Positions 1-64,000 of a stretch of DNA of 64,000 nucleotides are shown one piece after another. The position numbers and the translations under genes are program-made. How positions within the stretch are numbered: position 1 is the first letter of the stretch; each line of letters starts with the position of its first letter. The stretch comes from Candidatus Gastranaerophilales bacterium (GTDB lineage: Bacteria > Cyanobacteriota > Vampirovibrionia > Gastranaerophilales > Gastranaerophilaceae). Below the pieces are notes generated by a model. It was given only the letters and a program-made list of their open reading frames with translations. It was not told where the DNA came from and did no database searches. The stretch is taken from contig CANQLJ010000005.1 of assembly GCA_947624685.1 (NCBI GenBank), positions 1 to 64,000 of the forward strand, read 5' to 3'.

Positions 1-420
1 CTCGAACTTAGTGCACGTAAACACTGCATGCATCCACCCAAGCCGGGAATTTCTTTGGCTCCTGTGGTGCTCGGGCTCGCGCCCTGCGCTCCTACGTCGC
101 CGTCGTAGTGTTCCAACGCCAATTCTCAACGAATTGTCGTTTGGGAACACCGGCTCACGCCTTCTTTTCGGTTCACTTTTCTTTCTTTGTATTTCGGCGC
201 TTGAGAGACAAAGAAAGAAAAGTGAACAAATTAAGATGTAAAGAATATTATATCCAAGGTGAAGAGATTGCGGGTCGGAGCCCGCAATGACGGGGTATAG
301 TGGCTTACATCCCTGTATCGTGTCATGCTGAACTGGCGAGAATTTAGCGTGCATCGAATTTTCTGTTCGTATGAAGCATTTCAGCATCTGACCAAGTTGC
401 GAATCACCATGTACTATTCT
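1..420. repeat. Mosaic of intergenic palindromic repeats at the left flank of the phage cassette
   Basis: Perfect 20-bp inverted repeat GTTCACTTTTCTTTCTTTGT (171-190)/ACAAAGAAAGAAAAGTGAAC (208-227); ATTGCGGG-TCGGAG-CCCGCAAT hairpin (267-288); ATGCTGAA (325-332)/TTCAGCAT (380-387); imperfect GTGTTCC..GGAACAC hairpin (~108-150). No convincing CDS. Confidence 0.7.
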
Positions 421-539
421 TGCGCTATCTTATATGCCATACTACAAGTTTTCCACCATTAGTTGGGGCTTCTGCCCCAAAATTTTACTCATACAAACTC
501 AAAATCACACGATCTACTACAAAACGAAAGGAGAAAATT

Positions 540-746
540 ATGTGTTTTGTGAAAAGTTCCACCCCCGCTGTTACCCCTGTTACGGATCCGGCGCCGGAGC
601 CCGTTGTAAGGCACCAAGCGGATGCAAGCGCAACTAAAAATTCCGACAGAAATCAAATTGAAGGCTACAATCAAAACCTCAAAACTTCGCCCTACGGCAT
701 TGAAGAAGAAGCAAAAACAAGCAAAAAGACGCTTTTAGGAGATTAG
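540..746 (+). CDS. Small podovirus virion-associated protein (68 aa, MCF... N-terminus, ...KTLLG C-terminus)
   Basis: ATG at 540 after AAAGGAG; directly upstream of the portal gene; 'KKTLLG' C-terminus resembles small proteins near podoviral structural genes. Confidence 0.6.
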   Translation: MCFVKSSTPAVTPVTDPAPEPVVRHQADASATKNSDRNQIEGYNQNLKTSPYGIEEEAKTSKKTLLGD

Positions 747-753
747 AAACAAA

Positions 754-2388
754 ATGGAATTTTATGAAATTGAATATTTTTTAAAAAGAAAAAAAGAATT
801 AGAGGACATTTTTAATTTAATCAAACCGGATCTTCAAGAGCTTGCGGATTATTTTTCGCCAAGAAGCGTTCAATTTATCGCAAGAAACACAAGAAAACCG
901 ATTGTCAAAAACAAAAAAATCATTGATTCGACTCCTCTGATTGCGCTTCGAAATTTCGCTTCGGGGATGATGTCGGGCGCAACGAGCCCAACAAACCGCT
1001 GGTTTAAGACATCATTTGCAAATGTTGATTTAGCAAATGACTATTATCTTAAAAACTGGTGCTCAAAACAGGAAGAACTCACGCGAAGAATCCTTTATTC
1101 ATCAAATTTCTACCAATGTTTATGTGAAACATATAAACAGCTTGGCGTTTTCGGTTTCAGTGCGATGAGCCTTGAAGCGGACTATGAAAATGTCGTCAAT
1201 TTTAAGGTCTTGCCTATCGGTTCATATTTCTATGCAAGAAATTCAAAAGGTATAATCGACACATTCTCTAGGACTTATATGGAAACGGCAAAAAATATCG
1301 TCGAAAAATTTGGCACCAACTGCCCAAAAGAAATACTTGACGTTGCAAATGAGTCGCCCATGAAACAATTTGAACTTGTTCATTTTGTGGAAGCAAATAA
1401 ATTTCATCGTTTAAATTCTTTAAGTTCAAGATATAAAAAATTCATTTCGGTTGTTATATTGCCGTCTAAAAATGAATTCCTCTCGATAAGCGGTTTTGAT
1501 AAATTCCCCTATGTTGTTTTTGAAACGTCAAATACCGCCGATTGCGACTATCCGACAGACAGCCCCGGGGTAAACGCTCTAGCTGATGTTAAACAGCTTA
1601 TGACAATGGTTAAAGAATACGCTAAAGCCGTCAAAAAAATTGTCTGCCCGACATATAAAGGCCCCGCGAGCTTAAAAAATAAAAAACTCGCCGATGTCCC
1701 CGGTGCCTACATTGAAGAAGACGAAAACGGCCGCGGCATAAGTCCCGTCTATGAAGTGAACCCAAGGGTATTAGAATTAAAACAAGAAAAAGATGAACTT
1801 AAACAAGCGATAAAAGAACATTTCTATAACGATTTATTTGCAATGATTCTATCTACCGCACAAAGGGGCAGAACGGCGACAGAGGTTAATGAGCTCAAAG
1901 AAGAAAAGATGGTGCTTTTATCTCCCTTGCTTGAACAAATCCATATTGCACTAAGACAAATATTAAATTGGATTTATCAACAAGAACTCAAAGTCGGGAT
2001 ACTTGAACCCCTGAAAGATAAATATAACGATTCATGTCTTGAAATAGAATTTGTTTCAAGCCTCGCCCAAGCTCAAAAAGTCTCCAATATCTCAAGCATC
2101 GAAAGATTCACAACATTTGTATCAAACATCGCAAATTCAATCGATCCTATATTAAAATCCAAATTAAACGGTGAAAAAATAATCGAAGACTATGCCCATT
2201 TTGCAAATATCAGCCCGGCTCAAATAGTTCCAAAAGATGAGTTAGATAAGATAAGAGACGAACTAAAAAATTCTCAAAACCAACAAAATCAACTCACTGC
2301 TCTTAAAGAAGGAAGCCAAATAATACAAAATATGGGCGGAGTTGATTCTTTTGGGGCGGATTTATTGAATCGTTTCGGTGTAATTTAA
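754..2388 (+). CDS. Head-to-tail connector / portal protein (T7 gp8-like)
   Basis: 544 aa; N-terminal 'FASGMMSGATSPTNRWFKTSF' typical of the head-tail connecting protein family. Confidence 0.9.
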   Translation: MEFYEIEYFLKRKKELEDIFNLIKPDLQELADYFSPRSVQFIARNTRKPIVKNKKIIDSTPLIALRNFASGMMSGATSPTNRWFKTSFANVDLANDYYLKNWCSKQEELTRRILYSSNFYQCLCETYKQLGVFGFSAMSLEADYENVVNFKVLPIGSYFYARNSKGIIDTFSRTYMETAKNIVEKFGTNCPKEILDVANESPMKQFELVHFVEANKFHRLNSLSSRYKKFISVVILPSKNEFLSISGFDKFPYVVFETSNTADCDYPTDSPGVNALADVKQLMTMVKEYAKAVKKIVCPTYKGPASLKNKKLADVPGAYIEEDENGRGISPVYEVNPRVLELKQEKDELKQAIKEHFYNDLFAMILSTAQRGRTATEVNELKEEKMVLLSPLLEQIHIALRQILNWIYQQELKVGILEPLKDKYNDSCLEIEFVSSLAQAQKVSNISSIERFTTFVSNIANSIDPILKSKLNGEKIIEDYAHFANISPAQIVPKDELDKIRDELKNSQNQQNQLTALKEGSQIIQNMGGVDSFGADLLNRFGVI

Positions 2389-2406
2389 AAAAGATTGGAT
2401 AATTTA

Positions 2407-3315
2407 ATGGAAAATATTATAAAAAGTGTCAGTTATATTGAATTTTTAAACAAAGTGACATCAATTTCAAACGAACTTCTCTATAATTCCAAAGACGGCT
2501 TTATGATGCAAAAATCAAAAGACGGGGTTTTAGGCTATAGCGATAAATTAAAAAAATTCGAATATGAATTATCAAAAATCGCGCAAGATACGGATTTTTC
2601 AAATGCCGATGATGTTATTAAAAAAAGAAAAGAAATATTTTCCCTCGCTTTGATAAACCACGCCAAAGAACAGTTGAGCGTTTGGATTGATGAAGTTTTT
2701 CAAGATTTTATCGAAAACTCGATGTTTGAAGTTTCGATAAACAAGAAAAATGCCGATTTTGAAAAAAACAATATTTTAAGCGTTCTTACTTGGTTTTGCA
2801 AGGTTAAAAATTATGATGAAGAAAGCTATGAAAAAATGTTAAACGAATTAAACATCAGATTTAAAAGAGTATTAAATTCTTCCGACAATGACTATCTGCC
2901 AAAGACTGCCGCAAATAAAACAAACGAAAACGAGTTTTTGAAATTGTGGGATATGATTTTGGAAAATCAAGACGAATTTTTAAACTATGATTTAGATTCA
3001 AAAATAAATCTGCTTTCGGATGAAGATATTAAATATTTTCAAAATGTCAAAAACAAAATCCAAACTTACAAAAAAAATTCAATAAAAGATGAGATAATTC
3101 TCATTAATTCTTCGATGAAAATTGCAAAAATTACCGAAAATTCCAAAAAATATGACTTCATCAAACAAATTTTAAACGATTTTTGTTTGTTTTATGAACA
3201 AAACAAACTCTTGGAAGAAAAAGACAAAATTGAAATAATCAAAAGAAGACTGCATCTTTTCTTAAACAAAGAAACAAAAACATCAAGCTATTTTGAAAAA
3301 CTATTTTCTCTTTGA
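2407..3315 (+). CDS. Hypothetical phage protein between portal and scaffold genes
   Basis: ORF collinear with the structural module; ATG at 2407 (track start is TTG 2395). Confidence 0.6.
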   Translation: MENIIKSVSYIEFLNKVTSISNELLYNSKDGFMMQKSKDGVLGYSDKLKKFEYELSKIAQDTDFSNADDVIKKRKEIFSLALINHAKEQLSVWIDEVFQDFIENSMFEVSINKKNADFEKNNILSVLTWFCKVKNYDEESYEKMLNELNIRFKRVLNSSDNDYLPKTAANKTNENEFLKLWDMILENQDEFLNYDLDSKINLLSDEDIKYFQNVKNKIQTYKKNSIKDEIILINSSMKIAKITENSKKYDFIKQILNDFCLFYEQNKLLEEKDKIEIIKRRLHLFLNKETKTSSYFEKLFSL

Positions 3316-3732
3316 TTGTTCAATTGTGCAAACTTTTGGATTGATTAGATATTTTTGGAAAATTTCACCGTTTGAAGTTAATTTTGCTTCAAAGATTTTA
3401 TTTTTGGCGATTTGTTTTGGAAATTCTTTATAGAATCTTTCCATTGACCCTGTCATGAAATCTAATTGGTCTTGGCTGAAATTACATACAAGCGTTTCGT
3501 AATCCTTGCCTTGATAGATTTTTTCTTTATATTGACAGGTGTTTCCTTTTGCTTTTTTTAAAGTGATTGTTATATTAAATGTTTCATTTTTATATTCGGC
3601 AGAGCCGCTTTGGCTATATTCTTCGCAAGTTTTGAGTGCTTTTGAAAAGTCTGTTTGACAAAAAGCAAAATCAGATGTTGTTAAAAATGCGATTAACAGA
3701 AGCAATAGTGATGATTTATAAAGTTTTTTCAT
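3301..3732 (-). CDS. Putative secreted/periplasmic protein, moron-like
   Basis: Opposite strand inside the phage structural operon; signal peptide 'MKKLYKSSLLLLLIAFLTTSDFAFC'; internal ATG at 3732 preceded by GGAGGGG. Confidence 0.7.
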   Translation of the reverse strand: MKKLYKSSLLLLLIAFLTTSDFAFCQTDFSKALKTCEEYSQSGSAEYKNETFNITITLKKAKGNTCQYKEKIYQGKDYETLVCNFSQDQLDFMTGSMERFYKEFPKQIAKNKIFEAKLTSNGEIFQKYLINPKVCTIEQSKRK

Positions 3733-3759
3733 AAAACTTATCCCCTCCATTTACTTTAG

Positions 3760-3790
3760 ATTATAACACACAGAAAGGACAAAAATGCAA
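3760..3790 (-). promoter_or_regulatory. Putative sigma70-like promoter for the moron-like gene
   Basis: Minus-strand TATAAT at 3765-3760, weak -35 (TTGCAT) ~19 bp upstream. Confidence 0.5.
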
Positions 3791-4342
3791 CAAACAGTTA
3801 ATAATAAATTTTGTCTCAAGGACAAAAAAGACCTTAATCTCTTTGGAAAACCGGAAAAATACGATTATTCAAAATTTACAAATTTACAAGATTTTGACTG
3901 GGACAATGAGCTTGCGGATAAATTTTCCCCGATTGCTCAAAAATTAAACCTCTCCCAAGACTCAATCGATATGCTTTTGGAGCTTGCGCTTGAAATGTCA
4001 AACAAGCAAAAAGCCTTCTATGACAAAGAAGAAAATATGAGATATATCGATAATATCGAAAAATATAACAAATTATTTTATCAGGATAAAGAGTTGCCAA
4101 ACGTTAATTCTATTCGAATCAGAGAATATATGGAAGTGGCAAATGAAGCATATAGTGAATTTACATCACCAAAACTAAAAGAAATATTAGAAAAAACGGG
4201 CCTTAACTATCATCCCGAATTAATAAAAATGTTTCACAAAATCGGTGAATTATCAAAAGAGGATAATCTATCCCACTATGGAAAGCCAAAAACAGAAGAA
4301 TTAACGCCTGCGCAAATTCTATACGGTACATCTAATAAGTAA
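3785..4342 (+). CDS. Putative head scaffold/assembly protein
   Basis: 185 aa directly upstream of the capsid gene; 'HPELIKMFHKIGELSKED' segment seen in podovirus head-assembly proteins. Confidence 0.6.
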   Translation: MQQTVNNKFCLKDKKDLNLFGKPEKYDYSKFTNLQDFDWDNELADKFSPIAQKLNLSQDSIDMLLELALEMSNKQKAFYDKEENMRYIDNIEKYNKLFYQDKELPNVNSIRIREYMEVANEAYSEFTSPKLKEILEKTGLNYHPELIKMFHKIGELSKEDNLSHYGKPKTEELTPAQILYGTSNK

Positions 4343-4356
4343 AAAAGGAGGAAAAA

Positions 4357-5352
4357 ATGGCAGTAATAGGTAATACTTATTTAACATTAAAAGACAAATT
4401 GGCAATGAGCGAAAACGGCAAAGCGGCAAGCGCTATTGTTGATTTATTGGCTCAATCAAATTCATTAATTGAAGACGCGGTAGTAAGAGAATGTAACGAA
4501 GGTTCAACCCATAAAACAACCGTTCGAAACGGTTTACCTGAAGTTGAATTTAGAAAATTCTATCAAGGCGTAGCTTCATCTAAAGGTGAATACACTCAAA
4601 TCACAGATACTACAGGCATGTTGGAAGTTTATTCACAAGTCGATAAATCATTGGCTGATTTAGAAGGCGACACACAACAATTCAGGATGAATGAAGCTCA
4701 AGCATTTTTAGAATCAATGAACAACACCGTCCAACAAAATATTTTCTACGGTTCAAAAGCAACAAACCCTGCAGGGTTCGACGGGCTTGCCGTTAGATAT
4801 AATAAAATCTCATCCGACGTTAATTCAATAGGCTATAGAGTCCTTGATGCGGGCGGAAAATCGAACACAAATACATCAATCTGGTTTATTACCTGGGGCG
4901 ACTTACACACCCATTTATTATATCCGAAGGGTTCCGCTGCCGGATTGTTGCATACCGACAAAGGCGCTCAAACGGCAACAGATAGTAACGGAAATATGTA
5001 TGAAGTTTACAGAGACCACTTCAAATGGGATATAGGAATGACCGTTCGCGACTTCCGCTCGACTTGCAGAATTGCAAATATTGATGTAACGACGCTTGAT
5101 AGCGAAGATGCGCCTGATTTAATTAAACTTATGGTTCAAGCATACCATAGAATCAATCGTTTCTCTAAAACAGGCAACACCGTAATTTATTGTAACGATA
5201 CGATTATGACACATTTACATTTCCAAGCAATGAACAAAACAAACGTAAGATTATCAGTCGATGACATTGCGGGAAAACCGATTGTAACGTTTTTGGGAAT
5301 CCCGGTTAAATGTGCCGATCAAATCACAAACGACGAAAAACAAGTCAAGTAG
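4357..5352 (+). CDS. Major capsid protein, epsilon15 gp7-like
   Basis: 'TTVRNGLPEVEFRKFYQGV', 'GMLEVYSQVDKSLADL', 'FRMNEAQAFLESMNNTVQQNIFYG...FDGLAVRY' pattern; strong RBS AAGGAGG. Confidence 0.92.
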   Translation: MAVIGNTYLTLKDKLAMSENGKAASAIVDLLAQSNSLIEDAVVRECNEGSTHKTTVRNGLPEVEFRKFYQGVASSKGEYTQITDTTGMLEVYSQVDKSLADLEGDTQQFRMNEAQAFLESMNNTVQQNIFYGSKATNPAGFDGLAVRYNKISSDVNSIGYRVLDAGGKSNTNTSIWFITWGDLHTHLLYPKGSAAGLLHTDKGAQTATDSNGNMYEVYRDHFKWDIGMTVRDFRSTCRIANIDVTTLDSEDAPDLIKLMVQAYHRINRFSKTGNTVIYCNDTIMTHLHFQAMNKTNVRLSVDDIAGKPIVTFLGIPVKCADQITNDEKQVK

Positions 5353-5374
5353 TCTTATTTAGAAAGGAAAAATA

Positions 5375-5767
5375 ATGTTATTAGATTTACAAAATTTATT
5401 TTCAGATAATCAAAAAATTACAACAGGTACAATTTATTCCGACAATATCATAAGCTTTGGCAAAAATGATGTTTCATTTGCGCCTTTAATTATCCAGGTT
5501 GTTGAAGATTTTTCCGATTTAACGAGCCTTAAAGTCACTATCCAAACAAGCGACACAGCGGAATTTTCTTCAAGCACCGATTTAATTGAAGCAACAATGC
5601 TTTTAGATAATCTTAAAGCGGGAGCAAAATTCCCGATTAGCCACTTACCAAAAGGCAATAAAGGCTATATGAGAATTGCTTATGAGGTATCGGGAACAAC
5701 AGAAACCACAGGCGCAATCACAGCCGGCGTTACAACATGTAACGGTCTTGAAATCCATGAGATATAA
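5375..5767 (+). CDS. Bbp16-like capsid cement protein
   Basis: 'LLDLQNLFSDNQKIT', 'LIIQVVEDFSDLTSLKVTIQTSDT', 'FPISHLPKGNKGYMRIAYEVSG...GAITAGV' pattern; follows the capsid gene. Confidence 0.85.
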   Translation: MLLDLQNLFSDNQKITTGTIYSDNIISFGKNDVSFAPLIIQVVEDFSDLTSLKVTIQTSDTAEFSSSTDLIEATMLLDNLKAGAKFPISHLPKGNKGYMRIAYEVSGTTETTGAITAGVTTCNGLEIHEI

Positions 5768-5786
5768 AAACTTCTTTTAACCCTTT

Positions 5787-5817
5787 ACGTGGGCTAAATT
5801 TAGCCCACGTTTTTTTA
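5787..5817 (+). terminator. Rho-independent terminator after capsid/cement genes
   Basis: Perfect 24-bp palindrome ACGTGGGCTAAATTTAGCCCACGT followed by TTTTTT. Confidence 0.9.
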
Positions 5818-5842
5818 AATATGATAAAAACTAGGAGGAAAA

Positions 5843-6412
5843 ATGTGTACACCTGATGTTACTGCAATCGTAACTCTTGCAAGCAAGGCTACAAGCATGT
5901 TTAGTGACGTAATGAAAGAAAAAGAAACCGAAAAGAACTATGACTACAGAATCCAAATGGCTGTTAATAATGCAAACTTAGCAAAAAATGAAGCCTTAAA
6001 ACAGCAGCAGATGGGAATAGATTCTTCAAGAAAAGAATATCTCGATAAATCAAGGCAAATTGCAGCCTTAAAGGCAAAAAACGCCGCAAGCAATTTAGAT
6101 ATTTATTCTTCAACCGATATGTTCAACTACAACGATATTAATGATATGGCGCTAAACAGCTCCCAAGACGTAAAAGACCAATATCAGCAAAAAGCAAATT
6201 CATATTTTGATAAAGCAAATGACTATCTTTATCAAGCGCAGGACTATAAAAACGAATATAAAGAAATAAAACGAAAACAAAAATGGGCCCGCTTAGATTC
6301 CGGCTTCACGGTTGCAAACAAATGGTTTGAATCGTCGGATGACAATTCTTCTTCAAGCTCCAAAAATAAACCGGGGCCCTTTGATGTCACAATACTGGAA
6401 AGTTTACTTTAA
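5843..6412 (+). CDS. Internal virion/ejection protein, T7 gp14-like
   Basis: 'MCTPDVTAIVTLASKATSMFS' N-terminus, Ala/Gln/Asn-rich helical body; position upstream of tail tubular genes. Confidence 0.65.
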   Translation: MCTPDVTAIVTLASKATSMFSDVMKEKETEKNYDYRIQMAVNNANLAKNEALKQQQMGIDSSRKEYLDKSRQIAALKAKNAASNLDIYSSTDMFNYNDINDMALNSSQDVKDQYQQKANSYFDKANDYLYQAQDYKNEYKEIKRKQKWARLDSGFTVANKWFESSDDNSSSSSKNKPGPFDVTILESLL

Positions 6413-6434
6413 TAGCGGAGGTTAAAAAAGATAA

Positions 6435-7028
6435 ATGCTTATATCTAAAGCACAAATTTTTAATATAACATTAAACATTTTAGGCGTTTCAATGCCTCTT
6501 GAAAATGCAGACAGCAACGACAACAGAGCAATACTGTTAAACAACTATTATAATTTGGCAAGAGATTTTGTCTTAAAAGATTTTGACTGGAACTTTGCAA
6601 GTGTTTTTAGGGAGTTATCCCTTGTTGAGAAACAAAACTATGCTTCAGGCTATAAATATTGCTATAGCTATCCTAACGATTGCATTTGCGCTCGGGATTT
6701 ATTTGAAAGTGATAATTTTGTTATGCAAAAATTCATCGTATCATCTTCTCTTGACGGGCAAACGCTCATTTTAACCGATACAAAAGATGCGATATTAAGA
6801 TATACAAAAAGAATAGACAAAGAGATTTATTTTTCAAGCGAATTTTCAATGGCTTTGGCATATTATCTTGCGTCTTTGACGTCAAATGTCATAGTGGGAA
6901 GCATTCAAAAGGGCGAATTGGCTTTTGAAAAATATCAAAAAATCATAAAACACGCAAAAGTCTTAAATGCTTCGGAAGGTGCGGGCTATATTTATGATGA
7001 GAGCACATATTTGGATTCAAGGAGCTAG
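6435..7028 (+). CDS. Tail tubular protein A (T7 gp11-like)
   Basis: 197 aa; 'ARDFVLKDFDWNFA' and 'YPNDCICARDLF' pattern; precedes the gp12-like gene. Confidence 0.8.
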   Translation: MLISKAQIFNITLNILGVSMPLENADSNDNRAILLNNYYNLARDFVLKDFDWNFASVFRELSLVEKQNYASGYKYCYSYPNDCICARDLFESDNFVMQKFIVSSSLDGQTLILTDTKDAILRYTKRIDKEIYFSSEFSMALAYYLASLTSNVIVGSIQKGELAFEKYQKIIKHAKVLNASEGAGYIYDESTYLDSRS

Positions 7029-7031
7029 TTT

Positions 7032-9095
7032 ATGAGTATCAGAGTGAGCCAAAATTCTTTTTCAAAAGGAATAATCTCGCCTTCTTTACAAGGAAGGGTT
7101 GATTTAGAGCAATACGCTCTGGGCGTAAAAAATATCAAAAACGGTTTTGTCTTGCAGGAAGGCTGCGTTGTAAATCGTGCCGGGCTTGAATTTTTAAATG
7201 AAGTTAAATATAGCGATAAAAAAACAAGATTAATTCCTTTTGTATTTAATTTAAACCAAAGCTATATCATTGAAGCGGGCGAGAAATATTTTAGATTTAT
7301 TAAAGACGGCGCCTATATTTTAGATGACGATAATGAAATATATGAAATTGAGACCCCTTATCTTGAAGATGATATTTTTGAGCTGGATTTCGTGCAGCAA
7401 GCGGACGTTATGACCCTTGTTCACAAAAATTACAGACCTTGCGAGCTTTCAAGATTTAATCATAACAGTTGGGTGATAAATGAGATTAATTTTAAATCAA
7501 AAATCGAACCGCCCTCTAATGTTACGGCAAAATATTCAGGTTCAACTTCATCAAACACAACAACATATACTTATGTTGTTTGCAGCGTCGATAAAACAAA
7601 CGAAGAAAGTTCAAGAAGCAAAGAAGTCAATGTCACAGGTCACCTGGAAGCCTATTGGACAACGGCAGAAAACATTACAATCAGCTGGGATAAAGTTGAT
7701 GATGCGATAGAATATAATATCTACAGGGCCGTAAACGGGATATTCGGCTATGTCGGCACAAGTAACGGCGATAAGACATTTTTTGTCGATAACAATATTG
7801 AACCTGATTTATCAAGTTGTGCGCCCGTTTTTCAAAATCCTTTTGAACAAGAAAATCCTTCTTGCGTTTGTTATTTTCAGCAAAGAAAAGTTTTTGCCTG
7901 TTCAAATGAGTCTCCGCAGACTTTTTGGGCTTCTCAAAGCGGAACAAACAATAATTTCAATATTTCAAGACCTCTTAATTCCACAGACTCAATTAAAATG
8001 AGCATCTATGATAATGTTGCAAACGAAATACAACATCTTATACCTTTTGACGATTTAATCGTTATGACAACAAACGCCGAATGGGCGCTCAATGGTTCAG
8101 ACGGTGTATTTTGTGCCAATCCTGCTCCTATTGCAAATTTGCAATCATATTACGGCTCATCAAAAATAAAACCTGTCGTATCCGGCTCAATGGTATTATT
8201 TGTGCAATCCGGGGGAAATATATTAAGAGATTTGGGATATAACTATCTTTCCGATTCTTATGACGGCGAGGAATTGACTTTATTTGCCAACCATCTTTTT
8301 GAAAATAAAAAGATTGTTTCAATGGCTTATGCCAAAGAGCCGCACAGAATGGTCATTTGCACAATGTCAGACGGAACGCTCAATTGTCTTACATATAACC
8401 CAAAACAAAAAATCTCCGCATGGCACACTCACACCACCCAGGGAAAATTTGAATGTGTCACGACAATTCGCGAAAATAACGAAGATATTGCATATTTTAT
8501 AATTAATCGCGAAATAAACGGAGAAAACAAAAGATATATTGAAAGATTCAAATCAAGACAAATCACTTCGCTTAAAGATTCGTTTTTCTTGGATTGTGCG
8601 CTTAGTGCTCATTTTGAGCAAAAGGTCGAAAAAATAACCGATTTATCTCATTTGAAAAATTGCAAAGTCAATGCACTTTTGGATTATGGGGTGATTGAGG
8701 ATTTGAAAGTCGATGAAAACGGAGTTTTAAAGCTTCCTTATCCTTCAAATGATGTCTTAGTCGGGCTTCCTTATGCTTTTGAACTTGAAACGCTCAATTT
8801 AGAAAGCGAAGGCACACTTGGGATAAATAAGATTATAAATAAGGTTGAAGTTAAGATATTAAATTCCAGAGAAGACTTTTTTATAGAAAACGAAAATGAA
8901 ACACTCTGTCAAAACGCAAGAAGCCACAGAAGTATCAATAATCCAACCGAACTTTTTTCAAAAAGTGTCGAATTTTGTCCGCTATATAGCGCAAAACCGG
9001 CTGTCAGTATAAAAATAGTCCAAAAATATCCGCTGCCTTTAAATATCTTGGCTATATCATCGACCATATCGCTCCAAGAGGTTGAAGCACAATGA
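7032..9095 (+). CDS. Tail tubular protein B (T7 gp12-like)
   Basis: 'QNSFSKGIISPSLQGRVDLEQYALGVKNIKNGFVLQEGCVVNRAGLEF' N-terminus. Confidence 0.88.
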   Translation: MSIRVSQNSFSKGIISPSLQGRVDLEQYALGVKNIKNGFVLQEGCVVNRAGLEFLNEVKYSDKKTRLIPFVFNLNQSYIIEAGEKYFRFIKDGAYILDDDNEIYEIETPYLEDDIFELDFVQQADVMTLVHKNYRPCELSRFNHNSWVINEINFKSKIEPPSNVTAKYSGSTSSNTTTYTYVVCSVDKTNEESSRSKEVNVTGHLEAYWTTAENITISWDKVDDAIEYNIYRAVNGIFGYVGTSNGDKTFFVDNNIEPDLSSCAPVFQNPFEQENPSCVCYFQQRKVFACSNESPQTFWASQSGTNNNFNISRPLNSTDSIKMSIYDNVANEIQHLIPFDDLIVMTTNAEWALNGSDGVFCANPAPIANLQSYYGSSKIKPVVSGSMVLFVQSGGNILRDLGYNYLSDSYDGEELTLFANHLFENKKIVSMAYAKEPHRMVICTMSDGTLNCLTYNPKQKISAWHTHTTQGKFECVTTIRENNEDIAYFIINREINGENKRYIERFKSRQITSLKDSFFLDCALSAHFEQKVEKITDLSHLKNCKVNALLDYGVIEDLKVDENGVLKLPYPSNDVLVGLPYAFELETLNLESEGTLGINKIINKVEVKILNSREDFFIENENETLCQNARSHRSINNPTELFSKSVEFCPLYSAKPAVSIKIVQKYPLPLNILAISSTISLQEVEAQ

Positions 9096-9556
9096 TAGAG
9101 ATGAAAATTACAAAAGAAAATATCTTAAAAATCCTTGATAATCTGAATCAAAACGATAAAGAAGAAATGAAACTGTTTTATCAAAACTATTCAAAAAAGG
9201 ATTTTATTGATATTTGTTTCAGCAAAAAAAGCGAAATTTATATTGTCGGATTAGATGATATGACCCCGGTTGCGCTTGGCGGAATATACAGAACTCAAAA
9301 CAGCGATTCAAAAGCGCAGCTTTGGCTTCTGTCTACTGATGGCGTTAAAAATATAAAAAATGAATTTTTTAAATATTTGAAATCAAAAATAATATATTTT
9401 CAGTCAAAATTTCAAATATTATATAACGTCATTTATAAATCTAATTTTAAGATATTAAAATTTTTGAAAAAATTTGATTTCAAAGTGTTTGAGCTTGAGG
9501 ATTCGAATTTTAAATTATTTTATTTTAACAAAAAAGGAGGAAAAATTGATATATGA
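9092..9556 (+). CDS. GNAT-like phage protein (T7 gp13 internal virion protein A-like)
   Basis: 'GLDDMTPVALGGIY....AQLWLLSTDGVKN' pattern; overlaps the gp12-like stop. Confidence 0.65.
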   Translation: MIEMKITKENILKILDNLNQNDKEEMKLFYQNYSKKDFIDICFSKKSEIYIVGLDDMTPVALGGIYRTQNSDSKAQLWLLSTDGVKNIKNEFFKYLKSKIIYFQSKFQILYNVIYKSNFKILKFLKKFDFKVFELEDSNFKLFYFNKKGGKIDI

Positions 9557-12431
9557 TATATCGCCTGTGAATAACTATAAAGGCAACAATTTGACAACTA
9601 AATTTGATTTTAATTTTTATATAGATAATGAGGATCAATTAAAAGTATATTTATATGATGAAAATAATATCAAAATCGAACTAAAAAACAATGTTGACTA
9701 TAGAGTTGACGAAATTAAAAACAAAAACGGAAGCTTCATCACTTTCCCCATTTCCACTTCTCAATATGAAGTTTTAAAAGATAACCAAAATATATCGCTC
9801 GAGCTTGATTTGCCCATAAGCCAAGAAACGCAATATAACAACAGTTCTCTTTTAAACCTTGAGGCTCTTGAATATTCTTTTGACTATTTGACAAGATTGA
9901 TTCAAATTTTAAAAAGAAAATTGAGCCTCTGCGTAACAACACAAGAATGTTCCGACGTTACTCCCCAAGAGCTTATGAAATCATTAAATAATGCTCAGGT
10001 TGTGACAAACGAGCTTGCGCAAAAAGCAAAAGAAGAAGCAAATACCGCTTCAAAAAAAGTTCAAGAAGCAAATGACATTTTAAATAAGATTTCAAAATAC
10101 GGGATATTGCCGGATAATATAACAACACTCACCGACCCCGACGGTAAGCTCCATGCGCCAAGGCACGATTTGTTTGACCTCGTTTCAAAAGACCACATCC
10201 TGTCTTTTGAAGAATCCTATGGCCTTGCAAGGCTTGGCTCTTTAGTATATAAAGAAGGGGTGCCGGGCACAAGATACGGCTACAGCGACTTTTATAACAC
10301 CTGTTTAAAAGAATACAAAGATGAAACAAATGAAGTATATCAAAAACATCTAAATGTCGAAATTGTCGGAAATCCAAAGATAGATTTAAAAACAGGCGAT
10401 ATATCGCAATTTTCAACAAGCGCTTTTGCTAATATGCCCATAAACCTTGACCCCTCAGACAAGCCTTGGAGATTCAAATGGGTTGCAACAACGGCTTCAA
10501 GCTTTAACACAACCGCCAAACAAACAGGAGGCCATATTTTAGGCGACGCTTTAAATGCTCCCTTTAACGGTCTTTGGGTTCAAATTTTCGGCGGCAAAAT
10601 CGGTTTTGATATTAGTTCAAACGGCACAAGCTGGATGCACCCGGATCCTTCCTCATTACTTACCTACAGCGCCGAACCCGATACAAAATACTATGGTATC
10701 ATCACTTTTGACGGCACTAAATATGAAATGCAAATTTCAAAAAATGATGAAAGTAATTACACTGTTGCAGAATCATTTGAAAGCAGCGCAATTAAATTTA
10801 CCAAGTCTAACAGCCTCGGTATCACCACCTGCGACACTCCCTCAGGTCCCTGGGGAGGCATTTTGCATATGGATGAATGGTTTTTTGAAGTCGATGGGCA
10901 GATAGTTTGGAAGGGTGCCGATGATATTTTATATCAAAACAAAAACAAACACATCTTCTATGACATTAAAGAAAAAGAAAAAATCGATGAAATATATTCT
11001 AAAACAGGGATTGCCTGGTTTTATGGAATTGATGAAGTTAATGAAAGAATACTTTTGCCAAGAAATGATTATTTCTTTCAAAACGCGGCAGATGAAGATT
11101 GTTCCAAATATATTGAAGCGGGATTACCCAAATTTGATATTACACTTGATGTTCCGTTGACAGGAATATATCATACGGTAGCAGGCGGCACAGCTCGCAT
11201 TCTTACGGGATATACCAAACAAACCGTAACAACTTCCGTTTATGGCAATTCAACAACGGTTCAACCGCCTTCATCGGGCGTTGTTACATATATGGTCGTG
11301 GGTAATACATTTATCCCAAGGGCTTTAAGTGATGTGATTGATGTCAGCGAGAGTCAAAACGACACAATCCCATTGTTCACTGGTCAATATTTCGATTTTA
11401 AACCAAATCATCTGTCTTGGGTTAAAGCCGGAACTTATGCCGACGGAAAGGTATATAAAAGCGCATATAACGAACTTATCAAAATATTAAACGGTCAAGA
11501 AACAAAATATGGCGAAGGTTTTAAAGTCATTGAAGAAAAAAATAAGCAAGGAAGCGCAGACTATAGCGAATATTGGATAGTAAACCAAGAAAACGAAACA
11601 TTCAGAGTCCCTCTTAAAACCTCTCTTTTAAATACAATACAAAACGCAAGAATATTGATTGAGAAAAAAGAACCCACGGAAGAAGATAAAACATGGTATA
11701 ATCTTTATTCGGACGGATGGCTTGAACAGGGAGACTGGGGCTTGCCTTTGGATGAAACAAAAGGCGAAAAGCTCGTCACACTCTTAAAACCATACAAAGA
11801 TAAAAGTTATGAAGTGTTCGCTTCAAGCACTGTTAATAACCTTTACGCAAGCGCCCATGTCGAATCCGAAAACGAGATAAAATGTGAAACAAGAGGTCAT
11901 GATTTTACCACGCAGCCTTGTCATATAAGTTGGATTACAAAAGGATATGCGCAAAAGCCGACTGTTGATCTGATTGCAAATTCTCAAAATACAAACCTTT
12001 ATTTTAAAATAGCTAATGCCGTAGAAAATCTTGAAATTATTGATGCCGGGGAATTATTGGAAGAAGTAAACAGTACGGTAAATAAAGTCATAGAACTGTC
12101 AAAAGAAACCGTAAATAAGACCGAATGCAAAGCTTATGTTATTCAAACTTATACAAACGGCGCGTCAGGTTATAGAATTTACTCTGACGGATATTGCCAA
12201 CAGTGGGGCACGACTTCAAACGGTTCTTGGATCAATGTTGTATTATTAAAAACATATAATTCAACAAATTATAATGTAACTGTCGGTGGTGGCGATTCGT
12301 CAGGGGCTTGGTGCGTTTCTCAAATAGCAGCCGCAAATATGATTAGAGTGGGCAGTAGAGGAACCACAACTTGGGGCTCGAATCCGGTAACTTGGAGAAC
12401 TTGCGGCTATTTGGCGCAAGGAGAGTATTAA
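9546..12431 (+). CDS. Tail fibre protein with T7-fibre-like N-terminus, LamG/concanavalin-like centre and duplicated C-terminal module
   Basis: TTG start at 9546 directly after AAAGGAGGAAAAA (better than track start 9474); 'SPVNNYKGNNLTTKFDFNFY'; two 'YSDG' C-terminal modules. Confidence 0.85.
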   Translation: MIYDISPVNNYKGNNLTTKFDFNFYIDNEDQLKVYLYDENNIKIELKNNVDYRVDEIKNKNGSFITFPISTSQYEVLKDNQNISLELDLPISQETQYNNSSLLNLEALEYSFDYLTRLIQILKRKLSLCVTTQECSDVTPQELMKSLNNAQVVTNELAQKAKEEANTASKKVQEANDILNKISKYGILPDNITTLTDPDGKLHAPRHDLFDLVSKDHILSFEESYGLARLGSLVYKEGVPGTRYGYSDFYNTCLKEYKDETNEVYQKHLNVEIVGNPKIDLKTGDISQFSTSAFANMPINLDPSDKPWRFKWVATTASSFNTTAKQTGGHILGDALNAPFNGLWVQIFGGKIGFDISSNGTSWMHPDPSSLLTYSAEPDTKYYGIITFDGTKYEMQISKNDESNYTVAESFESSAIKFTKSNSLGITTCDTPSGPWGGILHMDEWFFEVDGQIVWKGADDILYQNKNKHIFYDIKEKEKIDEIYSKTGIAWFYGIDEVNERILLPRNDYFFQNAADEDCSKYIEAGLPKFDITLDVPLTGIYHTVAGGTARILTGYTKQTVTTSVYGNSTTVQPPSSGVVTYMVVGNTFIPRALSDVIDVSESQNDTIPLFTGQYFDFKPNHLSWVKAGTYADGKVYKSAYNELIKILNGQETKYGEGFKVIEEKNKQGSADYSEYWIVNQENETFRVPLKTSLLNTIQNARILIEKKEPTEEDKTWYNLYSDGWLEQGDWGLPLDETKGEKLVTLLKPYKDKSYEVFASSTVNNLYASAHVESENEIKCETRGHDFTTQPCHISWITKGYAQKPTVDLIANSQNTNLYFKIANAVENLEIIDAGELLEEVNSTVNKVIELSKETVNKTECKAYVIQTYTNGASGYRIYSDGYCQQWGTTSNGSWINVVLLKTYNSTNYNVTVGGGDSSGAWCVSQIAAANMIRVGSRGTTTWGSNPVTWRTCGYLAQGEY

Positions 12432-12459
12432 TGAATTTTATGGAAAGGATTTTAACTCT

Positions 12460-12930
12460 ATGGAAATAAAGACAACACTTAATAAGCCATATACCGAAAA
12501 ACAAAGATTAAATTTTATTATTGCATTTAATCATCTAAAAGGATATACCATAAAAGAAACCGAAAACACTCTTGAGGCTTGGGGGTTGACGCAGGAAGAA
12601 AAAAAACAAGCCGAAAAAGAGCGCATTAATATGCTCTCTTTAACAAAGCGCGAAGTCTTTTTGGCACTCTATAAGGCAAAAGGAATAACCCCCGATATTG
12701 TTAAATCTCAAATAACAGATCCAACGGCGTTGATTGAATTTGAATATGCAAATGAATATTATCGCGGAAATCCTCTTATTGATTTAATCGGCGAAAAATT
12801 GGGCTATACGAGCGATGAGCTTGATTATTTATTTTTAAATAAGGAATTGCCTCAAAAGCAAGAGCCTAAACCCGAACCAAGCGAGATAGAAGGAAAGGAA
12901 GGGAATATGGCAGTTGAAGAAAAGGATTAG
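12460..12930 (+). CDS. Hypothetical phage protein
   Basis: 156 aa, collinear with tail module. Confidence 0.6.
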   Translation: MEIKTTLNKPYTEKQRLNFIIAFNHLKGYTIKETENTLEAWGLTQEEKKQAEKERINMLSLTKREVFLALYKAKGITPDIVKSQITDPTALIEFEYANEYYRGNPLIDLIGEKLGYTSDELDYLFLNKELPQKQEPKPEPSEIEGKEGNMAVEEKD

Positions 12931-12956
12931 ACAAACAGGAATAATTACAATATAAT
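12928..12956 (+). promoter_or_regulatory. Near-consensus sigma70-like promoter
   Basis: TAGACA (12928-12933), 17-bp spacer, TATAAT (12951-12956). Confidence 0.75.
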
Positions 12957-12961
12957 CGTTT

Positions 12962-13165
12962 ATAGGGTAAGTACCTAACCCCCGCCGTCACAGACAATTT
13001 ATGAAGAATTGAAGCGGAAAGGGGGTGAAAAGATGAATAAAAAACATATAAAAAGTGCTATCAGAGCACTGATAACACTTTTAAAGTTTATTTACTTTAT
13101 CTTATAGGGTATGAAGCGAAGCTCTAAGGAAGTACCATTTCTTTAGGGCTTCCCCCTATATTGTT
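12962..13165 (+). ncRNA. Putative structured ~200-nt RNA carrying a microORF
   Basis: Promoter upstream; 14-bp stem with one mismatch (13051-13064/13069-13082); 13-bp stem (13119-13131/13139-13151); ACCCCC upstream vs GGGGGT in SD; 5' TATAGGG vs 3' CCCTATA. Confidence 0.5.
13033..13107 (+). CDS. 24-aa hydrophobic/cationic peptide MNKKHIKSAIRALITLLKFIYFIL
   Basis: ATG after AAAGGGGGTGAAAAG; below the track length cutoff. Confidence 0.45.
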   Translation: MNKKHIKSAIRALITLLKFIYFIL

Positions 13166-13233
13166 ATTATTTATCATATTCCCGTATTTGTCAAGATATA
13201 ACAGGCAAAGTTGTTTGTATTGGAGTATTAAAA

Positions 13234-13752
13234 ATGTGTATGGAATGTTTTGAAAAATTGCCAAAATTTATTTTTGCCGAGAAAGAATATATGCGCTGGC
13301 AAGATAATAAAAGGTGCTGCGTTGGTTTTTCCGCAATGCCCGATATTCGCAATAAACAAATAAATAAATGCGTTATGTCCAAAGAGGAAATAAAAAAAGC
13401 AAAGAAAAAACCTTTATATCTTGCTTGTGATATTGATGTTTATTTGTGTGATAAAAGCACGGGGCTTGAATATACCTTTACAATAATTAAAGGATATGAT
13501 TATGACGGAGCTAGTATTGCTCGTTTTTTATGGCGAATAATAGGTTCAAAAGAAAATATCGAATATAAAGTGGCTTCGCTTATTCATGATGTTCTTTGTG
13601 AAAATCATTATCTTGTTAACAATGACAGATATTTTGCAGATAAAATTTTTGAAAGTTTACTTGAAGTTGCTGATGTCGGAGCCTTCAGACGTTGGCTGAT
13701 GTTTCATAGCGTAGATAATTATCAAAAGTTTTGTTCTTGGGGGAAAGAATGA
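13234..13752 (+). CDS. DUF1353 family phage protein
   Basis: 'GYDYDGASIARFLWRIIG', 'ASLIHDVLCE', 'ADKIFESLLEVADVGAFRRWLMFHSV'. Confidence 0.82.
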   Translation: MCMECFEKLPKFIFAEKEYMRWQDNKRCCVGFSAMPDIRNKQINKCVMSKEEIKKAKKKPLYLACDIDVYLCDKSTGLEYTFTIIKGYDYDGASIARFLWRIIGSKENIEYKVASLIHDVLCENHYLVNNDRYFADKIFESLLEVADVGAFRRWLMFHSVDNYQKFCSWGKE

Positions 13753-13967
13753 ATATCTCAGCAGAATTGTTATTGTTAATCACCATAAACATCATAAGCG
13801 CCGGTATTTTTATTGGCGGGCTTGCAACAAGCATAAAATTCATTGAAACTCAGATAAAGCGCCTTGAGATAAAGCAGGATAAGCATAATAATTTGATAGA
13901 GCGAATGGCGATTGTTGAGCAGTCCCTTAAGTCCGCACATAAAAGAATAGATAAAATTGGAGGATAG
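13749..13967 (+). CDS. Holin-like/lysis-associated small membrane protein
   Basis: One N-terminal TM segment plus charged coiled coil 'KRLEIKQDKHNNLIERMAIVEQSL'; upstream of endolysin. Confidence 0.6.
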   Translation: MNISAELLLLITINIISAGIFIGGLATSIKFIETQIKRLEIKQDKHNNLIERMAIVEQSLKSAHKRIDKIGG

Positions 13968-13970
13968 ATT

Positions 13971-14369
13971 ATGTTGAATTTTAAAATGTCCGAATTGATT
14001 CACTCTGATATTGCAGTTAAAAACAATATCAATAATATGCCCGACATTAATTCAATGGATAATATGCTGAATTTAATTGTATTTTGCCTGCAGCCCATAA
14101 GAGAATTGATTAAAAAACCGATGATAATAACTTCGGGCTACAGATGTCAAAAAGTAAATTCTCTTGCCGGCGGGAAAACGAACTCTCAGCACCTTAAAGG
14201 CCAAGCAGTAGATTTTAAAATCTCGGGTATGAACCCAAGTCAAATAATAAACATAATAAAAAATTCAAATATCGAATATGACCAATTGATAAACGAATTC
14301 GACAGCTGGGTTCATATCTCATATTCAAAAGGAAAAAATCGAAAACAGCCACCATTTAAAATTCCTTAA
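13971..14369 (+). CDS. Peptidase M15A endolysin (D-Ala-D-Ala carboxypeptidase-like)
   Basis: 'SGYRCQKVNSLAGGKTNSQHLKGQAVDF...WVHISY' zinc-peptidase motifs. Confidence 0.9.
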   Translation: MLNFKMSELIHSDIAVKNNINNMPDINSMDNMLNLIVFCLQPIRELIKKPMIITSGYRCQKVNSLAGGKTNSQHLKGQAVDFKISGMNPSQIINIIKNSNIEYDQLINEFDSWVHISYSKGKNRKQPPFKIP

Positions 14370-14405
14370 GTTTTTTGTTTTGTTCGTTCCATCATTTTTC
14401 GTTTT

Positions 14406-14442
14406 GCCCTTTTATATTATTAAATATAAAAGGGCTTTTTTT
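14406..14442 (+). terminator. Rho-independent terminator at the right end of the phage cassette
   Basis: GCCCTTTTATAT (14406-14417)/ATATAAAAGGGC (14424-14435) then T-run. Confidence 0.9.
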
Positions 14443-14495
14443 ATTTTGCACTTGAAATTATCATCTTAACAATTGAATTAATTTTTTGTAACTTG

Positions 14496-14524
14496 TTGAC
14501 AACAAAAAAAAACGCTACTATAAT
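14496..14524 (+). promoter_or_regulatory. Consensus sigma70 promoter
   Basis: TTGACA (14496-14501), 17-bp spacer, TATAAT (14519-14524). Confidence 0.9.
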
Positions 14525-14568
14525 ACTTGAAGATAGATTGAAAATTAGTTTATAAAGGAAGTACATTT

Positions 14569-15339
14569 ATGAGACTTAAAAAAGGTTTTACACTTGCCGA
14601 AATTCTAATCGTATTGATGGTTATCGGTGTAATTGCTACTTTGACGGTTCCTACAATGATGAAAGGTGTCACAGAGGCGCAATTAAAGACTAGTTATAAA
14701 AAGGCTTATAACACTATTGCAAACTTCGCTGCAATGGAAAGGGTGTCCGGTGCTTTGCCTTCAAGAGCAACAGAAAAAAGTATTGCCGGTATGTATCAAT
14801 CTTTAAACGGTGCTCTATCGGTTACAACTTTTGCTCAACATTCACTTAACAAAGGTGTAACTATAGGTGCAACATTTAGCCCCTGTGTTACATATGACAA
14901 AGATACAATCGGAGCGCATGATGTTGATTGTAAAGGTGCAACATTAACTTTAGGCGGTGCTGATACCGGTGCATCAGGCGGCCCGCAAGAGGATTCGGTA
15001 ACTTGGATTATCACTGAAGATAACTTAGCTTATACTGTTCTTCCCGGCGGAAGCGGTGAGGATAAAAACTGTTCTACAAAACAAGTTATCGCAGCTCAAG
15101 ATTCGGATCAAGAAGCAGCAAACCTATCATGTGCTGTTGTTGTAGTTGACGTTAACGGTTTATCAAGAGGCCCAAATACATTCGAATCACAAGGTCTTGG
15201 CAATGCAGGACTTGATGCCGGAGTTAATCTTGATGCAATTACGGGCGACTTATATAAAATCTACTTAGGTTCTGACGGCGGTACGGCCGGACCTCGCTCC
15301 GCTACCGTTACAGGCAGAATCGCTGCTGATTTAAAATAA
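14569..15339 (+). CDS. Type IV pilin-like / prepilin-type cleavage-methylation domain protein
   Basis: 'KKGFTLAEILIVLMVIGVIATLTVPTMM' prepilin motif. Confidence 0.92.
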   Translation: MRLKKGFTLAEILIVLMVIGVIATLTVPTMMKGVTEAQLKTSYKKAYNTIANFAAMERVSGALPSRATEKSIAGMYQSLNGALSVTTFAQHSLNKGVTIGATFSPCVTYDKDTIGAHDVDCKGATLTLGGADTGASGGPQEDSVTWIITEDNLAYTVLPGGSGEDKNCSTKQVIAAQDSDQEAANLSCAVVVVDVNGLSRGPNTFESQGLGNAGLDAGVNLDAITGDLYKIYLGSDGGTAGPRSATVTGRIAADLK

Positions 15340-15423
15340 TTAAGATTAAATCAAGCGCCAAAATAAGTTCAAAGGCGATTTAATAAAACCCTAAATCGTT
15401 TTAACAACACTAGTAAACATTAA

Positions 15424-15468
15424 AAGGCACTTTCAAAATCTAAAAACTTTTGAAGGTGTCTTTTTTTT
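15424..15468 (+). terminator. Rho-independent terminator after pilin-like gene
   Basis: AAGGCACTTTCAAAA..TTTTGAAGGTGTCTTTTTTTT. Confidence 0.8.
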
Positions 15469-15498
15469 ACTTTCTCCCTTTTCCTTTTTCCCTTCCAA

Positions 15499-16236
15499 TT
15501 AAATATGATCTAAAATATAATTATGCGAAAACCATTCAATATCGTCACAAACGGACATCAGAGGTATCTGGCATTTATATTTTACTTTAAGCGCAAGCGA
15601 AATTAAATAATCGCAAAAATGGGGATTTTGAGCCAGTATCGGACTTATTATGTTTGTTCCGATACAGTTAAAGCTTCTTGCGCCTTCGGTTTTATCTTTT
15701 GCGTTATTTCCAAAACCTTTTTTGACGGTTATAAAAGGTTCGCTTTGGCTGTTTAAATAAAAAGCCATCGTATGATTTTCAAAGCCCGCAATTGTCTTAT
15801 CTTCCAAAAATGAGCAAAAGCCGGCGATATTTCCTATATATTGCGTCTTTTGTGCTTTTGCGTCGACGTCAAGTAATGAAATTGCGTTAATTTCGGTTTT
15901 GTTGTGCATCTGATAAGAACTTGAAAAAAGCAAATATCCGCACCCCACAGCCAGCATCGGAACCCAGGCGATGGATGCCACATGGAGCTCATTTGCGCTT
16001 CTTTTAAGGAAATAAAGAGCATAATCGAGTTTATCCGTGTTTGTGCCCCCGATGTAATAAAAATCATATTTTGAAGATTGGATTTTGTCGTTTATGTTTA
16101 TTTCATTGACCGTTACTTCAATATCCCTTAATGACGCACGAAAAACAAAGGCATCTATATTTGCTTTGTCACAAAAGCCTTGCAGGATGTCGGGATAAAG
16201 GTATGCAATTTTTAATTTAAGAGGATTTCTTGGCAT
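15499..16236 (-). CDS. GatD/CobQ-like class I glutamine amidotransferase homologue, apparently catalytically degenerate
   Basis: 'AYLYPDILQGFCDKANI', 'GFENHT', 'GFGNNAKDKTEGARSFNCIGTNIISPILAQNP' align to GatD, but the nucleophile and catalytic His positions differ. Confidence 0.75.
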   Translation of the reverse strand: MPRNPLKLKIAYLYPDILQGFCDKANIDAFVFRASLRDIEVTVNEININDKIQSSKYDFYYIGGTNTDKLDYALYFLKRSANELHVASIAWVPMLAVGCGYLLFSSSYQMHNKTEINAISLLDVDAKAQKTQYIGNIAGFCSFLEDKTIAGFENHTMAFYLNSQSEPFITVKKGFGNNAKDKTEGARSFNCIGTNIISPILAQNPHFCDYLISLALKVKYKCQIPLMSVCDDIEWFSHNYILDHI

Positions 16237-17927
16237 TTTTTAATAGCGTCATCAGGTGTTAGCTTAATTATATCATTATCTTTTCTTTGCTTAAATTCTA
16301 CAAGCCCTTCATTTATTGTCTTTCCGACCGTGATTCTAATCGGAAAACCGATTAAATCCGCATCTTTAAATTTCACGCCGGCTCTATCCAATCTATCGTC
16401 AAGCACAACTTCAATACCCAGTGCATTTAATTTTTCATAAATTTCGTTTGCAACTTTCTTTTGAGCTTCATCTTCGATATTAACAGGGACAATATCGACA
16501 TGATAGGGCGCAATTTCTTTTGGCCAGATGATACCAAAATCGTCATGGTATTTTTCAACCGCTGCTGCCATTGTTCTTGAAACACCGATTCCGTAACACC
16601 CCATAATATAAGGTTTTAATTGCCCTTGTTCGTCTGTATAGAGTGCTTTCATGGGTTCAGAGTATTTTGTTCCTAATTGAAAAATATTACCCACCTCTAT
16701 TCCTCTTGTGATTTTAAGGGGCTTATTGCAAATTGGGCAAAATTCTCCTTCTTTAACAATTGCAATATCGACAAAATTAATGTCATCTTCAAAATTTGCT
16801 CCCCAATTTATTCCAACAATATGTTTATCTTTTTCATTTGCTCCCATAACAAAATTTTTCATTCCTTTTGCTGATTCATCAAAAAGAAGGGTAACTTTTG
16901 TTTTATCAACATTTCTGTATCCAATAAAACCTGCAGGGGCATTAAGGTATTTTTCAATTTCTTCGTTTTCCATCGGGCGGATTTCAAGAGCGTTAAGAGC
17001 ATTTAATAGTTTTGTTTCTTCAATATCCTTATCCCCTCTAATCATGGCAAGTACAGGTTTTGAATCCGCTATATAAGCGACGGCTTTTAAGATACAATTT
17101 GGATTAATGTTTAAAAATTTTGATAAATCTTCGATTGTTTTTATGTTTGGCGTATCAATTGTTTCTTCTTTATCAAATCCGCCGTCTGTTTGCTGAATCG
17201 GTAAAATCGAAATCGCATGGTTAGAATTTGCGCTATAGTCGCAACTTTCGCAATAAAATACATTATTTTCCCCGACCATTGTGTCAACTAAAACCATATA
17301 TTCATGGGATACTTTTCCGCCTATTGCTCCGGAATCTGATTGCACCGCTTTTGTTTCAAGCCCGCACCTTTGAAATATTCTTGTATAGGTTTTTCCCATA
17401 ACTTCATATTCGCGCTCTAAATCTTCTTGCGTTGTGTGGAAAGAATATGCGTCTTTCATAATAAATTCCCTGCCTCTTAAAAGCCCAAAGCGCGGGCGAA
17501 TTTCATCTCGGAATTTTGTTTGGATTTGATAGAGATTAATCGGCAATTGTTTATAAGAATTTATTGTTTCGCTCACTGTTTGGGTGATGACCTCTTCATG
17601 GGTCGGAGAAAGGCACATATCAATATCGTGTCTGTCTTTAACTCTTAAAAGTTCTTTGCCATAAGCTTGCCAGCGGTTTGATTTTTGCCAAATTTCGGCC
17701 GGTTGTACAAATGGCATCAAAAGTTCTTGAGCGCCCGAAGCGTTCATTTCCTGCCTTACGATGTTTGATATTTTTGTTAAAACTCTTTGAGCCAAAGGCA
17801 TATAAGTATATATTCCGTTGGCCAGTTTTTTAATAAATCCTGCTCGAATGAGCAATTTGTGAGACATTGCTTCAGCATCGTTTGGAAATTCTCTTAAAGT
17901 TTGAACAAAAAGTTTTGACATTTTCAT
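16212..17927 (-). CDS. proS: Prolyl-tRNA synthetase
   Basis: 571 aa; class II motifs 'TKFRDEIRPRFGLLRGREFIMKDAYSFH', 'YGIGVSRTMAA'. Confidence 0.97.
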   Translation of the reverse strand: MKMSKLFVQTLREFPNDAEAMSHKLLIRAGFIKKLANGIYTYMPLAQRVLTKISNIVRQEMNASGAQELLMPFVQPAEIWQKSNRWQAYGKELLRVKDRHDIDMCLSPTHEEVITQTVSETINSYKQLPINLYQIQTKFRDEIRPRFGLLRGREFIMKDAYSFHTTQEDLEREYEVMGKTYTRIFQRCGLETKAVQSDSGAIGGKVSHEYMVLVDTMVGENNVFYCESCDYSANSNHAISILPIQQTDGGFDKEETIDTPNIKTIEDLSKFLNINPNCILKAVAYIADSKPVLAMIRGDKDIEETKLLNALNALEIRPMENEEIEKYLNAPAGFIGYRNVDKTKVTLLFDESAKGMKNFVMGANEKDKHIVGINWGANFEDDINFVDIAIVKEGEFCPICNKPLKITRGIEVGNIFQLGTKYSEPMKALYTDEQGQLKPYIMGCYGIGVSRTMAAAVEKYHDDFGIIWPKEIAPYHVDIVPVNIEDEAQKKVANEIYEKLNALGIEVVLDDRLDRAGVKFKDADLIGFPIRITVGKTINEGLVEFKQRKDNDIIKLTPDDAIKKCQEILLN

Positions 17928-18033
17928 AAGTGGTGTTTCTCCAAATAAATTTTTATAATTTAATTGTAAATCAAATGTATTTTAAATAAAATATTGTATT
18001 GATAAAAATTCAAAAAATATATAATATAGTAAT

Positions 18034-19458
18034 ATGGAAAAATGTATCTTGGGTAGTTTAAGTATTTTGGCACTTCTTGCGCCGATTGTTTTTGCGCTTT
18101 ATCTTATTGCCAAAAAATTAAAGCTGTCTTATATTAAAAAGCCTGTTTTGAATTTGGGAAGTGTAGCTATAAACGGTTTTTCATTTGTAATTTTTTGTAT
18201 TATTCTTTTTTTAATAAAAATTTCAAACACGAGCTTAAACGTCGATTTTAATTTCATTACGATTCATTATTTCTCGCTTGATTTTGGGATATATATTGAT
18301 GAATTTAACAGTTTGTTTTTGATATTTTCTTCGCTTATTGCGACATTAATCGCATATTATTCAAAAATATATTTTGAAAAAAAGAAAAATTTCATTTTCA
18401 CAAAACAAAGATACTACGCCTTTTTAAACATCATCGCGGCGTTAGCGTATCTGTTTTTTGCAAGCGTTAATCTTGCCCAAAGCATTGTTCTTTTGCTTTT
18501 GATTAGCGCGAGTGTACTAATATTTTCATATTTTGATATTTTTAAAAACGAGAGCGCAAACAATATAACCCGTTTTTTCAAAATTGATTTAATCGGAAAT
18601 TTTTCTTTGCTTTTGGCGGGGTTGATTCTTTTTAAATATTGCGTTTTATCTTACGATTATATGGACTCGAATTCGCTCAATTACAATGAATTGAATCTTC
18701 TAATTAGCTATACGCAAGGAATCAGCTTTGATTTTGAATTTATTATAATTGTAATTTGTTTCACGATTTTTTATATGACAAAATTGAGCATTTTTCCTTT
18801 CAACTATTATTGGAGCTTTTTTGCAAACAGTTCAAACCTTTTATATTTGTGCGTTTATTCTCTCTTGAATAACCTAATCGGCGTGTTTATGCTCTTTAAG
18901 ATTCAAAGTGCATTTGAATTGATGCCTGTGTATAAAAAAGCGGCACTTGTAATTGCAGCTTTGAGTATTGCTATATCACTAATTCAGATATTTTTTGAAA
19001 AAAATACAAAGATAATCTTCGGGTATTTATCAAGCATCTATAATTCTTTGTTTTTGGTTTTGTTTATCAGCTTAAAACTAAACAGAGCGCTTATATTATA
19101 TTTTGTTTTGGGGTTTTTTGCGATAGTTTATCTTATGATACTGTTTTATTTTGATAAAACAAATATCAAAAAAAGGCTTGTGAATAAACAAGTCGGGTTT
19201 TTGCTTGAAAAAAGCTATATTGTAATTTTTGAATCATTGAGCCAAAAAGTCACGGAGGTTTTTGATTTCATCGATGAAAAAATTACACAAAATATCATCA
19301 ACATTTTTATTTGGATTTTCAATTTTTTGACTTCAATATTTGTTATAAAAACAATGAAGGATAGTGACATAAAATCGGTCAAAAATATTTTGATTATATT
19401 TGCGTTTTTTGTGCTCATCTGCGCTTTCATTGCGCTTTATGGGAGGTATAAATGCTAG
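18034..19458 (+). CDS. NuoL-like antiporter-family membrane subunit (divergent)
   Basis: Polytopic; 'DEFNSLFLIFSSLIATLIAYYSKIYF' and 'TKLSIFPFNYYW' correspond to NuoL landmarks. Confidence 0.6.
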   Translation: MEKCILGSLSILALLAPIVFALYLIAKKLKLSYIKKPVLNLGSVAINGFSFVIFCIILFLIKISNTSLNVDFNFITIHYFSLDFGIYIDEFNSLFLIFSSLIATLIAYYSKIYFEKKKNFIFTKQRYYAFLNIIAALAYLFFASVNLAQSIVLLLLISASVLIFSYFDIFKNESANNITRFFKIDLIGNFSLLLAGLILFKYCVLSYDYMDSNSLNYNELNLLISYTQGISFDFEFIIIVICFTIFYMTKLSIFPFNYYWSFFANSSNLLYLCVYSLLNNLIGVFMLFKIQSAFELMPVYKKAALVIAALSIAISLIQIFFEKNTKIIFGYLSSIYNSLFLVLFISLKLNRALILYFVLGFFAIVYLMILFYFDKTNIKKRLVNKQVGFLLEKSYIVIFESLSQKVTEVFDFIDEKITQNIINIFIWIFNFLTSIFVIKTMKDSDIKSVKNILIIFAFFVLICAFIALYGRYKC

Positions 19459-20924
19459 AAAATGTCCTTAAAATATATCTTATTGCGCCGTTTTTGTTTT
19501 TCTTGGTACTCATTGTTTCAAAATTTCTTAAGCCTTTGGCGATAAGAAGACTTTCTAAGGCATTCTTTTTTGTAATGTTTTTTATTTCTTCTTTGATTCT
19601 TTTAAAATGGCAAAATCATCTTTTTTCATTTTTGAATATTAATTTTCATATAAATAAATTCAGCTCCTATATGGCGTTTTTGCTTGAGATTATTTATCTT
19701 TTGTTTGTTTTTTATTCAAAAAAATTCATCGATTCAAAACATAAAGTTTTTTATTCAAGCACAATTTTGTCATTCGGACTTGTTAATTTATGCTTGTTTT
19801 GCGACAATATCTTTGTTTTTCTTTTGGTATTGTTTTGGATTTTTCTTCTTAATTATTTTTTGGGTTCGATATTTTTTGTTTCAAAAACCTCTTTTCAAGA
19901 CAAGAAAAATTCTTTGATTAATAATTCAAAACAGCTCTTTGCGGACATTTTTACCGTAATGGGCGCATCGTTTTTAATTTCAAAAGATTTTATAAGATAT
20001 TTTCTTATAAATAACATCGATTTTTCTTTCACGGAACTATCTCAAAACATCTATAAAATCAACGATTTTTCAATCGAGCTTGCGTTTTTTGGGTTTTTGA
20101 TTTTGATATTTCGTTTGTTTAATTTTATGGGCTTTAATTATCGAAAATATGATTTTCAAAAAAGCGCAAAAGCCTATCTCATCGGTTTATTAGAAAATCT
20201 TAATTTAATGATAACGGGCGTTGTTTTGTTTTTTAAATGTTACTTAAATTTTGATTTTTTGTTTTTCCAATTTCAAAACGAAATTGCGATATTATTGCTG
20301 ATTAATTTTGTTTATTATATTTTTCTTTGCCTCAATCAAAACGATATATTCAAGTTTTCAAACAATATCTACAAGGGTTTTTTGATTTTTGCGATATTTT
20401 CGGTTTTTTCTTTCGAGCAAAACGCGTTTAGGATATTTCTGTTTTATATCTTTGTTTTGTGTTTGTCATATTTGATGACGGGGTTTGTAAGTGCATTTTT
20501 GTTTGATGAATTTAAAACATCAAAACTTGATGAATTTAAAAAGATAAATGATTCAAGCAGATTGAGCCAATTGTTTATAGCATTGGGGTTTTTAAATTTT
20601 GTGCTTGTACCAATATTACCTATGTTTAGCGCATTTATGGTTATAGCAATTGCGATGTTTTGCACGCAATATGAAGGCGTTATGTTAAATATTCTGCCTT
20701 ATTTTTTGATTTTCGGAATGTTTCTGATTTGTCTCGGAGGAGTTGATGTAATCAGAAAAATCCTAATCGAGCCGGTTGAAAAGGACGAAAGAAAAAATGT
20801 TTTAAAAACTCATCAGATTTTTGTTTTTGCAATTTTGATATTCATAATGATAGTTTGCGGATTTTTCCCTGATTATTTTATAGATGATGTTGGGTTTTTA
20901 TCGTCGTTAGTGCCTCAGATTTAA
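19452..20924 (+). CDS. NuoM-like antiporter-family membrane subunit (divergent)
   Basis: Overlaps previous gene; 490 aa polytopic; 'LVPILPMFSAFMV' resembles a NuoM C-terminal landmark. Confidence 0.55.
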   Translation: MLENVLKIYLIAPFLFFLVLIVSKFLKPLAIRRLSKAFFFVMFFISSLILLKWQNHLFSFLNINFHINKFSSYMAFLLEIIYLLFVFYSKKFIDSKHKVFYSSTILSFGLVNLCLFCDNIFVFLLVLFWIFLLNYFLGSIFFVSKTSFQDKKNSLINNSKQLFADIFTVMGASFLISKDFIRYFLINNIDFSFTELSQNIYKINDFSIELAFFGFLILIFRLFNFMGFNYRKYDFQKSAKAYLIGLLENLNLMITGVVLFFKCYLNFDFLFFQFQNEIAILLLINFVYYIFLCLNQNDIFKFSNNIYKGFLIFAIFSVFSFEQNAFRIFLFYIFVLCLSYLMTGFVSAFLFDEFKTSKLDEFKKINDSSRLSQLFIALGFLNFVLVPILPMFSAFMVIAIAMFCTQYEGVMLNILPYFLIFGMFLICLGGVDVIRKILIEPVEKDERKNVLKTHQIFVFAILIFIMIVCGFFPDYFIDDVGFLSSLVPQI

Positions 20925-20951
20925 AAATTTTTAAAAGCAAAGGGATAAAAA

Positions 20952-22349
20952 ATGGAAAATTTATCGGATTATTTAATAGAAAGAATTGAGATTATATCGT
21001 ATTTTTCCCCCGAGGTTATATGCATTCTTGCAATATTAATCAATCTTTTTATTTTTTTATTTTTCAAAAAGAAAATAATAAGCGCAAAATTGAGCGATTT
21101 TATAACAAGCCTTGCTTTTTCAATTAATATGTTAATCTTGGGGGCGATATATTTTACAAGCTTTTTTAATAACAACAGCTACAGCTTTTCGATTCTTAAA
21201 GAATCGTTTATGGTGAATGGGGATAATATAATTTCAAGGTTACTAATAAATGTTTTCTTTTTGTTGTTCATCTTAACAACATATAAAATTTCAAGAAAAA
21301 CGCGCTTTAAAGTGTCATTGTTAAATTCAATATTGCTTTTGTTAAACATTGTATTGGCTGCTTTTGTTTCGTCTAATTTTAATTTAATTACCTATGTTCT
21401 TTTTGAAATGAGCATATTTTTGATTTATAACTATTGTCAAAATACGAGATTTCGAATTTCAAACGTGTATTGCGCAAGTTTTATTTTAATTAACATCATC
21501 GCAAGCGTTTTATTTTGTATATTCTATTTTACAAACATCGAAATTCAAGATTCGTCTCAAATTGCAATTATGGAAACATGCATAAGCATTGCGATACTTT
21601 TAAAAGCGGGATTGTTTCCGATTTATAATTATACAAATATTAAAGAGTGCAAAAATAACCCTTTGTTCAGTGTTTTTGCATTTTGTTTGATGCCTGTTTT
21701 GGGTATTATTACCTATTGCAATTTTTTGGAAGGATTTAATTTCAGAAACGAAGTTTATACGATAAGCATGTTCTTTTATCTTTCCGTTGTGATATTGTCT
21801 TGTGCCGTGAATGCGCTTCGAGCTAAAAATATGACAAAATTTATTGCCAATTGTGCTTTTGTGCATTTTTGCGCGAATCTTGCCGCATATTTAGGCACAT
21901 TTGACACGAGCTTTATTAAATATAACTATTGGACAATGTTTTTTGAATTTTGTTTATTTGCGATGATTTTTGTTTTGAATATTAATTTAAAAATTAAAAA
22001 AGTTAATATATCTAATTTGCGCTCAATTTTCATTCATAACAAAGTTTTTGCTTCGATTTTTTCGATTTTGCTTTTGATTAATGCTTTTTGCATCCCTTCG
22101 TATTTGCTTATTGAGAATTTTGAAGTTTTAAAAGTTATTTACAGTTTTGATAAAATCACGTCTTATATTTCGTTTTTGATTGTTTTTGCGTATGTTTTGA
22201 TACTTTTAAACAGTTTAAAAATAATCAAAAATATCTACAGTTATGATAAAAATATGCTTTTATTCAAACTTAAAAAAGCAACAACACCAAACTATGTCAT
22301 TGCTTTTTTAACGGTAATAATTTTAATAGCAAAAATGTTTTTGCTATAG
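20952..22349 (+). CDS. NuoN-like antiporter-family membrane subunit
   Basis: 465 aa polytopic; 'YVLFEMSIFLIYNY' and 'LLKAGLFPIYNYTN'. Confidence 0.6.
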   Translation: MENLSDYLIERIEIISYFSPEVICILAILINLFIFLFFKKKIISAKLSDFITSLAFSINMLILGAIYFTSFFNNNSYSFSILKESFMVNGDNIISRLLINVFFLLFILTTYKISRKTRFKVSLLNSILLLLNIVLAAFVSSNFNLITYVLFEMSIFLIYNYCQNTRFRISNVYCASFILINIIASVLFCIFYFTNIEIQDSSQIAIMETCISIAILLKAGLFPIYNYTNIKECKNNPLFSVFAFCLMPVLGIITYCNFLEGFNFRNEVYTISMFFYLSVVILSCAVNALRAKNMTKFIANCAFVHFCANLAAYLGTFDTSFIKYNYWTMFFEFCLFAMIFVLNINLKIKKVNISNLRSIFIHNKVFASIFSILLLINAFCIPSYLLIENFEVLKVIYSFDKITSYISFLIVFAYVLILLNSLKIIKNIYSYDKNMLLFKLKKATTPNYVIAFLTVIILIAKMFLL

Positions 22350-22721
22350 ATTTTCCACTTGATTAGGATCAACTCTTCTTGTTGAATATTCGGGTTCATC
22401 CCCGTTCCAGGTGTTTGAGAAGTTGATTTGATGTTCGCCAAAAGTGTTGTCATCTTGAATCGGATCAACATAGTTTTTGACTTTTGTATAGCCTCTGCCA
22501 AAGGCATTACCTTCTTTTTTGACAAAACGTTTTTGATAGCTTTTGTTTTCGCCTTGGCTTCTGTATTTAACATCATCCATAATTTTAAGCGCACTTTCGC
22601 TATAGCCTTGTAATCTTAATGTGTCGACATCACTTGTTCTATCGGCACCGATTGAAGCGTATGCCATTAAAGGTGTCATAGAAAATGCCAAAAGCAAAAA
22701 GATATTTTTTAAATTTTTCAT
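22344..22721 (-). CDS. Hypothetical secreted protein
   Basis: Signal peptide 'MKNLKNIFLLLAFSMTPLMAYA'. Confidence 0.65.
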   Translation of the reverse strand: MKNLKNIFLLLAFSMTPLMAYASIGADRTSDVDTLRLQGYSESALKIMDDVKYRSQGENKSYQKRFVKKEGNAFGRGYTKVKNYVDPIQDDNTFGEHQINFSNTWNGDEPEYSTRRVDPNQVENL

Positions 22722-22816
22722 ATTTCGCCCTTCTTACTATTTTTACCTATTTTACTCCTAATGATAATAATAATTCTTAATTTTATTATATACCATTTTT
22801 AATAATATTCAAAATA

Positions 22817-23866
22817 TTAAATTTTTAAATCCTGCATAATGATGGTTTCTAATTCATCCAAAAGTTTTTCTTGAGAAACTTTTTTTATCATCTCGCCCTT
22901 TTTAAATATATACCCTTCACCAATAGCTCCCGCTATTCCATAATCAGCATTTGCTGCTTCTTTTGGGCCGTTTACGGGACAACCCATTGTGGCTATCGTT
23001 ATATTTGCTTTGAGGTTTGAAAACCTTTCTTCAACTCTTTTTGCCAGCCCTATTAAATCAATCTGCGTCCTTCCGCAAGTTGGGCAGGAGACAAAATTCA
23101 CTCCTTCGTTTCTTAATTTTAATGTTTTTAATATTTCTATCCCCGCTTTAACTTCTTCTATCGGATTTTCCGTTAGCGACACTCTTATGGTATCTCCTAT
23201 TCCCTGATAAAGAAGTGTCCCAAGTGCAATCGACGATTTAATTAAGCCGTTTTTGAGCGTTCCTGATTCAGTAAGCCCTACATGCAGAGGATATGGCGTC
23301 ATTTCATACATTTTTTGATAAGCTTTAATGGTTGTTATAGTATCAGAGGATTTAAGAGAAATTTTAATCAAATGAAAATCAAGGTCTTCAAGAATTTTTA
23401 TATGCCGATTAGCTGAAATTATCATTTTATCAACCAAGGATAGATTTTTATTTTCGTATAAATCTTTTTCCAGTGAACCTGCGTTGACTCCTATTCTAAT
23501 TGGAGTATTAGTTTTTTTTGCCATTTCAACAACGCGTTTTGTGTGTTCAATGTTTCCGATGTTTCCTGGGTTAATTCTTAAAGCATCTATTCCCATATCC
23601 ATTGCAATAAGAGCTAATCTGTAATCAAAATGAATGTCGGCCACAGTCGGAATGGGAGATTGTTTTACAATTTCTTTTAGTGCATAAGCGCAATTTTTAT
23701 TTAACACCGCAAGTCTAATTATGTCACATCCGGCGTTAGCTAAGCTCTCAATTTGTCTTAGAGTGGATAGGGTGTCATTTGTTTTTGTGTTTGTCATGGA
23801 TTGGACGGAAATTTTAGCACCCGCTCCGATTTCGACATTTCCGATTTTTATTTTAATTTTTTCCAT
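22817..23866 (-). CDS. ispG: 4-hydroxy-3-methylbut-2-en-1-yl diphosphate synthase
   Basis: 'SVQSMTNTKTNDTLSTLRQIESLANAGCDIIRLAV', 'FVSCPTCGRTQIDL', 'MGCPVNGPKEA'. Confidence 0.97.
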   Translation of the reverse strand: MEKIKIKIGNVEIGAGAKISVQSMTNTKTNDTLSTLRQIESLANAGCDIIRLAVLNKNCAYALKEIVKQSPIPTVADIHFDYRLALIAMDMGIDALRINPGNIGNIEHTKRVVEMAKKTNTPIRIGVNAGSLEKDLYENKNLSLVDKMIISANRHIKILEDLDFHLIKISLKSSDTITTIKAYQKMYEMTPYPLHVGLTESGTLKNGLIKSSIALGTLLYQGIGDTIRVSLTENPIEEVKAGIEILKTLKLRNEGVNFVSCPTCGRTQIDLIGLAKRVEERFSNLKANITIATMGCPVNGPKEAANADYGIAGAIGEGYIFKKGEMIKKVSQEKLLDELETIIMQDLKI

Positions 23867-23936
23867 ATATTTTTTAAAAACTCCAAAATTATGATAAAAT
23901 CATATCATAAAATTTAATTATTAGCGGAAATTAGAG

Positions 23937-25004
23937 ATGAAACTATTAAATTACGAATTTAAAAAGTCAAAATACCCGATTTTTAAGATATGTTTTTGGA
24001 TTTTAATCGCTTGCTCTATAATTGGGGTTTTATATATCCTAAAAACTAACGCATATTACTTTAATATTAAAGGTATAAGCCCCCTAAAACCCGTGAACCT
24101 TAATATAAAATTCACTCATAAAACGCAGGATAGGTTTTTTGTGTGTTTTGATGAATTTTGTTCAAACCCAAAATACACTTCCCAAACGGCAAACCTTGGG
24201 AATTTTAATTTTATTAAAAGTGCATCATATAATCCGGAAAATAAGGATTTTTTTAATACAAAAATAAAAAACCTCTATTTTGCAATTCCAAAAGACATTA
24301 ATAATCTTGAAAATAAAATAGAAAAATTTGATTTATTTATTGCAAATGATTATAGAGAGTATAAATTTAGCGAATTTAAAAATTTTGAAAAAAAAGATGT
24401 TTCAATAATTCTTGATGACACAAAAAAAGATGTTAATTACACTATCTGTAAATTTCCAAATACCTCTAATTATATAGGAATCAGAAAACATCTTTTGATT
24501 CTTGTTTTATCTTTGGTTTTTTATTTTAAAATCTTTTTGATGCCTTATTTGTGGCTGTTTGTCGCTATTTTAATTTATCTTTTTAATAAAGATGCTTTTA
24601 AAATTTCTTTTAAAAATAAAATAATTGTATTGTTTTCGCTTGTTTTTGGGTTTATCTTCGTTGAAGGGGGAGCGTATTTAATTTTAAAACATTATCAAAA
24701 TGATGCTTATAAAGAATTTATCAACAGGGATATAAAAAACTATTCAAATGATTATAAAATCTATGTTTTTGACGATAAAAAAGATTTAAAACTCTCAAAA
24801 GACGTCATTTTAAAAACGATTGACACAAAAAAAGATAAACCGATTATAAAAATAAATAAAAACGATTATATAAAAGACAACGAAAAAGCCTTGATATATC
24901 TTAATAGCGAGGTTTGTGACGTTAATATATTAACGATTAACAACCCCAAAAGCGAAATTTATAGGACAAATTATAATGATATTGTAAAAATAGTTTATGA
25001 ATAG
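23937..25004 (+). CDS. Hypothetical membrane protein
   Basis: 355 aa with N-terminal and central TM segments. Confidence 0.65.
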   Translation: MKLLNYEFKKSKYPIFKICFWILIACSIIGVLYILKTNAYYFNIKGISPLKPVNLNIKFTHKTQDRFFVCFDEFCSNPKYTSQTANLGNFNFIKSASYNPENKDFFNTKIKNLYFAIPKDINNLENKIEKFDLFIANDYREYKFSEFKNFEKKDVSIILDDTKKDVNYTICKFPNTSNYIGIRKHLLILVLSLVFYFKIFLMPYLWLFVAILIYLFNKDAFKISFKNKIIVLFSLVFGFIFVEGGAYLILKHYQNDAYKEFINRDIKNYSNDYKIYVFDDKKDLKLSKDVILKTIDTKKDKPIIKINKNDYIKDNEKALIYLNSEVCDVNILTINNPKSEIYRTNYNDIVKIVYE

Positions 25005-25045
25005 TTTTTTAAAGAGATAAAAAAGGAAAAAAGGGAAAAAAGGAA

Positions 25046-25783
25046 ATGATTAAAATAGCAGTAATATCTGATATTCACGCAAATAAAGATGCGTTTTTAA
25101 ATGTATTAAATGACATTAATGAATTTAACCCCGATAAAATCTTTTGTTTGGGAGATTTAATATTAGCGGGGTATGACCCTAATTTTGTTGTTCAAAAAAT
25201 AATTGAACTTAAGGAAGAAATGAAAGAAAATTTTGAAATAATTCAAGGTAACACTGATAAAATGGTCGCTTATTGCGATGATGAATTGATTCAAAAGACA
25301 ATTGAAAGTTACCCCTGCATGGGCTATTCCCTTCAAGATGACGTTAAAATCACGGATAAAAAATATATTGATTTTGTAAAAAACCTTCCCGAAAATAAAT
25401 ATGTCGAGGTAAACGGTCTTAAAATCGAGCTTGTACACGGTTCACCAAGAAGACAAAATGAAAACATCTACCCTGATTTAACGGATAGTACAGTGAGTGA
25501 AATGGTTCAAGATAGTTTGGCAGAGCTAATTTTGTGCGGACACACTCATATCCCTTGCGGCTATAGCTTAAATTGCTCAAAGACCGTAATAAATGTGGGT
25601 TCCGTCGGTCGCTCAATGACAAAAGACAGAAACGCTGTCTATTTAAGACTAATGGTAGATGATGAGGGGAGTTTTTCAAGCGAACATAGGATAATAAAAT
25701 ATGATAATCAAAAAGTAATAAATCATATACTGTCAAGAGGCTTAAACCGAGGGGAAGATTTAGCTAAAATGTACATAGCATAA
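25046..25783 (+). CDS. Metallophosphoesterase
   Basis: 'VISDIHANKDAFLNVL', 'CLGDLILAGYDP', 'LVHGSPR', 'CGHTHIP'. Confidence 0.93.
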   Translation: MIKIAVISDIHANKDAFLNVLNDINEFNPDKIFCLGDLILAGYDPNFVVQKIIELKEEMKENFEIIQGNTDKMVAYCDDELIQKTIESYPCMGYSLQDDVKITDKKYIDFVKNLPENKYVEVNGLKIELVHGSPRRQNENIYPDLTDSTVSEMVQDSLAELILCGHTHIPCGYSLNCSKTVINVGSVGRSMTKDRNAVYLRLMVDDEGSFSSEHRIIKYDNQKVINHILSRGLNRGEDLAKMYIA

Positions 25784-25857
25784 AATTTATGATAAAATAA
25801 GGCAAAATAAAAATATATAATAAAATATAATAAAGTATAACAAAAAGGATTTTAATA

Positions 25858-27018
25858 ATGGCAAATTTACAAGATATGCACGAAAACGCAGCGATGCTTT
25901 ATGAAGAAAAAAAGCTCAAAGAAGCACTTTTAATCTATGAAGATATAATAAAAGCTAATCCCACCGATGAAGTTGCGCTCTCTTGCATTATGGATATATA
26001 TTTGGAGCTTGACGATAAATTCAACTATTACCTGTCTCGAGCAAACGTTAATATTTCTCAAGGCAAAATGGAATATGCTATTAACGACACTAAAAAAGCG
26101 CTTGAATTAGATATGGATAATATTGACGCTCGAAGAAAGCTTGCAAGATTATATAAAGTCGACAACAAAAACTTAAAAGCGATTGATGAATTTTTAAAAA
26201 TCGTTCACCAAAATGAAAATGATATGGATGCTTATTTTGAACTTGTCGATTTATATATGAAAGAAGGAAGCATCGAAAGCGCCATAACAATAGCGCAAAA
26301 GGCCAATGAAATCTTTAAGGATGAAGCAAGGGTTAAAAATATGCTCGCTCAATTATATTTCAAGGCAAATGATTTTGAAAATGCGCTAAAAGTTGTTGAA
26401 AATGACTTTTTGAGAGCAAAAATTCTTCTTCAAGATGAGCAAAACGAAAAAGCAAACGAAATTTTAAATAAATTTGACTATAACAATCTCAAAGATGAAA
26501 TCGAAAAAAGAAATTACCTTGTTTTAAAGGCGCAATATTTCTATAATGCAAATGAATTTGATAAATCTTTGGAAATGATTGAGCAATATTCAAAAGTCGC
26601 CCGTCCGGATGCTATTTCGTTTCAAATGAAGGCATTGAACTATGAAGGAAAAAATGACGACTTTAACGCTCATCTAAATTGGGGATTTTGTTATAAACTT
26701 CAAGAAAAATTTGACGATGCGCTCGTTGAATTCGAACATGCTTATCAAATTGACCCTAAAAACAAAAGCTGTTTAATTGAACTTGCCAATTTATATCAGA
26801 AAAATAAAGAACGATTTGTTGCGATGGAATATTGGCAAAAAGTCTATGAAATTGACCATGATGAACAGGCAAGGGAGATTTTGGCCGAATTTTACTATAG
26901 CGAAGGCAACTTTGAAATGGCTCAAAATTACGGTAAAACTATAGAATCTAAAGAAGCACAAAGCGAAGAATACACGGGGTTTTTAGATAAAATTATGGGA
27001 TTTTTTGCAAAAAAATAA
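25858..27018 (+). CDS. Tetratricopeptide repeat protein
   Basis: Multiple TPR-like units across 386 aa. Confidence 0.85.
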   Translation: MANLQDMHENAAMLYEEKKLKEALLIYEDIIKANPTDEVALSCIMDIYLELDDKFNYYLSRANVNISQGKMEYAINDTKKALELDMDNIDARRKLARLYKVDNKNLKAIDEFLKIVHQNENDMDAYFELVDLYMKEGSIESAITIAQKANEIFKDEARVKNMLAQLYFKANDFENALKVVENDFLRAKILLQDEQNEKANEILNKFDYNNLKDEIEKRNYLVLKAQYFYNANEFDKSLEMIEQYSKVARPDAISFQMKALNYEGKNDDFNAHLNWGFCYKLQEKFDDALVEFEHAYQIDPKNKSCLIELANLYQKNKERFVAMEYWQKVYEIDHDEQAREILAEFYYSEGNFEMAQNYGKTIESKEAQSEEYTGFLDKIMGFFAKK

Positions 27019-27058
27019 ATAAAATAAAGTTTTTAAAAAAAAGACCGTATAAAAAAAT

Positions 27059-27193
27059 ATGGAAAAAAACGAAAATTTTAATAATAATCCCGAAATCCAA
27101 AAGAAAATTGATTATATGAGAAATATTGTTTTGGATGAAAAAAAATGCAAAGAAATAGCGCAAAAACTTTGCGCTTACATTTCTAAATCCTAA
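27059..27193 (+). CDS. Small hypothetical protein (44 aa), absent from ORF track
   Basis: MEKNENFNNNPEIQKKIDYMRNIVLDEKKCKEIAQKLCAYISKS, same strand after TPR gene. Confidence 0.4.
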   Translation: MEKNENFNNNPEIQKKIDYMRNIVLDEKKCKEIAQKLCAYISKS

Positions 27194-27205
27194 TTTTCCC
27201 CCATT

Positions 27206-28141
27206 TTACATTTTGCTTAGAGCAACTGTAAGATTTTTTTGAACAACGTTTAATTCGTATGTATCCGTTTTATTGTTTTTGAAATATGCATATTCGCCGA
27301 TTGGAATACCTATATATTTCTTTTGATTCAAGTGTCTGTATTTTTTTGCAAACATAGCGCTTGACATAGATCTGTTTTTGAAATTAAAGCTTTGAATTTC
27401 AAAGTGGCTTTTTCGAACTTCGTTTAGTTTAATGTCGTCATTACAAAACGCGTCTGTTGTGATGCTCGGAATTAATTTGAGATTATTTTTGGCTTCGAGG
27501 TCTTTTTTGATTTTTGCCAAAGACTGCATTATTGTGTCATAAATTAAATCATATTTTGAAAAGTCGCTCGATGTAACGATTAATACGTCGCTTGTGGATA
27601 TTTTTGTTGAGCCTAAGTATTTAGTTTGATTTTTAAATGCATTTGAGATTTTATCAAACACCATTTTATTTAAAAACTGTCTGTTTTGAGCGCTCACGCC
27701 TGTGTTTGAGTCATAATCCAAAGACAGGCAAATTGAATAATTTTTTATGACGTCATATTGAACCATCTGTTCTTTCATGGTCAATTCATTCAATTTACGC
27801 ATTTCATCTTCTTCGATTAATCTTTGTATATTGAGAACAACTTGTTCAAACCTGTCTAATATGCAATTGAAAACGACCCAGGGAATTATTGAACAAAACA
27901 GGCAAAAACCCGTGTTTCGATATATGATTAAATCGTCAATATTGGGATAGAAAAAATGTGCAATCGGGTCAAATACTGCCCTTGCGCTATGCATTGCGGC
28001 TTCGTCCGATATTACGCCAAGCCAAAAAACAAGATACCAAAATCCCACAAAAATTGCGCTCAATACAAGAAAGTTCATAATCGTTCTTGAAGCACAAATC
28101 ATCTTCTTTGCCCTAAAGACATCAAAATTTTTATTTAACAT
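27206..28141 (-). CDS. Membrane protein with cytoplasmic domain possibly related to a nucleotide-cyclase-like fold
   Basis: Two TM segments then ~200 aa soluble region; ATG at 28141 after GAGGAG; fold suggestion weak. Confidence 0.55.
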   Translation of the reverse strand: MLNKNFDVFRAKKMICASRTIMNFLVLSAIFVGFWYLVFWLGVISDEAAMHSARAVFDPIAHFFYPNIDDLIIYRNTGFCLFCSIIPWVVFNCILDRFEQVVLNIQRLIEEDEMRKLNELTMKEQMVQYDVIKNYSICLSLDYDSNTGVSAQNRQFLNKMVFDKISNAFKNQTKYLGSTKISTSDVLIVTSSDFSKYDLIYDTIMQSLAKIKKDLEAKNNLKLIPSITTDAFCNDDIKLNEVRKSHFEIQSFNFKNRSMSSAMFAKKYRHLNQKKYIGIPIGEYAYFKNNKTDTYELNVVQKNLTVALSKM

Positions 28142-28234
28142 ATTTTCTCTCCTCGATACATTAATAAAAACTTTTTTTGTCAAAAAATTGCCCGATTATG
28201 AAAATTTTTTTAACAAAAGTTTAAATTAAATTTT

Positions 28235-28281
28235 AAAAAAGCTTCGAATTCTTTTTATGGTTTGAATCCGGAGCTTTTTTA
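28235..28281 (-). terminator. Terminator downstream of phosphohexomutase gene
   Basis: AAAAAAGCTTCGAATTC..TTTGAATCCGGAGCTTTTTT. Confidence 0.75.
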
Positions 28282-28311
28282 ATTTTTATTTTATTGTTAC
28301 AATTTATTTTT

Positions 28312-30003
28312 TTAAATTGTACAAATATCATCCATCAAATTTTTCAATTCTTGAAGATTATTATCCGCCACATCAGCATCATCTGCGTATGTTTCGATGT
28401 ATGTTTTAACCAAAGGTTCGGTTCCGGATTTTCGAACCAAGACCGATGAACCGTCTGTGAAATAGAGCTTGATGCCATCTCCGCCTTTTCTATATCTTTC
28501 CATTGAGTCGAGATTATCTTGAGTTTTCTTAACATCAATATCAAAAGACCCAAAGGCACAGTCGCCTTGTTTTGCGTCTTCAAAAATATCTTTCATCTCT
28601 TGAATGATTCTTTCTTTATCGGCGTCATTATTCAATTTTTTGCTGATTACTTCCGCTCTGAACTCGGTGCCGAGGCTTTGTTTAACGTCTTTTAGGATTT
28701 TACCTATGGGTTTCTTTTCGCTTGCCATTAAATCAAGCATCAAAAGAAGAACGATTATTCCGTCTTTTTCCGGGATGTGTCCGCCGATTGTAAGGCCTCC
28801 GGATTCTTCTCCGGCAACTAAAATATCGCCTCCCATATTTCTCAAGTTTTTAATATCTTCCGCGATATATTTGAATCCGACGGGAGTTTGAACTATATCT
28901 AAGTCTGCTTGTTTTGCAAATAAATCTAATTGCGATGAAGTCGCTTGGCTTCTTATTATATCACCGCCCAAGCCTTTATTTTTGTTTAAATGATATGCGG
29001 TTAATAGTATTACGTCATTTGGAGTGATGAAATTGCCGTTTTCATCAATTACCCCAAACCTATCGGCATCGCCGTCGTTAGAAAGACCTATTCGCATTCT
29101 GTTTTGGTCATTTTTTACGGCGTCTTTAAGTTCTTGAAGATTTGTGCTTGTTGGATTTGGGCCTGTTTTTTTGCCTGAATAGACGTGAGAATAAGGAATT
29201 TCATAATCTCTTAAGATTTTTTCAAATGTCGAAGCGCCCGTACCTTTTAAATCATCGTAATATATTTTAATGTCGGCGTCTTGAATATTATCAAAATCAA
29301 TTAAATCCAAGTTTTCGATTTTTTCTTTATATGATTCATAAGGTCTTACATGGGCTATTTGGCCTTTGTTTTCGGGAGTTTTTAACAGATAATAGCCTTT
29401 TTTAGCGGCTTTTACTACTTCATTCGCCACTTGTTTTGTGACCTCGGGCGGTGCAATAGCTCCGTCACTTGTAACAAGGTTATATCCCCCGTCTTCCCAA
29501 GGATTGTGAGAAGCGGTTAATAATATTGCAATGTCGGGGTCTCTTTGTTGAGTGTATAAAGCTAAAACGGGAGTTGGTACGGGGTCTGTAATATATTCTA
29601 CATCAACGCCAATGCCGGACAATATCCCTTTAATTAAAGGCAAAGATTCTCTTGAAGCGACTCTTGTATCTCCGCCAATTACGACTCTTGGTATTGTTCC
29701 TCTTTCGCTTGCTTTATTTTTGGCATAATTTCCGACGCCAACCGTTAATAATTCAACAATATCTTTATTAAATAAATCGCTTCCGTATGTCGCTCTGTGG
29801 CCTGATGTGGAAGTGGAGAGGCTGTTTGCAACAATTTCTGCCGTTTTTTCGTCGACATTTATTTCCCTCACACCTCTTGCGCTAAATGATACGGAATCTT
29901 TAATCGGTGCAAAAGCAACATTTGGCGTGTAATTTACTTTCGTGTCATTTTTTAACATCGATGGCTTTGAAAGATTCAAAACGCTCTGAAAGTTAATTTT
30001 CAT
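28312..30003 (-). CDS. Phosphoglucomutase/phosphomannomutase with N-terminal extension
   Basis: 'LLTASHNPWEDGGYNL', 'GLSNDGDADRFGVID', 'VAGEESGGLTIGGHIPEKDG', 'RKSGTEPLVKTYIE'; ATG at 30003 after GGGAG. Confidence 0.93.
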   Translation of the reverse strand: MKINFQSVLNLSKPSMLKNDTKVNYTPNVAFAPIKDSVSFSARGVREINVDEKTAEIVANSLSTSTSGHRATYGSDLFNKDIVELLTVGVGNYAKNKASERGTIPRVVIGGDTRVASRESLPLIKGILSGIGVDVEYITDPVPTPVLALYTQQRDPDIAILLTASHNPWEDGGYNLVTSDGAIAPPEVTKQVANEVVKAAKKGYYLLKTPENKGQIAHVRPYESYKEKIENLDLIDFDNIQDADIKIYYDDLKGTGASTFEKILRDYEIPYSHVYSGKKTGPNPTSTNLQELKDAVKNDQNRMRIGLSNDGDADRFGVIDENGNFITPNDVILLTAYHLNKNKGLGGDIIRSQATSSQLDLFAKQADLDIVQTPVGFKYIAEDIKNLRNMGGDILVAGEESGGLTIGGHIPEKDGIIVLLLMLDLMASEKKPIGKILKDVKQSLGTEFRAEVISKKLNNDADKERIIQEMKDIFEDAKQGDCAFGSFDIDVKKTQDNLDSMERYRKGGDGIKLYFTDGSSVLVRKSGTEPLVKTYIETYADDADVADNNLQELKNLMDDICTI

Positions 30004-30129
30004 AAGTTCTCCCTCTTTTGTTATCCTAACAACTTTAAAATTATAAGCATTATTAATATAATCACAAAAAAACTTAATAACCAAGCGCAATTTTTTTGTA
30101 TTTACAAAATTTAATAATATAATATTGGT

Positions 30130-31347
30130 ATGGACTTATTTGAACAGTTGGAAAATTCTAATAAACAAGTGCCCTTAGCTCAAATCATGCGGCCCAAGAC
30201 TTTGGAAGAATATTTCGGGCAATATGATGTGATGAGAGAAAATTCGCCGTTTTTAAGGCTTTTAAAATCCAAAAGACTTTTTTCTTTTATACTTTGGGGG
30301 CCTCCGGGGTGCGGAAAAACGACGCTCGCCAGACTTGTTGCAAAATATCATAGCGCTTCTTTTGTGGAGCTTTCGGCGGTTAATTCGGGCGTAAAAGAAA
30401 TTAAAGAAACGGTTTTATTCGCTAAAGAACAATTAAGGCAAGGAATTAAGACAATTGTTTTTATCGATGAAATCCACAGGTTCTCTAAGACGCAGCAGGA
30501 TGCGCTTTTGCCGCATGTTGAAGAAGGATTGTTTTATTTTATGGGCTCAACCACCGAAAATCCTTCCTTCCACGCAATCCCGGCACTCATTTCAAGAGCA
30601 CAGGTTATTGTCTTAAAAGCGCTTGATTATGAAGCATTGAAAAAAATCGCCTTAAGGGGCTTAGAATATCTAAATAAAAACTATTCAAATAAAACGCTGG
30701 ACGACGATGCTCTTGGAGCAATAATTGAGCTATCAAGAGGGGATGCGAGATTTTGTTTAAATGCGATAGAAAACTCTTATTTCGCATCATCCGATAGAAT
30801 TACAAAAGAAACGGTCGAAAATCTGTTACAAAAAAATTCAATAAGATATTCTATAGATTTGCACTATGACTACGCTAGCGCCTATCAAAAGAGTTTAAGA
30901 GGAAGTGACGCCAACGCTGCAATATATTATCTTGCAAAAATGCTTGTTTCGGGAGAAGATCCAAGATTCATCGCAAGAAGGTTAATCGTTTGCGCCTCAG
31001 AAGACGTCGGAAACGCTGATTTTAGAGCGATTCTTGTAGCGGAAGCGGCACTAAGGGCAGTTGAACACCTTGGCATGCCGGAGGCTCGAATCCCGCTGGC
31101 ACAGGCGACGGAATTTGTTGCGCGTGCTAAAAAATCAAACAGAGCGATAATGGCAATTGATAACGCTATGAAAGATATTCAAAACGGGCTTGACTATCTT
31201 CCTCCGAAGCATCTTCGCGATGCTCACTATAAAGATGCAAAAAAATACGGCTTTGGGGTTGATTATGTCTACACCCATGATAACCCCGATTATATCCAGC
31301 AGTTTATGCCCGATGAGATAAAAGATAAAAAATATTTTGATTTTTAG
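30130..31347 (+). CDS. rarA: AAA ATPase, replication-associated recombination protein A (RarA/MgsA-like)
   Basis: 'LAQIMRPKTLEEYFGQYDV', Walker A 'GPPGCGKTTLAR', 'FIDEIHRFSKTQQDALLPHVE'. Confidence 0.95.
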   Translation: MDLFEQLENSNKQVPLAQIMRPKTLEEYFGQYDVMRENSPFLRLLKSKRLFSFILWGPPGCGKTTLARLVAKYHSASFVELSAVNSGVKEIKETVLFAKEQLRQGIKTIVFIDEIHRFSKTQQDALLPHVEEGLFYFMGSTTENPSFHAIPALISRAQVIVLKALDYEALKKIALRGLEYLNKNYSNKTLDDDALGAIIELSRGDARFCLNAIENSYFASSDRITKETVENLLQKNSIRYSIDLHYDYASAYQKSLRGSDANAAIYYLAKMLVSGEDPRFIARRLIVCASEDVGNADFRAILVAEAALRAVEHLGMPEARIPLAQATEFVARAKKSNRAIMAIDNAMKDIQNGLDYLPPKHLRDAHYKDAKKYGFGVDYVYTHDNPDYIQQFMPDEIKDKKYFDF

Positions 31348-31483
31348 GATGTTTTGGTTTATTATATGTTTATAGAGTGTTGTTAAATGTAAATTTTTGT
31401 TAATAAAATGAATCAAGTTTAGCAACAAAAATTATGTTTGTATTTTATACAAGTGTGTTGACTTCATCTAGGAGACAAAAGAT

Positions 31484-32248
31484 ATGCAAATAGGCGCTAT
31501 TAACTTAAATAAACCCCAAAATTTCAAAGGTTATGATGAACCTAAAAAAGTCTTTGAAGATTGCGAATATAAAGACATTACGGATGAACCGAAAGCAGAC
31601 ACCTTCGAATCATCATTTGATGAAGAAGATGAAGCAAGCTTGGCAGGGTTCATTGACGATGTTACAAAAGCAAGAAATAACGTTAATCCGCTAACTTGCT
31701 TGGTTGGTATATTAGCCGGCTATGCGACATTAAGAAGCGCAAGCAAGATGGTCGGATATATGAGAGGTTTTGCCGCAACCGGAGCTCAAGAAGCAACAAA
31801 AGGCATAGTTAAGCTCACTTCAAAAGCATTCAAGTCAATCGACACAACAAAAGCAGACGGAAAAATCGATAAATTCTTTTCAAAATTCAATAATAGCGCA
31901 CAAAATCCTATCGATATAAATAACGAAAAAGCAACTCAAAAAGCTAAAACAATTATTACATCAATCTTTGGCGAACAAAGCAAAAAAGACAAATTAAACA
32001 ACATCGCAAGAACAAAAGGCGACAAGTTTGTTGACGCTCTTAACGGACAAGGCATTTACCTAAACGGCAGAAGCTTGTTTGATAACGCTGTTGCATTAGG
32101 TGCCGCTTATTATATCGCAGACAGCGCTTCCGATGTTACCGAAGGCGCATTAGACGGAAGAAAAATCGAAAAAAGCGCGATTAAAAACCTCGGAAATCTA
32201 AAAACCTTCAACAAAATATTTACCGAAGTATTGGAAGCCGTTGACTAA
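31484..32248 (+). CDS. Hypothetical lineage-style protein with 'AINLNKPQNFKG' N-terminus
   Basis: 254 aa, hydrophobic central segment; no Sec signal. Confidence 0.7.
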   Translation: MQIGAINLNKPQNFKGYDEPKKVFEDCEYKDITDEPKADTFESSFDEEDEASLAGFIDDVTKARNNVNPLTCLVGILAGYATLRSASKMVGYMRGFAATGAQEATKGIVKLTSKAFKSIDTTKADGKIDKFFSKFNNSAQNPIDINNEKATQKAKTIITSIFGEQSKKDKLNNIARTKGDKFVDALNGQGIYLNGRSLFDNAVALGAAYYIADSASDVTEGALDGRKIEKSAIKNLGNLKTFNKIFTEVLEAVD

Positions 32249-32254
32249 TAAAAG

Positions 32255-32539
32255 GTGATGAATATGGGTATTGATTCAATACAAAATGTCAAAAACGGTG
32301 TTATAAAAGGGCTTAATCGAATCGGAGCCCGCAGCCAAAGCGCGTATTACTCAATATTCAAACATGACAAAACAAAATACGATGAATTTTTAAAAAGCGG
32401 CTGGGATTATAAAGTATGTTCTCATACTTATGTCGGCGCGGGTATTGTCCTTGGGGCAATTGTGCTTGCAGCATCCGCAATTAAAAGTATCGTAAATAAA
32501 ACAAAAGAAATTGAACATCGAAAAATCAATTATATCTAG
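32255..32539 (+). CDS. Small hypothetical protein with one TM segment
   Basis: 94 aa; 'AGIVLGAIVLAASAIKSIV'; directly follows previous gene. Confidence 0.6.
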   Translation: MMNMGIDSIQNVKNGVIKGLNRIGARSQSAYYSIFKHDKTKYDEFLKSGWDYKVCSHTYVGAGIVLGAIVLAASAIKSIVNKTKEIEHRKINYI

Positions 32540-32540
32540 T

Positions 32541-33000
32541 TAAAAATCCTTTTTGGCGCGAAAGCCCGGTTAAAAGCCATTAATAAAAATCCTTTAGCCT
32601 TTTGCCAAAAGCCAAAAATCCTTTAAAATTAATTCTACAGCTGAAAAAGGGCCAAAGAAGGTTTACAAAGGGGCCAAAAATCCTTTAACCTTGCTCAAAC
32701 ACCCTTAAAAATCTTAAACACCTTTAAAATCCTTTAAACAACCTTGAATATCTTTGAATATCTTTTAAACACCTTTAAATGCCTTTAAAATCCTTTAAAA
32801 ATATAATTCTACAGCCAAAGAAGGCAGAGGAAGGTCAGCAAAAAAGGGTCAAGAAAGTTAAAAAAGGAGGCCAAGGAAGGCTAAACAAGAAGTCCAAAGA
32901 AGAAGGCCAAAGAAGAAGGCTAAAGAAGAAGGCCAAAGAAGGCTAAAAAGCTTAAAAAAAATCCAAAAAAAGTTAAAGAAAAGAAAAGTAATAGAAATAA
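32541..33000. repeat. Low-complexity, strand-asymmetric repeat tract
   Basis: ~10-bp CCTTTAAANN units (32701-32800), then purine-rich GGCCAAAGAAGAA units (~32813-32945); AATTCTACAGC at 32631-32641 and 32805-32815. Confidence 0.85.
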
Positions 33001-33004
33001 ACGA

Positions 33005-33046
33005 AAAAAGCAAATGATTTCATATCGGAATTGTTTGCTTTTTTCT
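33005..33046 (+). terminator. Terminator-like hairpin
   Basis: AAAAGCAAA..TTTGCTTTTTTC. Confidence 0.75.
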
Positions 33047-33197
33047 TTTTTGCTTCAAAGAACTTTAAAACTTCCAAAGAACTTCCAACGAACTTTCAAA
33101 AAACCTCATATAACCACAAAATAATAGCTCATAGGCTAATATATTTTTCTTAAATAAATAATATAAATTTTATTGTAGTTTATATGAGATAGCAAAA

Positions 33198-35372
33198 TTG
33201 AAAAATCGTTTTAGGAAAATATTTTGTCTTGTAATTTTATTTAATATTTTATTTTTAAATTGTCATTTTGCACATTTTACTAATTTTATTGTATTGGCTC
33301 AAGAAACAAACCCGGCCCAAAATAGCCAAAGCGAAAACAAATATCCGATTTTCAGCCAATTTTATATAAACCAAGATGTCCATGAAAAATTCAACCGAAA
33401 AATATTTAATATAAATTTAAAGGTAAATAAAATTTTTGTAAAAAATGTCCATATCCTTTGGGCAAGCCTTGTTCCAAAGTTTATTATAGATAGCTTAAAC
33501 CTTGCATATAGTAACATTGAATACCCAAAAAAAGTCGTAAGTGCGCTTTTGCAAAAGGATTTTGATGCAATTAAACATGAAACAAAAAGGTTTTTGATAA
33601 ACACGACTTTGGGTTTTGCGGGGCTTGTTGATATGGCAGATAGGATATTCAACCTTGAACCCTACAATGAAGATATGGAGCAGGCATTAGCCAAATGCAA
33701 GATGAAATGCGGAAATTATCTTGTTTTACCTTTTTTATCTTCAACATCTTCAAGAGATATAATGGGAAGAATCCTTGATTTTGCACTTAATCCGACGACA
33801 TATATCGCCTCTCCCGTTGCTGCCGCGATAAAAATGGGACTTTTAATTAATCGAACGACATTTATTCAACCGATAATAAAAATGGTCGAATCAAATTTTG
33901 TAGACCCGTATGACGTTGCAAGGGAATTTTACGGGATTGATAAATATATTAAATTATCTAATTACGATAGGAAAAATGTCATTGAAAACATCAAAGAAAC
34001 CTATAATGATGATGAAAAAGAGCTTGTCGATAATAATGAAAATCTTCAAGTCAAAGGAAAAGTTCAAGACGGCGAAAATTTGATTGTGACCATGGAATCG
34101 AATAATGATTTAACGGCAGACATTGCGCTTTTGGATTATAATGCGCAAAATCCGGTTATGGATTCAATGAGAACGGCGTTATTTGATTTAAAATCCTCAA
34201 ATAAATCTATCTGGCAGGAAATTTCCCTCTGGAATCGAAATTTCGATAAAAAAATCAAAACCGCATCGGTCGAAATAACCCCAAACAGGGAAAAATATTT
34301 TTTCAGATATATTTTACAAAAACAAAAAGCCTCGCCTCTGGCTATCATTCTTCCTTCGATAGGGGAAGGCATAAATAATTCCCATAGCTCAATTTTGGCT
34401 GATATGTTTTATAAAGAAGGCTATAGCGTAATAATTTTGGGCAGTCATTTTCAATGGGAATTTTTAAAAAGTATGGAAAAAGGCTATAAACCGGGCCTCA
34501 TTCAAGATGATGTAAAATATATTAATCTTGCGATAGAAAAAATTATAAAATATTTAAGCGAAAAATATGACAGAGTTTTTCTTGAAAGAACGGCTCTGGG
34601 TACGTCATTGGGCGCATTTTCGACCTTGTTTTTGGCAAACAATCAATATCAAACGGGCGCAAATAACATCGATAAATTTATCGCAATTTGCCCGCCTTAT
34701 GAACTTTTATATGCGATAGATAAGATTGATAATATTATGGAATCTTGGCAAAAATACCCGGGCGATCTGGGCGATAAAATCGCTCTTTGCGCGGCAAAAG
34801 TTATGAGAATTTATAAAGATAAAGAAAAAGTCGCAAAAGATTTTAGCAAATTACCTTTTTCAAATTTCGAAGCGAAGTTAATCAGCGCCTTTATTTTCCA
34901 TCAAAAACTATCCGACCTTGTTTTAATTATCGAAAAAGAAAATAATCCGAATCAAAATCAAGATGAACTATATTCGCTTGTCCATAAAATAGATTATAAA
35001 GATTATATGGAAAAATATTTCCTCTCAAATCACTCAAAAGATGAATTAAATGCCCTAAACAGCCTTGGCGCTATACAGAATTATTTAATTAATAATGATA
35101 ATTATAAAATCTATCATAGCCTTGATGATTATTTGATAAACAAAGCTCAATTGAAGCTTTTGAAAAATTTATGCGATGATAAACTTGTCTTATTCAGCAA
35201 TGGCGCTCATCTTGGCTTTTTATATCGGGATGAATTTATAAATGAATTAATTAGTGATATAAAATTAAATTCCAAAGGACATCAGGAAAAATTTGACCCA
35301 GATTCAAATAAAAACGTCAAAAAAGATTCAAAAGATAATGAAAATAAAGAGGCGCTTTCCCTGCTGCATTAA
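33198..35372 (+). CDS. MlaA (VacJ)-like domain fused to a C-terminal alpha/beta-hydrolase-like domain
   Basis: Signal peptide; 'HEKFNRKIFNINLKVNK....KRFLINTTLGFAGLVDMADR...CGNYLVLPFLSSTSSRDIMGRILDF' (MlaA); 'GTSLGAF' nucleophile elbow and C-terminal 'NGAHLGF'. Confidence 0.8.
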   Translation: MKNRFRKIFCLVILFNILFLNCHFAHFTNFIVLAQETNPAQNSQSENKYPIFSQFYINQDVHEKFNRKIFNINLKVNKIFVKNVHILWASLVPKFIIDSLNLAYSNIEYPKKVVSALLQKDFDAIKHETKRFLINTTLGFAGLVDMADRIFNLEPYNEDMEQALAKCKMKCGNYLVLPFLSSTSSRDIMGRILDFALNPTTYIASPVAAAIKMGLLINRTTFIQPIIKMVESNFVDPYDVAREFYGIDKYIKLSNYDRKNVIENIKETYNDDEKELVDNNENLQVKGKVQDGENLIVTMESNNDLTADIALLDYNAQNPVMDSMRTALFDLKSSNKSIWQEISLWNRNFDKKIKTASVEITPNREKYFFRYILQKQKASPLAIILPSIGEGINNSHSSILADMFYKEGYSVIILGSHFQWEFLKSMEKGYKPGLIQDDVKYINLAIEKIIKYLSEKYDRVFLERTALGTSLGAFSTLFLANNQYQTGANNIDKFIAICPPYELLYAIDKIDNIMESWQKYPGDLGDKIALCAAKVMRIYKDKEKVAKDFSKLPFSNFEAKLISAFIFHQKLSDLVLIIEKENNPNQNQDELYSLVHKIDYKDYMEKYFLSNHSKDELNALNSLGAIQNYLINNDNYKIYHSLDDYLINKAQLKLLKNLCDDKLVLFSNGAHLGFLYRDEFINELISDIKLNSKGHQEKFDPDSNKNVKKDSKDNENKEALSLLH

Positions 35373-35392
35373 AATTGGGCATTAAAATTGCA

Positions 35393-36637
35393 TTAGCAAA
35401 TGTAACCTTTAATAGCTGATTTTGCGGCAGTATAGGGGCTTGAAAGATAGATAAAGCCTTCGGTGTTACCCATTCTGCCTTGAAAATTTCTGTTTTGGGT
35501 AGCAAGACAATTTTCGCCGCTTCCTAAAATCCCCCCATGCACGCCCACGCATGGGCCGCAGCCTGAAGGAATAAGATTTGCTCCGGCTTCTAAAAATATC
35601 TCTAATAACCCTTCTTTTGAAGCTTGGATATATGTATCTTTGCTTGCGGGAGCGATAATTAACCTAACGTCAGGGTGAACCTTGTTTCCTTTTAAGACAC
35701 TAGCTGCGATTCTTAGGTCTTCGATTCTTCCGTTTGTACAGGTACCAATGAATACTTGGTTTAATTTAACATTATTTAATTCATCCGCTTTTTTAACGTT
35801 ATCAACCGTATGCGGGCATGAAACCATTCTATCTACGCTTGAAGCGTCAATTTTAATTGTTTTTTCATAGATTGCATCATCATCCATTTTTATTTCTTTA
35901 AATTTATCAGCCCTGTTTCTTTGTGATAAAAATTCTTTTGTTTTTTCATCCGTCTCAAATAACCCTGCCTTTGCGCCCGCTTCAACTGCCATATTGGCTA
36001 AAGTGAATCTTTGAGACATTGTCATATTTTTTATTGTTTCACCGCAAAATTCTAATGCTCGATATGTTGCTCCATCCGCTCCGATAAGTCCGATAAGATA
36101 GAGCATGAGGTCTTTTGAAGTGACATTATCTTTAAAATTCCCATCTACTTCAATTTTAAATGAATTTGGAACTTTAAACCAGGTTTTACCAAATGCCATA
36201 GATACTGCAATATCGGTTGAACCCATGCCTGTTGCAAATGCTCCTAAAGCGCCCGAAGTACATGTATGAGAATCAGCTCCGACAAGGATTTCTCCGGGGT
36301 TGACATAATCTTCCACAAGTCTTTGGTGGCAAACGCCCTGACCGATGTCAGATAAGATTGCTCCATATTCTTTAGCGAATTCTCTTATAATTTTATGAGC
36401 GTCAGAGAGCTCTTTTCGAGGGCTAGGCGCTGCATGGTCAATAAAAAGAATTGTTCTTTTGGGATTAAAGAGTTTTTTATTTAATTTTTTAAATTCTTTA
36501 ATGGCCAAAGGCCCTGTGCCATCTTGTGTTGCGCAAACATCGATATTTGCTATAACAAGCTCATTAAATTTCACATCATGTCCGGCATGGGAATATAGAT
36601 GAGAATAGAGAATTTTTTGCGCTAAGGTTAATCCCAT
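35393..36637 (-). CDS. 3-isopropylmalate dehydratase/homoaconitase large-subunit family
   Basis: 'VGADSHTCTSGALGAFATGMGSTD', 'IGTCTNGRIEDLR', 'PSGCGPCVGVHGG'. Confidence 0.93.
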   Translation of the reverse strand: MGLTLAQKILYSHLYSHAGHDVKFNELVIANIDVCATQDGTGPLAIKEFKKLNKKLFNPKRTILFIDHAAPSPRKELSDAHKIIREFAKEYGAILSDIGQGVCHQRLVEDYVNPGEILVGADSHTCTSGALGAFATGMGSTDIAVSMAFGKTWFKVPNSFKIEVDGNFKDNVTSKDLMLYLIGLIGADGATYRALEFCGETIKNMTMSQRFTLANMAVEAGAKAGLFETDEKTKEFLSQRNRADKFKEIKMDDDAIYEKTIKIDASSVDRMVSCPHTVDNVKKADELNNVKLNQVFIGTCTNGRIEDLRIAASVLKGNKVHPDVRLIIAPASKDTYIQASKEGLLEIFLEAGANLIPSGCGPCVGVHGGILGSGENCLATQNRNFQGRMGNTEGFIYLSSPYTAAKSAIKGYIC

Positions 36638-36781
36638 AAAAACAACTCCTTAAATAATCATATTTTTAATTATAAAACAAAAATGAAATACAAGTATTAA
36701 AGATATTTCGTTTAATTATATGATAACAAAGGGGCTTTTTTCTATGATAATAAAGCAATAAATTAGGAGTATTGTAACAAA

Positions 36782-37552
36782 ATGGATATATTTGCTCTTA
36801 TAGGCACCTTTTTTGGGATTGGTATGATTCTTTTGGGCCAAGCCCTTGAAGGCGGAAACATCAGTCAGTTATTGCAAATCACGGCATTTTTCATCGTTGC
36901 CGGAGGTACAACGGGGGCTGTATTTTTAAGCTTCCCGATAGAAGATTTTAAAACGGCAGCGCATTGTATCGGGGTTGTATATTTTGGAAAACCGCCAAAA
37001 CTTGAAACTTTGATACAAGAAATAATCGGTTATGCCCAAAAAGCAAGAAAAGAAGGGGTAATCGTTTTGGAAAAAGAAGCAAGAAACGCTTCTCACCCTC
37101 TTTTGAAACTCGGTCTTGAAGCGGTTGCAGACGGCGCCGACCCGACACTGGTTAAAGATATGATGGAGACACAATTGAGCCAAATTCAGGAAAAAATCGC
37201 TGCAGGGGCAAAGGTTCTTGAATCTGCGGGCGGTTATTCTCCGACATTAGGTATCATCGGTGCGGTCTTGGGTCTGATTCAGGTTATGCAGAACTTAACC
37301 GACCCTTCTAAATTAGGGGCAGGTATCGCGGTTGCTTTCGTTGCAACGATATACGGTCTTGTCATCGCAAACTTAATTACAATACCTTTTTCAACAAGGG
37401 CAAAAAGAAAATATGCTCACATTTTTACATCAATGGAGCTTATGATAGAAGGGATTTTATCTATCCAAGCGGGCGAATCACCCGCACTAATCGAAAGAAA
37501 GCTTGAATGCTACATTGTCGATAAAAAGGAGAATGATAAAGGAAAAGCATAA
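36782..37552 (+). CDS. motA: MotA-family flagellar stator protein
   Basis: 'GGTTGAVFLSFP', 'APTLGIIGAVLGLI'-like 'YSPTLGIIGAVLGLIQVM', 'GAGIAVAFVATIYGL'. Confidence 0.93.
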   Translation: MDIFALIGTFFGIGMILLGQALEGGNISQLLQITAFFIVAGGTTGAVFLSFPIEDFKTAAHCIGVVYFGKPPKLETLIQEIIGYAQKARKEGVIVLEKEARNASHPLLKLGLEAVADGADPTLVKDMMETQLSQIQEKIAAGAKVLESAGGYSPTLGIIGAVLGLIQVMQNLTDPSKLGAGIAVAFVATIYGLVIANLITIPFSTRAKRKYAHIFTSMELMIEGILSIQAGESPALIERKLECYIVDKKENDKGKA

Positions 37553-37554
37553 TA

Positions 37555-38532
37555 ATGGCAAAGAAAAAACCTCCCGAGGAGCACGAAAATCTCGAGCGTT
37601 GGCTCGTTTCATATGCGGATTTTATGACGCTGTTATTTGCAACGTTCGTTGTCTTGTATGCGTTAGCTCAATCGGATGTTAATTCTTTCCAAAACATCGA
37701 AGAAGCGCTGAGGAAGGCTTTCAGCCAAAATATCTTTGATAATCAGGCAAATATTTTAACGGGTCAAGATTCGATTCTGGAAGGCGAAAGCGGAGCGACA
37801 AACCCTCTGATGCTTGAATATATGAGCCAAAAATACGAACAAACTTCCTATGAAGATATAAAAGACGATATTGACCAATTAAAACAAGACGGCTTGTCCG
37901 CGGAAATCGATAACCGAGGGCTTGTAATAAGATTAAATGAACATGCAATTAAATATGCCCCCGGAACCGCCCGCCTCACGAAGGAATCCTACGGGATATT
38001 GGATATGGTTGCTTCAATTATTCAAAAGAGATTTTCAATCCACTATATTCAAGTTGAAGGCCACAGCGACTCTGACCCAATTAAGACACCTCAATATCCT
38101 TCAAACTGGGAATTATCGTCAGCAAGGGCGGCAAGCGTCATCAGATACTTTATAAAAAACCATGGGTTCAACCCAAAAGTATTTTCTGTTTTGGGTTTAG
38201 CCGACACCGTGCCTTTGGTTAAAAATGATACGCCCCAAAATAAAGCAAAAAACAGACGTGTTGAAATTGTTGTCTTGAGAAACAAAAATAAAGACCTGTC
38301 CAAGAAAAATATGGATGAAATTTTAGATGAAGCAAAATTATATCAAAAGAAAGCTCAATACATAAAATCGCCTTCGCAGGCAATTGAAGGGCTTGTGGGA
38401 AATGATAAAGATATGCTCAAAAACGTCATAGACCTATCCGAAAGATATGACAACGAAACAGAGCGCATCAATAATCTTGAAAATGAAGATTACATTAATG
38501 ACGGCAAAAAACCCGATTTTTTGGAGCAATAG
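37555..38532 (+). CDS. motB: MotB-family stator protein, OmpA-like domain
   Basis: 'RWLVSYADFMTLLFATFVVLYA' plug/TM; 'VEGHSDSDP...NWELSSARAASVIRYF...KNRRVEI'. Confidence 0.94.
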   Translation: MAKKKPPEEHENLERWLVSYADFMTLLFATFVVLYALAQSDVNSFQNIEEALRKAFSQNIFDNQANILTGQDSILEGESGATNPLMLEYMSQKYEQTSYEDIKDDIDQLKQDGLSAEIDNRGLVIRLNEHAIKYAPGTARLTKESYGILDMVASIIQKRFSIHYIQVEGHSDSDPIKTPQYPSNWELSSARAASVIRYFIKNHGFNPKVFSVLGLADTVPLVKNDTPQNKAKNRRVEIVVLRNKNKDLSKKNMDEILDEAKLYQKKAQYIKSPSQAIEGLVGNDKDMLKNVIDLSERYDNETERINNLENEDYINDGKKPDFLEQ

Positions 38533-38541
38533 AACAAAAAG

Positions 38542-39729
38542 ATGGCAAATAAAGAATATTTTATTATATTTGGAGGAGGAGGAATCCGGGGATTATCCTA
38601 TTGCGGGGCTTTTAAGGCGCTTTTAGAAAATGACATTAAAATAACGGGATGCGCGGGAAGCTCAATTGGTGCGGTTTTTGCTTCTCTTTGGGCGGTGGGT
38701 TACAGTTATGATGAAATCTTTGAAATACTTGCCGACACCGGTTTTGAGATGTTTATTGATATAAATATTGACCTTAAAAAGGAGCTTGCTTTTTCTAAGG
38801 GAAAGATTTTTTACGATTGGATTAAAGAAAAAATCGAGCAGAAATTTTATTTTGACCACTATAAAAAAGAAAAAATGCCTCCCGTTCGCTTTTGCGACAT
38901 AAAAAATAATTTGATTATTTATTCGGTTGACCTCACAAATTTAAAATTCCATGAATTTTCGAAACAAAAAACTCCCGATTTTGAAATTGCAAAAGCTGTT
39001 CGGGCTTCCGTTTCGATGCCCGGGTTATTTACGCCCGTTGAAGTTGAGGGGAATTTGATTGTGGATGGTGATTTATTAAAATCCGCGCCTCTTTGGCGGC
39101 TTTGCGACACGATTAAAAATTCGAAAGATAAAATAATCGAATTTCGGCTCGAGGATAATGAAACGCCAAAAAAAATCACAAATTCGATAGAATATGTAAA
39201 TCGCGTCTACAACGCTTTTTGCGGCTTTGCGACAGATTATATAATTGATTTATATAAAGAAAAAGACCGCTTTGACTATATTAAAATCAATACACAAGAT
39301 GTGAGTGTCGTCGATTTTTTAATTTCAAAAGAAAAGAAAAAAGAGCTCTATGACACGGGTTACATAAAGACTAAAGAATATTTTAAACAGTATTTTCCAA
39401 AAAAAGAAAAAATGCTTTTGAAAAAATATGAAATTTTGGTCAATAAATTAATGAAATTTCAAGAAGCTTTTAATAATTCAAACTATGCAAAATCTTATTT
39501 AAGGCTTTGCGAGATTTTTATGTTTCTTTGCGAGGAGAAAAAATATCTCGATTCAAAGATATATGAGATGTTTTTGGATTTTAAAAATGAATTTATAAAA
39601 AACTATAAAGACGTTAATTTCTTTGGCTTTAAAAAGGCGGAAGTGGACAACAAACACGAACTTACAAGAATGATGCTTGAAATTATCCATGTTCTTGCTT
39701 CAAAGACTCAAGAGCTCGGCCTTAATTAA
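38542..39729 (+). CDS. Patatin-like phospholipase
   Basis: 'FGGGGIRGLSYCGAFKAL', 'GSSIGA', 'VDGDLLKSAPLW'. Confidence 0.92.
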   Translation: MANKEYFIIFGGGGIRGLSYCGAFKALLENDIKITGCAGSSIGAVFASLWAVGYSYDEIFEILADTGFEMFIDINIDLKKELAFSKGKIFYDWIKEKIEQKFYFDHYKKEKMPPVRFCDIKNNLIIYSVDLTNLKFHEFSKQKTPDFEIAKAVRASVSMPGLFTPVEVEGNLIVDGDLLKSAPLWRLCDTIKNSKDKIIEFRLEDNETPKKITNSIEYVNRVYNAFCGFATDYIIDLYKEKDRFDYIKINTQDVSVVDFLISKEKKKELYDTGYIKTKEYFKQYFPKKEKMLLKKYEILVNKLMKFQEAFNNSNYAKSYLRLCEIFMFLCEEKKYLDSKIYEMFLDFKNEFIKNYKDVNFFGFKKAEVDNKHELTRMMLEIIHVLASKTQELGLN

Positions 39730-41093
39730 TAATTTTTGTATAATTCGCTTATCATATTTTCTTCAAAATACTTTAACAGCGCTTTTCTTTTGGGGCTGTT
39801 TTGGGTGATGATTCCAAAATATATTTCTTTATTTTGTTTAGAATTTAAAACTCCCGCTAAGCTTGAATAGTTCTTTAATGTGCCGGTTTTAGCTTTTAAA
39901 TTATTTTGCAAATATAGCATTCTATCAGTCAATGTTCCTTCATTTGCGCTCATAAGAAGGGTTTTGAGGTCTGAAGAAATCAACAATTCATTAAAAATAC
40001 CCATATAGCTTTCAAGCGTGATTAGGTTTTGTCTTGAAACGCCCGAAGCGTCTGCTATAACTGTATTTTCATTTAAGTATTTTCTAAAAATCGCTCTAAA
40101 CATAGCTATAGCATCATCCAGCGCTGCGCTTCTTTGATAATCAATGTATTTTGCCCCTGCAACTTTAAAGACGACTTCTGCGATAAAATTATTTGAATTA
40201 TATAAAATTTCTCTTGAAATTTCTTTTATATTATGGCTCACAGAGGCGATATATTTAGCGTCAGAGGGAGTTTTTTTAATTTTTATTTGATTTAGATAAA
40301 CGATTTTATTTTTTTCCAAAGAAGCTCTCAATTTGACGTTAAAATTAATCTCGGGGTTTAAAACGGGCAAATTGATTATTTCATCTTTGTTGATCGTTCC
40401 TTTTAAAACGACAATGGAAGGGCTTTTTGGGGATGTTTCGATTTTATAATCTTGATTATCGCCGATTTTAAGCTCGTTTATTATTGCCATTTTGTAGGTG
40501 CCGTTTTGAATTACATCGACTCTTTGAGCAAGACTCGAGCGCCGAAGCGCAATTGTGGCATAATTTGAATCAATTATATAAGGGCTTATTCCTCTTTGAT
40601 AGGGCCAAACGTCCTCCTCAAGCCAAGAAGCCGGGTATAGTTCGTCTGAATCAATGATATAAGGGTCGATATAGAGGTTTTTAAAATTTGTATTTGAAAT
40701 TTTTGAAATTAATTCATCTAAATCACTTTGCTTCAAAAGCGCATCAGCACCAAGTTTAAGATAGATGTTATTTTGATTATCCTTGTATAGTGCGGTTTTA
40801 AATTCATAATCATCACCCAAAACAAGATATGACGCCCCAAAAGTGAGCACCTTTAGTGTGCTTGCGGGATTAAAAAGAGTGTTTTCATTTTTTTTATAAA
40901 TTATTTTTTTATCTGAATTGTCGAAAAAATAGACCCCAACGGGCGATTTTAAGTCAGATTTTGAAATAATGTCGTCAAAAACGTTTGCAAATGCGCCGCC
41001 GTTTAAAAGAAAAAGAAAAAGAAAAATAAAAGATAATACAAAAATAAAAAATAATTTTTTTTTCAAGATTTTATAACTCCCAAGGCGCGGCAA
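39726..41093 (-). CDS. dacB: D-alanyl-D-alanine carboxypeptidase/endopeptidase (PBP4, S13)
   Basis: SxxK 'PASTLKV', SxN 'YNSNNF', KTG 'LKAKTGTLKN'. Confidence 0.92.
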   Translation of the reverse strand: MPRLGSYKILKKKLFFIFVLSFIFLFLFLLNGGAFANVFDDIISKSDLKSPVGVYFFDNSDKKIIYKKNENTLFNPASTLKVLTFGASYLVLGDDYEFKTALYKDNQNNIYLKLGADALLKQSDLDELISKISNTNFKNLYIDPYIIDSDELYPASWLEEDVWPYQRGISPYIIDSNYATIALRRSSLAQRVDVIQNGTYKMAIINELKIGDNQDYKIETSPKSPSIVVLKGTINKDEIINLPVLNPEINFNVKLRASLEKNKIVYLNQIKIKKTPSDAKYIASVSHNIKEISREILYNSNNFIAEVVFKVAGAKYIDYQRSAALDDAIAMFRAIFRKYLNENTVIADASGVSRQNLITLESYMGIFNELLISSDLKTLLMSANEGTLTDRMLYLQNNLKAKTGTLKNYSSLAGVLNSKQNKEIYFGIITQNSPKRKALLKYFEENMISELYKNY

Positions 41094-42360
41094 TTCTTCC
41101 CATTATGGCGCTCGCTGCGGCGACATAGGGACTTGCAAGATATATTTTTGAATCAATGTGACCCATTCTTCCGACAAAATTTCGATTTGTCGTTGAAACG
41201 CAAACTTCATCTTTAGCTAAGACCCCCATATGACCTCCAAGACACGGCCCGCAAGTGGGAGTTGAAATTGCGACATTTGATTCCAATAATGTCTGATAAT
41301 ACCCTCTTTTAATTGATTCAAGGACAATTTCTTGCGTTGCGGGAAAAACAATCGCGCGAACGTCTTTGTGGACTTTTCTTCCTTTAAAAATTTTAGCTGC
41401 CATTTTAATATCTTCAAGCCTTCCGTTGGTGCAGCTTCCGATTACTACCTGATTAATTTTGATGTTATCTTCTATCGCTTCTTTTATGGTATGAGTATTT
41501 TCGGGCAAATGCGGATAGGCGACTATGCAATCAAGGTCGTTGACATCGTAATTTAAAACTCTTTCATAAGGCGCATTTTCGTCGCTTTTTAAAAACAGGG
41601 GTTCTCGAATTGAGCGATTTAATAAATATTCTTTTGTAATTTCATCAGGCTCAATGATTCCGTTTTTAGCTCCCGCTTCAATTGCCATATTACAAATGGT
41701 GAAACGCCCGTCCATATCAAGATTTCTTATTGTGCTTCCCGAAAATTCAAGCGCTTTATATAAAGCTCCATCCACTCCAATATCGCCAATGAGCTTCAGT
41801 ATCAAGTCTTTTGCGGTTGTGTATTTTTTTAATTTGCCTTCGAAATTGACTTTGATTGTTTTTGGAACCTTAAACCAAGTCCTTCCCGATGCCATAGCGC
41901 AGCCAAGGTCGGTTGAACCGACACCCGTTGAAAAAGCGCCCAACGCGCCATAGGTGCAGGTATGAGAATCGGCGCCTATTACAAGGTCGCCTGCGGTTAC
42001 TATTCCTTTCTCGGGTAAAAGCGCGTGCTCAATACCCATTGTGCCGACATCAAACTGATGCGTGAGATTTTGAGATTTTGCAAATTCTCTTAATGTTTTA
42101 GATAATTGAGCCGATTTTATGTCTTTGTTTGGTGAAAAATGGTCAGGGACAAGCACGACTCTTGATTTATCAAAGACATTTTCAGCACCCGTCAGATTAA
42201 ATTTATCGATTGCAATCGGCCCTGTAATATCATTTGCAAGAGCAATGTCGATTTTTGCTTCAATCAATTCATCATCTTTCACATAGTCTTTTGAACAGTG
42301 ATTAGCGAAGATTTTTTGAGTGATTGTCATGGGATGAACGACATTTTGCTCTTGAGCCAT
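41071..42360 (-). CDS. leuC: 3-isopropylmalate dehydratase/homoaconitase large-subunit family (second paralogue)
   Basis: 'IGADSHTCTYGALGAFSTGVGSTD', 'IGSCTNGRLEDIK', 'PTCGPCLGGHMG'. Confidence 0.92.
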   Translation of the reverse strand: MAQEQNVVHPMTITQKIFANHCSKDYVKDDELIEAKIDIALANDITGPIAIDKFNLTGAENVFDKSRVVLVPDHFSPNKDIKSAQLSKTLREFAKSQNLTHQFDVGTMGIEHALLPEKGIVTAGDLVIGADSHTCTYGALGAFSTGVGSTDLGCAMASGRTWFKVPKTIKVNFEGKLKKYTTAKDLILKLIGDIGVDGALYKALEFSGSTIRNLDMDGRFTICNMAIEAGAKNGIIEPDEITKEYLLNRSIREPLFLKSDENAPYERVLNYDVNDLDCIVAYPHLPENTHTIKEAIEDNIKINQVVIGSCTNGRLEDIKMAAKIFKGRKVHKDVRAIVFPATQEIVLESIKRGYYQTLLESNVAISTPTCGPCLGGHMGVLAKDEVCVSTTNRNFVGRMGHIDSKIYLASPYVAAASAIMGRIAAPWEL

Positions 42361-42361
42361 C

Positions 42362-42544
42362 TTATTTTCCTTGTTTTTGTTTAATTTCTAAAACATTATT
42401 GTGTGCTATAACGTATGCCATGCATGTTTTTGTACTTGACATCCACCAGGCGCATTTTTCTTGTAAACAGATTCTATAATCGTCATTGCCCGCGGATAGC
42501 AAAGGGCAATACGGGATTTTTTTTCTATCAACCGATTCGCTCAT
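42362..42544 (-). CDS. Small cysteine-containing hypothetical protein
   Basis: 60 aa with CPLL..CLQEKCAWW..TC; 1-bp gap to the aconitase-family start. Confidence 0.6.
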   Translation of the reverse strand: MSESVDRKKIPYCPLLSAGNDDYRICLQEKCAWWMSSTKTCMAYVIAHNNVLEIKQKQGK

Positions 42545-42556
42545 AACTCTCGCTTT

Positions 42557-43417
42557 CTATGCTTTTATTGCTTCTAATTCCATGCCTTTTTTGATTAAAT
42601 TACATTTTGTTTCATCGCATCTTTTTTCTTCTTCTTTATAGATTCTTGTACGATTTATAACTTCATCGAAATCAATTTGATGTGCATCAAAATCAGGGCC
42701 ATCGACGCATGCGAATTTTACAACTCCGCCCACAGTCAATCTGCAAGCTCCGCACATGCCTGTACCATCAACCATAATCGGGTTCATGGAAGCTTCGGTT
42801 TTAATGTTATACGGTTTTGTTAGTTGTGCAACCGCTCTCATCATAGGCATCGGGCCAACTGCAATTACATAATCAACTTTTTCATTGTCCATGATTTCTT
42901 TTGCAACGTTTGTCGTGAAACCTTTAATTCCGTAAGAACCGTCGTCAGTTGTGATATGAAGCTCATCACATGCGTTTTTCATCTTGTCTTCCCAGAAAAT
43001 AAGGTCTTTTGTTCTTGCACCCATAACCATGTGCACTTTGTTTCCCGCGTCTTTAAATGCTTTTGCAATCAAATAGCAGGGAGCTGCTCCGTATCCGCCC
43101 GCAACGCAGATGACCGTACCGTATTTTTCAATGTGTGTCGGCATTCCCAAGGGTCCTACAATATCTTCAATTGAATCTCCGACATCTAATGAAGCGAGTT
43201 TTTTTGTCGTATAACCTACCGCCATATAAACAATTGTCAAAATCTCGTTTTGTCTGTCATAATCAGCGATTGTCAAAGGGATTCTTTCGGAATTTTTATC
43301 CGTTCTTAAGATTATAAATTGCCCCGCTTTAGCGTTTTTTGTGATGAAAGGAGCTTTAACTCTTATTTCATATTGGTTTTTGCACAGTTCTTTTTTGTAT
43401 AAAATTTCGTATCCCAC
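42557..43417 (-). CDS. Sulfide/dihydroorotate dehydrogenase-like FAD/NAD-binding protein (NfnA-like)
   Basis: 'RIPLTIADYD', 'VAGGYGAAPCYLIA', C-terminal [2Fe-2S] 'DGTGMCGACRLTVGGVVKFACVDGPDFDAHQIDF'. Confidence 0.92.
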   Translation of the reverse strand: MGYEILYKKELCKNQYEIRVKAPFITKNAKAGQFIILRTDKNSERIPLTIADYDRQNEILTIVYMAVGYTTKKLASLDVGDSIEDIVGPLGMPTHIEKYGTVICVAGGYGAAPCYLIAKAFKDAGNKVHMVMGARTKDLIFWEDKMKNACDELHITTDDGSYGIKGFTTNVAKEIMDNEKVDYVIAVGPMPMMRAVAQLTKPYNIKTEASMNPIMVDGTGMCGACRLTVGGVVKFACVDGPDFDAHQIDFDEVINRTRIYKEEEKRCDETKCNLIKKGMELEAIKA

Positions 43418-43487
43418 TTTTGTTTTCCTCCAAATTTAATGTCATTTAAAAATATAATATAGCAAATATTTTCTTGTGTCACTTTTT

Positions 43488-43979
43488 TTAATTTTTTATA
43501 TATTTTTGAATTAATAATTTTTTAAAAGCCCTTGCGTTAATCGCTTCGGGTTCTATTGATAAAATTTTATCCAGGTGATTGAGCGCAATGTCATAATTTT
43601 CAAGCTTTTTTTCAAGTGCCGCAAGCATAAAAAGCGCATCTATAAAATTTTCATCAAGTTCAAGAGCTTTTTTGAGGTATTGTTTAATTTTTGTTAATTG
43701 ATTTTTGTCATTATTTTTGCAATTATCAAACAAAATTTTTGCGATGTTATAATAAGCATCCGTCATTTTATCGTTTAATTTGATGGCTTTAGTGTAGTCA
43801 AGAATCGCTTCATCATTTAATTTCAGATATTGATTCACGACCGCACGATAGAAATATGATATTTCCCAATCGTTTTTCATCTCGATTGATTTTGTGATAT
43901 TTTCTTTCGCTTGCTCAAATTGCGAAAGATTCATCAATTCGAGCCCACAGTCAAGGTAATTTTTATAATCTTTTGTCAT
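43488..43979 (-). CDS. TPR repeat protein
   Basis: 163 aa with several TPR-like units. Confidence 0.8.
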   Translation of the reverse strand: MTKDYKNYLDCGLELMNLSQFEQAKENITKSIEMKNDWEISYFYRAVVNQYLKLNDEAILDYTKAIKLNDKMTDAYYNIAKILFDNCKNNDKNQLTKIKQYLKKALELDENFIDALFMLAALEKKLENYDIALNHLDKILSIEPEAINARAFKKLLIQKYIKN

Positions 43980-44196
43980 TTAATTCTCGTTTTATAAAGT
44001 TTTTACTAAAAATTGTAACATATTAACAATAAATTTAGTTGAAATTTTTGTTGTTTTAAGATATTATGTAAAAAAAATTTAACATTTGCCATTTCAGGTA
44101 GCAACAAATTTTTTTTAGCAGTTTTATAAAGACGTAAAGTAGTAAAAAAACAAAATTGTACATAGTTAGATAAAAAATAGAAAGACAAGGTGTTGT

Positions 44197-44508
44197 ATGA
44201 ACGTAAACGCTCCAAGATTTCAAGACATGACAACTGCACAAAAAGCGGCTATCATCACAGGCGCTGCTGTTGGTGTTGCTGCAGTTGCAACTACTGTTGC
44301 AGCAGGCATCAAAGGCAGAAAAATCGTTAATACCGATGAATTTGTAAACAAATACAAACAAAATCACAATGGTAAAGATTTAGGAAAAGTTACAAAATTC
44401 TTCCAAAGCATTAAAGAAGGTTTTAAATCAATCGGCGCAAGCATCCAAGCTACTATAGCAAAAATTGGTAAAAAAGCTGAATCTTCTAATGGCGGCGAAG
44501 CTCAATAA
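44197..44508 (+). CDS. Small hypothetical membrane-associated protein
   Basis: Ala/Val-rich TM segment 'AAIITGAAVGVAAVATTVAAG'. Confidence 0.6.
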   Translation: MNVNAPRFQDMTTAQKAAIITGAAVGVAAVATTVAAGIKGRKIVNTDEFVNKYKQNHNGKDLGKVTKFFQSIKEGFKSIGASIQATIAKIGKKAESSNGGEAQ

Positions 44509-44527
44509 TTAAACAATTAAAATCAAC

Positions 44528-44590
44528 AAAAGCTCCCGATAGCTTAGAGTCTCCCTATGTGACTCATTATAGCTATGACGGAGCTTTTTT
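44528..44590 (+). terminator. Elaborate nested-stem terminator
   Basis: AAAGCTCC/GGAGCTTT, ATAGCT/AGCTAT and GAGTC/GACTC nested arms, then T-run. Confidence 0.85.
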
Positions 44591-44709
44591 GTATTTGTTT
44601 AAATAAATGTAACAAAATGTAAAAAATGGTATAAATTTTTGTTATTTTTCTTAAGTTCACGGGGGTTTTGGCCGAATAAAACATTGTAACAATATGAGGT
44701 GTGTTAATA

Positions 44710-46347
44710 ATGGATTATGACTATAAAAAAGTGTTTGATTTTTCGATAGGTTCAAAGCAGCCAAACGCCAATGAATCTAATGGTGATAGGGAAACTTATG
44801 ACAGTTCTTTGTTTGATGAAAATAATTATCAAACATCATATCAAAATACAAAAGATAACTCCCAAAGAGTCCAAGAATTTGCAAGCCTTTTTGATTCAAT
44901 TATGGTTGAACAAGACTATGATAATTCGCCAAAAACAAGAAAAACACGCTCTCAAATGTTAAATATCGACCATAACAGCGGCGTTGTCGCTGATTATAGC
45001 AGCATCGATTTTAATAAAACTTATGACACAACCCCAAAAGGTTCTTTTAGAACCTATGACAACGATTATCGAAAATATTTCAGCATGTTTGATACAAGCT
45101 ATCATCCTTCAAATACTTCAAACGGCTCAAATTCAACATATAGCACAAATTACGTAAGCACTTCATCAAACAGTTCATCAAGCAATTCATACCAATCACA
45201 AGACACTATTGTGAACGGAAAATTTGATACGACTGCTTCGTTTACAAAATTAGACTATTTGCCGGATGATAAAACCGGCCTTAAAACCCTAAAAACGCAA
45301 ATAATCGATCAAAGAAACGCTCAACAAAAAGAGCTCAAAGGAATTCTTGATGAGACGGATTATGAACTTCAAAAAGACAAAAAAGCGCTTGAAGAATTGA
45401 GAAATAAATATTTAGATAAAATTGCTCTTGTTGATTCTTCTTTGAAAAATCAGCTTGAAACGTTAATTTTGAAGCTCGATGAGGCTAATAAAAAAAGAGG
45501 AAGGCTCAGCGCGGATGTTTTTAATCCTGATGATTTAAACAATACGGAAGATGAGCTTTTAAGGCTTGATAGCGAAATAGAAGAATTAACGAACAAAAAA
45601 AATCAACTGGAACAAGATATTTTAAGAAAAAACCCCGATATTATGCAAGAATATCAAGACTATAACAACTCTTGGCTGGATTTTGAAAAAAATCGCCAAA
45701 TGTCAATCTATTCTTTAGGTTCAAAACTTGCTCAAACATATAACCAATTAAATGAAATCGTTGCAAAAAATAAAGAAATAACAAATAATGAAATTAAAAG
45801 CCAAAATGCTCAAACCACAACCGCAACAGCAACAACAAACACGACAACAAACACAACAACAAACACGACATTACCTAAAACAGCATTAAACAATAAACTG
45901 CTTCAAGCCGGATATGATGCGGATATTGCAAATAAAATCGGCCAAAGCGCTTATAACGTCTTAGGAACGTCGGGCTGGTGCTTAAAAGGCGTCAATAATA
46001 CCTTAAAGAACACTTTTGGCGTAAATTTATTGAGCGGCCTTGGCTATGCTTCAAATGCGACAAACGCTCTAAGGGGGCAAGATTCCTCCCATCAGGCGGT
46101 AGCGGGAATGTTTAAGGAAGTCCAAGGGCTTTCAAGAAGCGATTTAGCTAACCTTCCCGCGGGTTGTATTGTCGTATGGGACTCATACGGCACAAGCGAA
46201 AACTATAAATACGGCCATATTTCAATATCGTTAGGTAACGGAAAAGAATCAAGCGACTGTATCAGAACCCAAGAAACAAACTGGCGGCCCCAAGAAGTGC
46301 AATTCCATGTTTTTGTTCCGACGAAAAACTTAGAAAAATATTTATAA
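44710..46347 (+). CDS. Long disordered/coiled-coil protein with C-terminal NlpC/CHAP-like peptidase domain
   Basis: 'GWCLKGVNNTLKNTFG...LPAGCIVVWDSYGTSENYKYGHISISLGNG'; ATG at 44710; no Sec signal. Confidence 0.7.
   Translation: MDYDYKKVFDFSIGSKQPNANESNGDRETYDSSLFDENNYQTSYQNTKDNSQRVQEFASLFDSIMVEQDYDNSPKTRKTRSQMLNIDHNSGVVADYSSIDFNKTYDTTPKGSFRTYDNDYRKYFSMFDTSYHPSNTSNGSNSTYSTNYVSTSSNSSSSNSYQSQDTIVNGKFDTTASFTKLDYLPDDKTGLKTLKTQIIDQRNAQQKELKGILDETDYELQKDKKALEELRNKYLDKIALVDSSLKNQLETLILKLDEANKKRGRLSADVFNPDDLNNTEDELLRLDSEIEELTNKKNQLEQDILRKNPDIMQEYQDYNNSWLDFEKNRQMSIYSLGSKLAQTYNQLNEIVAKNKEITNNEIKSQNAQTTTATATTNTTTNTTTNTTLPKTALNNKLLQAGYDADIANKIGQSAYNVLGTSGWCLKGVNNTLKNTFGVNLLSGLGYASNATNALRGQDSSHQAVAGMFKEVQGLSRSDLANLPAGCIVVWDSYGTSENYKYGHISISLGNGKESSDCIRTQETNWRPQEVQFHVFVPTKNLEKYL
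45832..45867 (+). repeat. Three 12-bp tandem repeats encoding Thr/Asn linker
   Basis: ACAACAAACAC[G/A] x3. Confidence 0.9.
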
Positions 46348-46431
46348 ATTCACTTTCATTTTATTTAAAAGCCTTTTTGTTTTATAATAAACAGGAAGGT
46401 TTTTTATTTTTGTTTCGGAGTTAATAAAAAA

Positions 46432-47706
46432 GTGAAATTTTTAAAAAATAAATTATTTTTTGTTTTCGTGTTGATTGTGGTTTTAGTTTTAATTTTTTTG
46501 GGGATTTTATTTTTAAATAAAAAATCAAAAATGCCCAATTCGGCTAAGCCAATTACTTTTTGGTCAATTCAATTGAAGCCGATTTTTGAAAAAGAGATTA
46601 ATGAAATTATCAGTGATTTTGAAAAAAATAATCCTAATTATAAAGTCGTTTGGGTTGATATTCCTATTCAAGAAGCCCAGAAAAGAACTCTTGCCTCGGT
46701 ATTATCAAATAATCCTCCTGATATTGTAAATTTAAACCCTGATTTTTCGCTCATTTTGGCTCAAAAAAATGCCTTAGAATATTTTAGCGACAGCGATTAT
46801 GAACAATATAACAAAAACCTTGTCGAACAATTAAAATATAAAAACAAAGTCTACGCTCTGCCTTTTTATGCCACAAGCTCGGTTGTGATTTATAATAGGG
46901 AACTTTATCAAAAATGTTCTAATGACGTTTTTCCAAAGACATTTGATGAATTGTTTTTAAAAGCGCCCGAACTTAAGAGCTGTACAAACATTTCGCCAAT
47001 TGTATTAAATATCAATGAAAACGATACATTGCTTAAAATCTTAAATAAATATGATGTTTTTTCTTTTAAAGATGAATTTGAGCAAGCCCAAACAATCAAG
47101 CTGTATCAGCTTTTAGACGAGATGTATAAAAAAGAATATTTCCCGAAAGACATTTTAACAATTAACCACCAACAAGTTGTTGAGCAATATATGTCTAATC
47201 AAGCACTATCAATCATCGCAGGGGCAAATTTTATTAAAATGATTAAACAAAATGCGCCCGATATGTATAAAAAATCGCAAATTGCGCCTCAATTGACGGG
47301 AGAAAACAAAAAATATGACATTTCTTTAATGAATCTTATCATTCCGAAAAAATCCAAAAATAAAGCCGCCGCAAAAGAATTTATCAAGCTTTTGACCAAC
47401 AAAGAAAACCAGCTCAAGCTATCAAAAGCGACAAATGTCTTAAGCGCCAATAAATATGCTCTAAAGGATGATTATTTTACAAACTGCGAAAATGATTTGG
47501 TTGAAATTTCAAGATGCCAAAGCGCAAAACAGCTTGATAATATTTTGATAAACAAAGTTGACTATAAAAATAAAAAAGACTTAAATGAGATTTTAAATAA
47601 GACTTTAGAAGAAATTTTATTGGATAAAAATTCAACAGATGAACAAACGACGCTTAAAATCGACGGTTTAATCCCGGAAATTGTTGAAACAATTGAAGAT
47701 AACTAG
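46432..47706 (+). CDS. Extracellular solute-binding protein (sugar ABC transporter type)
   Basis: GTG start; TM/signal; 'ITFWSIQLKPIFEKEINEIISDFEKNNPNYKVVWVDIP', 'PDIVNLNPDF', 'YALPFYATSSVVIYNRELY'. Confidence 0.88.
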   Translation: MKFLKNKLFFVFVLIVVLVLIFLGILFLNKKSKMPNSAKPITFWSIQLKPIFEKEINEIISDFEKNNPNYKVVWVDIPIQEAQKRTLASVLSNNPPDIVNLNPDFSLILAQKNALEYFSDSDYEQYNKNLVEQLKYKNKVYALPFYATSSVVIYNRELYQKCSNDVFPKTFDELFLKAPELKSCTNISPIVLNINENDTLLKILNKYDVFSFKDEFEQAQTIKLYQLLDEMYKKEYFPKDILTINHQQVVEQYMSNQALSIIAGANFIKMIKQNAPDMYKKSQIAPQLTGENKKYDISLMNLIIPKKSKNKAAAKEFIKLLTNKENQLKLSKATNVLSANKYALKDDYFTNCENDLVEISRCQSAKQLDNILINKVDYKNKKDLNEILNKTLEEILLDKNSTDEQTTLKIDGLIPEIVETIEDN

Positions 47707-48461
47707 ACTTTAACCGATTGTTTTTGTCTTATTTTATCAAGTGCTTTCTTTTGCATTGCGAATTTTTTGCACATCTTTTGAACAAAATTAATCGCACCGA
47801 TGTCGTTTCTAATTGCGCTTTTGAGTTTTAGACATTCGCCAAACGACAATTTAACAATTTTTTCCGTTTCGCAGATTTCAAAGACATTTTTAAACATCTC
47901 TTGAGTAACATCGTCAAAATCGTCTTTATTTGTTTTATATAAATACCAATTATAAAATTGATATAAAAAAGCATACGTATTAATATTAAAATTGCTTATA
48001 ACAAACATCTCTTTTGTTTTAAAAGATATTTTTTTATTTAAAATTAAATTCAAATATAGCGCCTTAAAGCCTTTTTTAGGATAAATCAATCCTTCATCTT
48101 CTTTTATTATTGATAGAATTTTTTTAGCGTTTTTTGTAACAAAAACTGGAGTCTTAGCACCTTTTATATAATCAAAGAATTTTTTTGGGTTATTAATATA
48201 TTTTTCAACCAGTTTTTCAATTTTTTCTTCTATTTGTTTTATTTCTTCTTTTTTCTTTTCATCTCCTATGGATAATGTTGCACCGGTTGTATAGTGGCAT
48301 TTTTGAGTCGAATCAATGCCTACGGATAGAATTTTTTTTGCTTTTGTGGTGTTATAGCGCAATTTTTCCATCCTTTTTTGATGTGTCTTATTTTGAAAAT
48401 CATAGACAAAATTAAATAATCTTATTAAAAATCTATCAATATATCTTTTTATGTTCATCAT
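47703..48461 (-). CDS. Hypothetical protein
   Basis: 252 aa, Lys-rich; convergent overlap with the solute-binding protein gene. Confidence 0.6.
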   Translation of the reverse strand: MMNIKRYIDRFLIRLFNFVYDFQNKTHQKRMEKLRYNTTKAKKILSVGIDSTQKCHYTTGATLSIGDEKKKEEIKQIEEKIEKLVEKYINNPKKFFDYIKGAKTPVFVTKNAKKILSIIKEDEGLIYPKKGFKALYLNLILNKKISFKTKEMFVISNFNINTYAFLYQFYNWYLYKTNKDDFDDVTQEMFKNVFEICETEKIVKLSFGECLKLKSAIRNDIGAINFVQKMCKKFAMQKKALDKIRQKQSVKV

Positions 48462-48548
48462 CCTAAAAGCATCCTCTTAATATTATAAAAACATTTTTTT
48501 AAAAAAAATTGCCCCGCTTTACAAAATGTTTTGTGATAGAATTATTTT

Positions 48549-49280
48549 ATGAGAATTAATAAATATATCGCACAAAGCGGTTTTTGCTCCAGAAGAAAAG
48601 CTGATGAATATGTCTTATCCGGCGTCGTTAAAGTCAACGGCAAGGTTGTTGATATAATCGGCTATGAAATCAGAAAAAAAGACAAAGTCACAATAAACGA
48701 TAAATTAATTAAAGCCGACAAGCTTGAATATTATAAATTCTATAAACCCGCAGGCTACATCACGACAAAATCCGACGAAAAAGGCAGAAAAACGATTTAT
48801 GACATAATCCCAAAAGAATTTCATCATCTGAATCCCGTGGGAAGATTGGATAAGGATTCTTCGGGCCTCATTATTATGACAAATGACGGCAATTTAGCCT
48901 ATGAGCTCACTCATCCATCCAAAAAAGTCTCAAAGACATATTTAGTTAAGGTTGATGGGAAATTAAGCGATGAGGAGCTAAATAAACTAACGCAGGGTAT
49001 CGAAATCGAAAAAGATAAAATCGCATATTGCGATTGGCAAATAATTGAGCAAACAAAGCAGGACACTTTGTTTGAGATAATATTATATCAGGGCCTAAAT
49101 CGCCAAATTAGAAAAATGTTTGAATTTTTAGGGTATAATGTGTTAAATTTAAAAAGAATAAGACATGCTAATATTGAACTTTTGGGTTTGAAAAAAGGAC
49201 AGATAAAACAAATTAAACCAAGGCAGATAAAAGAATTAAAACTATATTTAGAAAAAATAAGTGAGGATAAAGATGCTTGA
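48549..49280 (+). CDS. rluB: Pseudouridine synthase (RsuA/RluB family)
   Basis: S4 '[21 protein letters not shown]'; '[19 protein letters not shown]'. Confidence 0.92.
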
Positions 49281-50535
49281 TATTAAATTAATTCGAGAAA
49301 ATCCCGATAAAATAAATGAACTTTTAAAAAGAAGAAATCCCGATTTATCAATTGATGAAGTTTTAAAAATCGATGAACAAAGAAGAAAAGCTCAGTTTGA
49401 AATCGATAATTTAAGAGCAAAAAGAAAATCAGAATCCAATAAAATCGGTTTAATGAAAAAAGAAGGCATTGATACAACGGCAATTCAAGCGGAAATTAGG
49501 GAGCTTGGAGAACAAGCAAAAGCTCTGGAAGAAAAGTTAAATGAACTCGATATTGCTCAAAAACAATTGCTTTTATCTATCCCGAATACTCCCGATGAAA
49601 CTACGCCCATCGGCGCAAGCGACGCTGATAATGTCGAAGTTGAAAGATGGGGAGAGCCAACGAAATTTGATTTTGAAGCAAAAGCCCATTGGGATTTGTG
49701 CCCCGAATTAAATATGCTTGATTTTGAAAGAGGGGTTAAACTTGCGCACACAAGATTCACTCTCTATCGCAATAAAGGGGCAAAATTAGAACGTGCAATA
49801 ATAAACTTCTTTTTGGATACTCACACCCAAACAAGAGGCTATGAGGAAATTTTCCCGCCTGTTATGGCAAACTCTAAAACCATGACAGGAACGGGGCAAT
49901 TACCCAAGTTCGCTCAAGATATGTTTAAGCTTGTCGATGAAGATTTATATTTGATTCCGACGGCCGAAGTTCCGGTTACCAATATTTACCAGGATGAAAT
50001 ATTGGATGAATCGGATTTACCTAAATATATGACGGCATACACCCCATGTTTCAGGCGCGAAGCGGGTTCTGCTGGTAAAGACACAAGAGGTCTTATAAGG
50101 CAGCACCAATTTAATAAAGTCGAACTTGTCAAATTAACAAAACCCGAAGAGTCGGTTTTAGAGCACGAAAAACTTACAAAAGATGCTCAAAACGTGCTTG
50201 AACTTTTAAAATTGCCCTACAGAAAAGTTGCACTTTCGACGGGTGATATTGGATTTAGTGCAAAAAAATGTTATGATTTAGAAGTGTGGATGCCTTCATA
50301 TAATTCATACAAAGAAATATCTTCATGTTCTAATTTTGGCGATTATCAAGCGCGTCGTGCCAATATCAGATTCAGAAGAAAAGACGGAAGCGTTGAATTT
50401 GTCCATACCATAAACGGTTCGGGGCTTGCTGTCGGAAGGACATTAGCCGCAATTTGTGAAAACTTCCAAACAAAAGACGGACACATTGTAATCCCTGAAG
50501 TCTTAAGGAAATATACAGGTTTTGATATAATTTAG
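49261..50535 (+). CDS. serS: Seryl-tRNA synthetase
   Basis: 'PTAEVPVTN', '[27 protein letters not shown]', '[13 protein letters not shown]'. Confidence 0.97.
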
Positions 50536-50546
50536 GAGAAAATTAA

Positions 50547-50849
50547 ATGAAAAAAGTTTTATTCTTATTGATGCTTGCACTTTTAGTCGGTTCCTTCAGT
50601 GTTGATGCTAAAACAAGAACCAAAAAAGACGTTTTGTCTGACGAAGAATATAAAGCAATTAAGACGCAATTTTTTAACGCTGACGGTTATGACAATACCT
50701 ATAATTGCAGAGTTGCAAAACAAAGATTCTGCAAAGTTAAAGACACAGACGCAGGAATCTTCGTTCTTTGCGACAGAGAAACATCAAGAACGCAAATGGA
50801 ATCTGCTGAGATATTTTATAAATACGGCAGATGCGTAAAATTAAATTAG
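50547..50849 (+). CDS. Small secreted Cys-containing protein
   Basis: Signal peptide 'MKKVLFLLMLALLVGSFSVDA'. Confidence 0.7.
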   Translation: MKKVLFLLMLALLVGSFSVDAKTRTKKDVLSDEEYKAIKTQFFNADGYDNTYNCRVAKQRFCKVKDTDAGIFVLCDRETSRTQMESAEIFYKYGRCVKLN

Positions 50850-50861
50850 TTTTAAAATAAA

Positions 50862-50908
50862 TGCTCCTTAAGGTCTTATTAAAACTTAGAAGGGGCTTTT
50901 TTGTAACA
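50862..50908 (+). terminator. Terminator after small secreted protein gene
   Basis: GCTCCTT..AAGGGGC then TTTTTT. Confidence 0.7.
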
Positions 50909-50934
50909 GTGTTTAAAGATTTAAGGATTAAAAA

Positions 50935-51930
50935 ATGTCAAAATTATTTTCTTTAAGGCTCAAAGAAGATAATCGAATGATATTATCTTTTTTAAATGTC
51001 AAATTAAAAATTAAAAGAGATTTTTTTAAAGCTGCGGTTTTCGATTGTTTGCTTAAAGAATTGGAAGGTGATAATATTATTTCATTTCCCTGGGATGAAT
51101 TATTTAGCAAATATTTTTCAAGCAAAAACATGAAAAAAGTTATCAAAAATTTAAAAAAAGATTTAGATGACGTGTCAATTGAATATATCGACAAATTTAT
51201 GGAATTGGCGCAATATTGGCACTATCATTGCAACAAAAATATTTATACAAATGAAGATATAAAAACAATTGAAGCAAACAAAGAATTTTTGAAAACTTTC
51301 AAACAGCCTTTCAAAGACATTTTGACAATTGATCCTTATTTTTATTCAAATATCTATGGTTTGTATGATTTAGAAAAAGATGTATTTGACAAAATTGACG
51401 GGAAAATAATTATAGATGGTGGTGCTGCAAACGGAGATACTGCCTTGGTTTTCCATAAATATTTCCCAAATTCAAGAATCGATGCGTATGACCCGCACAA
51501 TGAAAATATTTCAACTATGCATAAATTTTTATCCGTTGATGATTGCAATAAGAAAATTTGTCCGATTTGGATGGGTTTAGGTGATAAAAAAGAAACAATT
51601 GAAATAGAAAATCAAATGACTCCGGTTGATTGTATCGATAATATTTATCTAAATGTTCAAGATGGGCAAGATGAGCGAAATGAGAAAAGGGAGCAAAAAG
51701 TCGGGTTAATCAAGCTTGATGTGGAAGGAATGGAAACAAATATCATTATGGGCGCAAAAGAAATTTTGAAAAAAGATAAACCCGTCCTTGCTATTGCTAT
51801 ATATCACACACCTTGGGACTTTTTTGAACTTAAAGATAAGATTAAAAAGATTAACCCGGAATATAAATTTAAAATCAGAAGAAGCCAGATGATTCTTCCG
51901 CAGGCGGATTTGGTTTTAATTGCCTATTAA
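50935..51930 (+). CDS. FkbM-family methyltransferase
   Basis: 'IIDGGAANGDTALVFHKYFPNSRIDAYDPH', 'LIKLDVEGMETNIIMGAKEIL'. Confidence 0.88.
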   Translation: MSKLFSLRLKEDNRMILSFLNVKLKIKRDFFKAAVFDCLLKELEGDNIISFPWDELFSKYFSSKNMKKVIKNLKKDLDDVSIEYIDKFMELAQYWHYHCNKNIYTNEDIKTIEANKEFLKTFKQPFKDILTIDPYFYSNIYGLYDLEKDVFDKIDGKIIIDGGAANGDTALVFHKYFPNSRIDAYDPHNENISTMHKFLSVDDCNKKICPIWMGLGDKKETIEIENQMTPVDCIDNIYLNVQDGQDERNEKREQKVGLIKLDVEGMETNIIMGAKEILKKDKPVLAIAIYHTPWDFFELKDKIKKINPEYKFKIRRSQMILPQADLVLIAY

Positions 51931-52069
51931 TCATCTTTAATCACCTTTAATTATCTTCTTTGACGGCTTATTAACGATTTTAAAAAAAATAATTTTGCTC
52001 TTTGATTGTTATAAATTGAAGGGCAAAATTATTTATATGATTATTATAGGATTTATTTTTACTTGGTTT

Positions 52070-53293
52070 TTACTTGCTTAGGGCCTTTTTGACTTCTTTT
52101 TTATATTTTTCAACATTTGGCTGCAATACTTCATCAAGCGCGCAATCCGGGCTTGTGATATTTCCTTTTTGCGCTCTTAAAATCCAGCCCGTGTACAATG
52201 TTTCAAAATGCTTTAGCTCGATAAATCTTGCGATTGATTTTAAGCTTAAATCTTCCAAGACAATCTTTGAAACGGGATGCTGCGCGCTATAAGCGGCAAT
52301 TACGCCTTCCATTACGGCATTAAATGTTTTTTCGTTGCTTTTTACATAGACAAACGTGAAAAATGAATTTGTATTATTTATGTCTAAATCGGCTTCCGCG
52401 TTATAGTGCAAATACCCCGGGCCCACGTTTGTGTCGGTTGAGATTGCAGCTTTCAGAGATTCATTTTTCAATTGTTTTTCCCATAATGTTGTTCCGAAAA
52501 ATTCATCCCCAAAGTATTCGATGAAATGTTGGCTTTTTCCCATATTTTTTGCTTTAATATTGAATTTTGCAAGTTTTAAAGCTTCATTTTGTTCAATATC
52601 GGGGTTTAAAAATTCTTTTTGCGCGTCTAATGATGCATTTAACATATCTTTAATGTCATTTTTAGATAAACCTAAAAATAAAAGAGTGAATATTGTGGCA
52701 TCATCGAATATCGAAAATCTTCCGCCCACATCATCATGGACAAGGCCGGATAATTTAATAACACCTGAATCAACAATTCTTCTTAGAGCTGATTTTTCCG
52801 GGTTTTTGTCAGTCATTGCGACAAAATGATTTGATGTATCTTTCGAATTAAGATGTTTTTCAAGAGTTTCTTTAACTTTTTGATAGCCAAAAGTTGTTTC
52901 CAACGTTCCGCCGGATTTTGAGACAACTAAAAACAATGTTTTATCTAAATTGAGAGTCTTAATCCATCTTTCAAAGCTTATGGGTTCAACCGAGGAAAAG
53001 AAATGAACATGACCATCCAAACCCAAAAGTTTTGTGATATTTTCCGTTGTATGGCGAGAACCGCCTATACCAAGGATGGCTATGTCGGTAAAATTATCGC
53101 CCTTAGCGGTTTTAACCATTTTTTCCATTTCATCTAAAGATGAGAGCTGGATGTTTGGCAATTTTTCAATCCAGTTTAAAAATTGGCCATCGCGGCCTAT
53201 ACGAGATTTAATATCATTTACGGCCGAAAGCGCCAATTCGTTGAATTTTGAACAGCAGCATTTTTTCACGACTTCAACTGTTGAATTTGTCAT
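52070..53293 (-). CDS. pgi: Glucose-6-phosphate isomerase
   Basis: 'GIGGSRHTTENI', 'VVSKSGGTLETT', 'DVGGRFSIFDD', 'LWEKQLKNES'. Confidence 0.95.
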   Translation of the reverse strand: MTNSTVEVVKKCCCSKFNELALSAVNDIKSRIGRDGQFLNWIEKLPNIQLSSLDEMEKMVKTAKGDNFTDIAILGIGGSRHTTENITKLLGLDGHVHFFSSVEPISFERWIKTLNLDKTLFLVVSKSGGTLETTFGYQKVKETLEKHLNSKDTSNHFVAMTDKNPEKSALRRIVDSGVIKLSGLVHDDVGGRFSIFDDATIFTLLFLGLSKNDIKDMLNASLDAQKEFLNPDIEQNEALKLAKFNIKAKNMGKSQHFIEYFGDEFFGTTLWEKQLKNESLKAAISTDTNVGPGYLHYNAEADLDINNTNSFFTFVYVKSNEKTFNAVMEGVIAAYSAQHPVSKIVLEDLSLKSIARFIELKHFETLYTGWILRAQKGNITSPDCALDEVLQPNVEKYKKEVKKALSK

Positions 53294-53360
53294 GGTTTTC
53301 TCCTTTTAAAACTTATCGATATAGAAATATAATGCGATAAAAAGAGATAAAATTCAAGCT

Positions 53361-54542
53361 TTACCAGACTCTTTTTGTAAGTTCATACAACTGGTCGCAA
53401 AGTGCTTTGATTTCTTTTAATCTGTTAAAATCAAGCTCGGGCGGGATTTTCTTTTCAAGTCCGCATTGTCTTATGGTGGGTAGCGCCTTTTTGTTTTTGT
53501 TTTCGGCGCTGACCGGTTCTTTTTCTCTTTGCATCAAATAAGCTCTTGCGGTATAGAGAGTGAAATCATCTTTAAAATCGGGGTAGTCTTTTGATTCGCT
53601 ATATTTTTTCCAATAGCTTGTAAAGGCGCTGTAGGCCGGGTGTCCCGCTTTGATTGATTTATTTTGAAGGAGTTTATAAGTTAAATCTTCAACTTCTTTT
53701 AAACATTCTACGTCATATCCGACGATTTGAATTTCGCCCAAATATTTATCCTGCGAAGCGGTGAAATTGTCATTTGATAAATCCAAATCAAGATGAAGCG
53801 CCATGTAGCCTGAATCTTTTGTGTCGGTTTTAACTTTAACTGCGGGAAGATTGCTCGGACGGTTTCGATTTACGGCATCTTCGAGGCGTTGAAGGTCTTC
53901 TTGGGCAAAATATTTGAGATTTTTTCTGATTTCATCGGGTTCGTGGTTTTCGATGTTTATTATTTTTAAGTTGCCTTTTTCGACTTGTTCAATTATTTTA
54001 TCTATGACAACTTTGCTTTGATAGTCGTCGGCATTACGCAGAGTGATTCTTGCACCGATTATATCTCCGAGGGTCGATTTAATTTCATCCGCATCCGTCG
54101 GGTTGAAGATTTTGCTTTTGTCTTTTAAAATCGCACCTTCAAGCCTGTTTGTTAATTTTTCTTTGATGGAATCGGCTGTTTTTCTTCTTGTGCTGATTTT
54201 GTATATAATTCCTTCGGGATTTGTCTTTGGGTCATATTTGAATTCGCCTAATGCACTATTGAGCGTTTTTCGAAGAAGCTTTTCGGCTCTTGCCCCGTTG
54301 TCGCTCACTTTTTTGCATACTTCTATATTATCAAAAGCATCGTATAAACTTTTGTTCAAGTTTTGAGAAGAATTTGTGCCCAAAAAAGATATTGTATCTT
54401 TAGCTAACGGTTTTAATTTTGGCGCATTAAAATTATAAGAAAAGCCATAATAAGTATTTTGGCCGTTATTTTTCGAATTTTTATTAAGAGCGCTTTTAAA
54501 ATTATTTTTATTTAAGAAATTAAGATTAATAGTATTGAGCAT
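53361..54542 (-). CDS. RelA/SpoT-like nucleotidyltransferase-domain protein with long N-terminal leader
   Basis: 'IYKISTRRKTADSIKEKL', 'LGDIIGARITL', 'DTKDSGYMALHLDLDL', 'YLGEIQIVGYDVE'; ATG at 54542 after AAAGGGGGAAG. Confidence 0.75.
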   Translation of the reverse strand: MLNTINLNFLNKNNFKSALNKNSKNNGQNTYYGFSYNFNAPKLKPLAKDTISFLGTNSSQNLNKSLYDAFDNIEVCKKVSDNGARAEKLLRKTLNSALGEFKYDPKTNPEGIIYKISTRRKTADSIKEKLTNRLEGAILKDKSKIFNPTDADEIKSTLGDIIGARITLRNADDYQSKVVIDKIIEQVEKGNLKIINIENHEPDEIRKNLKYFAQEDLQRLEDAVNRNRPSNLPAVKVKTDTKDSGYMALHLDLDLSNDNFTASQDKYLGEIQIVGYDVECLKEVEDLTYKLLQNKSIKAGHPAYSAFTSYWKKYSESKDYPDFKDDFTLYTARAYLMQREKEPVSAENKNKKALPTIRQCGLEKKIPPELDFNRLKEIKALCDQLYELTKRVW

Positions 54543-54673
54543 TTTGTTTTCTTCCCCCTTTCTATAAAAGCCCTCAAATTTCAAATTTGCCTATTTTTAA
54601 AATAATTTTTAAAAATTTTAACATTTCATCTAAATCCATTTACAATATCAAAAAAATATTGCAAAATAATGTT

Positions 54674-54904
54674 ATGGGAAAATGTAAAAAAAGAACATTC
54701 TACAAGTCAAATTCATCATACTTCATGACAAGAGAAGAAGCTATTAACAACGTATTTAAGATATTTTCAAAACACACAAAAAAGAAAGATAACCTAAAAG
54801 ACGCTCTTAATACAATAAGCCTTTTTGGTTTAAGCGCCGAAGAATTATCGGAAGGCGGAGTTTCTTATGAAAATCTTAAAGCCTTAGGAAGTGCAATAGA
54901 ATAG
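54674..54904 (+). CDS. Small hypothetical protein
   Basis: 76 aa from internal ATG at 54674; divergent from the RelA/SpoT-like gene. Confidence 0.5.
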   Translation: MGKCKKRTFYKSNSSYFMTREEAINNVFKIFSKHTKKKDNLKDALNTISLFGLSAEELSEGGVSYENLKALGSAIE

Positions 54905-54911
54905 TAAATTA

Positions 54912-56174
54912 TTAAGCGAAATAACCGCCGTTATTCATCTTAGAATTAATTCCTCTAAAGCTTGAAGAAGGGATTTTTCTATATGCATTTCTTTTGGCAA
55001 ATTCTTTATTTTTTTCGATATTTTTTTGAATACGCTCAATTTCTTCTTGAGTCAAATTGACTTTTTTTGCGCCTGTTGACGTTGAATTATTCGATGCGGA
55101 ATTTGTGTAATAATTGCTATCGACGTAGTTCAGAGTGTTTTTATTTTGAATTGCATTTTTAATTTCAGAGTTTGACATATTTTTTATTTCATCGGCTTTT
55201 TCTTTTTTCTCAATTGCCCTATCGACAATTTCTGTTGTCGCACCGCCAACTATAACGGAACAAACCATATCCCCTACCGTGGCTCCGATTGCACTTCCGA
55301 CGCCGGGCGCGATAATTGTACCGATTGCAGCACCAAGGGCTCTGCCTACGGCACCTCCCGCAGCATAACTTACAAGGTCTGCTCCTGCTTGAACAAAAGT
55401 CTTTCCAAGCTCCTTAAAGCCTTCTTTTGCGCCTTTTTCTTTAAAAGCGGGGATGACTTTTTTAACGACATTCGGGATGAATTGAATTGCGGTCATAATG
55501 TAGTTAAATTTGCCGTTTTTCAATCCAAGTTCGTTTTTAAAGTTTGATTTTACATATTTTCCAAAGCCTTTTGCGTTTGCTTTAATTGCTTCTTTTGTAA
55601 TAGCTTTTGAGGCGGTTTTTGCTGTCCCTTTTGTTGCTGTTTTTGCGATATTTTCAAATAATTCTTCGCCGCTTTCTTTTAAAAGTGTATCATCAAGCCT
55701 TTTTGCGCTATTTAAAGTGAAATTTTGAGCTCCTTGTTCAACGGTTTCTTTGACTGTTTTAAAATTAGCCGCACTTTCAGAGACGTTTTTTTCAAGAGTT
55801 TCTTTAAGAGCGTCTTTAGTTAATTTATTTTCTTCTTTTTTAAATAAATTTTTAAATTTTTGAAAATAGCTTATATCATTTTTCTTATAGAATTTATTTA
55901 GCTTGTTTGTTGCTTTTTGAGCGGTTTTTGCAGCTCCTTTATATGTTTCATAGCCTTTAGCCAATGCTTGAGACTTTGAAAATACGTCGCCTCCCATATT
56001 TTGGGCGAGCTTTTTAAAAGCGGGGTTATTTTGAGCGCGAAGCGCGTTTTTGATACCTTTATGAGTTTTAACGGCACTTATAGCGTATGCGCTCATATTG
56101 ATACCGGGCATCAAAAGCACGCCCGATGCGCTTGGTAATATGCTATTTTGTTGATTGTTAATGTCGGCTTCCAT
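54912..56174 (-). CDS. Large glycine-zipper protein, helical, no Sec signal
   Basis: 'AAGGAVGRALGAAIGTIIAPGVGSAIGATVGDMVCSVIVGG' plus Ala/Lys-rich helical N-terminus. Confidence 0.7.
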   Translation of the reverse strand: MEADINNQQNSILPSASGVLLMPGINMSAYAISAVKTHKGIKNALRAQNNPAFKKLAQNMGGDVFSKSQALAKGYETYKGAAKTAQKATNKLNKFYKKNDISYFQKFKNLFKKEENKLTKDALKETLEKNVSESAANFKTVKETVEQGAQNFTLNSAKRLDDTLLKESGEELFENIAKTATKGTAKTASKAITKEAIKANAKGFGKYVKSNFKNELGLKNGKFNYIMTAIQFIPNVVKKVIPAFKEKGAKEGFKELGKTFVQAGADLVSYAAGGAVGRALGAAIGTIIAPGVGSAIGATVGDMVCSVIVGGATTEIVDRAIEKKEKADEIKNMSNSEIKNAIQNKNTLNYVDSNYYTNSASNNSTSTGAKKVNLTQEEIERIQKNIEKNKEFAKRNAYRKIPSSSFRGINSKMNNGGYFA

Positions 56175-56255
56175 AAATCCTAACCCTTATATAGAAATAA
56201 AGTATTTTTGAATTAAAAAATTGCGATAAATGTAAATTTTTGTTATAATTTTTGG

Positions 56256-56615
56256 ATGAAATATAATTTAAAACACTATGCGTATATTGGTGATTGCGTT
56301 TTTGAGCTTTTTATTCGCGAAAACGTAATTAAAAAAACTCAAAGACAAGATATGATGCATAAATTATCGACAAAATTTGTCAACGCCCAAGCGCAGGCAG
56401 ACATTTTAGAATCTATTTATCAAAATTTAAAAGAAGATGAAATAGAAATTCAAAAAAAAGCCAGAAATCTTAAAATTTCGATTAACAAAAAAAACAACCC
56501 CAAAATCCATTGCCTTGCAACGAGCTTTGAAGCGATAATCGGCTATTTATATTTAAACGACAAAAAAAGGCTCGATGAAATTTTTGATTTAATTTTAGCT
56601 AAAATTGAAATATAA
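56256..56615 (+). CDS. mrnC: Mini-ribonuclease III
   Basis: 'LKHYAYIGDCVFELFIRENVI', 'KLSTKFVNAQAQADIL', 'CLATSFEAIIGYLYL'. Confidence 0.9.
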   Translation: MKYNLKHYAYIGDCVFELFIRENVIKKTQRQDMMHKLSTKFVNAQAQADILESIYQNLKEDEIEIQKKARNLKISINKKNNPKIHCLATSFEAIIGYLYLNDKKRLDEIFDLILAKIEI

Positions 56616-56623
56616 TAACACAT

Positions 56624-57364
56624 ATGGAAAATACTGAAAAAAATATCAAAGAAGAATTTGTCTCGACCCTCTCCCATGAGATAAGAACGCCTCTGACGAG
56701 CATCAAAGGCTTTTGCCAGACGATTTTGGGGTCTTGGGATAAGCTTGATGATAACAAGAAAAAAGAATTTTTAGATATTATTTTAAAACAATCAAACAGA
56801 TTGATAAATTTGGTTGAAAATGTATTAAACGTTGCAAAGATTGATTCAAACAGCGAAAACATCGTTTTATCAAAAGTCGAGATTAATACATTAGTTGAAA
56901 ATTGCAAAAAAATGATTTCAATAAACTACAAAAACTTTGATTTCGATTTTAAAAAATCATCTAATGAGCTTTTTTGCTTAATCGACGACAACAAAACCCA
57001 GCAGATTGTTTTAAATATCCTGGATAACAGCGCAAAATATTCGATAAATTCAACTAAAATCGAAATTAAAACAAGAAACGAAAACGATTTTAATATAATT
57101 TCAATCAAAAATTTCGGAAATTATATTGAACAGGATAACATTGAAAAAATCTTTGAAAAATTCTATAGGGTCAATTCTTATATCCACTCAAGCACCCAAG
57201 GAAGCGGGCTTGGGCTTTATATTGCAAAAAATTTGGCTCAAAAGATGAACGGAAAAATCGAAGTTATCTCAAACAAAGAAAAAAAAGAAGTTGAATTTTT
57301 GATATATTTGCCTGTTTATGAAATTGAAAAATTGACAAAACTTGCCAATAATCAAAGCTTTTAA
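56624..57364 (+). CDS. Sensor histidine kinase (HisKA + HATPase_c, no sensor domain)
   Basis: 'FVSTLSHEIRTPLTSIKGF', 'ILDNSAKYS', 'GSGLGLYIAKNL'. Confidence 0.94.
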   Translation: MENTEKNIKEEFVSTLSHEIRTPLTSIKGFCQTILGSWDKLDDNKKKEFLDIILKQSNRLINLVENVLNVAKIDSNSENIVLSKVEINTLVENCKKMISINYKNFDFDFKKSSNELFCLIDDNKTQQIVLNILDNSAKYSINSTKIEIKTRNENDFNIISIKNFGNYIEQDNIEKIFEKFYRVNSYIHSSTQGSGLGLYIAKNLAQKMNGKIEVISNKEKKEVEFLIYLPVYEIEKLTKLANNQSF

Positions 57365-57397
57365 AAAGCTATTTTTATAAAAAATGAGAAACGAGGT

Positions 57398-58714
57398 TTG
57401 ATTTTGTATAAGACGAGAGTTTTAATAATTAGCGAAAGAAAAGAACAATCAATTAAATATAAAAAACTTATTTTAAGCCAAAACCAAGACGTAATCATCA
57501 CAAACAGCCTGAGTGAAGCTTTGTGCACCATCCAAAACAAGCAAATCGAATTCATTTTAATATCAGATACAATTAAAGAAAAATTAGCCGAATTCATTAG
57601 AAAAATAAGGGTTTTGACCTTTAATTACCGCCCCATCATTATCGCCATATCAAAATCAAACGACCTTGACGATAAATTAAAAATCCTTGAAGCGGGGGCA
57701 GATGATTTTATATCGGAAGCCATATCAAAACAAGAATTTCAAATGCGCTTTTATTCGCATTTAAGAAGATATTTAGAAAGTTTTGTTAATCCGATAACTC
57801 ACTTAAGCGACAAAAATATCACTCTTAAAGCAATTAAAAAATCTCTCGAAGATGAAGCTATTGCGCAAATTGCGCCGCCAAACGAAAAAGATAATATTTC
57901 ATATCTTTTGATAAAAATTAAAAATTTGGAAATATACAGAAAAACCCATGGCGAAATTGCCTATGAAAAGGTTCTTCAGACGCTGAGCGCTATAATAAAT
58001 TCCGCAACGTCACAAGAAGACTATTTTGGGCACATTAATGATGATGAAATTTTAATCATAACCCAAACCTATCAGGCCGAGAAAATGGCGTCGTTTTTGA
58101 CTTTTGCTTTTGATAATATTTTAAATAAATTTTATTCCAATGATGAATATCAAAATAATTTCACAATTCAATCGAGCGACGAAATTGAAGAAACAAAAGC
58201 CGGCTTGATGAGATTAAATATCGCATCTGTTGAAAAAACCCCGAACCAAAAAGACTACAGAAGCGTTTTAAACGAGCTTAATGAATTGTTGAAGCTTTTT
58301 AAAGATGAAAATTCATCGAGCTATTTAATAGACAGATTAAAATTAAACGGCGCAACAACAAACGTAGATGATGCCGGGGTGTTGATTTTGGAGCCTGATT
58401 TTTCGCTTTCATATCTTTTGCAAAATGTTTGCAATTTGAATGACATAAAAGTCAAAATTGCAAAAGATGAGAGTGAATTTAAAAAACTATACAGCGAAAA
58501 TTCCTTTAAAGTCGTTGTCTTAGATTGGGGCAAAGACGGCAAAGAGAGCCTTCAAATTGCAAAAGAAATTTCAAAAGATGACACAAAATTGATTTTTTCT
58601 TCCTCATATTTAAACAAAAAAGAAATTCTAAAAGCCGGCGCAAACCTTTATATACCAAAGCCTTATGAGATTGATGATATGATAGGCTGGATTAAAAAAT
58701 TTTTGCAGGATTAA
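57398..58714 (+). CDS. REC / degenerate GGDEF / REC protein
   Basis: N-terminal receiver-like fold, 'GHINDDEILIIT' at GGDEF position, C-terminal 'VVVLDWGKDG...LIFSSS...IPKPYE' receiver. Confidence 0.8.
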   Translation: MILYKTRVLIISERKEQSIKYKKLILSQNQDVIITNSLSEALCTIQNKQIEFILISDTIKEKLAEFIRKIRVLTFNYRPIIIAISKSNDLDDKLKILEAGADDFISEAISKQEFQMRFYSHLRRYLESFVNPITHLSDKNITLKAIKKSLEDEAIAQIAPPNEKDNISYLLIKIKNLEIYRKTHGEIAYEKVLQTLSAIINSATSQEDYFGHINDDEILIITQTYQAEKMASFLTFAFDNILNKFYSNDEYQNNFTIQSSDEIEETKAGLMRLNIASVEKTPNQKDYRSVLNELNELLKLFKDENSSSYLIDRLKLNGATTNVDDAGVLILEPDFSLSYLLQNVCNLNDIKVKIAKDESEFKKLYSENSFKVVVLDWGKDGKESLQIAKEISKDDTKLIFSSSYLNKKEILKAGANLYIPKPYEIDDMIGWIKKFLQD

Positions 58715-58773
58715 TTTTAATTTGCCAAAATTTGTGGTTTTGATAAAATAAGAATATAAAAAATAGAACATAT

Positions 58774-58860
58774 AGAGACGTGTCCGAGTGGTTTAAGGTG
58801 CAGTCCTGGAACGACTGTGTGGGGGAAGCTCCACCAAGGGTTCGAATCCCTTCGTCTCTG
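58774..58860 (+). tRNA. tRNA-Ser (anticodon GGA)
   Basis: AGAGACG/CGTCTCT acceptor, CAGTCCTGGAACGACTG anticodon arm, long variable arm, GGGTTCGAATCCC T-arm. Confidence 0.96.
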
Positions 58861-58882
58861 TTTTTAGTTTTTTGGGGTTTAA

Positions 58883-59827
58883 ATGGCAAAAATTCTTGTC
58901 GCCGGGGGCGCGGGCTTCATTGGGAGTCATCTTTGTAAAAAACTTTTGGATAATGATAACGAAGTTATTTGCCTCGACAATTTTTCGACGGGGCGAAGGG
59001 AAAATATTTTACCTTTCTTAAAATTAAAAAATAAAAATTTTAAATTAATTGAACATGATGTTACAAAAGAGGTTTTTTTAGATTGCGATGAGATTTATAA
59101 TCTGGCATGCCCGGCAAGCCCCTTGCAATATCAGCTTCACCCGATTGAAACAATAAAAAGCGCGTTTTTAGGGACATTGAATCTTCTTGAACTTTCGCTC
59201 AGAAACGATGCAAAGATTCTTCTTGCTTCCACAAGTGAAATATACGGAGACCCCAAAATCCACCCCCAAAGGGAAGATTACTTTGGCTATGTCAACCCTA
59301 TTGGCCCAAGAAGCTGTTATGACGAAGGAAAAAGGGCGAGCGAAACGTTGATGTTTGACTATCACAGACAAAAAAACGCAAAAATCAAAGTCGTTCGAAT
59401 CTTTAACACCTATGGCCCCAATATGGACGTAAACGACGGCAGAGTCGTCTCAAACTTCATTATCCAGGCTCTTTTAAATAAAGATATTACCGTTTATGAT
59501 AAAGGCCTTCAGACAAGAAGCTTTTGCTATGTTGATGATATGACAGAGGGCTTAATTAAGATGATGGCGGCAAAAAATAATATTTTAGGGCCGATTAACC
59601 TCGGAAATCCGTATGAGCAGACGATATTGGAGCTTGCAAAATTAATCATAACTCTGACTGATTCGAAATCTAAAATAATATACCTCAAAAAGCCCCAAGA
59701 TGACCCGATAAGAAGAAAGCCGGATATTAAAAAAGCAACAGATGAGCTTGATTTCAAGATAAATATAGATATAGAAGAAGGATTAAAAAGAACTATCGAC
59801 TATTTTAAAAAAACTCTTTCGATATAG
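58883..59827 (+). CDS. NAD-dependent epimerase/UDP-glucuronate decarboxylase-like
   Basis: 'VAGGAGFIGSHLCKKLL', 'LACPASPLQYQLHPIETIKS', 'STSEIYGDP', 'RSCYDEGKR'. Confidence 0.92.
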   Translation: MAKILVAGGAGFIGSHLCKKLLDNDNEVICLDNFSTGRRENILPFLKLKNKNFKLIEHDVTKEVFLDCDEIYNLACPASPLQYQLHPIETIKSAFLGTLNLLELSLRNDAKILLASTSEIYGDPKIHPQREDYFGYVNPIGPRSCYDEGKRASETLMFDYHRQKNAKIKVVRIFNTYGPNMDVNDGRVVSNFIIQALLNKDITVYDKGLQTRSFCYVDDMTEGLIKMMAAKNNILGPINLGNPYEQTILELAKLIITLTDSKSKIIYLKKPQDDPIRRKPDIKKATDELDFKINIDIEEGLKRTIDYFKKTLSI

Positions 59828-59840
59828 TTAATCCAATTGC

Positions 59841-60548
59841 CTAATTACTTTTTTTAAAAACAACAGCGCATACGGTATTAAAAAAATATCCTTTTTTCTT
59901 ATAAAATTCAAGCTTACCCGAGCTTGCGCTTTTAAATTCTTCAATTAAACTTTCGGCGCTTAAAAAATCGTCTTTTGATTTAATTAGATAATCATAATTT
60001 TTGAAATCAATTTTCAGGATTTTGCAAAAAACAAATGTTGTAAAATTGAAGATTTTCGATAATATTTTTGAAATTATTGAATTGTTTTTATTAAAATCAA
60101 GGTGGAGAAAATACCCTCCCTTTTTCATAACCCGGCTTATTTCTTTAATTGCAAGTTCTCTTTTTTCAACATTTCTCAATCCAAAAGTTTCAATAATATA
60201 ATCAAATTCACAATCTAAAAAAGGCATATTTAAAACATTGGCTAAGATGAAATCAGATTTTTCAGAATTTTTCTTTTTTGCAATTTCGAGCATTTTTTTA
60301 GAATTATCAAGCCCGACAACCGTAATTGATTTATCAATTTTTTGAATAATTTTAGTGTTATCGCCCGTGCCGCAGAAAATATCGAGGACTTTTGAATTTT
60401 TTGGGATGTTTAGAAAAATTAATGCCGATTTTTTGATTAATTTATGAGTGAAAAAAGAAATAAAATCGTTCATTTTATCGTAATAACTTGATATTTCATC
60501 AAACATCAAATTAATTTTTTCGGGGTTTTTATCAACTTTTTCGCCCAT
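59841..60548 (-). CDS. ubiE: Demethylmenaquinone/ubiquinone-type methyltransferase
   Basis: 'YYDKMNDFISFFTHKLIKK', 'VLDIFCGTGDNTKI', 'IIETFGLRNVEKRELAIKEISRVMKKGGYFLHLDF'. Confidence 0.88.
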   Translation of the reverse strand: MGEKVDKNPEKINLMFDEISSYYDKMNDFISFFTHKLIKKSALIFLNIPKNSKVLDIFCGTGDNTKIIQKIDKSITVVGLDNSKKMLEIAKKKNSEKSDFILANVLNMPFLDCEFDYIIETFGLRNVEKRELAIKEISRVMKKGGYFLHLDFNKNNSIISKILSKIFNFTTFVFCKILKIDFKNYDYLIKSKDDFLSAESLIEEFKSASSGKLEFYKKKGYFFNTVCAVVFKKSN

Positions 60549-60569
60549 ATTTTCCTTATAATTTTATAA

Positions 60570-61181
60570 TTATCTTACTTTGTTTTCTTCACCCTTGATA
60601 AGCCTAACAATATTTTGCCGATGCAGATAAATTATATAAATCATCGCAATTGCGCAATAAATAACATAGCCAATCGGGTTTTTAAAATAATACATTAAAA
60701 TTGGCGAAATCGCTAGCGCCACAATAGAACCCAAGGAGACATATTTTGAAATATATGTTACAACTCCCCAGACAAGAGCAATAATCAGCCCCACCATCCA
60801 ATTTAGTGCCAAGATCGTTCCGACACCCGAGGCAACGGATTTTCCGCCTCTAAATTGCAAAAATATCGGTTTTGAATGCCCGATTATTACAAATATGGAA
60901 GCTAAAACTGCATTTATTCCATATATATCATCGGTTAAGATTTTGGCTAAAATAACGGGAAGTGCGCCTTTTATCGCATCCAGTATCATAACGATAAAAA
61001 ACCATTTTTTGCCCAAAACTCTTTTGACGTTCGTTGCACCTGTCGAACCCGAGCCAACTTCTCTAATATCTTTTCCGGTTTTAATTTTAACAATTAAATA
61101 GCCTGTGGGAATTGAGCCGATTAAATACGCCAGAACACAAAAACCAAAGGCAACAATATAAAACATATAATCATTCATCAT
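60570..61181 (-). CDS. plsY: Glycerol-3-phosphate acyltransferase
   Basis: 'GSIPTGYLIVKIKTGKDIREVGSGSTGATNVKRVLG', 'FRGGKSVASGVG'. Confidence 0.95.
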   Translation of the reverse strand: MMNDYMFYIVAFGFCVLAYLIGSIPTGYLIVKIKTGKDIREVGSGSTGATNVKRVLGKKWFFIVMILDAIKGALPVILAKILTDDIYGINAVLASIFVIIGHSKPIFLQFRGGKSVASGVGTILALNWMVGLIIALVWGVVTYISKYVSLGSIVALAISPILMYYFKNPIGYVIYCAIAMIYIIYLHRQNIVRLIKGEENKVR

Positions 61182-62518
61182 TTTTCTTTTTCTCCTTTTT
61201 GGCGATAGGAAACAACGATGGGAGTACCCTTAAAGCCAAAATTTTCCCGTAATTTTTTTGCAATATACCTTTTATAGTGGTCTTGGATTAAATCTTTATT
61301 ATTTACAAAAATCACAAACGTCGGCGGGTTGTTTTTTGCCTGAGTTGAATAATAAAATTTCAAAGTTTTCCCCTTAATCGAAGTCGGAGGATTAAGGTTA
61401 TAGGCTTCATTTATAATTTTATTTAATAGGCCTGTTGAGATTCTTTTTTCTCTTTCCGCTTGAGTGATTTTTGCAATTTCAAAGATATTATCAAGCCTTT
61501 GACCCGTTTTTGCGCTTATAAAAATCTTGTGCGCATAGTTTAAAAAAGGCGCATCAAGGTCGATTTTTTGTTCATATTTTTGGGTTTGGACGTTTTTCAC
61601 TAAATCCCATTTATTAAACGCAACAATTAGTCCGCACCCGTATTGTTCACAAAGAGATGCGATTTTTTTATCCTGATCGGACAATCCTAAGGTCGAATCA
61701 ACGACCAATAGCGCCACATCGCAATCTTTTATTGCGCCGATTGCTCTATCTACCGCAAACATCTCAACACCGTAATCAACCTTGGATTTTTTTCTGATTC
61801 CGGCAGTATCAATTAGCCTAAACGTATCATTGTTATAAACAATTTCTTCATCAATTATATCTCTTGTTGTACCTGAAATGTCGCTTACTATTGCTCTTTG
61901 TTTTTTTAAAAGACTGTTTAAAATGGAGCTTTTACCGGCGTTTGGTTTACCCACAATTGCGATTTTTATTGCAGGGTCGCTATTTTCATCTTCGTTACTA
62001 TCTTGTTTAACTTCAATATCTTTTGTAATTTCATCCAATAAATCCCCGACCCCGACATCCCCGTGCAGAGCGGATAAAAGATACATTTTGTCAAACCCCA
62101 AAGCCCAAAATTCATTTGCCAGATTATCCTGCGCTTTTGAATCGACTTTATTTACAACAAGAAGGACTTCTTTATTATTATCCTTAAGCTGTCTCAATTT
62201 ATTTGCAATGTCATAATCATAAGGGTTTAAGCCTGTTTTTGCGTCAACCGTAAATAAAATCGTATCCGCTTCATCAAGCGCCAATTCAACTTGAGAATTG
62301 ATGTTTTTGACAAATTCATCGTCGTTATTAGGAACAATCCCTCCTGTATCAATTAAAACGAAGTTTTTGCCTTGCCAAGAGGCATCAACGAAGATTCTGT
62401 CTCTTGTGATATTTTCTTTATCATCAACGATAGAATATCTTTTTGAAGCTAATCTATTGACCAGAGTTGATTTTCCGACGTTTGGACGCCCTACTATTGC
62501 AATAATTTTTTCTTTCAT
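61178..62518 (-). CDS. der: Ribosome biogenesis GTPase Der (EngA)
   Basis: Two G domains: 'GRPNVGKSTLVNRL', 'GKPNAGKSSILNSLL', C-terminal KH-like. Confidence 0.97.
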   Translation of the reverse strand: MKEKIIAIVGRPNVGKSTLVNRLASKRYSIVDDKENITRDRIFVDASWQGKNFVLIDTGGIVPNNDDEFVKNINSQVELALDEADTILFTVDAKTGLNPYDYDIANKLRQLKDNNKEVLLVVNKVDSKAQDNLANEFWALGFDKMYLLSALHGDVGVGDLLDEITKDIEVKQDSNEDENSDPAIKIAIVGKPNAGKSSILNSLLKKQRAIVSDISGTTRDIIDEEIVYNNDTFRLIDTAGIRKKSKVDYGVEMFAVDRAIGAIKDCDVALLVVDSTLGLSDQDKKIASLCEQYGCGLIVAFNKWDLVKNVQTQKYEQKIDLDAPFLNYAHKIFISAKTGQRLDNIFEIAKITQAEREKRISTGLLNKIINEAYNLNPPTSIKGKTLKFYYSTQAKNNPPTFVIFVNNKDLIQDHYKRYIAKKLRENFGFKGTPIVVSYRQKGEKEK

Positions 62519-62585
62519 AAAAAAATTATAATATAAAAATTTTTTAAATAAAAATCCTGCCTTATAAAAGCCTTTAACTATAAAA

Positions 62586-63476
62586 TTACGCTAATTCAAG
62601 CGCAAGCTTAATTGCGCTTATCATACTATGAGGGTCAGCTATACCTTTGTTTGCTATATCATAGGCTGTGCCTGATGAAGGAGAAGTCCTTAATACGCTA
62701 AGGCCGATTGTGGTATTAACTGCGCTATCAAATGCAAGCGCCTTAATCGGGCATAATCCTTGGTCATGGTAGCAAGCAATAATAGCATCATAGCTTAATT
62801 TTTGATTGTTTAAATATTGCTTTCCGACACGAGCAAATAACGCATCAGCGCTTAATGGTTTTGTTATATCGATGCCATCGCCCTTTAAAATATCCACTGC
62901 GGGGTTTAAAATTTCAATTTCATCACTTCCCAATAATCCCCCTTCGCCGCAATGGGGATTCAGCGCACAAAGAGCGATTTTGGGGCAAGACAGGTTATAT
63001 TTTTCTTTTAAAAAATCATTTAAAATTTTTGTTTGAAAAACAATATCATCAATATTTAATTTGATGTCTTTAAGCGCAAGGTGCCTGGTTAATAGCATCA
63101 CTTTTAAACCCCCCGCAATAAAAAGCATCTGCGCTCTTTTTTGATTTGGGGATAAGAGATGTTCTAAAACTTCCGTTTGCCCTGAAAAATTATACCCTGC
63201 CTCATTTAAGACAAATTTTGAAACGGGAGAAGTCACAATAGCTTTGATTTTTTTGTTTTTTGCTAAATCACAAACATATTCAAGCGACTTGTAGCAAAAT
63301 TTTCCGTTATTTTCTTCGTTGATTTCAAAAAAATCATAGTCGACATCAATTTTTTCTCCGACAATTAAAACCTCATCCCTTTTTGGTTTAATTATATCGA
63401 GAGCTTTTTTGGTAATTTCTTTACCGATACCGAGTTTATCGCCCGTTGTGATTGCGATTTTATAGGATTTATCCAT
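62586..63476 (-). CDS. pdxA: PdxA-family dehydrogenase (PdxA or PdxA2)
   Basis: 'TTGDKLGIGKEI', 'VTSPVSK', 'GQTEVLEHLL', 'ALNPHCGEGGLLG', 'YHDQGLCPIKALAFDSAVNTTIGL'. Confidence 0.93.
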   Translation of the reverse strand: MDKSYKIAITTGDKLGIGKEITKKALDIIKPKRDEVLIVGEKIDVDYDFFEINEENNGKFCYKSLEYVCDLAKNKKIKAIVTSPVSKFVLNEAGYNFSGQTEVLEHLLSPNQKRAQMLFIAGGLKVMLLTRHLALKDIKLNIDDIVFQTKILNDFLKEKYNLSCPKIALCALNPHCGEGGLLGSDEIEILNPAVDILKGDGIDITKPLSADALFARVGKQYLNNQKLSYDAIIACYHDQGLCPIKALAFDSAVNTTIGLSVLRTSPSSGTAYDIANKGIADPHSMISAIKLALELA

Positions 63477-64000
63477 TATTTGCCTTATTAAAATAATTTA
63501 TAATATCGACTAATGTATTAATGAGGCCAAAATTGCCCGATTTTGTGACGATGAACCTTCCTTTGTCGTCTTTTAAAAGAGGAACGTTATCTAAAATGTC
63601 ATCAACTATATCAAAATAAGCGCTTTTAAGCGCATTTGCGCATTTATATGACGTCTCTCCTCCGATAATTACTGAAATAAAGTCATTTTTTTCGCTGATT
63701 TTTGAAATAAGATTAGCCAAAAAATCGGTGATTTTGCTTGAAAATTCGGCTTTAGCGATTCCTGCGTCAATTAAAGTATTAGATGCGCTCTGCTGCGTCA
63801 ATTCGATTCCGATATAGGAAGAATGCACGATGGCATCTTTATTTGACGATAAAACCGAGGATATTTTTTGAGCCAAATTATTTATTATTTCTTCTTCGTT
63901 TTCGTTAATTACATCTTTAATTTCAAGGTCAAAAAAGGCCGCATCTTTTTTATCTTCCTTGAGTTTTTCAATTTGCTTTAATGTCAGTTGCGTGGCAGAG
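63469..64000 (-). CDS. Partial four-carbon sugar-acid kinase (DUF1537/OtnK-DtnK-like) C-terminal domain, runs off window
   Basis: Open frame continues to window edge ('SATQLTLKQIEKLKEDKKDAAFFDLEIKDVINENEEE...'), 'ISVIIGGETSYKCANAL'; track start at 63876 is an internal TTG. Confidence 0.75.
   Translation of the reverse strand, partial: SATQLTLKQIEKLKEDKKDAAFFDLEIKDVINENEEEIINNLAQKISSVLSSNKDAIVHSSYIGIELTQQSASNTLIDAGIAKAEFSSKITDFLANLISKISEKNDFISVIIGGETSYKCANALKSAYFDIVDDILDNVPLLKDDKGRFIVTKSGNFGLINTLVDIINYFNKANNG

What the first reader, a model, noticed from the sequence alone, without database searches (positions are those of the whole stretch)
12928..13165. Compact structured RNA locus with its own promoter and a 24-aa toxin-like microORF inside the phage lysis region
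Seen directly: TAGACA-17-TATAAT promoter at 12928-12956, then ~200 nt containing a microORF at 13033-13107 (MNKKHIKSAIRALITLLKFIYFIL). The SD GGGGGT can pair with upstream ACCCCC. The predicted 5' end TATAGGG.AAG can pair with 3' CTTCCCCCTATA, and the ATAGGG at 13104-13109 competes for the same 3' sequence. The microORF itself carries a 14-bp, one-mismatch hairpin with a 4-nt loop. Established: type I toxin mRNAs (hok, aapA) combine a tiny hydrophobic peptide, SD sequestration and 5'-3' long-distance pairing. Inference: this is a phage-borne type I toxin or RNA-regulated lysis peptide. I found no clear antisense promoter.
Basis: partly seen in the sequence, partly recalled or inferred. Interest (0 to 1): 0.75.

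Follow-up and report, generated by a model that had tools for sequence, protein, structure and literature searches.

The report
Phage-borne type I toxin–antitoxin RNA module
A 230-base stretch in a gut-bacterium prophage is one copy of a large, previously undescribed family of tiny membrane-peptide genes, each apparently guarded by its own opposite-strand RNA, and the same RNA 'housing' is reused for at least four unrelated peptides.

Summary
The element at 12928-13194 is one copy of a conserved, multi-copy family in the bacterial order Gastranaerophilales: about 40% of 387 genomes, up to 9 copies each, often in tandem. It also occurs in a complete gut phage, Dulem virus 31. Of 146 distinct copies read, 134 keep an intact 20-34-codon, mostly hydrophobic ORF, nearly always behind a Shine-Dalgarno sequence held in a covarying hairpin. 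An antisense promoter (window: TTGACA-17-AATAAT, minus strand, 13194-13166) sits at a fixed place and is far better conserved than its flanks. The hairpin inside the ORF is the antisense RNA's terminator: it is more stable on the antisense strand in 117 of 134 copies and much more stable than synonymous recodings. The anatomy is that of a convergent type I toxin-antitoxin module, working like par/Fst or bsrG/SR4, with no detectable relationship to Rfam, Pfam, NCBIfam or PHROG families. One nearly identical RNA chassis carries at least four unrelated peptide cassettes (for example UTRs 98-99% identical, ORFs at random identity). Toxicity and antisense repression are inferred, not shown.

The parts
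12928..12956 (+). Toxin-mRNA promoter TAGACA-17-TATAAT
   Evidence: 11 of 12; family mean 9.2 of 12 vs 7.95 in shuffles, -10 end mostly 5-8 nt before AGGGTA
12962..13170 (+). Predicted toxin mRNA (about 200 nt), starting at (AU)AGGG
   Evidence: Promoter spacing; fold z = -7.0. Ends are inferred, not mapped
12964..13032 (+). Conserved 5' UTR (model R2): 5' GGGUA and a two-part hairpin (12978-13027) that sequesters the Shine-Dalgarno
   Evidence: Covariation: 51 double-change cells vs 17.2 shuffled, 0 of 500; SD more than 50% sequestered in 97% of 121 copies
13021..13026 (+). Shine-Dalgarno GGGGGT, paired with CCCCC upstream
   Evidence: probability unpaired 0.001 in the window
13033..13107 (+). 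24-aa class A peptide ORF (proposed toxin)
   Evidence: Intact homologous ORF in 134 of 146 distinct copies, four sequence classes
13051..13082 (-). Antisense intrinsic terminator hairpin embedded in the ORF; U-tract runs to about 13040
   Evidence: terminators 3 found vs 0.2 in shuffles; more stable on the antisense strand in 117 of 134 copies; exceeds synonymous recodings
13102..13171 (+). Conserved 3' region (model R1): second AGGGUA repeat, covarying 3' hairpin, CCCUAUA, then a T-rich tail
   Evidence: Covariation 39 vs 9.6, 0 of 500; R1 score 88.6 bits
13040..13159 (-). Predicted antisense (antitoxin) RNA, about 120 nt, 5'-AUAGGGGGAAGCCC..., overlapping most of the ORF and the 3' UTR but not the SD
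   Evidence: Promoter and terminator positions; folds with z = -4.7. Ends inferred
13166..13194 (-). Antisense promoter TTGACA-17-AATAAT
   Evidence: Family: 10.85 of 12 vs 7.80 in shuffles; 114 of 126 at exactly 6 nt before ATAGGG; -35 1.84 bits and -10 1.78 bits vs 0.21 bits upstream

Best explanation
This is a convergent type I toxin-antitoxin module carried by a prophage. The plus-strand promoter makes a roughly 200-nt mRNA for a 24-residue hydrophobic, basic peptide. In that mRNA the Shine-Dalgarno is locked in a local hairpin and the 5' GGG is held by the 3' CCC, so translation is held back. A stronger-looking minus-strand promoter just downstream makes a roughly 120-nt antisense RNA that ends at a terminator lying inside the peptide ORF. 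Pairing over most of the ORF and the 3' UTR, possibly nucleated by loops and by the repeated AGGGUA at the mRNA 5' end, would keep the mRNA silent and expose it to RNase III. If the prophage is lost or antisense transcription falls, the longer-lived mRNA would be translated and the peptide would damage the membrane. Shown here: conserved anatomy, structures, ORF and antisense promoter/terminator sequences. Inferred: transcription, pairing, decay and toxicity.
For: Family of homologues in 152 of 387 (R1) and 156 of 387 (R2) genomes of the order. Two models of separate segments pair up in 146 distinct copies. Intact 20-34-codon ORF in 134, dN/dS 0.30-0.70. SD hairpin and 3' hairpin covary, 0 of 500 shuffles. 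Antisense promoter fixed in place and conserved far above flanks. ORF hairpin antisense-specific by energy and not explained by coding, median z -3.0 to -4.7. Copies in tandem arrays, in prophages and in a complete phage genome. Similar anatomy in par/Fst (PMC7472228) and bsrG/SR4 (PMC6562991).
Against: No transcript, toxicity or repression data. Class A and B dN/dS of about 0.7 shows only weak purifying selection (biased by the hairpin constraint). Class C peptides are less hydrophobic (max 15-residue hydropathy mean 1.34), so not all cassettes look like membrane toxins. The antisense RNA does not cover the SD, so repression must be indirect.
Confidence: 0.82

Rival explanations
1. An antisense-controlled, non-toxic regulatory membrane micropeptide, for example a stress-induced modulator of membrane proteins rather than a toxin.
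For: Same anatomy would serve; toxicity untested; some peptides only moderately hydrophobic.
Against: Multi-copy, tandem, patchy distribution, exchange between unrelated peptides and phage carriage fit an addiction-type module better than a housekeeping regulator.
Confidence: 0.12
2. A phage lysis accessory (pinholin-like) peptide under RNA control.
For: Window and Dulem virus 31 copies lie between tail genes and DUF1353/endolysin genes.
Against: Most sampled loci have ordinary chromosomal neighbours (for example deformylase, LeuRS, proline-biosynthesis-like proteins); a conserved antisense promoter and class swapping are not expected for a lysis gene.
Confidence: 0.04
3. A structured non-coding or miniature mobile repeat with inverted TATAGGG/CCCTATA ends, in which the ORF is incidental.
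For: Multi-copy, dispersed, inverted ends, strong structure.
Against: Intact ORF in 134 of 146 copies, SD and start/stop maintained in four unrelated sequence classes, dN/dS below 1; conserved promoters lie outside the inverted ends.
Confidence: 0.02

Closest known systems
par pAD1 / Fst-RNA II (Fst/Ldr family), Enterococcus faecalis (PMC7472228)
   Same: Convergent promoters, roughly 200-nt toxin mRNA, tiny hydrophobic peptide, SD sequestered by a local 5' stem-loop, mRNA 5' end sequestered by an intramolecular helix, short direct repeats transcribed in both directions; plasmid, phage and chromosomal copies.
   Different: No Fst PxxxG motif; antisense terminator lies inside the ORF rather than in a shared bidirectional terminator; antisense about 120 nt (RNA II about 40 nt per the review); repeat only 6-9 nt; at least four unrelated peptides on one chassis; not in Firmicutes.
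bsrG/SR4 and txpA/RatA, Bacillus subtilis prophages (PMC6562991)
   Same: Prophage-borne; antitoxin pairs with the 3' part of the toxin mRNA, away from the SD; SD in a local hairpin; RNase III decay documented there.
   Different: Different, longer toxins; no sequence or structure similarity detected (no Rfam match).
aapA/IsoA (Helicobacter) and hok/Sok
   Same: Tiny toxin, structured mRNA with 5'-3' long-distance pairing (PMC6733600).
   Different: Here SD sequestration is local and unchanged when the last 30 nt are removed, so 3'-end processing is not predicted to activate translation.
msoT1/msoA1, Microcystis aeruginosa (PMC12390103)
   Same: Candidate type I module reported as the first in phylum Cyanobacteria, which also contains the Gastranaerophilales.
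   Different: Found in a photosynthetic relative; toxin has two predicted transmembrane helices; peptide sequence not compared here. That paper states type I systems were otherwise known only in Proteobacteria, Firmicutes and Tenericutes.

Membership tests
Type I toxin-antitoxin (as a kind) | Small, usually hydrophobic peptide gene with its own promoter and SD | tested here: met
Type I toxin-antitoxin (as a kind) | Antisense RNA gene overlapping the toxin mRNA (promoter and terminator) | tested here: met
   Sequence evidence only:
Type I toxin-antitoxin (as a kind) | Peptide is toxic on expression | not testable with these tools
   -
Type I toxin-antitoxin (as a kind) | Antisense RNA represses the peptide | not testable with these tools
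   -
Fst/Ldr (par) family | Toxin homologous to Fst (PxxxG motif, charged tail) | tested here: not met
   No Pfam or NCBIfam match for the peptides; motif absent from the listed peptides
Fst/Ldr (par) family | Shared bidirectional terminator | tested here: not met
   Antisense terminator is within the ORF and antisense-specific
Fst/Ldr (par) family | SD-sequestering 5' stem-loop and 5'-end helix | tested here: met
   (the 5'-end helix by energy only)
bsrG/SR4 and txpA/RatA | Antitoxin overlaps the 3' part of the toxin mRNA | tested here: met
   coordinates
bsrG/SR4 and txpA/RatA | Toxin sequence homology | tested here: not met
   No family match
aapA/IsoA and hok | SD released by 3'-end processing that breaks 5'-3' pairing | tested here: not met
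   Predicted SD exposure identical (0.19) with and without the last 30 nt; energy model only
Any Rfam 15 family | Gathering-score match | tested here: not met

The most novel reading that the evidence does not exclude
A 'cassette' type I system: one conserved antisense-RNA chassis in Gastranaerophilales that swaps unrelated toxin ORFs together with the antitoxin's terminator hairpin. Toxin and antitoxin specificity are exchanged in one recombination event and diversify like polymorphic toxins, with tandem arrays of different toxins in one genome.
Probability: 0.6. Interest if true: 0.78.

Novelty: new variant of a known kind. Interest (0 to 1): 0.64.

Why it matters
It extends type I toxin-antitoxin anatomy to a lineage (gut non-photosynthetic cyanobacterial relatives) where I found none described, with a widespread family that standard annotation misses because the ORFs are 20-34 codons (in Dulem virus 31 the peptide ORF is not annotated). 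The chassis with interchangeable toxins makes testable how antisense antitoxins gain new specificity: when the ORF is swapped, the terminator hairpin and most of the pairing region travel with it. It also supplies two covariance models and a peptide set for annotating gut phages and uncultured genomes.

Tried and rejected
Rfam at gathering and relaxed thresholds: no family; weak hits (mir-17, L10 leader) are chance hairpin matches. Pfam, PHROG and NCBIfam for the peptides: nothing significant. Three scans of viral contigs returned no answer, so phage prevalence rests on one GenBank phage plus prophage loci. Plasmid hits were short chance matches. The one weak hit outside the order (E = 1.5e-4) was not pursued and is probably a chance hairpin. 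Testing whether the 5' and post-ORF AGGGUA repeats covary was inconclusive: both are nearly invariant. The automatic class assignment mislabelled two copies and was corrected; per-class counts carry that small error. Structure prediction was not run: 24-residue peptides are below the size limit.

Full report
WHAT IS THERE. The window element reads as described: promoter 12928-12956, a 5' UTR with its Shine-Dalgarno in a hairpin, ORF 13033-13107 (24 aa), hairpin 13051-13082 in the ORF, and a 3' hairpin ending CTTCCCCCTATA. The RNA folds at -70.2 kcal/mol against -42.0 in shuffles (z = -7.0). It lies between a tail-fibre gene plus a chaperone-like gene (phrog_6034) and DUF1353, an XhlA-like ORF and an M15 endolysin. 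No Rfam family matches.

A FAMILY. DNA search of 58 related genomes found homologues at 71-84% identity in 9, several in tandem about 300 nt apart. A pattern scan of 85,462 species' genomes gave 30 stretches, nearly all from Gastranaerophilales or Melainabacteria assemblies or unnamed gut bins. Covariance models of the 3' region (R1) and of the 5' UTR (R2), built from 30 and 32 copies, hit 152 and 156 of 387 genomes of the order, with up to 9 copies per genome and almost all in one family. In a phylum sample only one weak hit fell outside. R2 found its match next to the R1 match in nearly all loci chosen by R1 alone. Pairing the two segments gave 146 distinct copies. One complete phage, Dulem virus 31, has a copy in the same place as the window: after tail genes and before DUF1353 and a peptidoglycan-recognition endolysin. 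Its peptide (MNNVTIKIAITVIIAILQIILHCL) is not annotated.

THE ORF. 134 of 146 copies have an intact ORF of 20-34 codons, nearly all with a recognisable SD, in four classes after correction: A 75, B 21, C 26, D 12. Typical sequences are A MTKEIIKTVITVIITVLKIIIIWL, B MIDKIIMLLLAIAVVVIALKMLIS, C MKLGFYLVFDVLIKTLKEKAPELELLELFLNS and D MKFCITEKALWLILLIIIALIFTK. dN/dS is 0.68, 0.70, 0.33 and 0.30. The synonymous rate is depressed by the overlapping hairpin, so these are probably overestimates. No class matches Pfam, PHROGs or NCBIfam. Some decaying copies with frameshifts exist (for example L027, L250 and L251).

THE ANTISENSE GENE. On the opposite strand, just past the 3' end, copies carry TTGACA-17-AATAAT or TTGAAA-16-TATAAT. 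Mean best match is 10.85 of 12 against 7.80 in dinucleotide shuffles (SD of the set mean 0.06), and in 114 of 126 copies the -10 ends exactly 6 nt before the antisense ATAGGG. Column conservation peaks on the hexamers: -35 1.84 bits, -10 1.78, spacer 0.86, upstream 0.21 (n = 83). It is on average a better match than the sense promoter (9.19), as expected if the antitoxin is made in excess. In the window it is 13194-13166.

THE ORF HAIRPIN IS THE ANTISENSE TERMINATOR. On the antisense strand it is followed by a U-tract. Wobble pairs tell the strands apart, because a G-U pair in one RNA is an A-C mismatch in the other. In class A, 111 pairs are G-U only in the antisense against 16 only in the sense. 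Over all classes the hairpin is more stable in the antisense in 117 copies and in the sense in 9 (class D hairpins with large loops were not captured well by that finder). The 3' UTR hairpin shows the reverse: more stable in the sense in 127, in the antisense in 5. Synonymous recodings of the same peptides fold much less well (median antisense z -3.0, -4.0, -4.4, -4.7), so the hairpin is selected beyond the coding sequence. Sequences are related, so these counts are not independent, but the result repeats across unrelated classes.

STRUCTURE AND MECHANISM. The SD hairpin and 3' hairpin both covary (51 vs 17.2 and 39 vs 9.6 double-change cells, 0 of 500 shuffles each; sliding controls collapse). 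The SD is more than 50% sequestered in 97% of 121 copies. Removing the last 30 nt does not free the SD. The pairing partners are nearly invariant, so this long-range contact is predicted, not supported by covariation. The closest working analogies are par/Fst (SD hairpin, 5'-end helix, direct repeats; PMC7472228) and bsrG/SR4 (3' overlap, decay plus SD effects; PMC6562991). The inferred cycle: the antisense is constitutive; the duplex forms over the distal ORF and 3' UTR; RNase III decays it; loss of the locus or of antisense synthesis lets the structured mRNA be translated.

CASSETTE EXCHANGE. Copies with different peptides can have nearly identical RNA frames: L035 (A) and L049 (C) share 99% of the 5' UTR and 98% of the 3' UTR, while ORF identity is 46%, not above the cross-class background of 54%. 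The tandem array in L051 holds C, A and C cassettes, the A copy sharing 91-94% of its 5' UTR and 90-94% of its 3' UTR with the two C copies, and L006/L031 holds A, B, B. On a tree of the UTRs the class changes at least 29 times (shuffled mean 55.6); the tree is of short sequences, so the count is rough. Because the antisense terminator is inside the ORF, an exchange moves toxin and antitoxin specificity together (inference). I found no description of this for type I systems in the papers searched, which is not proof of absence.

WHERE COPIES SIT. Among 110 placed loci the neighbours fall into 383 clusters, mostly host genes, so this is not a lysis gene. Of 92 with both neighbours, 46 lie between convergent genes. 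Phage tail genes precede the element in the window and four other loci. In L104 and L106 tail genes and the element are all that is seen between pheA-like and tyrS-like genes: probably a phage remnant that kept the module.

OWN GENOME. Besides the window copy, contig C41 (4067-4135, minus) and, weakly, C15 (37507-37585, minus) carry variants with class D-like peptides (MQIVLNEKELIVIIMIILALTH on C41; one ending ISEKALFLILLIIIALKYLLS on C15) and, by eye, a TTGAAA-16-TATAAT antisense promoter.

LITERATURE. A 2025 paper states that type I systems had been found only in Proteobacteria, Firmicutes and Tenericutes and reports a first cyanobacterial candidate (PMC12390103). Searches for type I systems with Gastranaerophilales gave none, and with Melainabacteria only a general cyanobacterial review. 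The library holds open-licence papers only.

VERDICT. A real, conserved, new family of type I toxin-antitoxin-like modules; new variant of a known kind. Anatomy is close to certain, antisense regulation very likely, toxicity likely but untested.

Noticed in passing
Genome contig C41:4067-4135 (minus; locus L189) and C15:37507-37585 (minus; locus L190): Two further, divergent relatives in the same genome with class D-like peptides and a different 3' hairpin (AGGGY...GCCCTTTT), apparently a second chassis type.
   Followed up: partly
L104, L106: Tail-fibre and chaperone genes plus the module sit between pheA-like and tyrS-like genes: an apparent prophage remnant reduced to tail genes and the module.
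   Followed up: partly
L209 (PP511318.1, Dulem virus 31): Record is filed under Microviridae but is a 35.8-kb circular genome with tail and baseplate genes, so its taxonomy looks wrong.
   Followed up: no
L040 (JAMPCZ010000032.1): A copy on a contig labelled Muribaculaceae (Bacteroidota): horizontal transfer or, more likely, a misbinned Gastranaerophilales contig.
   Followed up: no
L027 4220-4444; L250, L251: Copies with a frameshifted ORF (class C and class D) but intact chassis: apparently decaying toxins that keep the RNA parts.
   Followed up: no
window 14569-15339: Prepilin-like ORF (MRLKKGFTLAEILIVLMVIGV) directly after the lysis genes; a similar-looking ORF family also neighbours several other copies of the element (cluster 2).
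   Followed up: no
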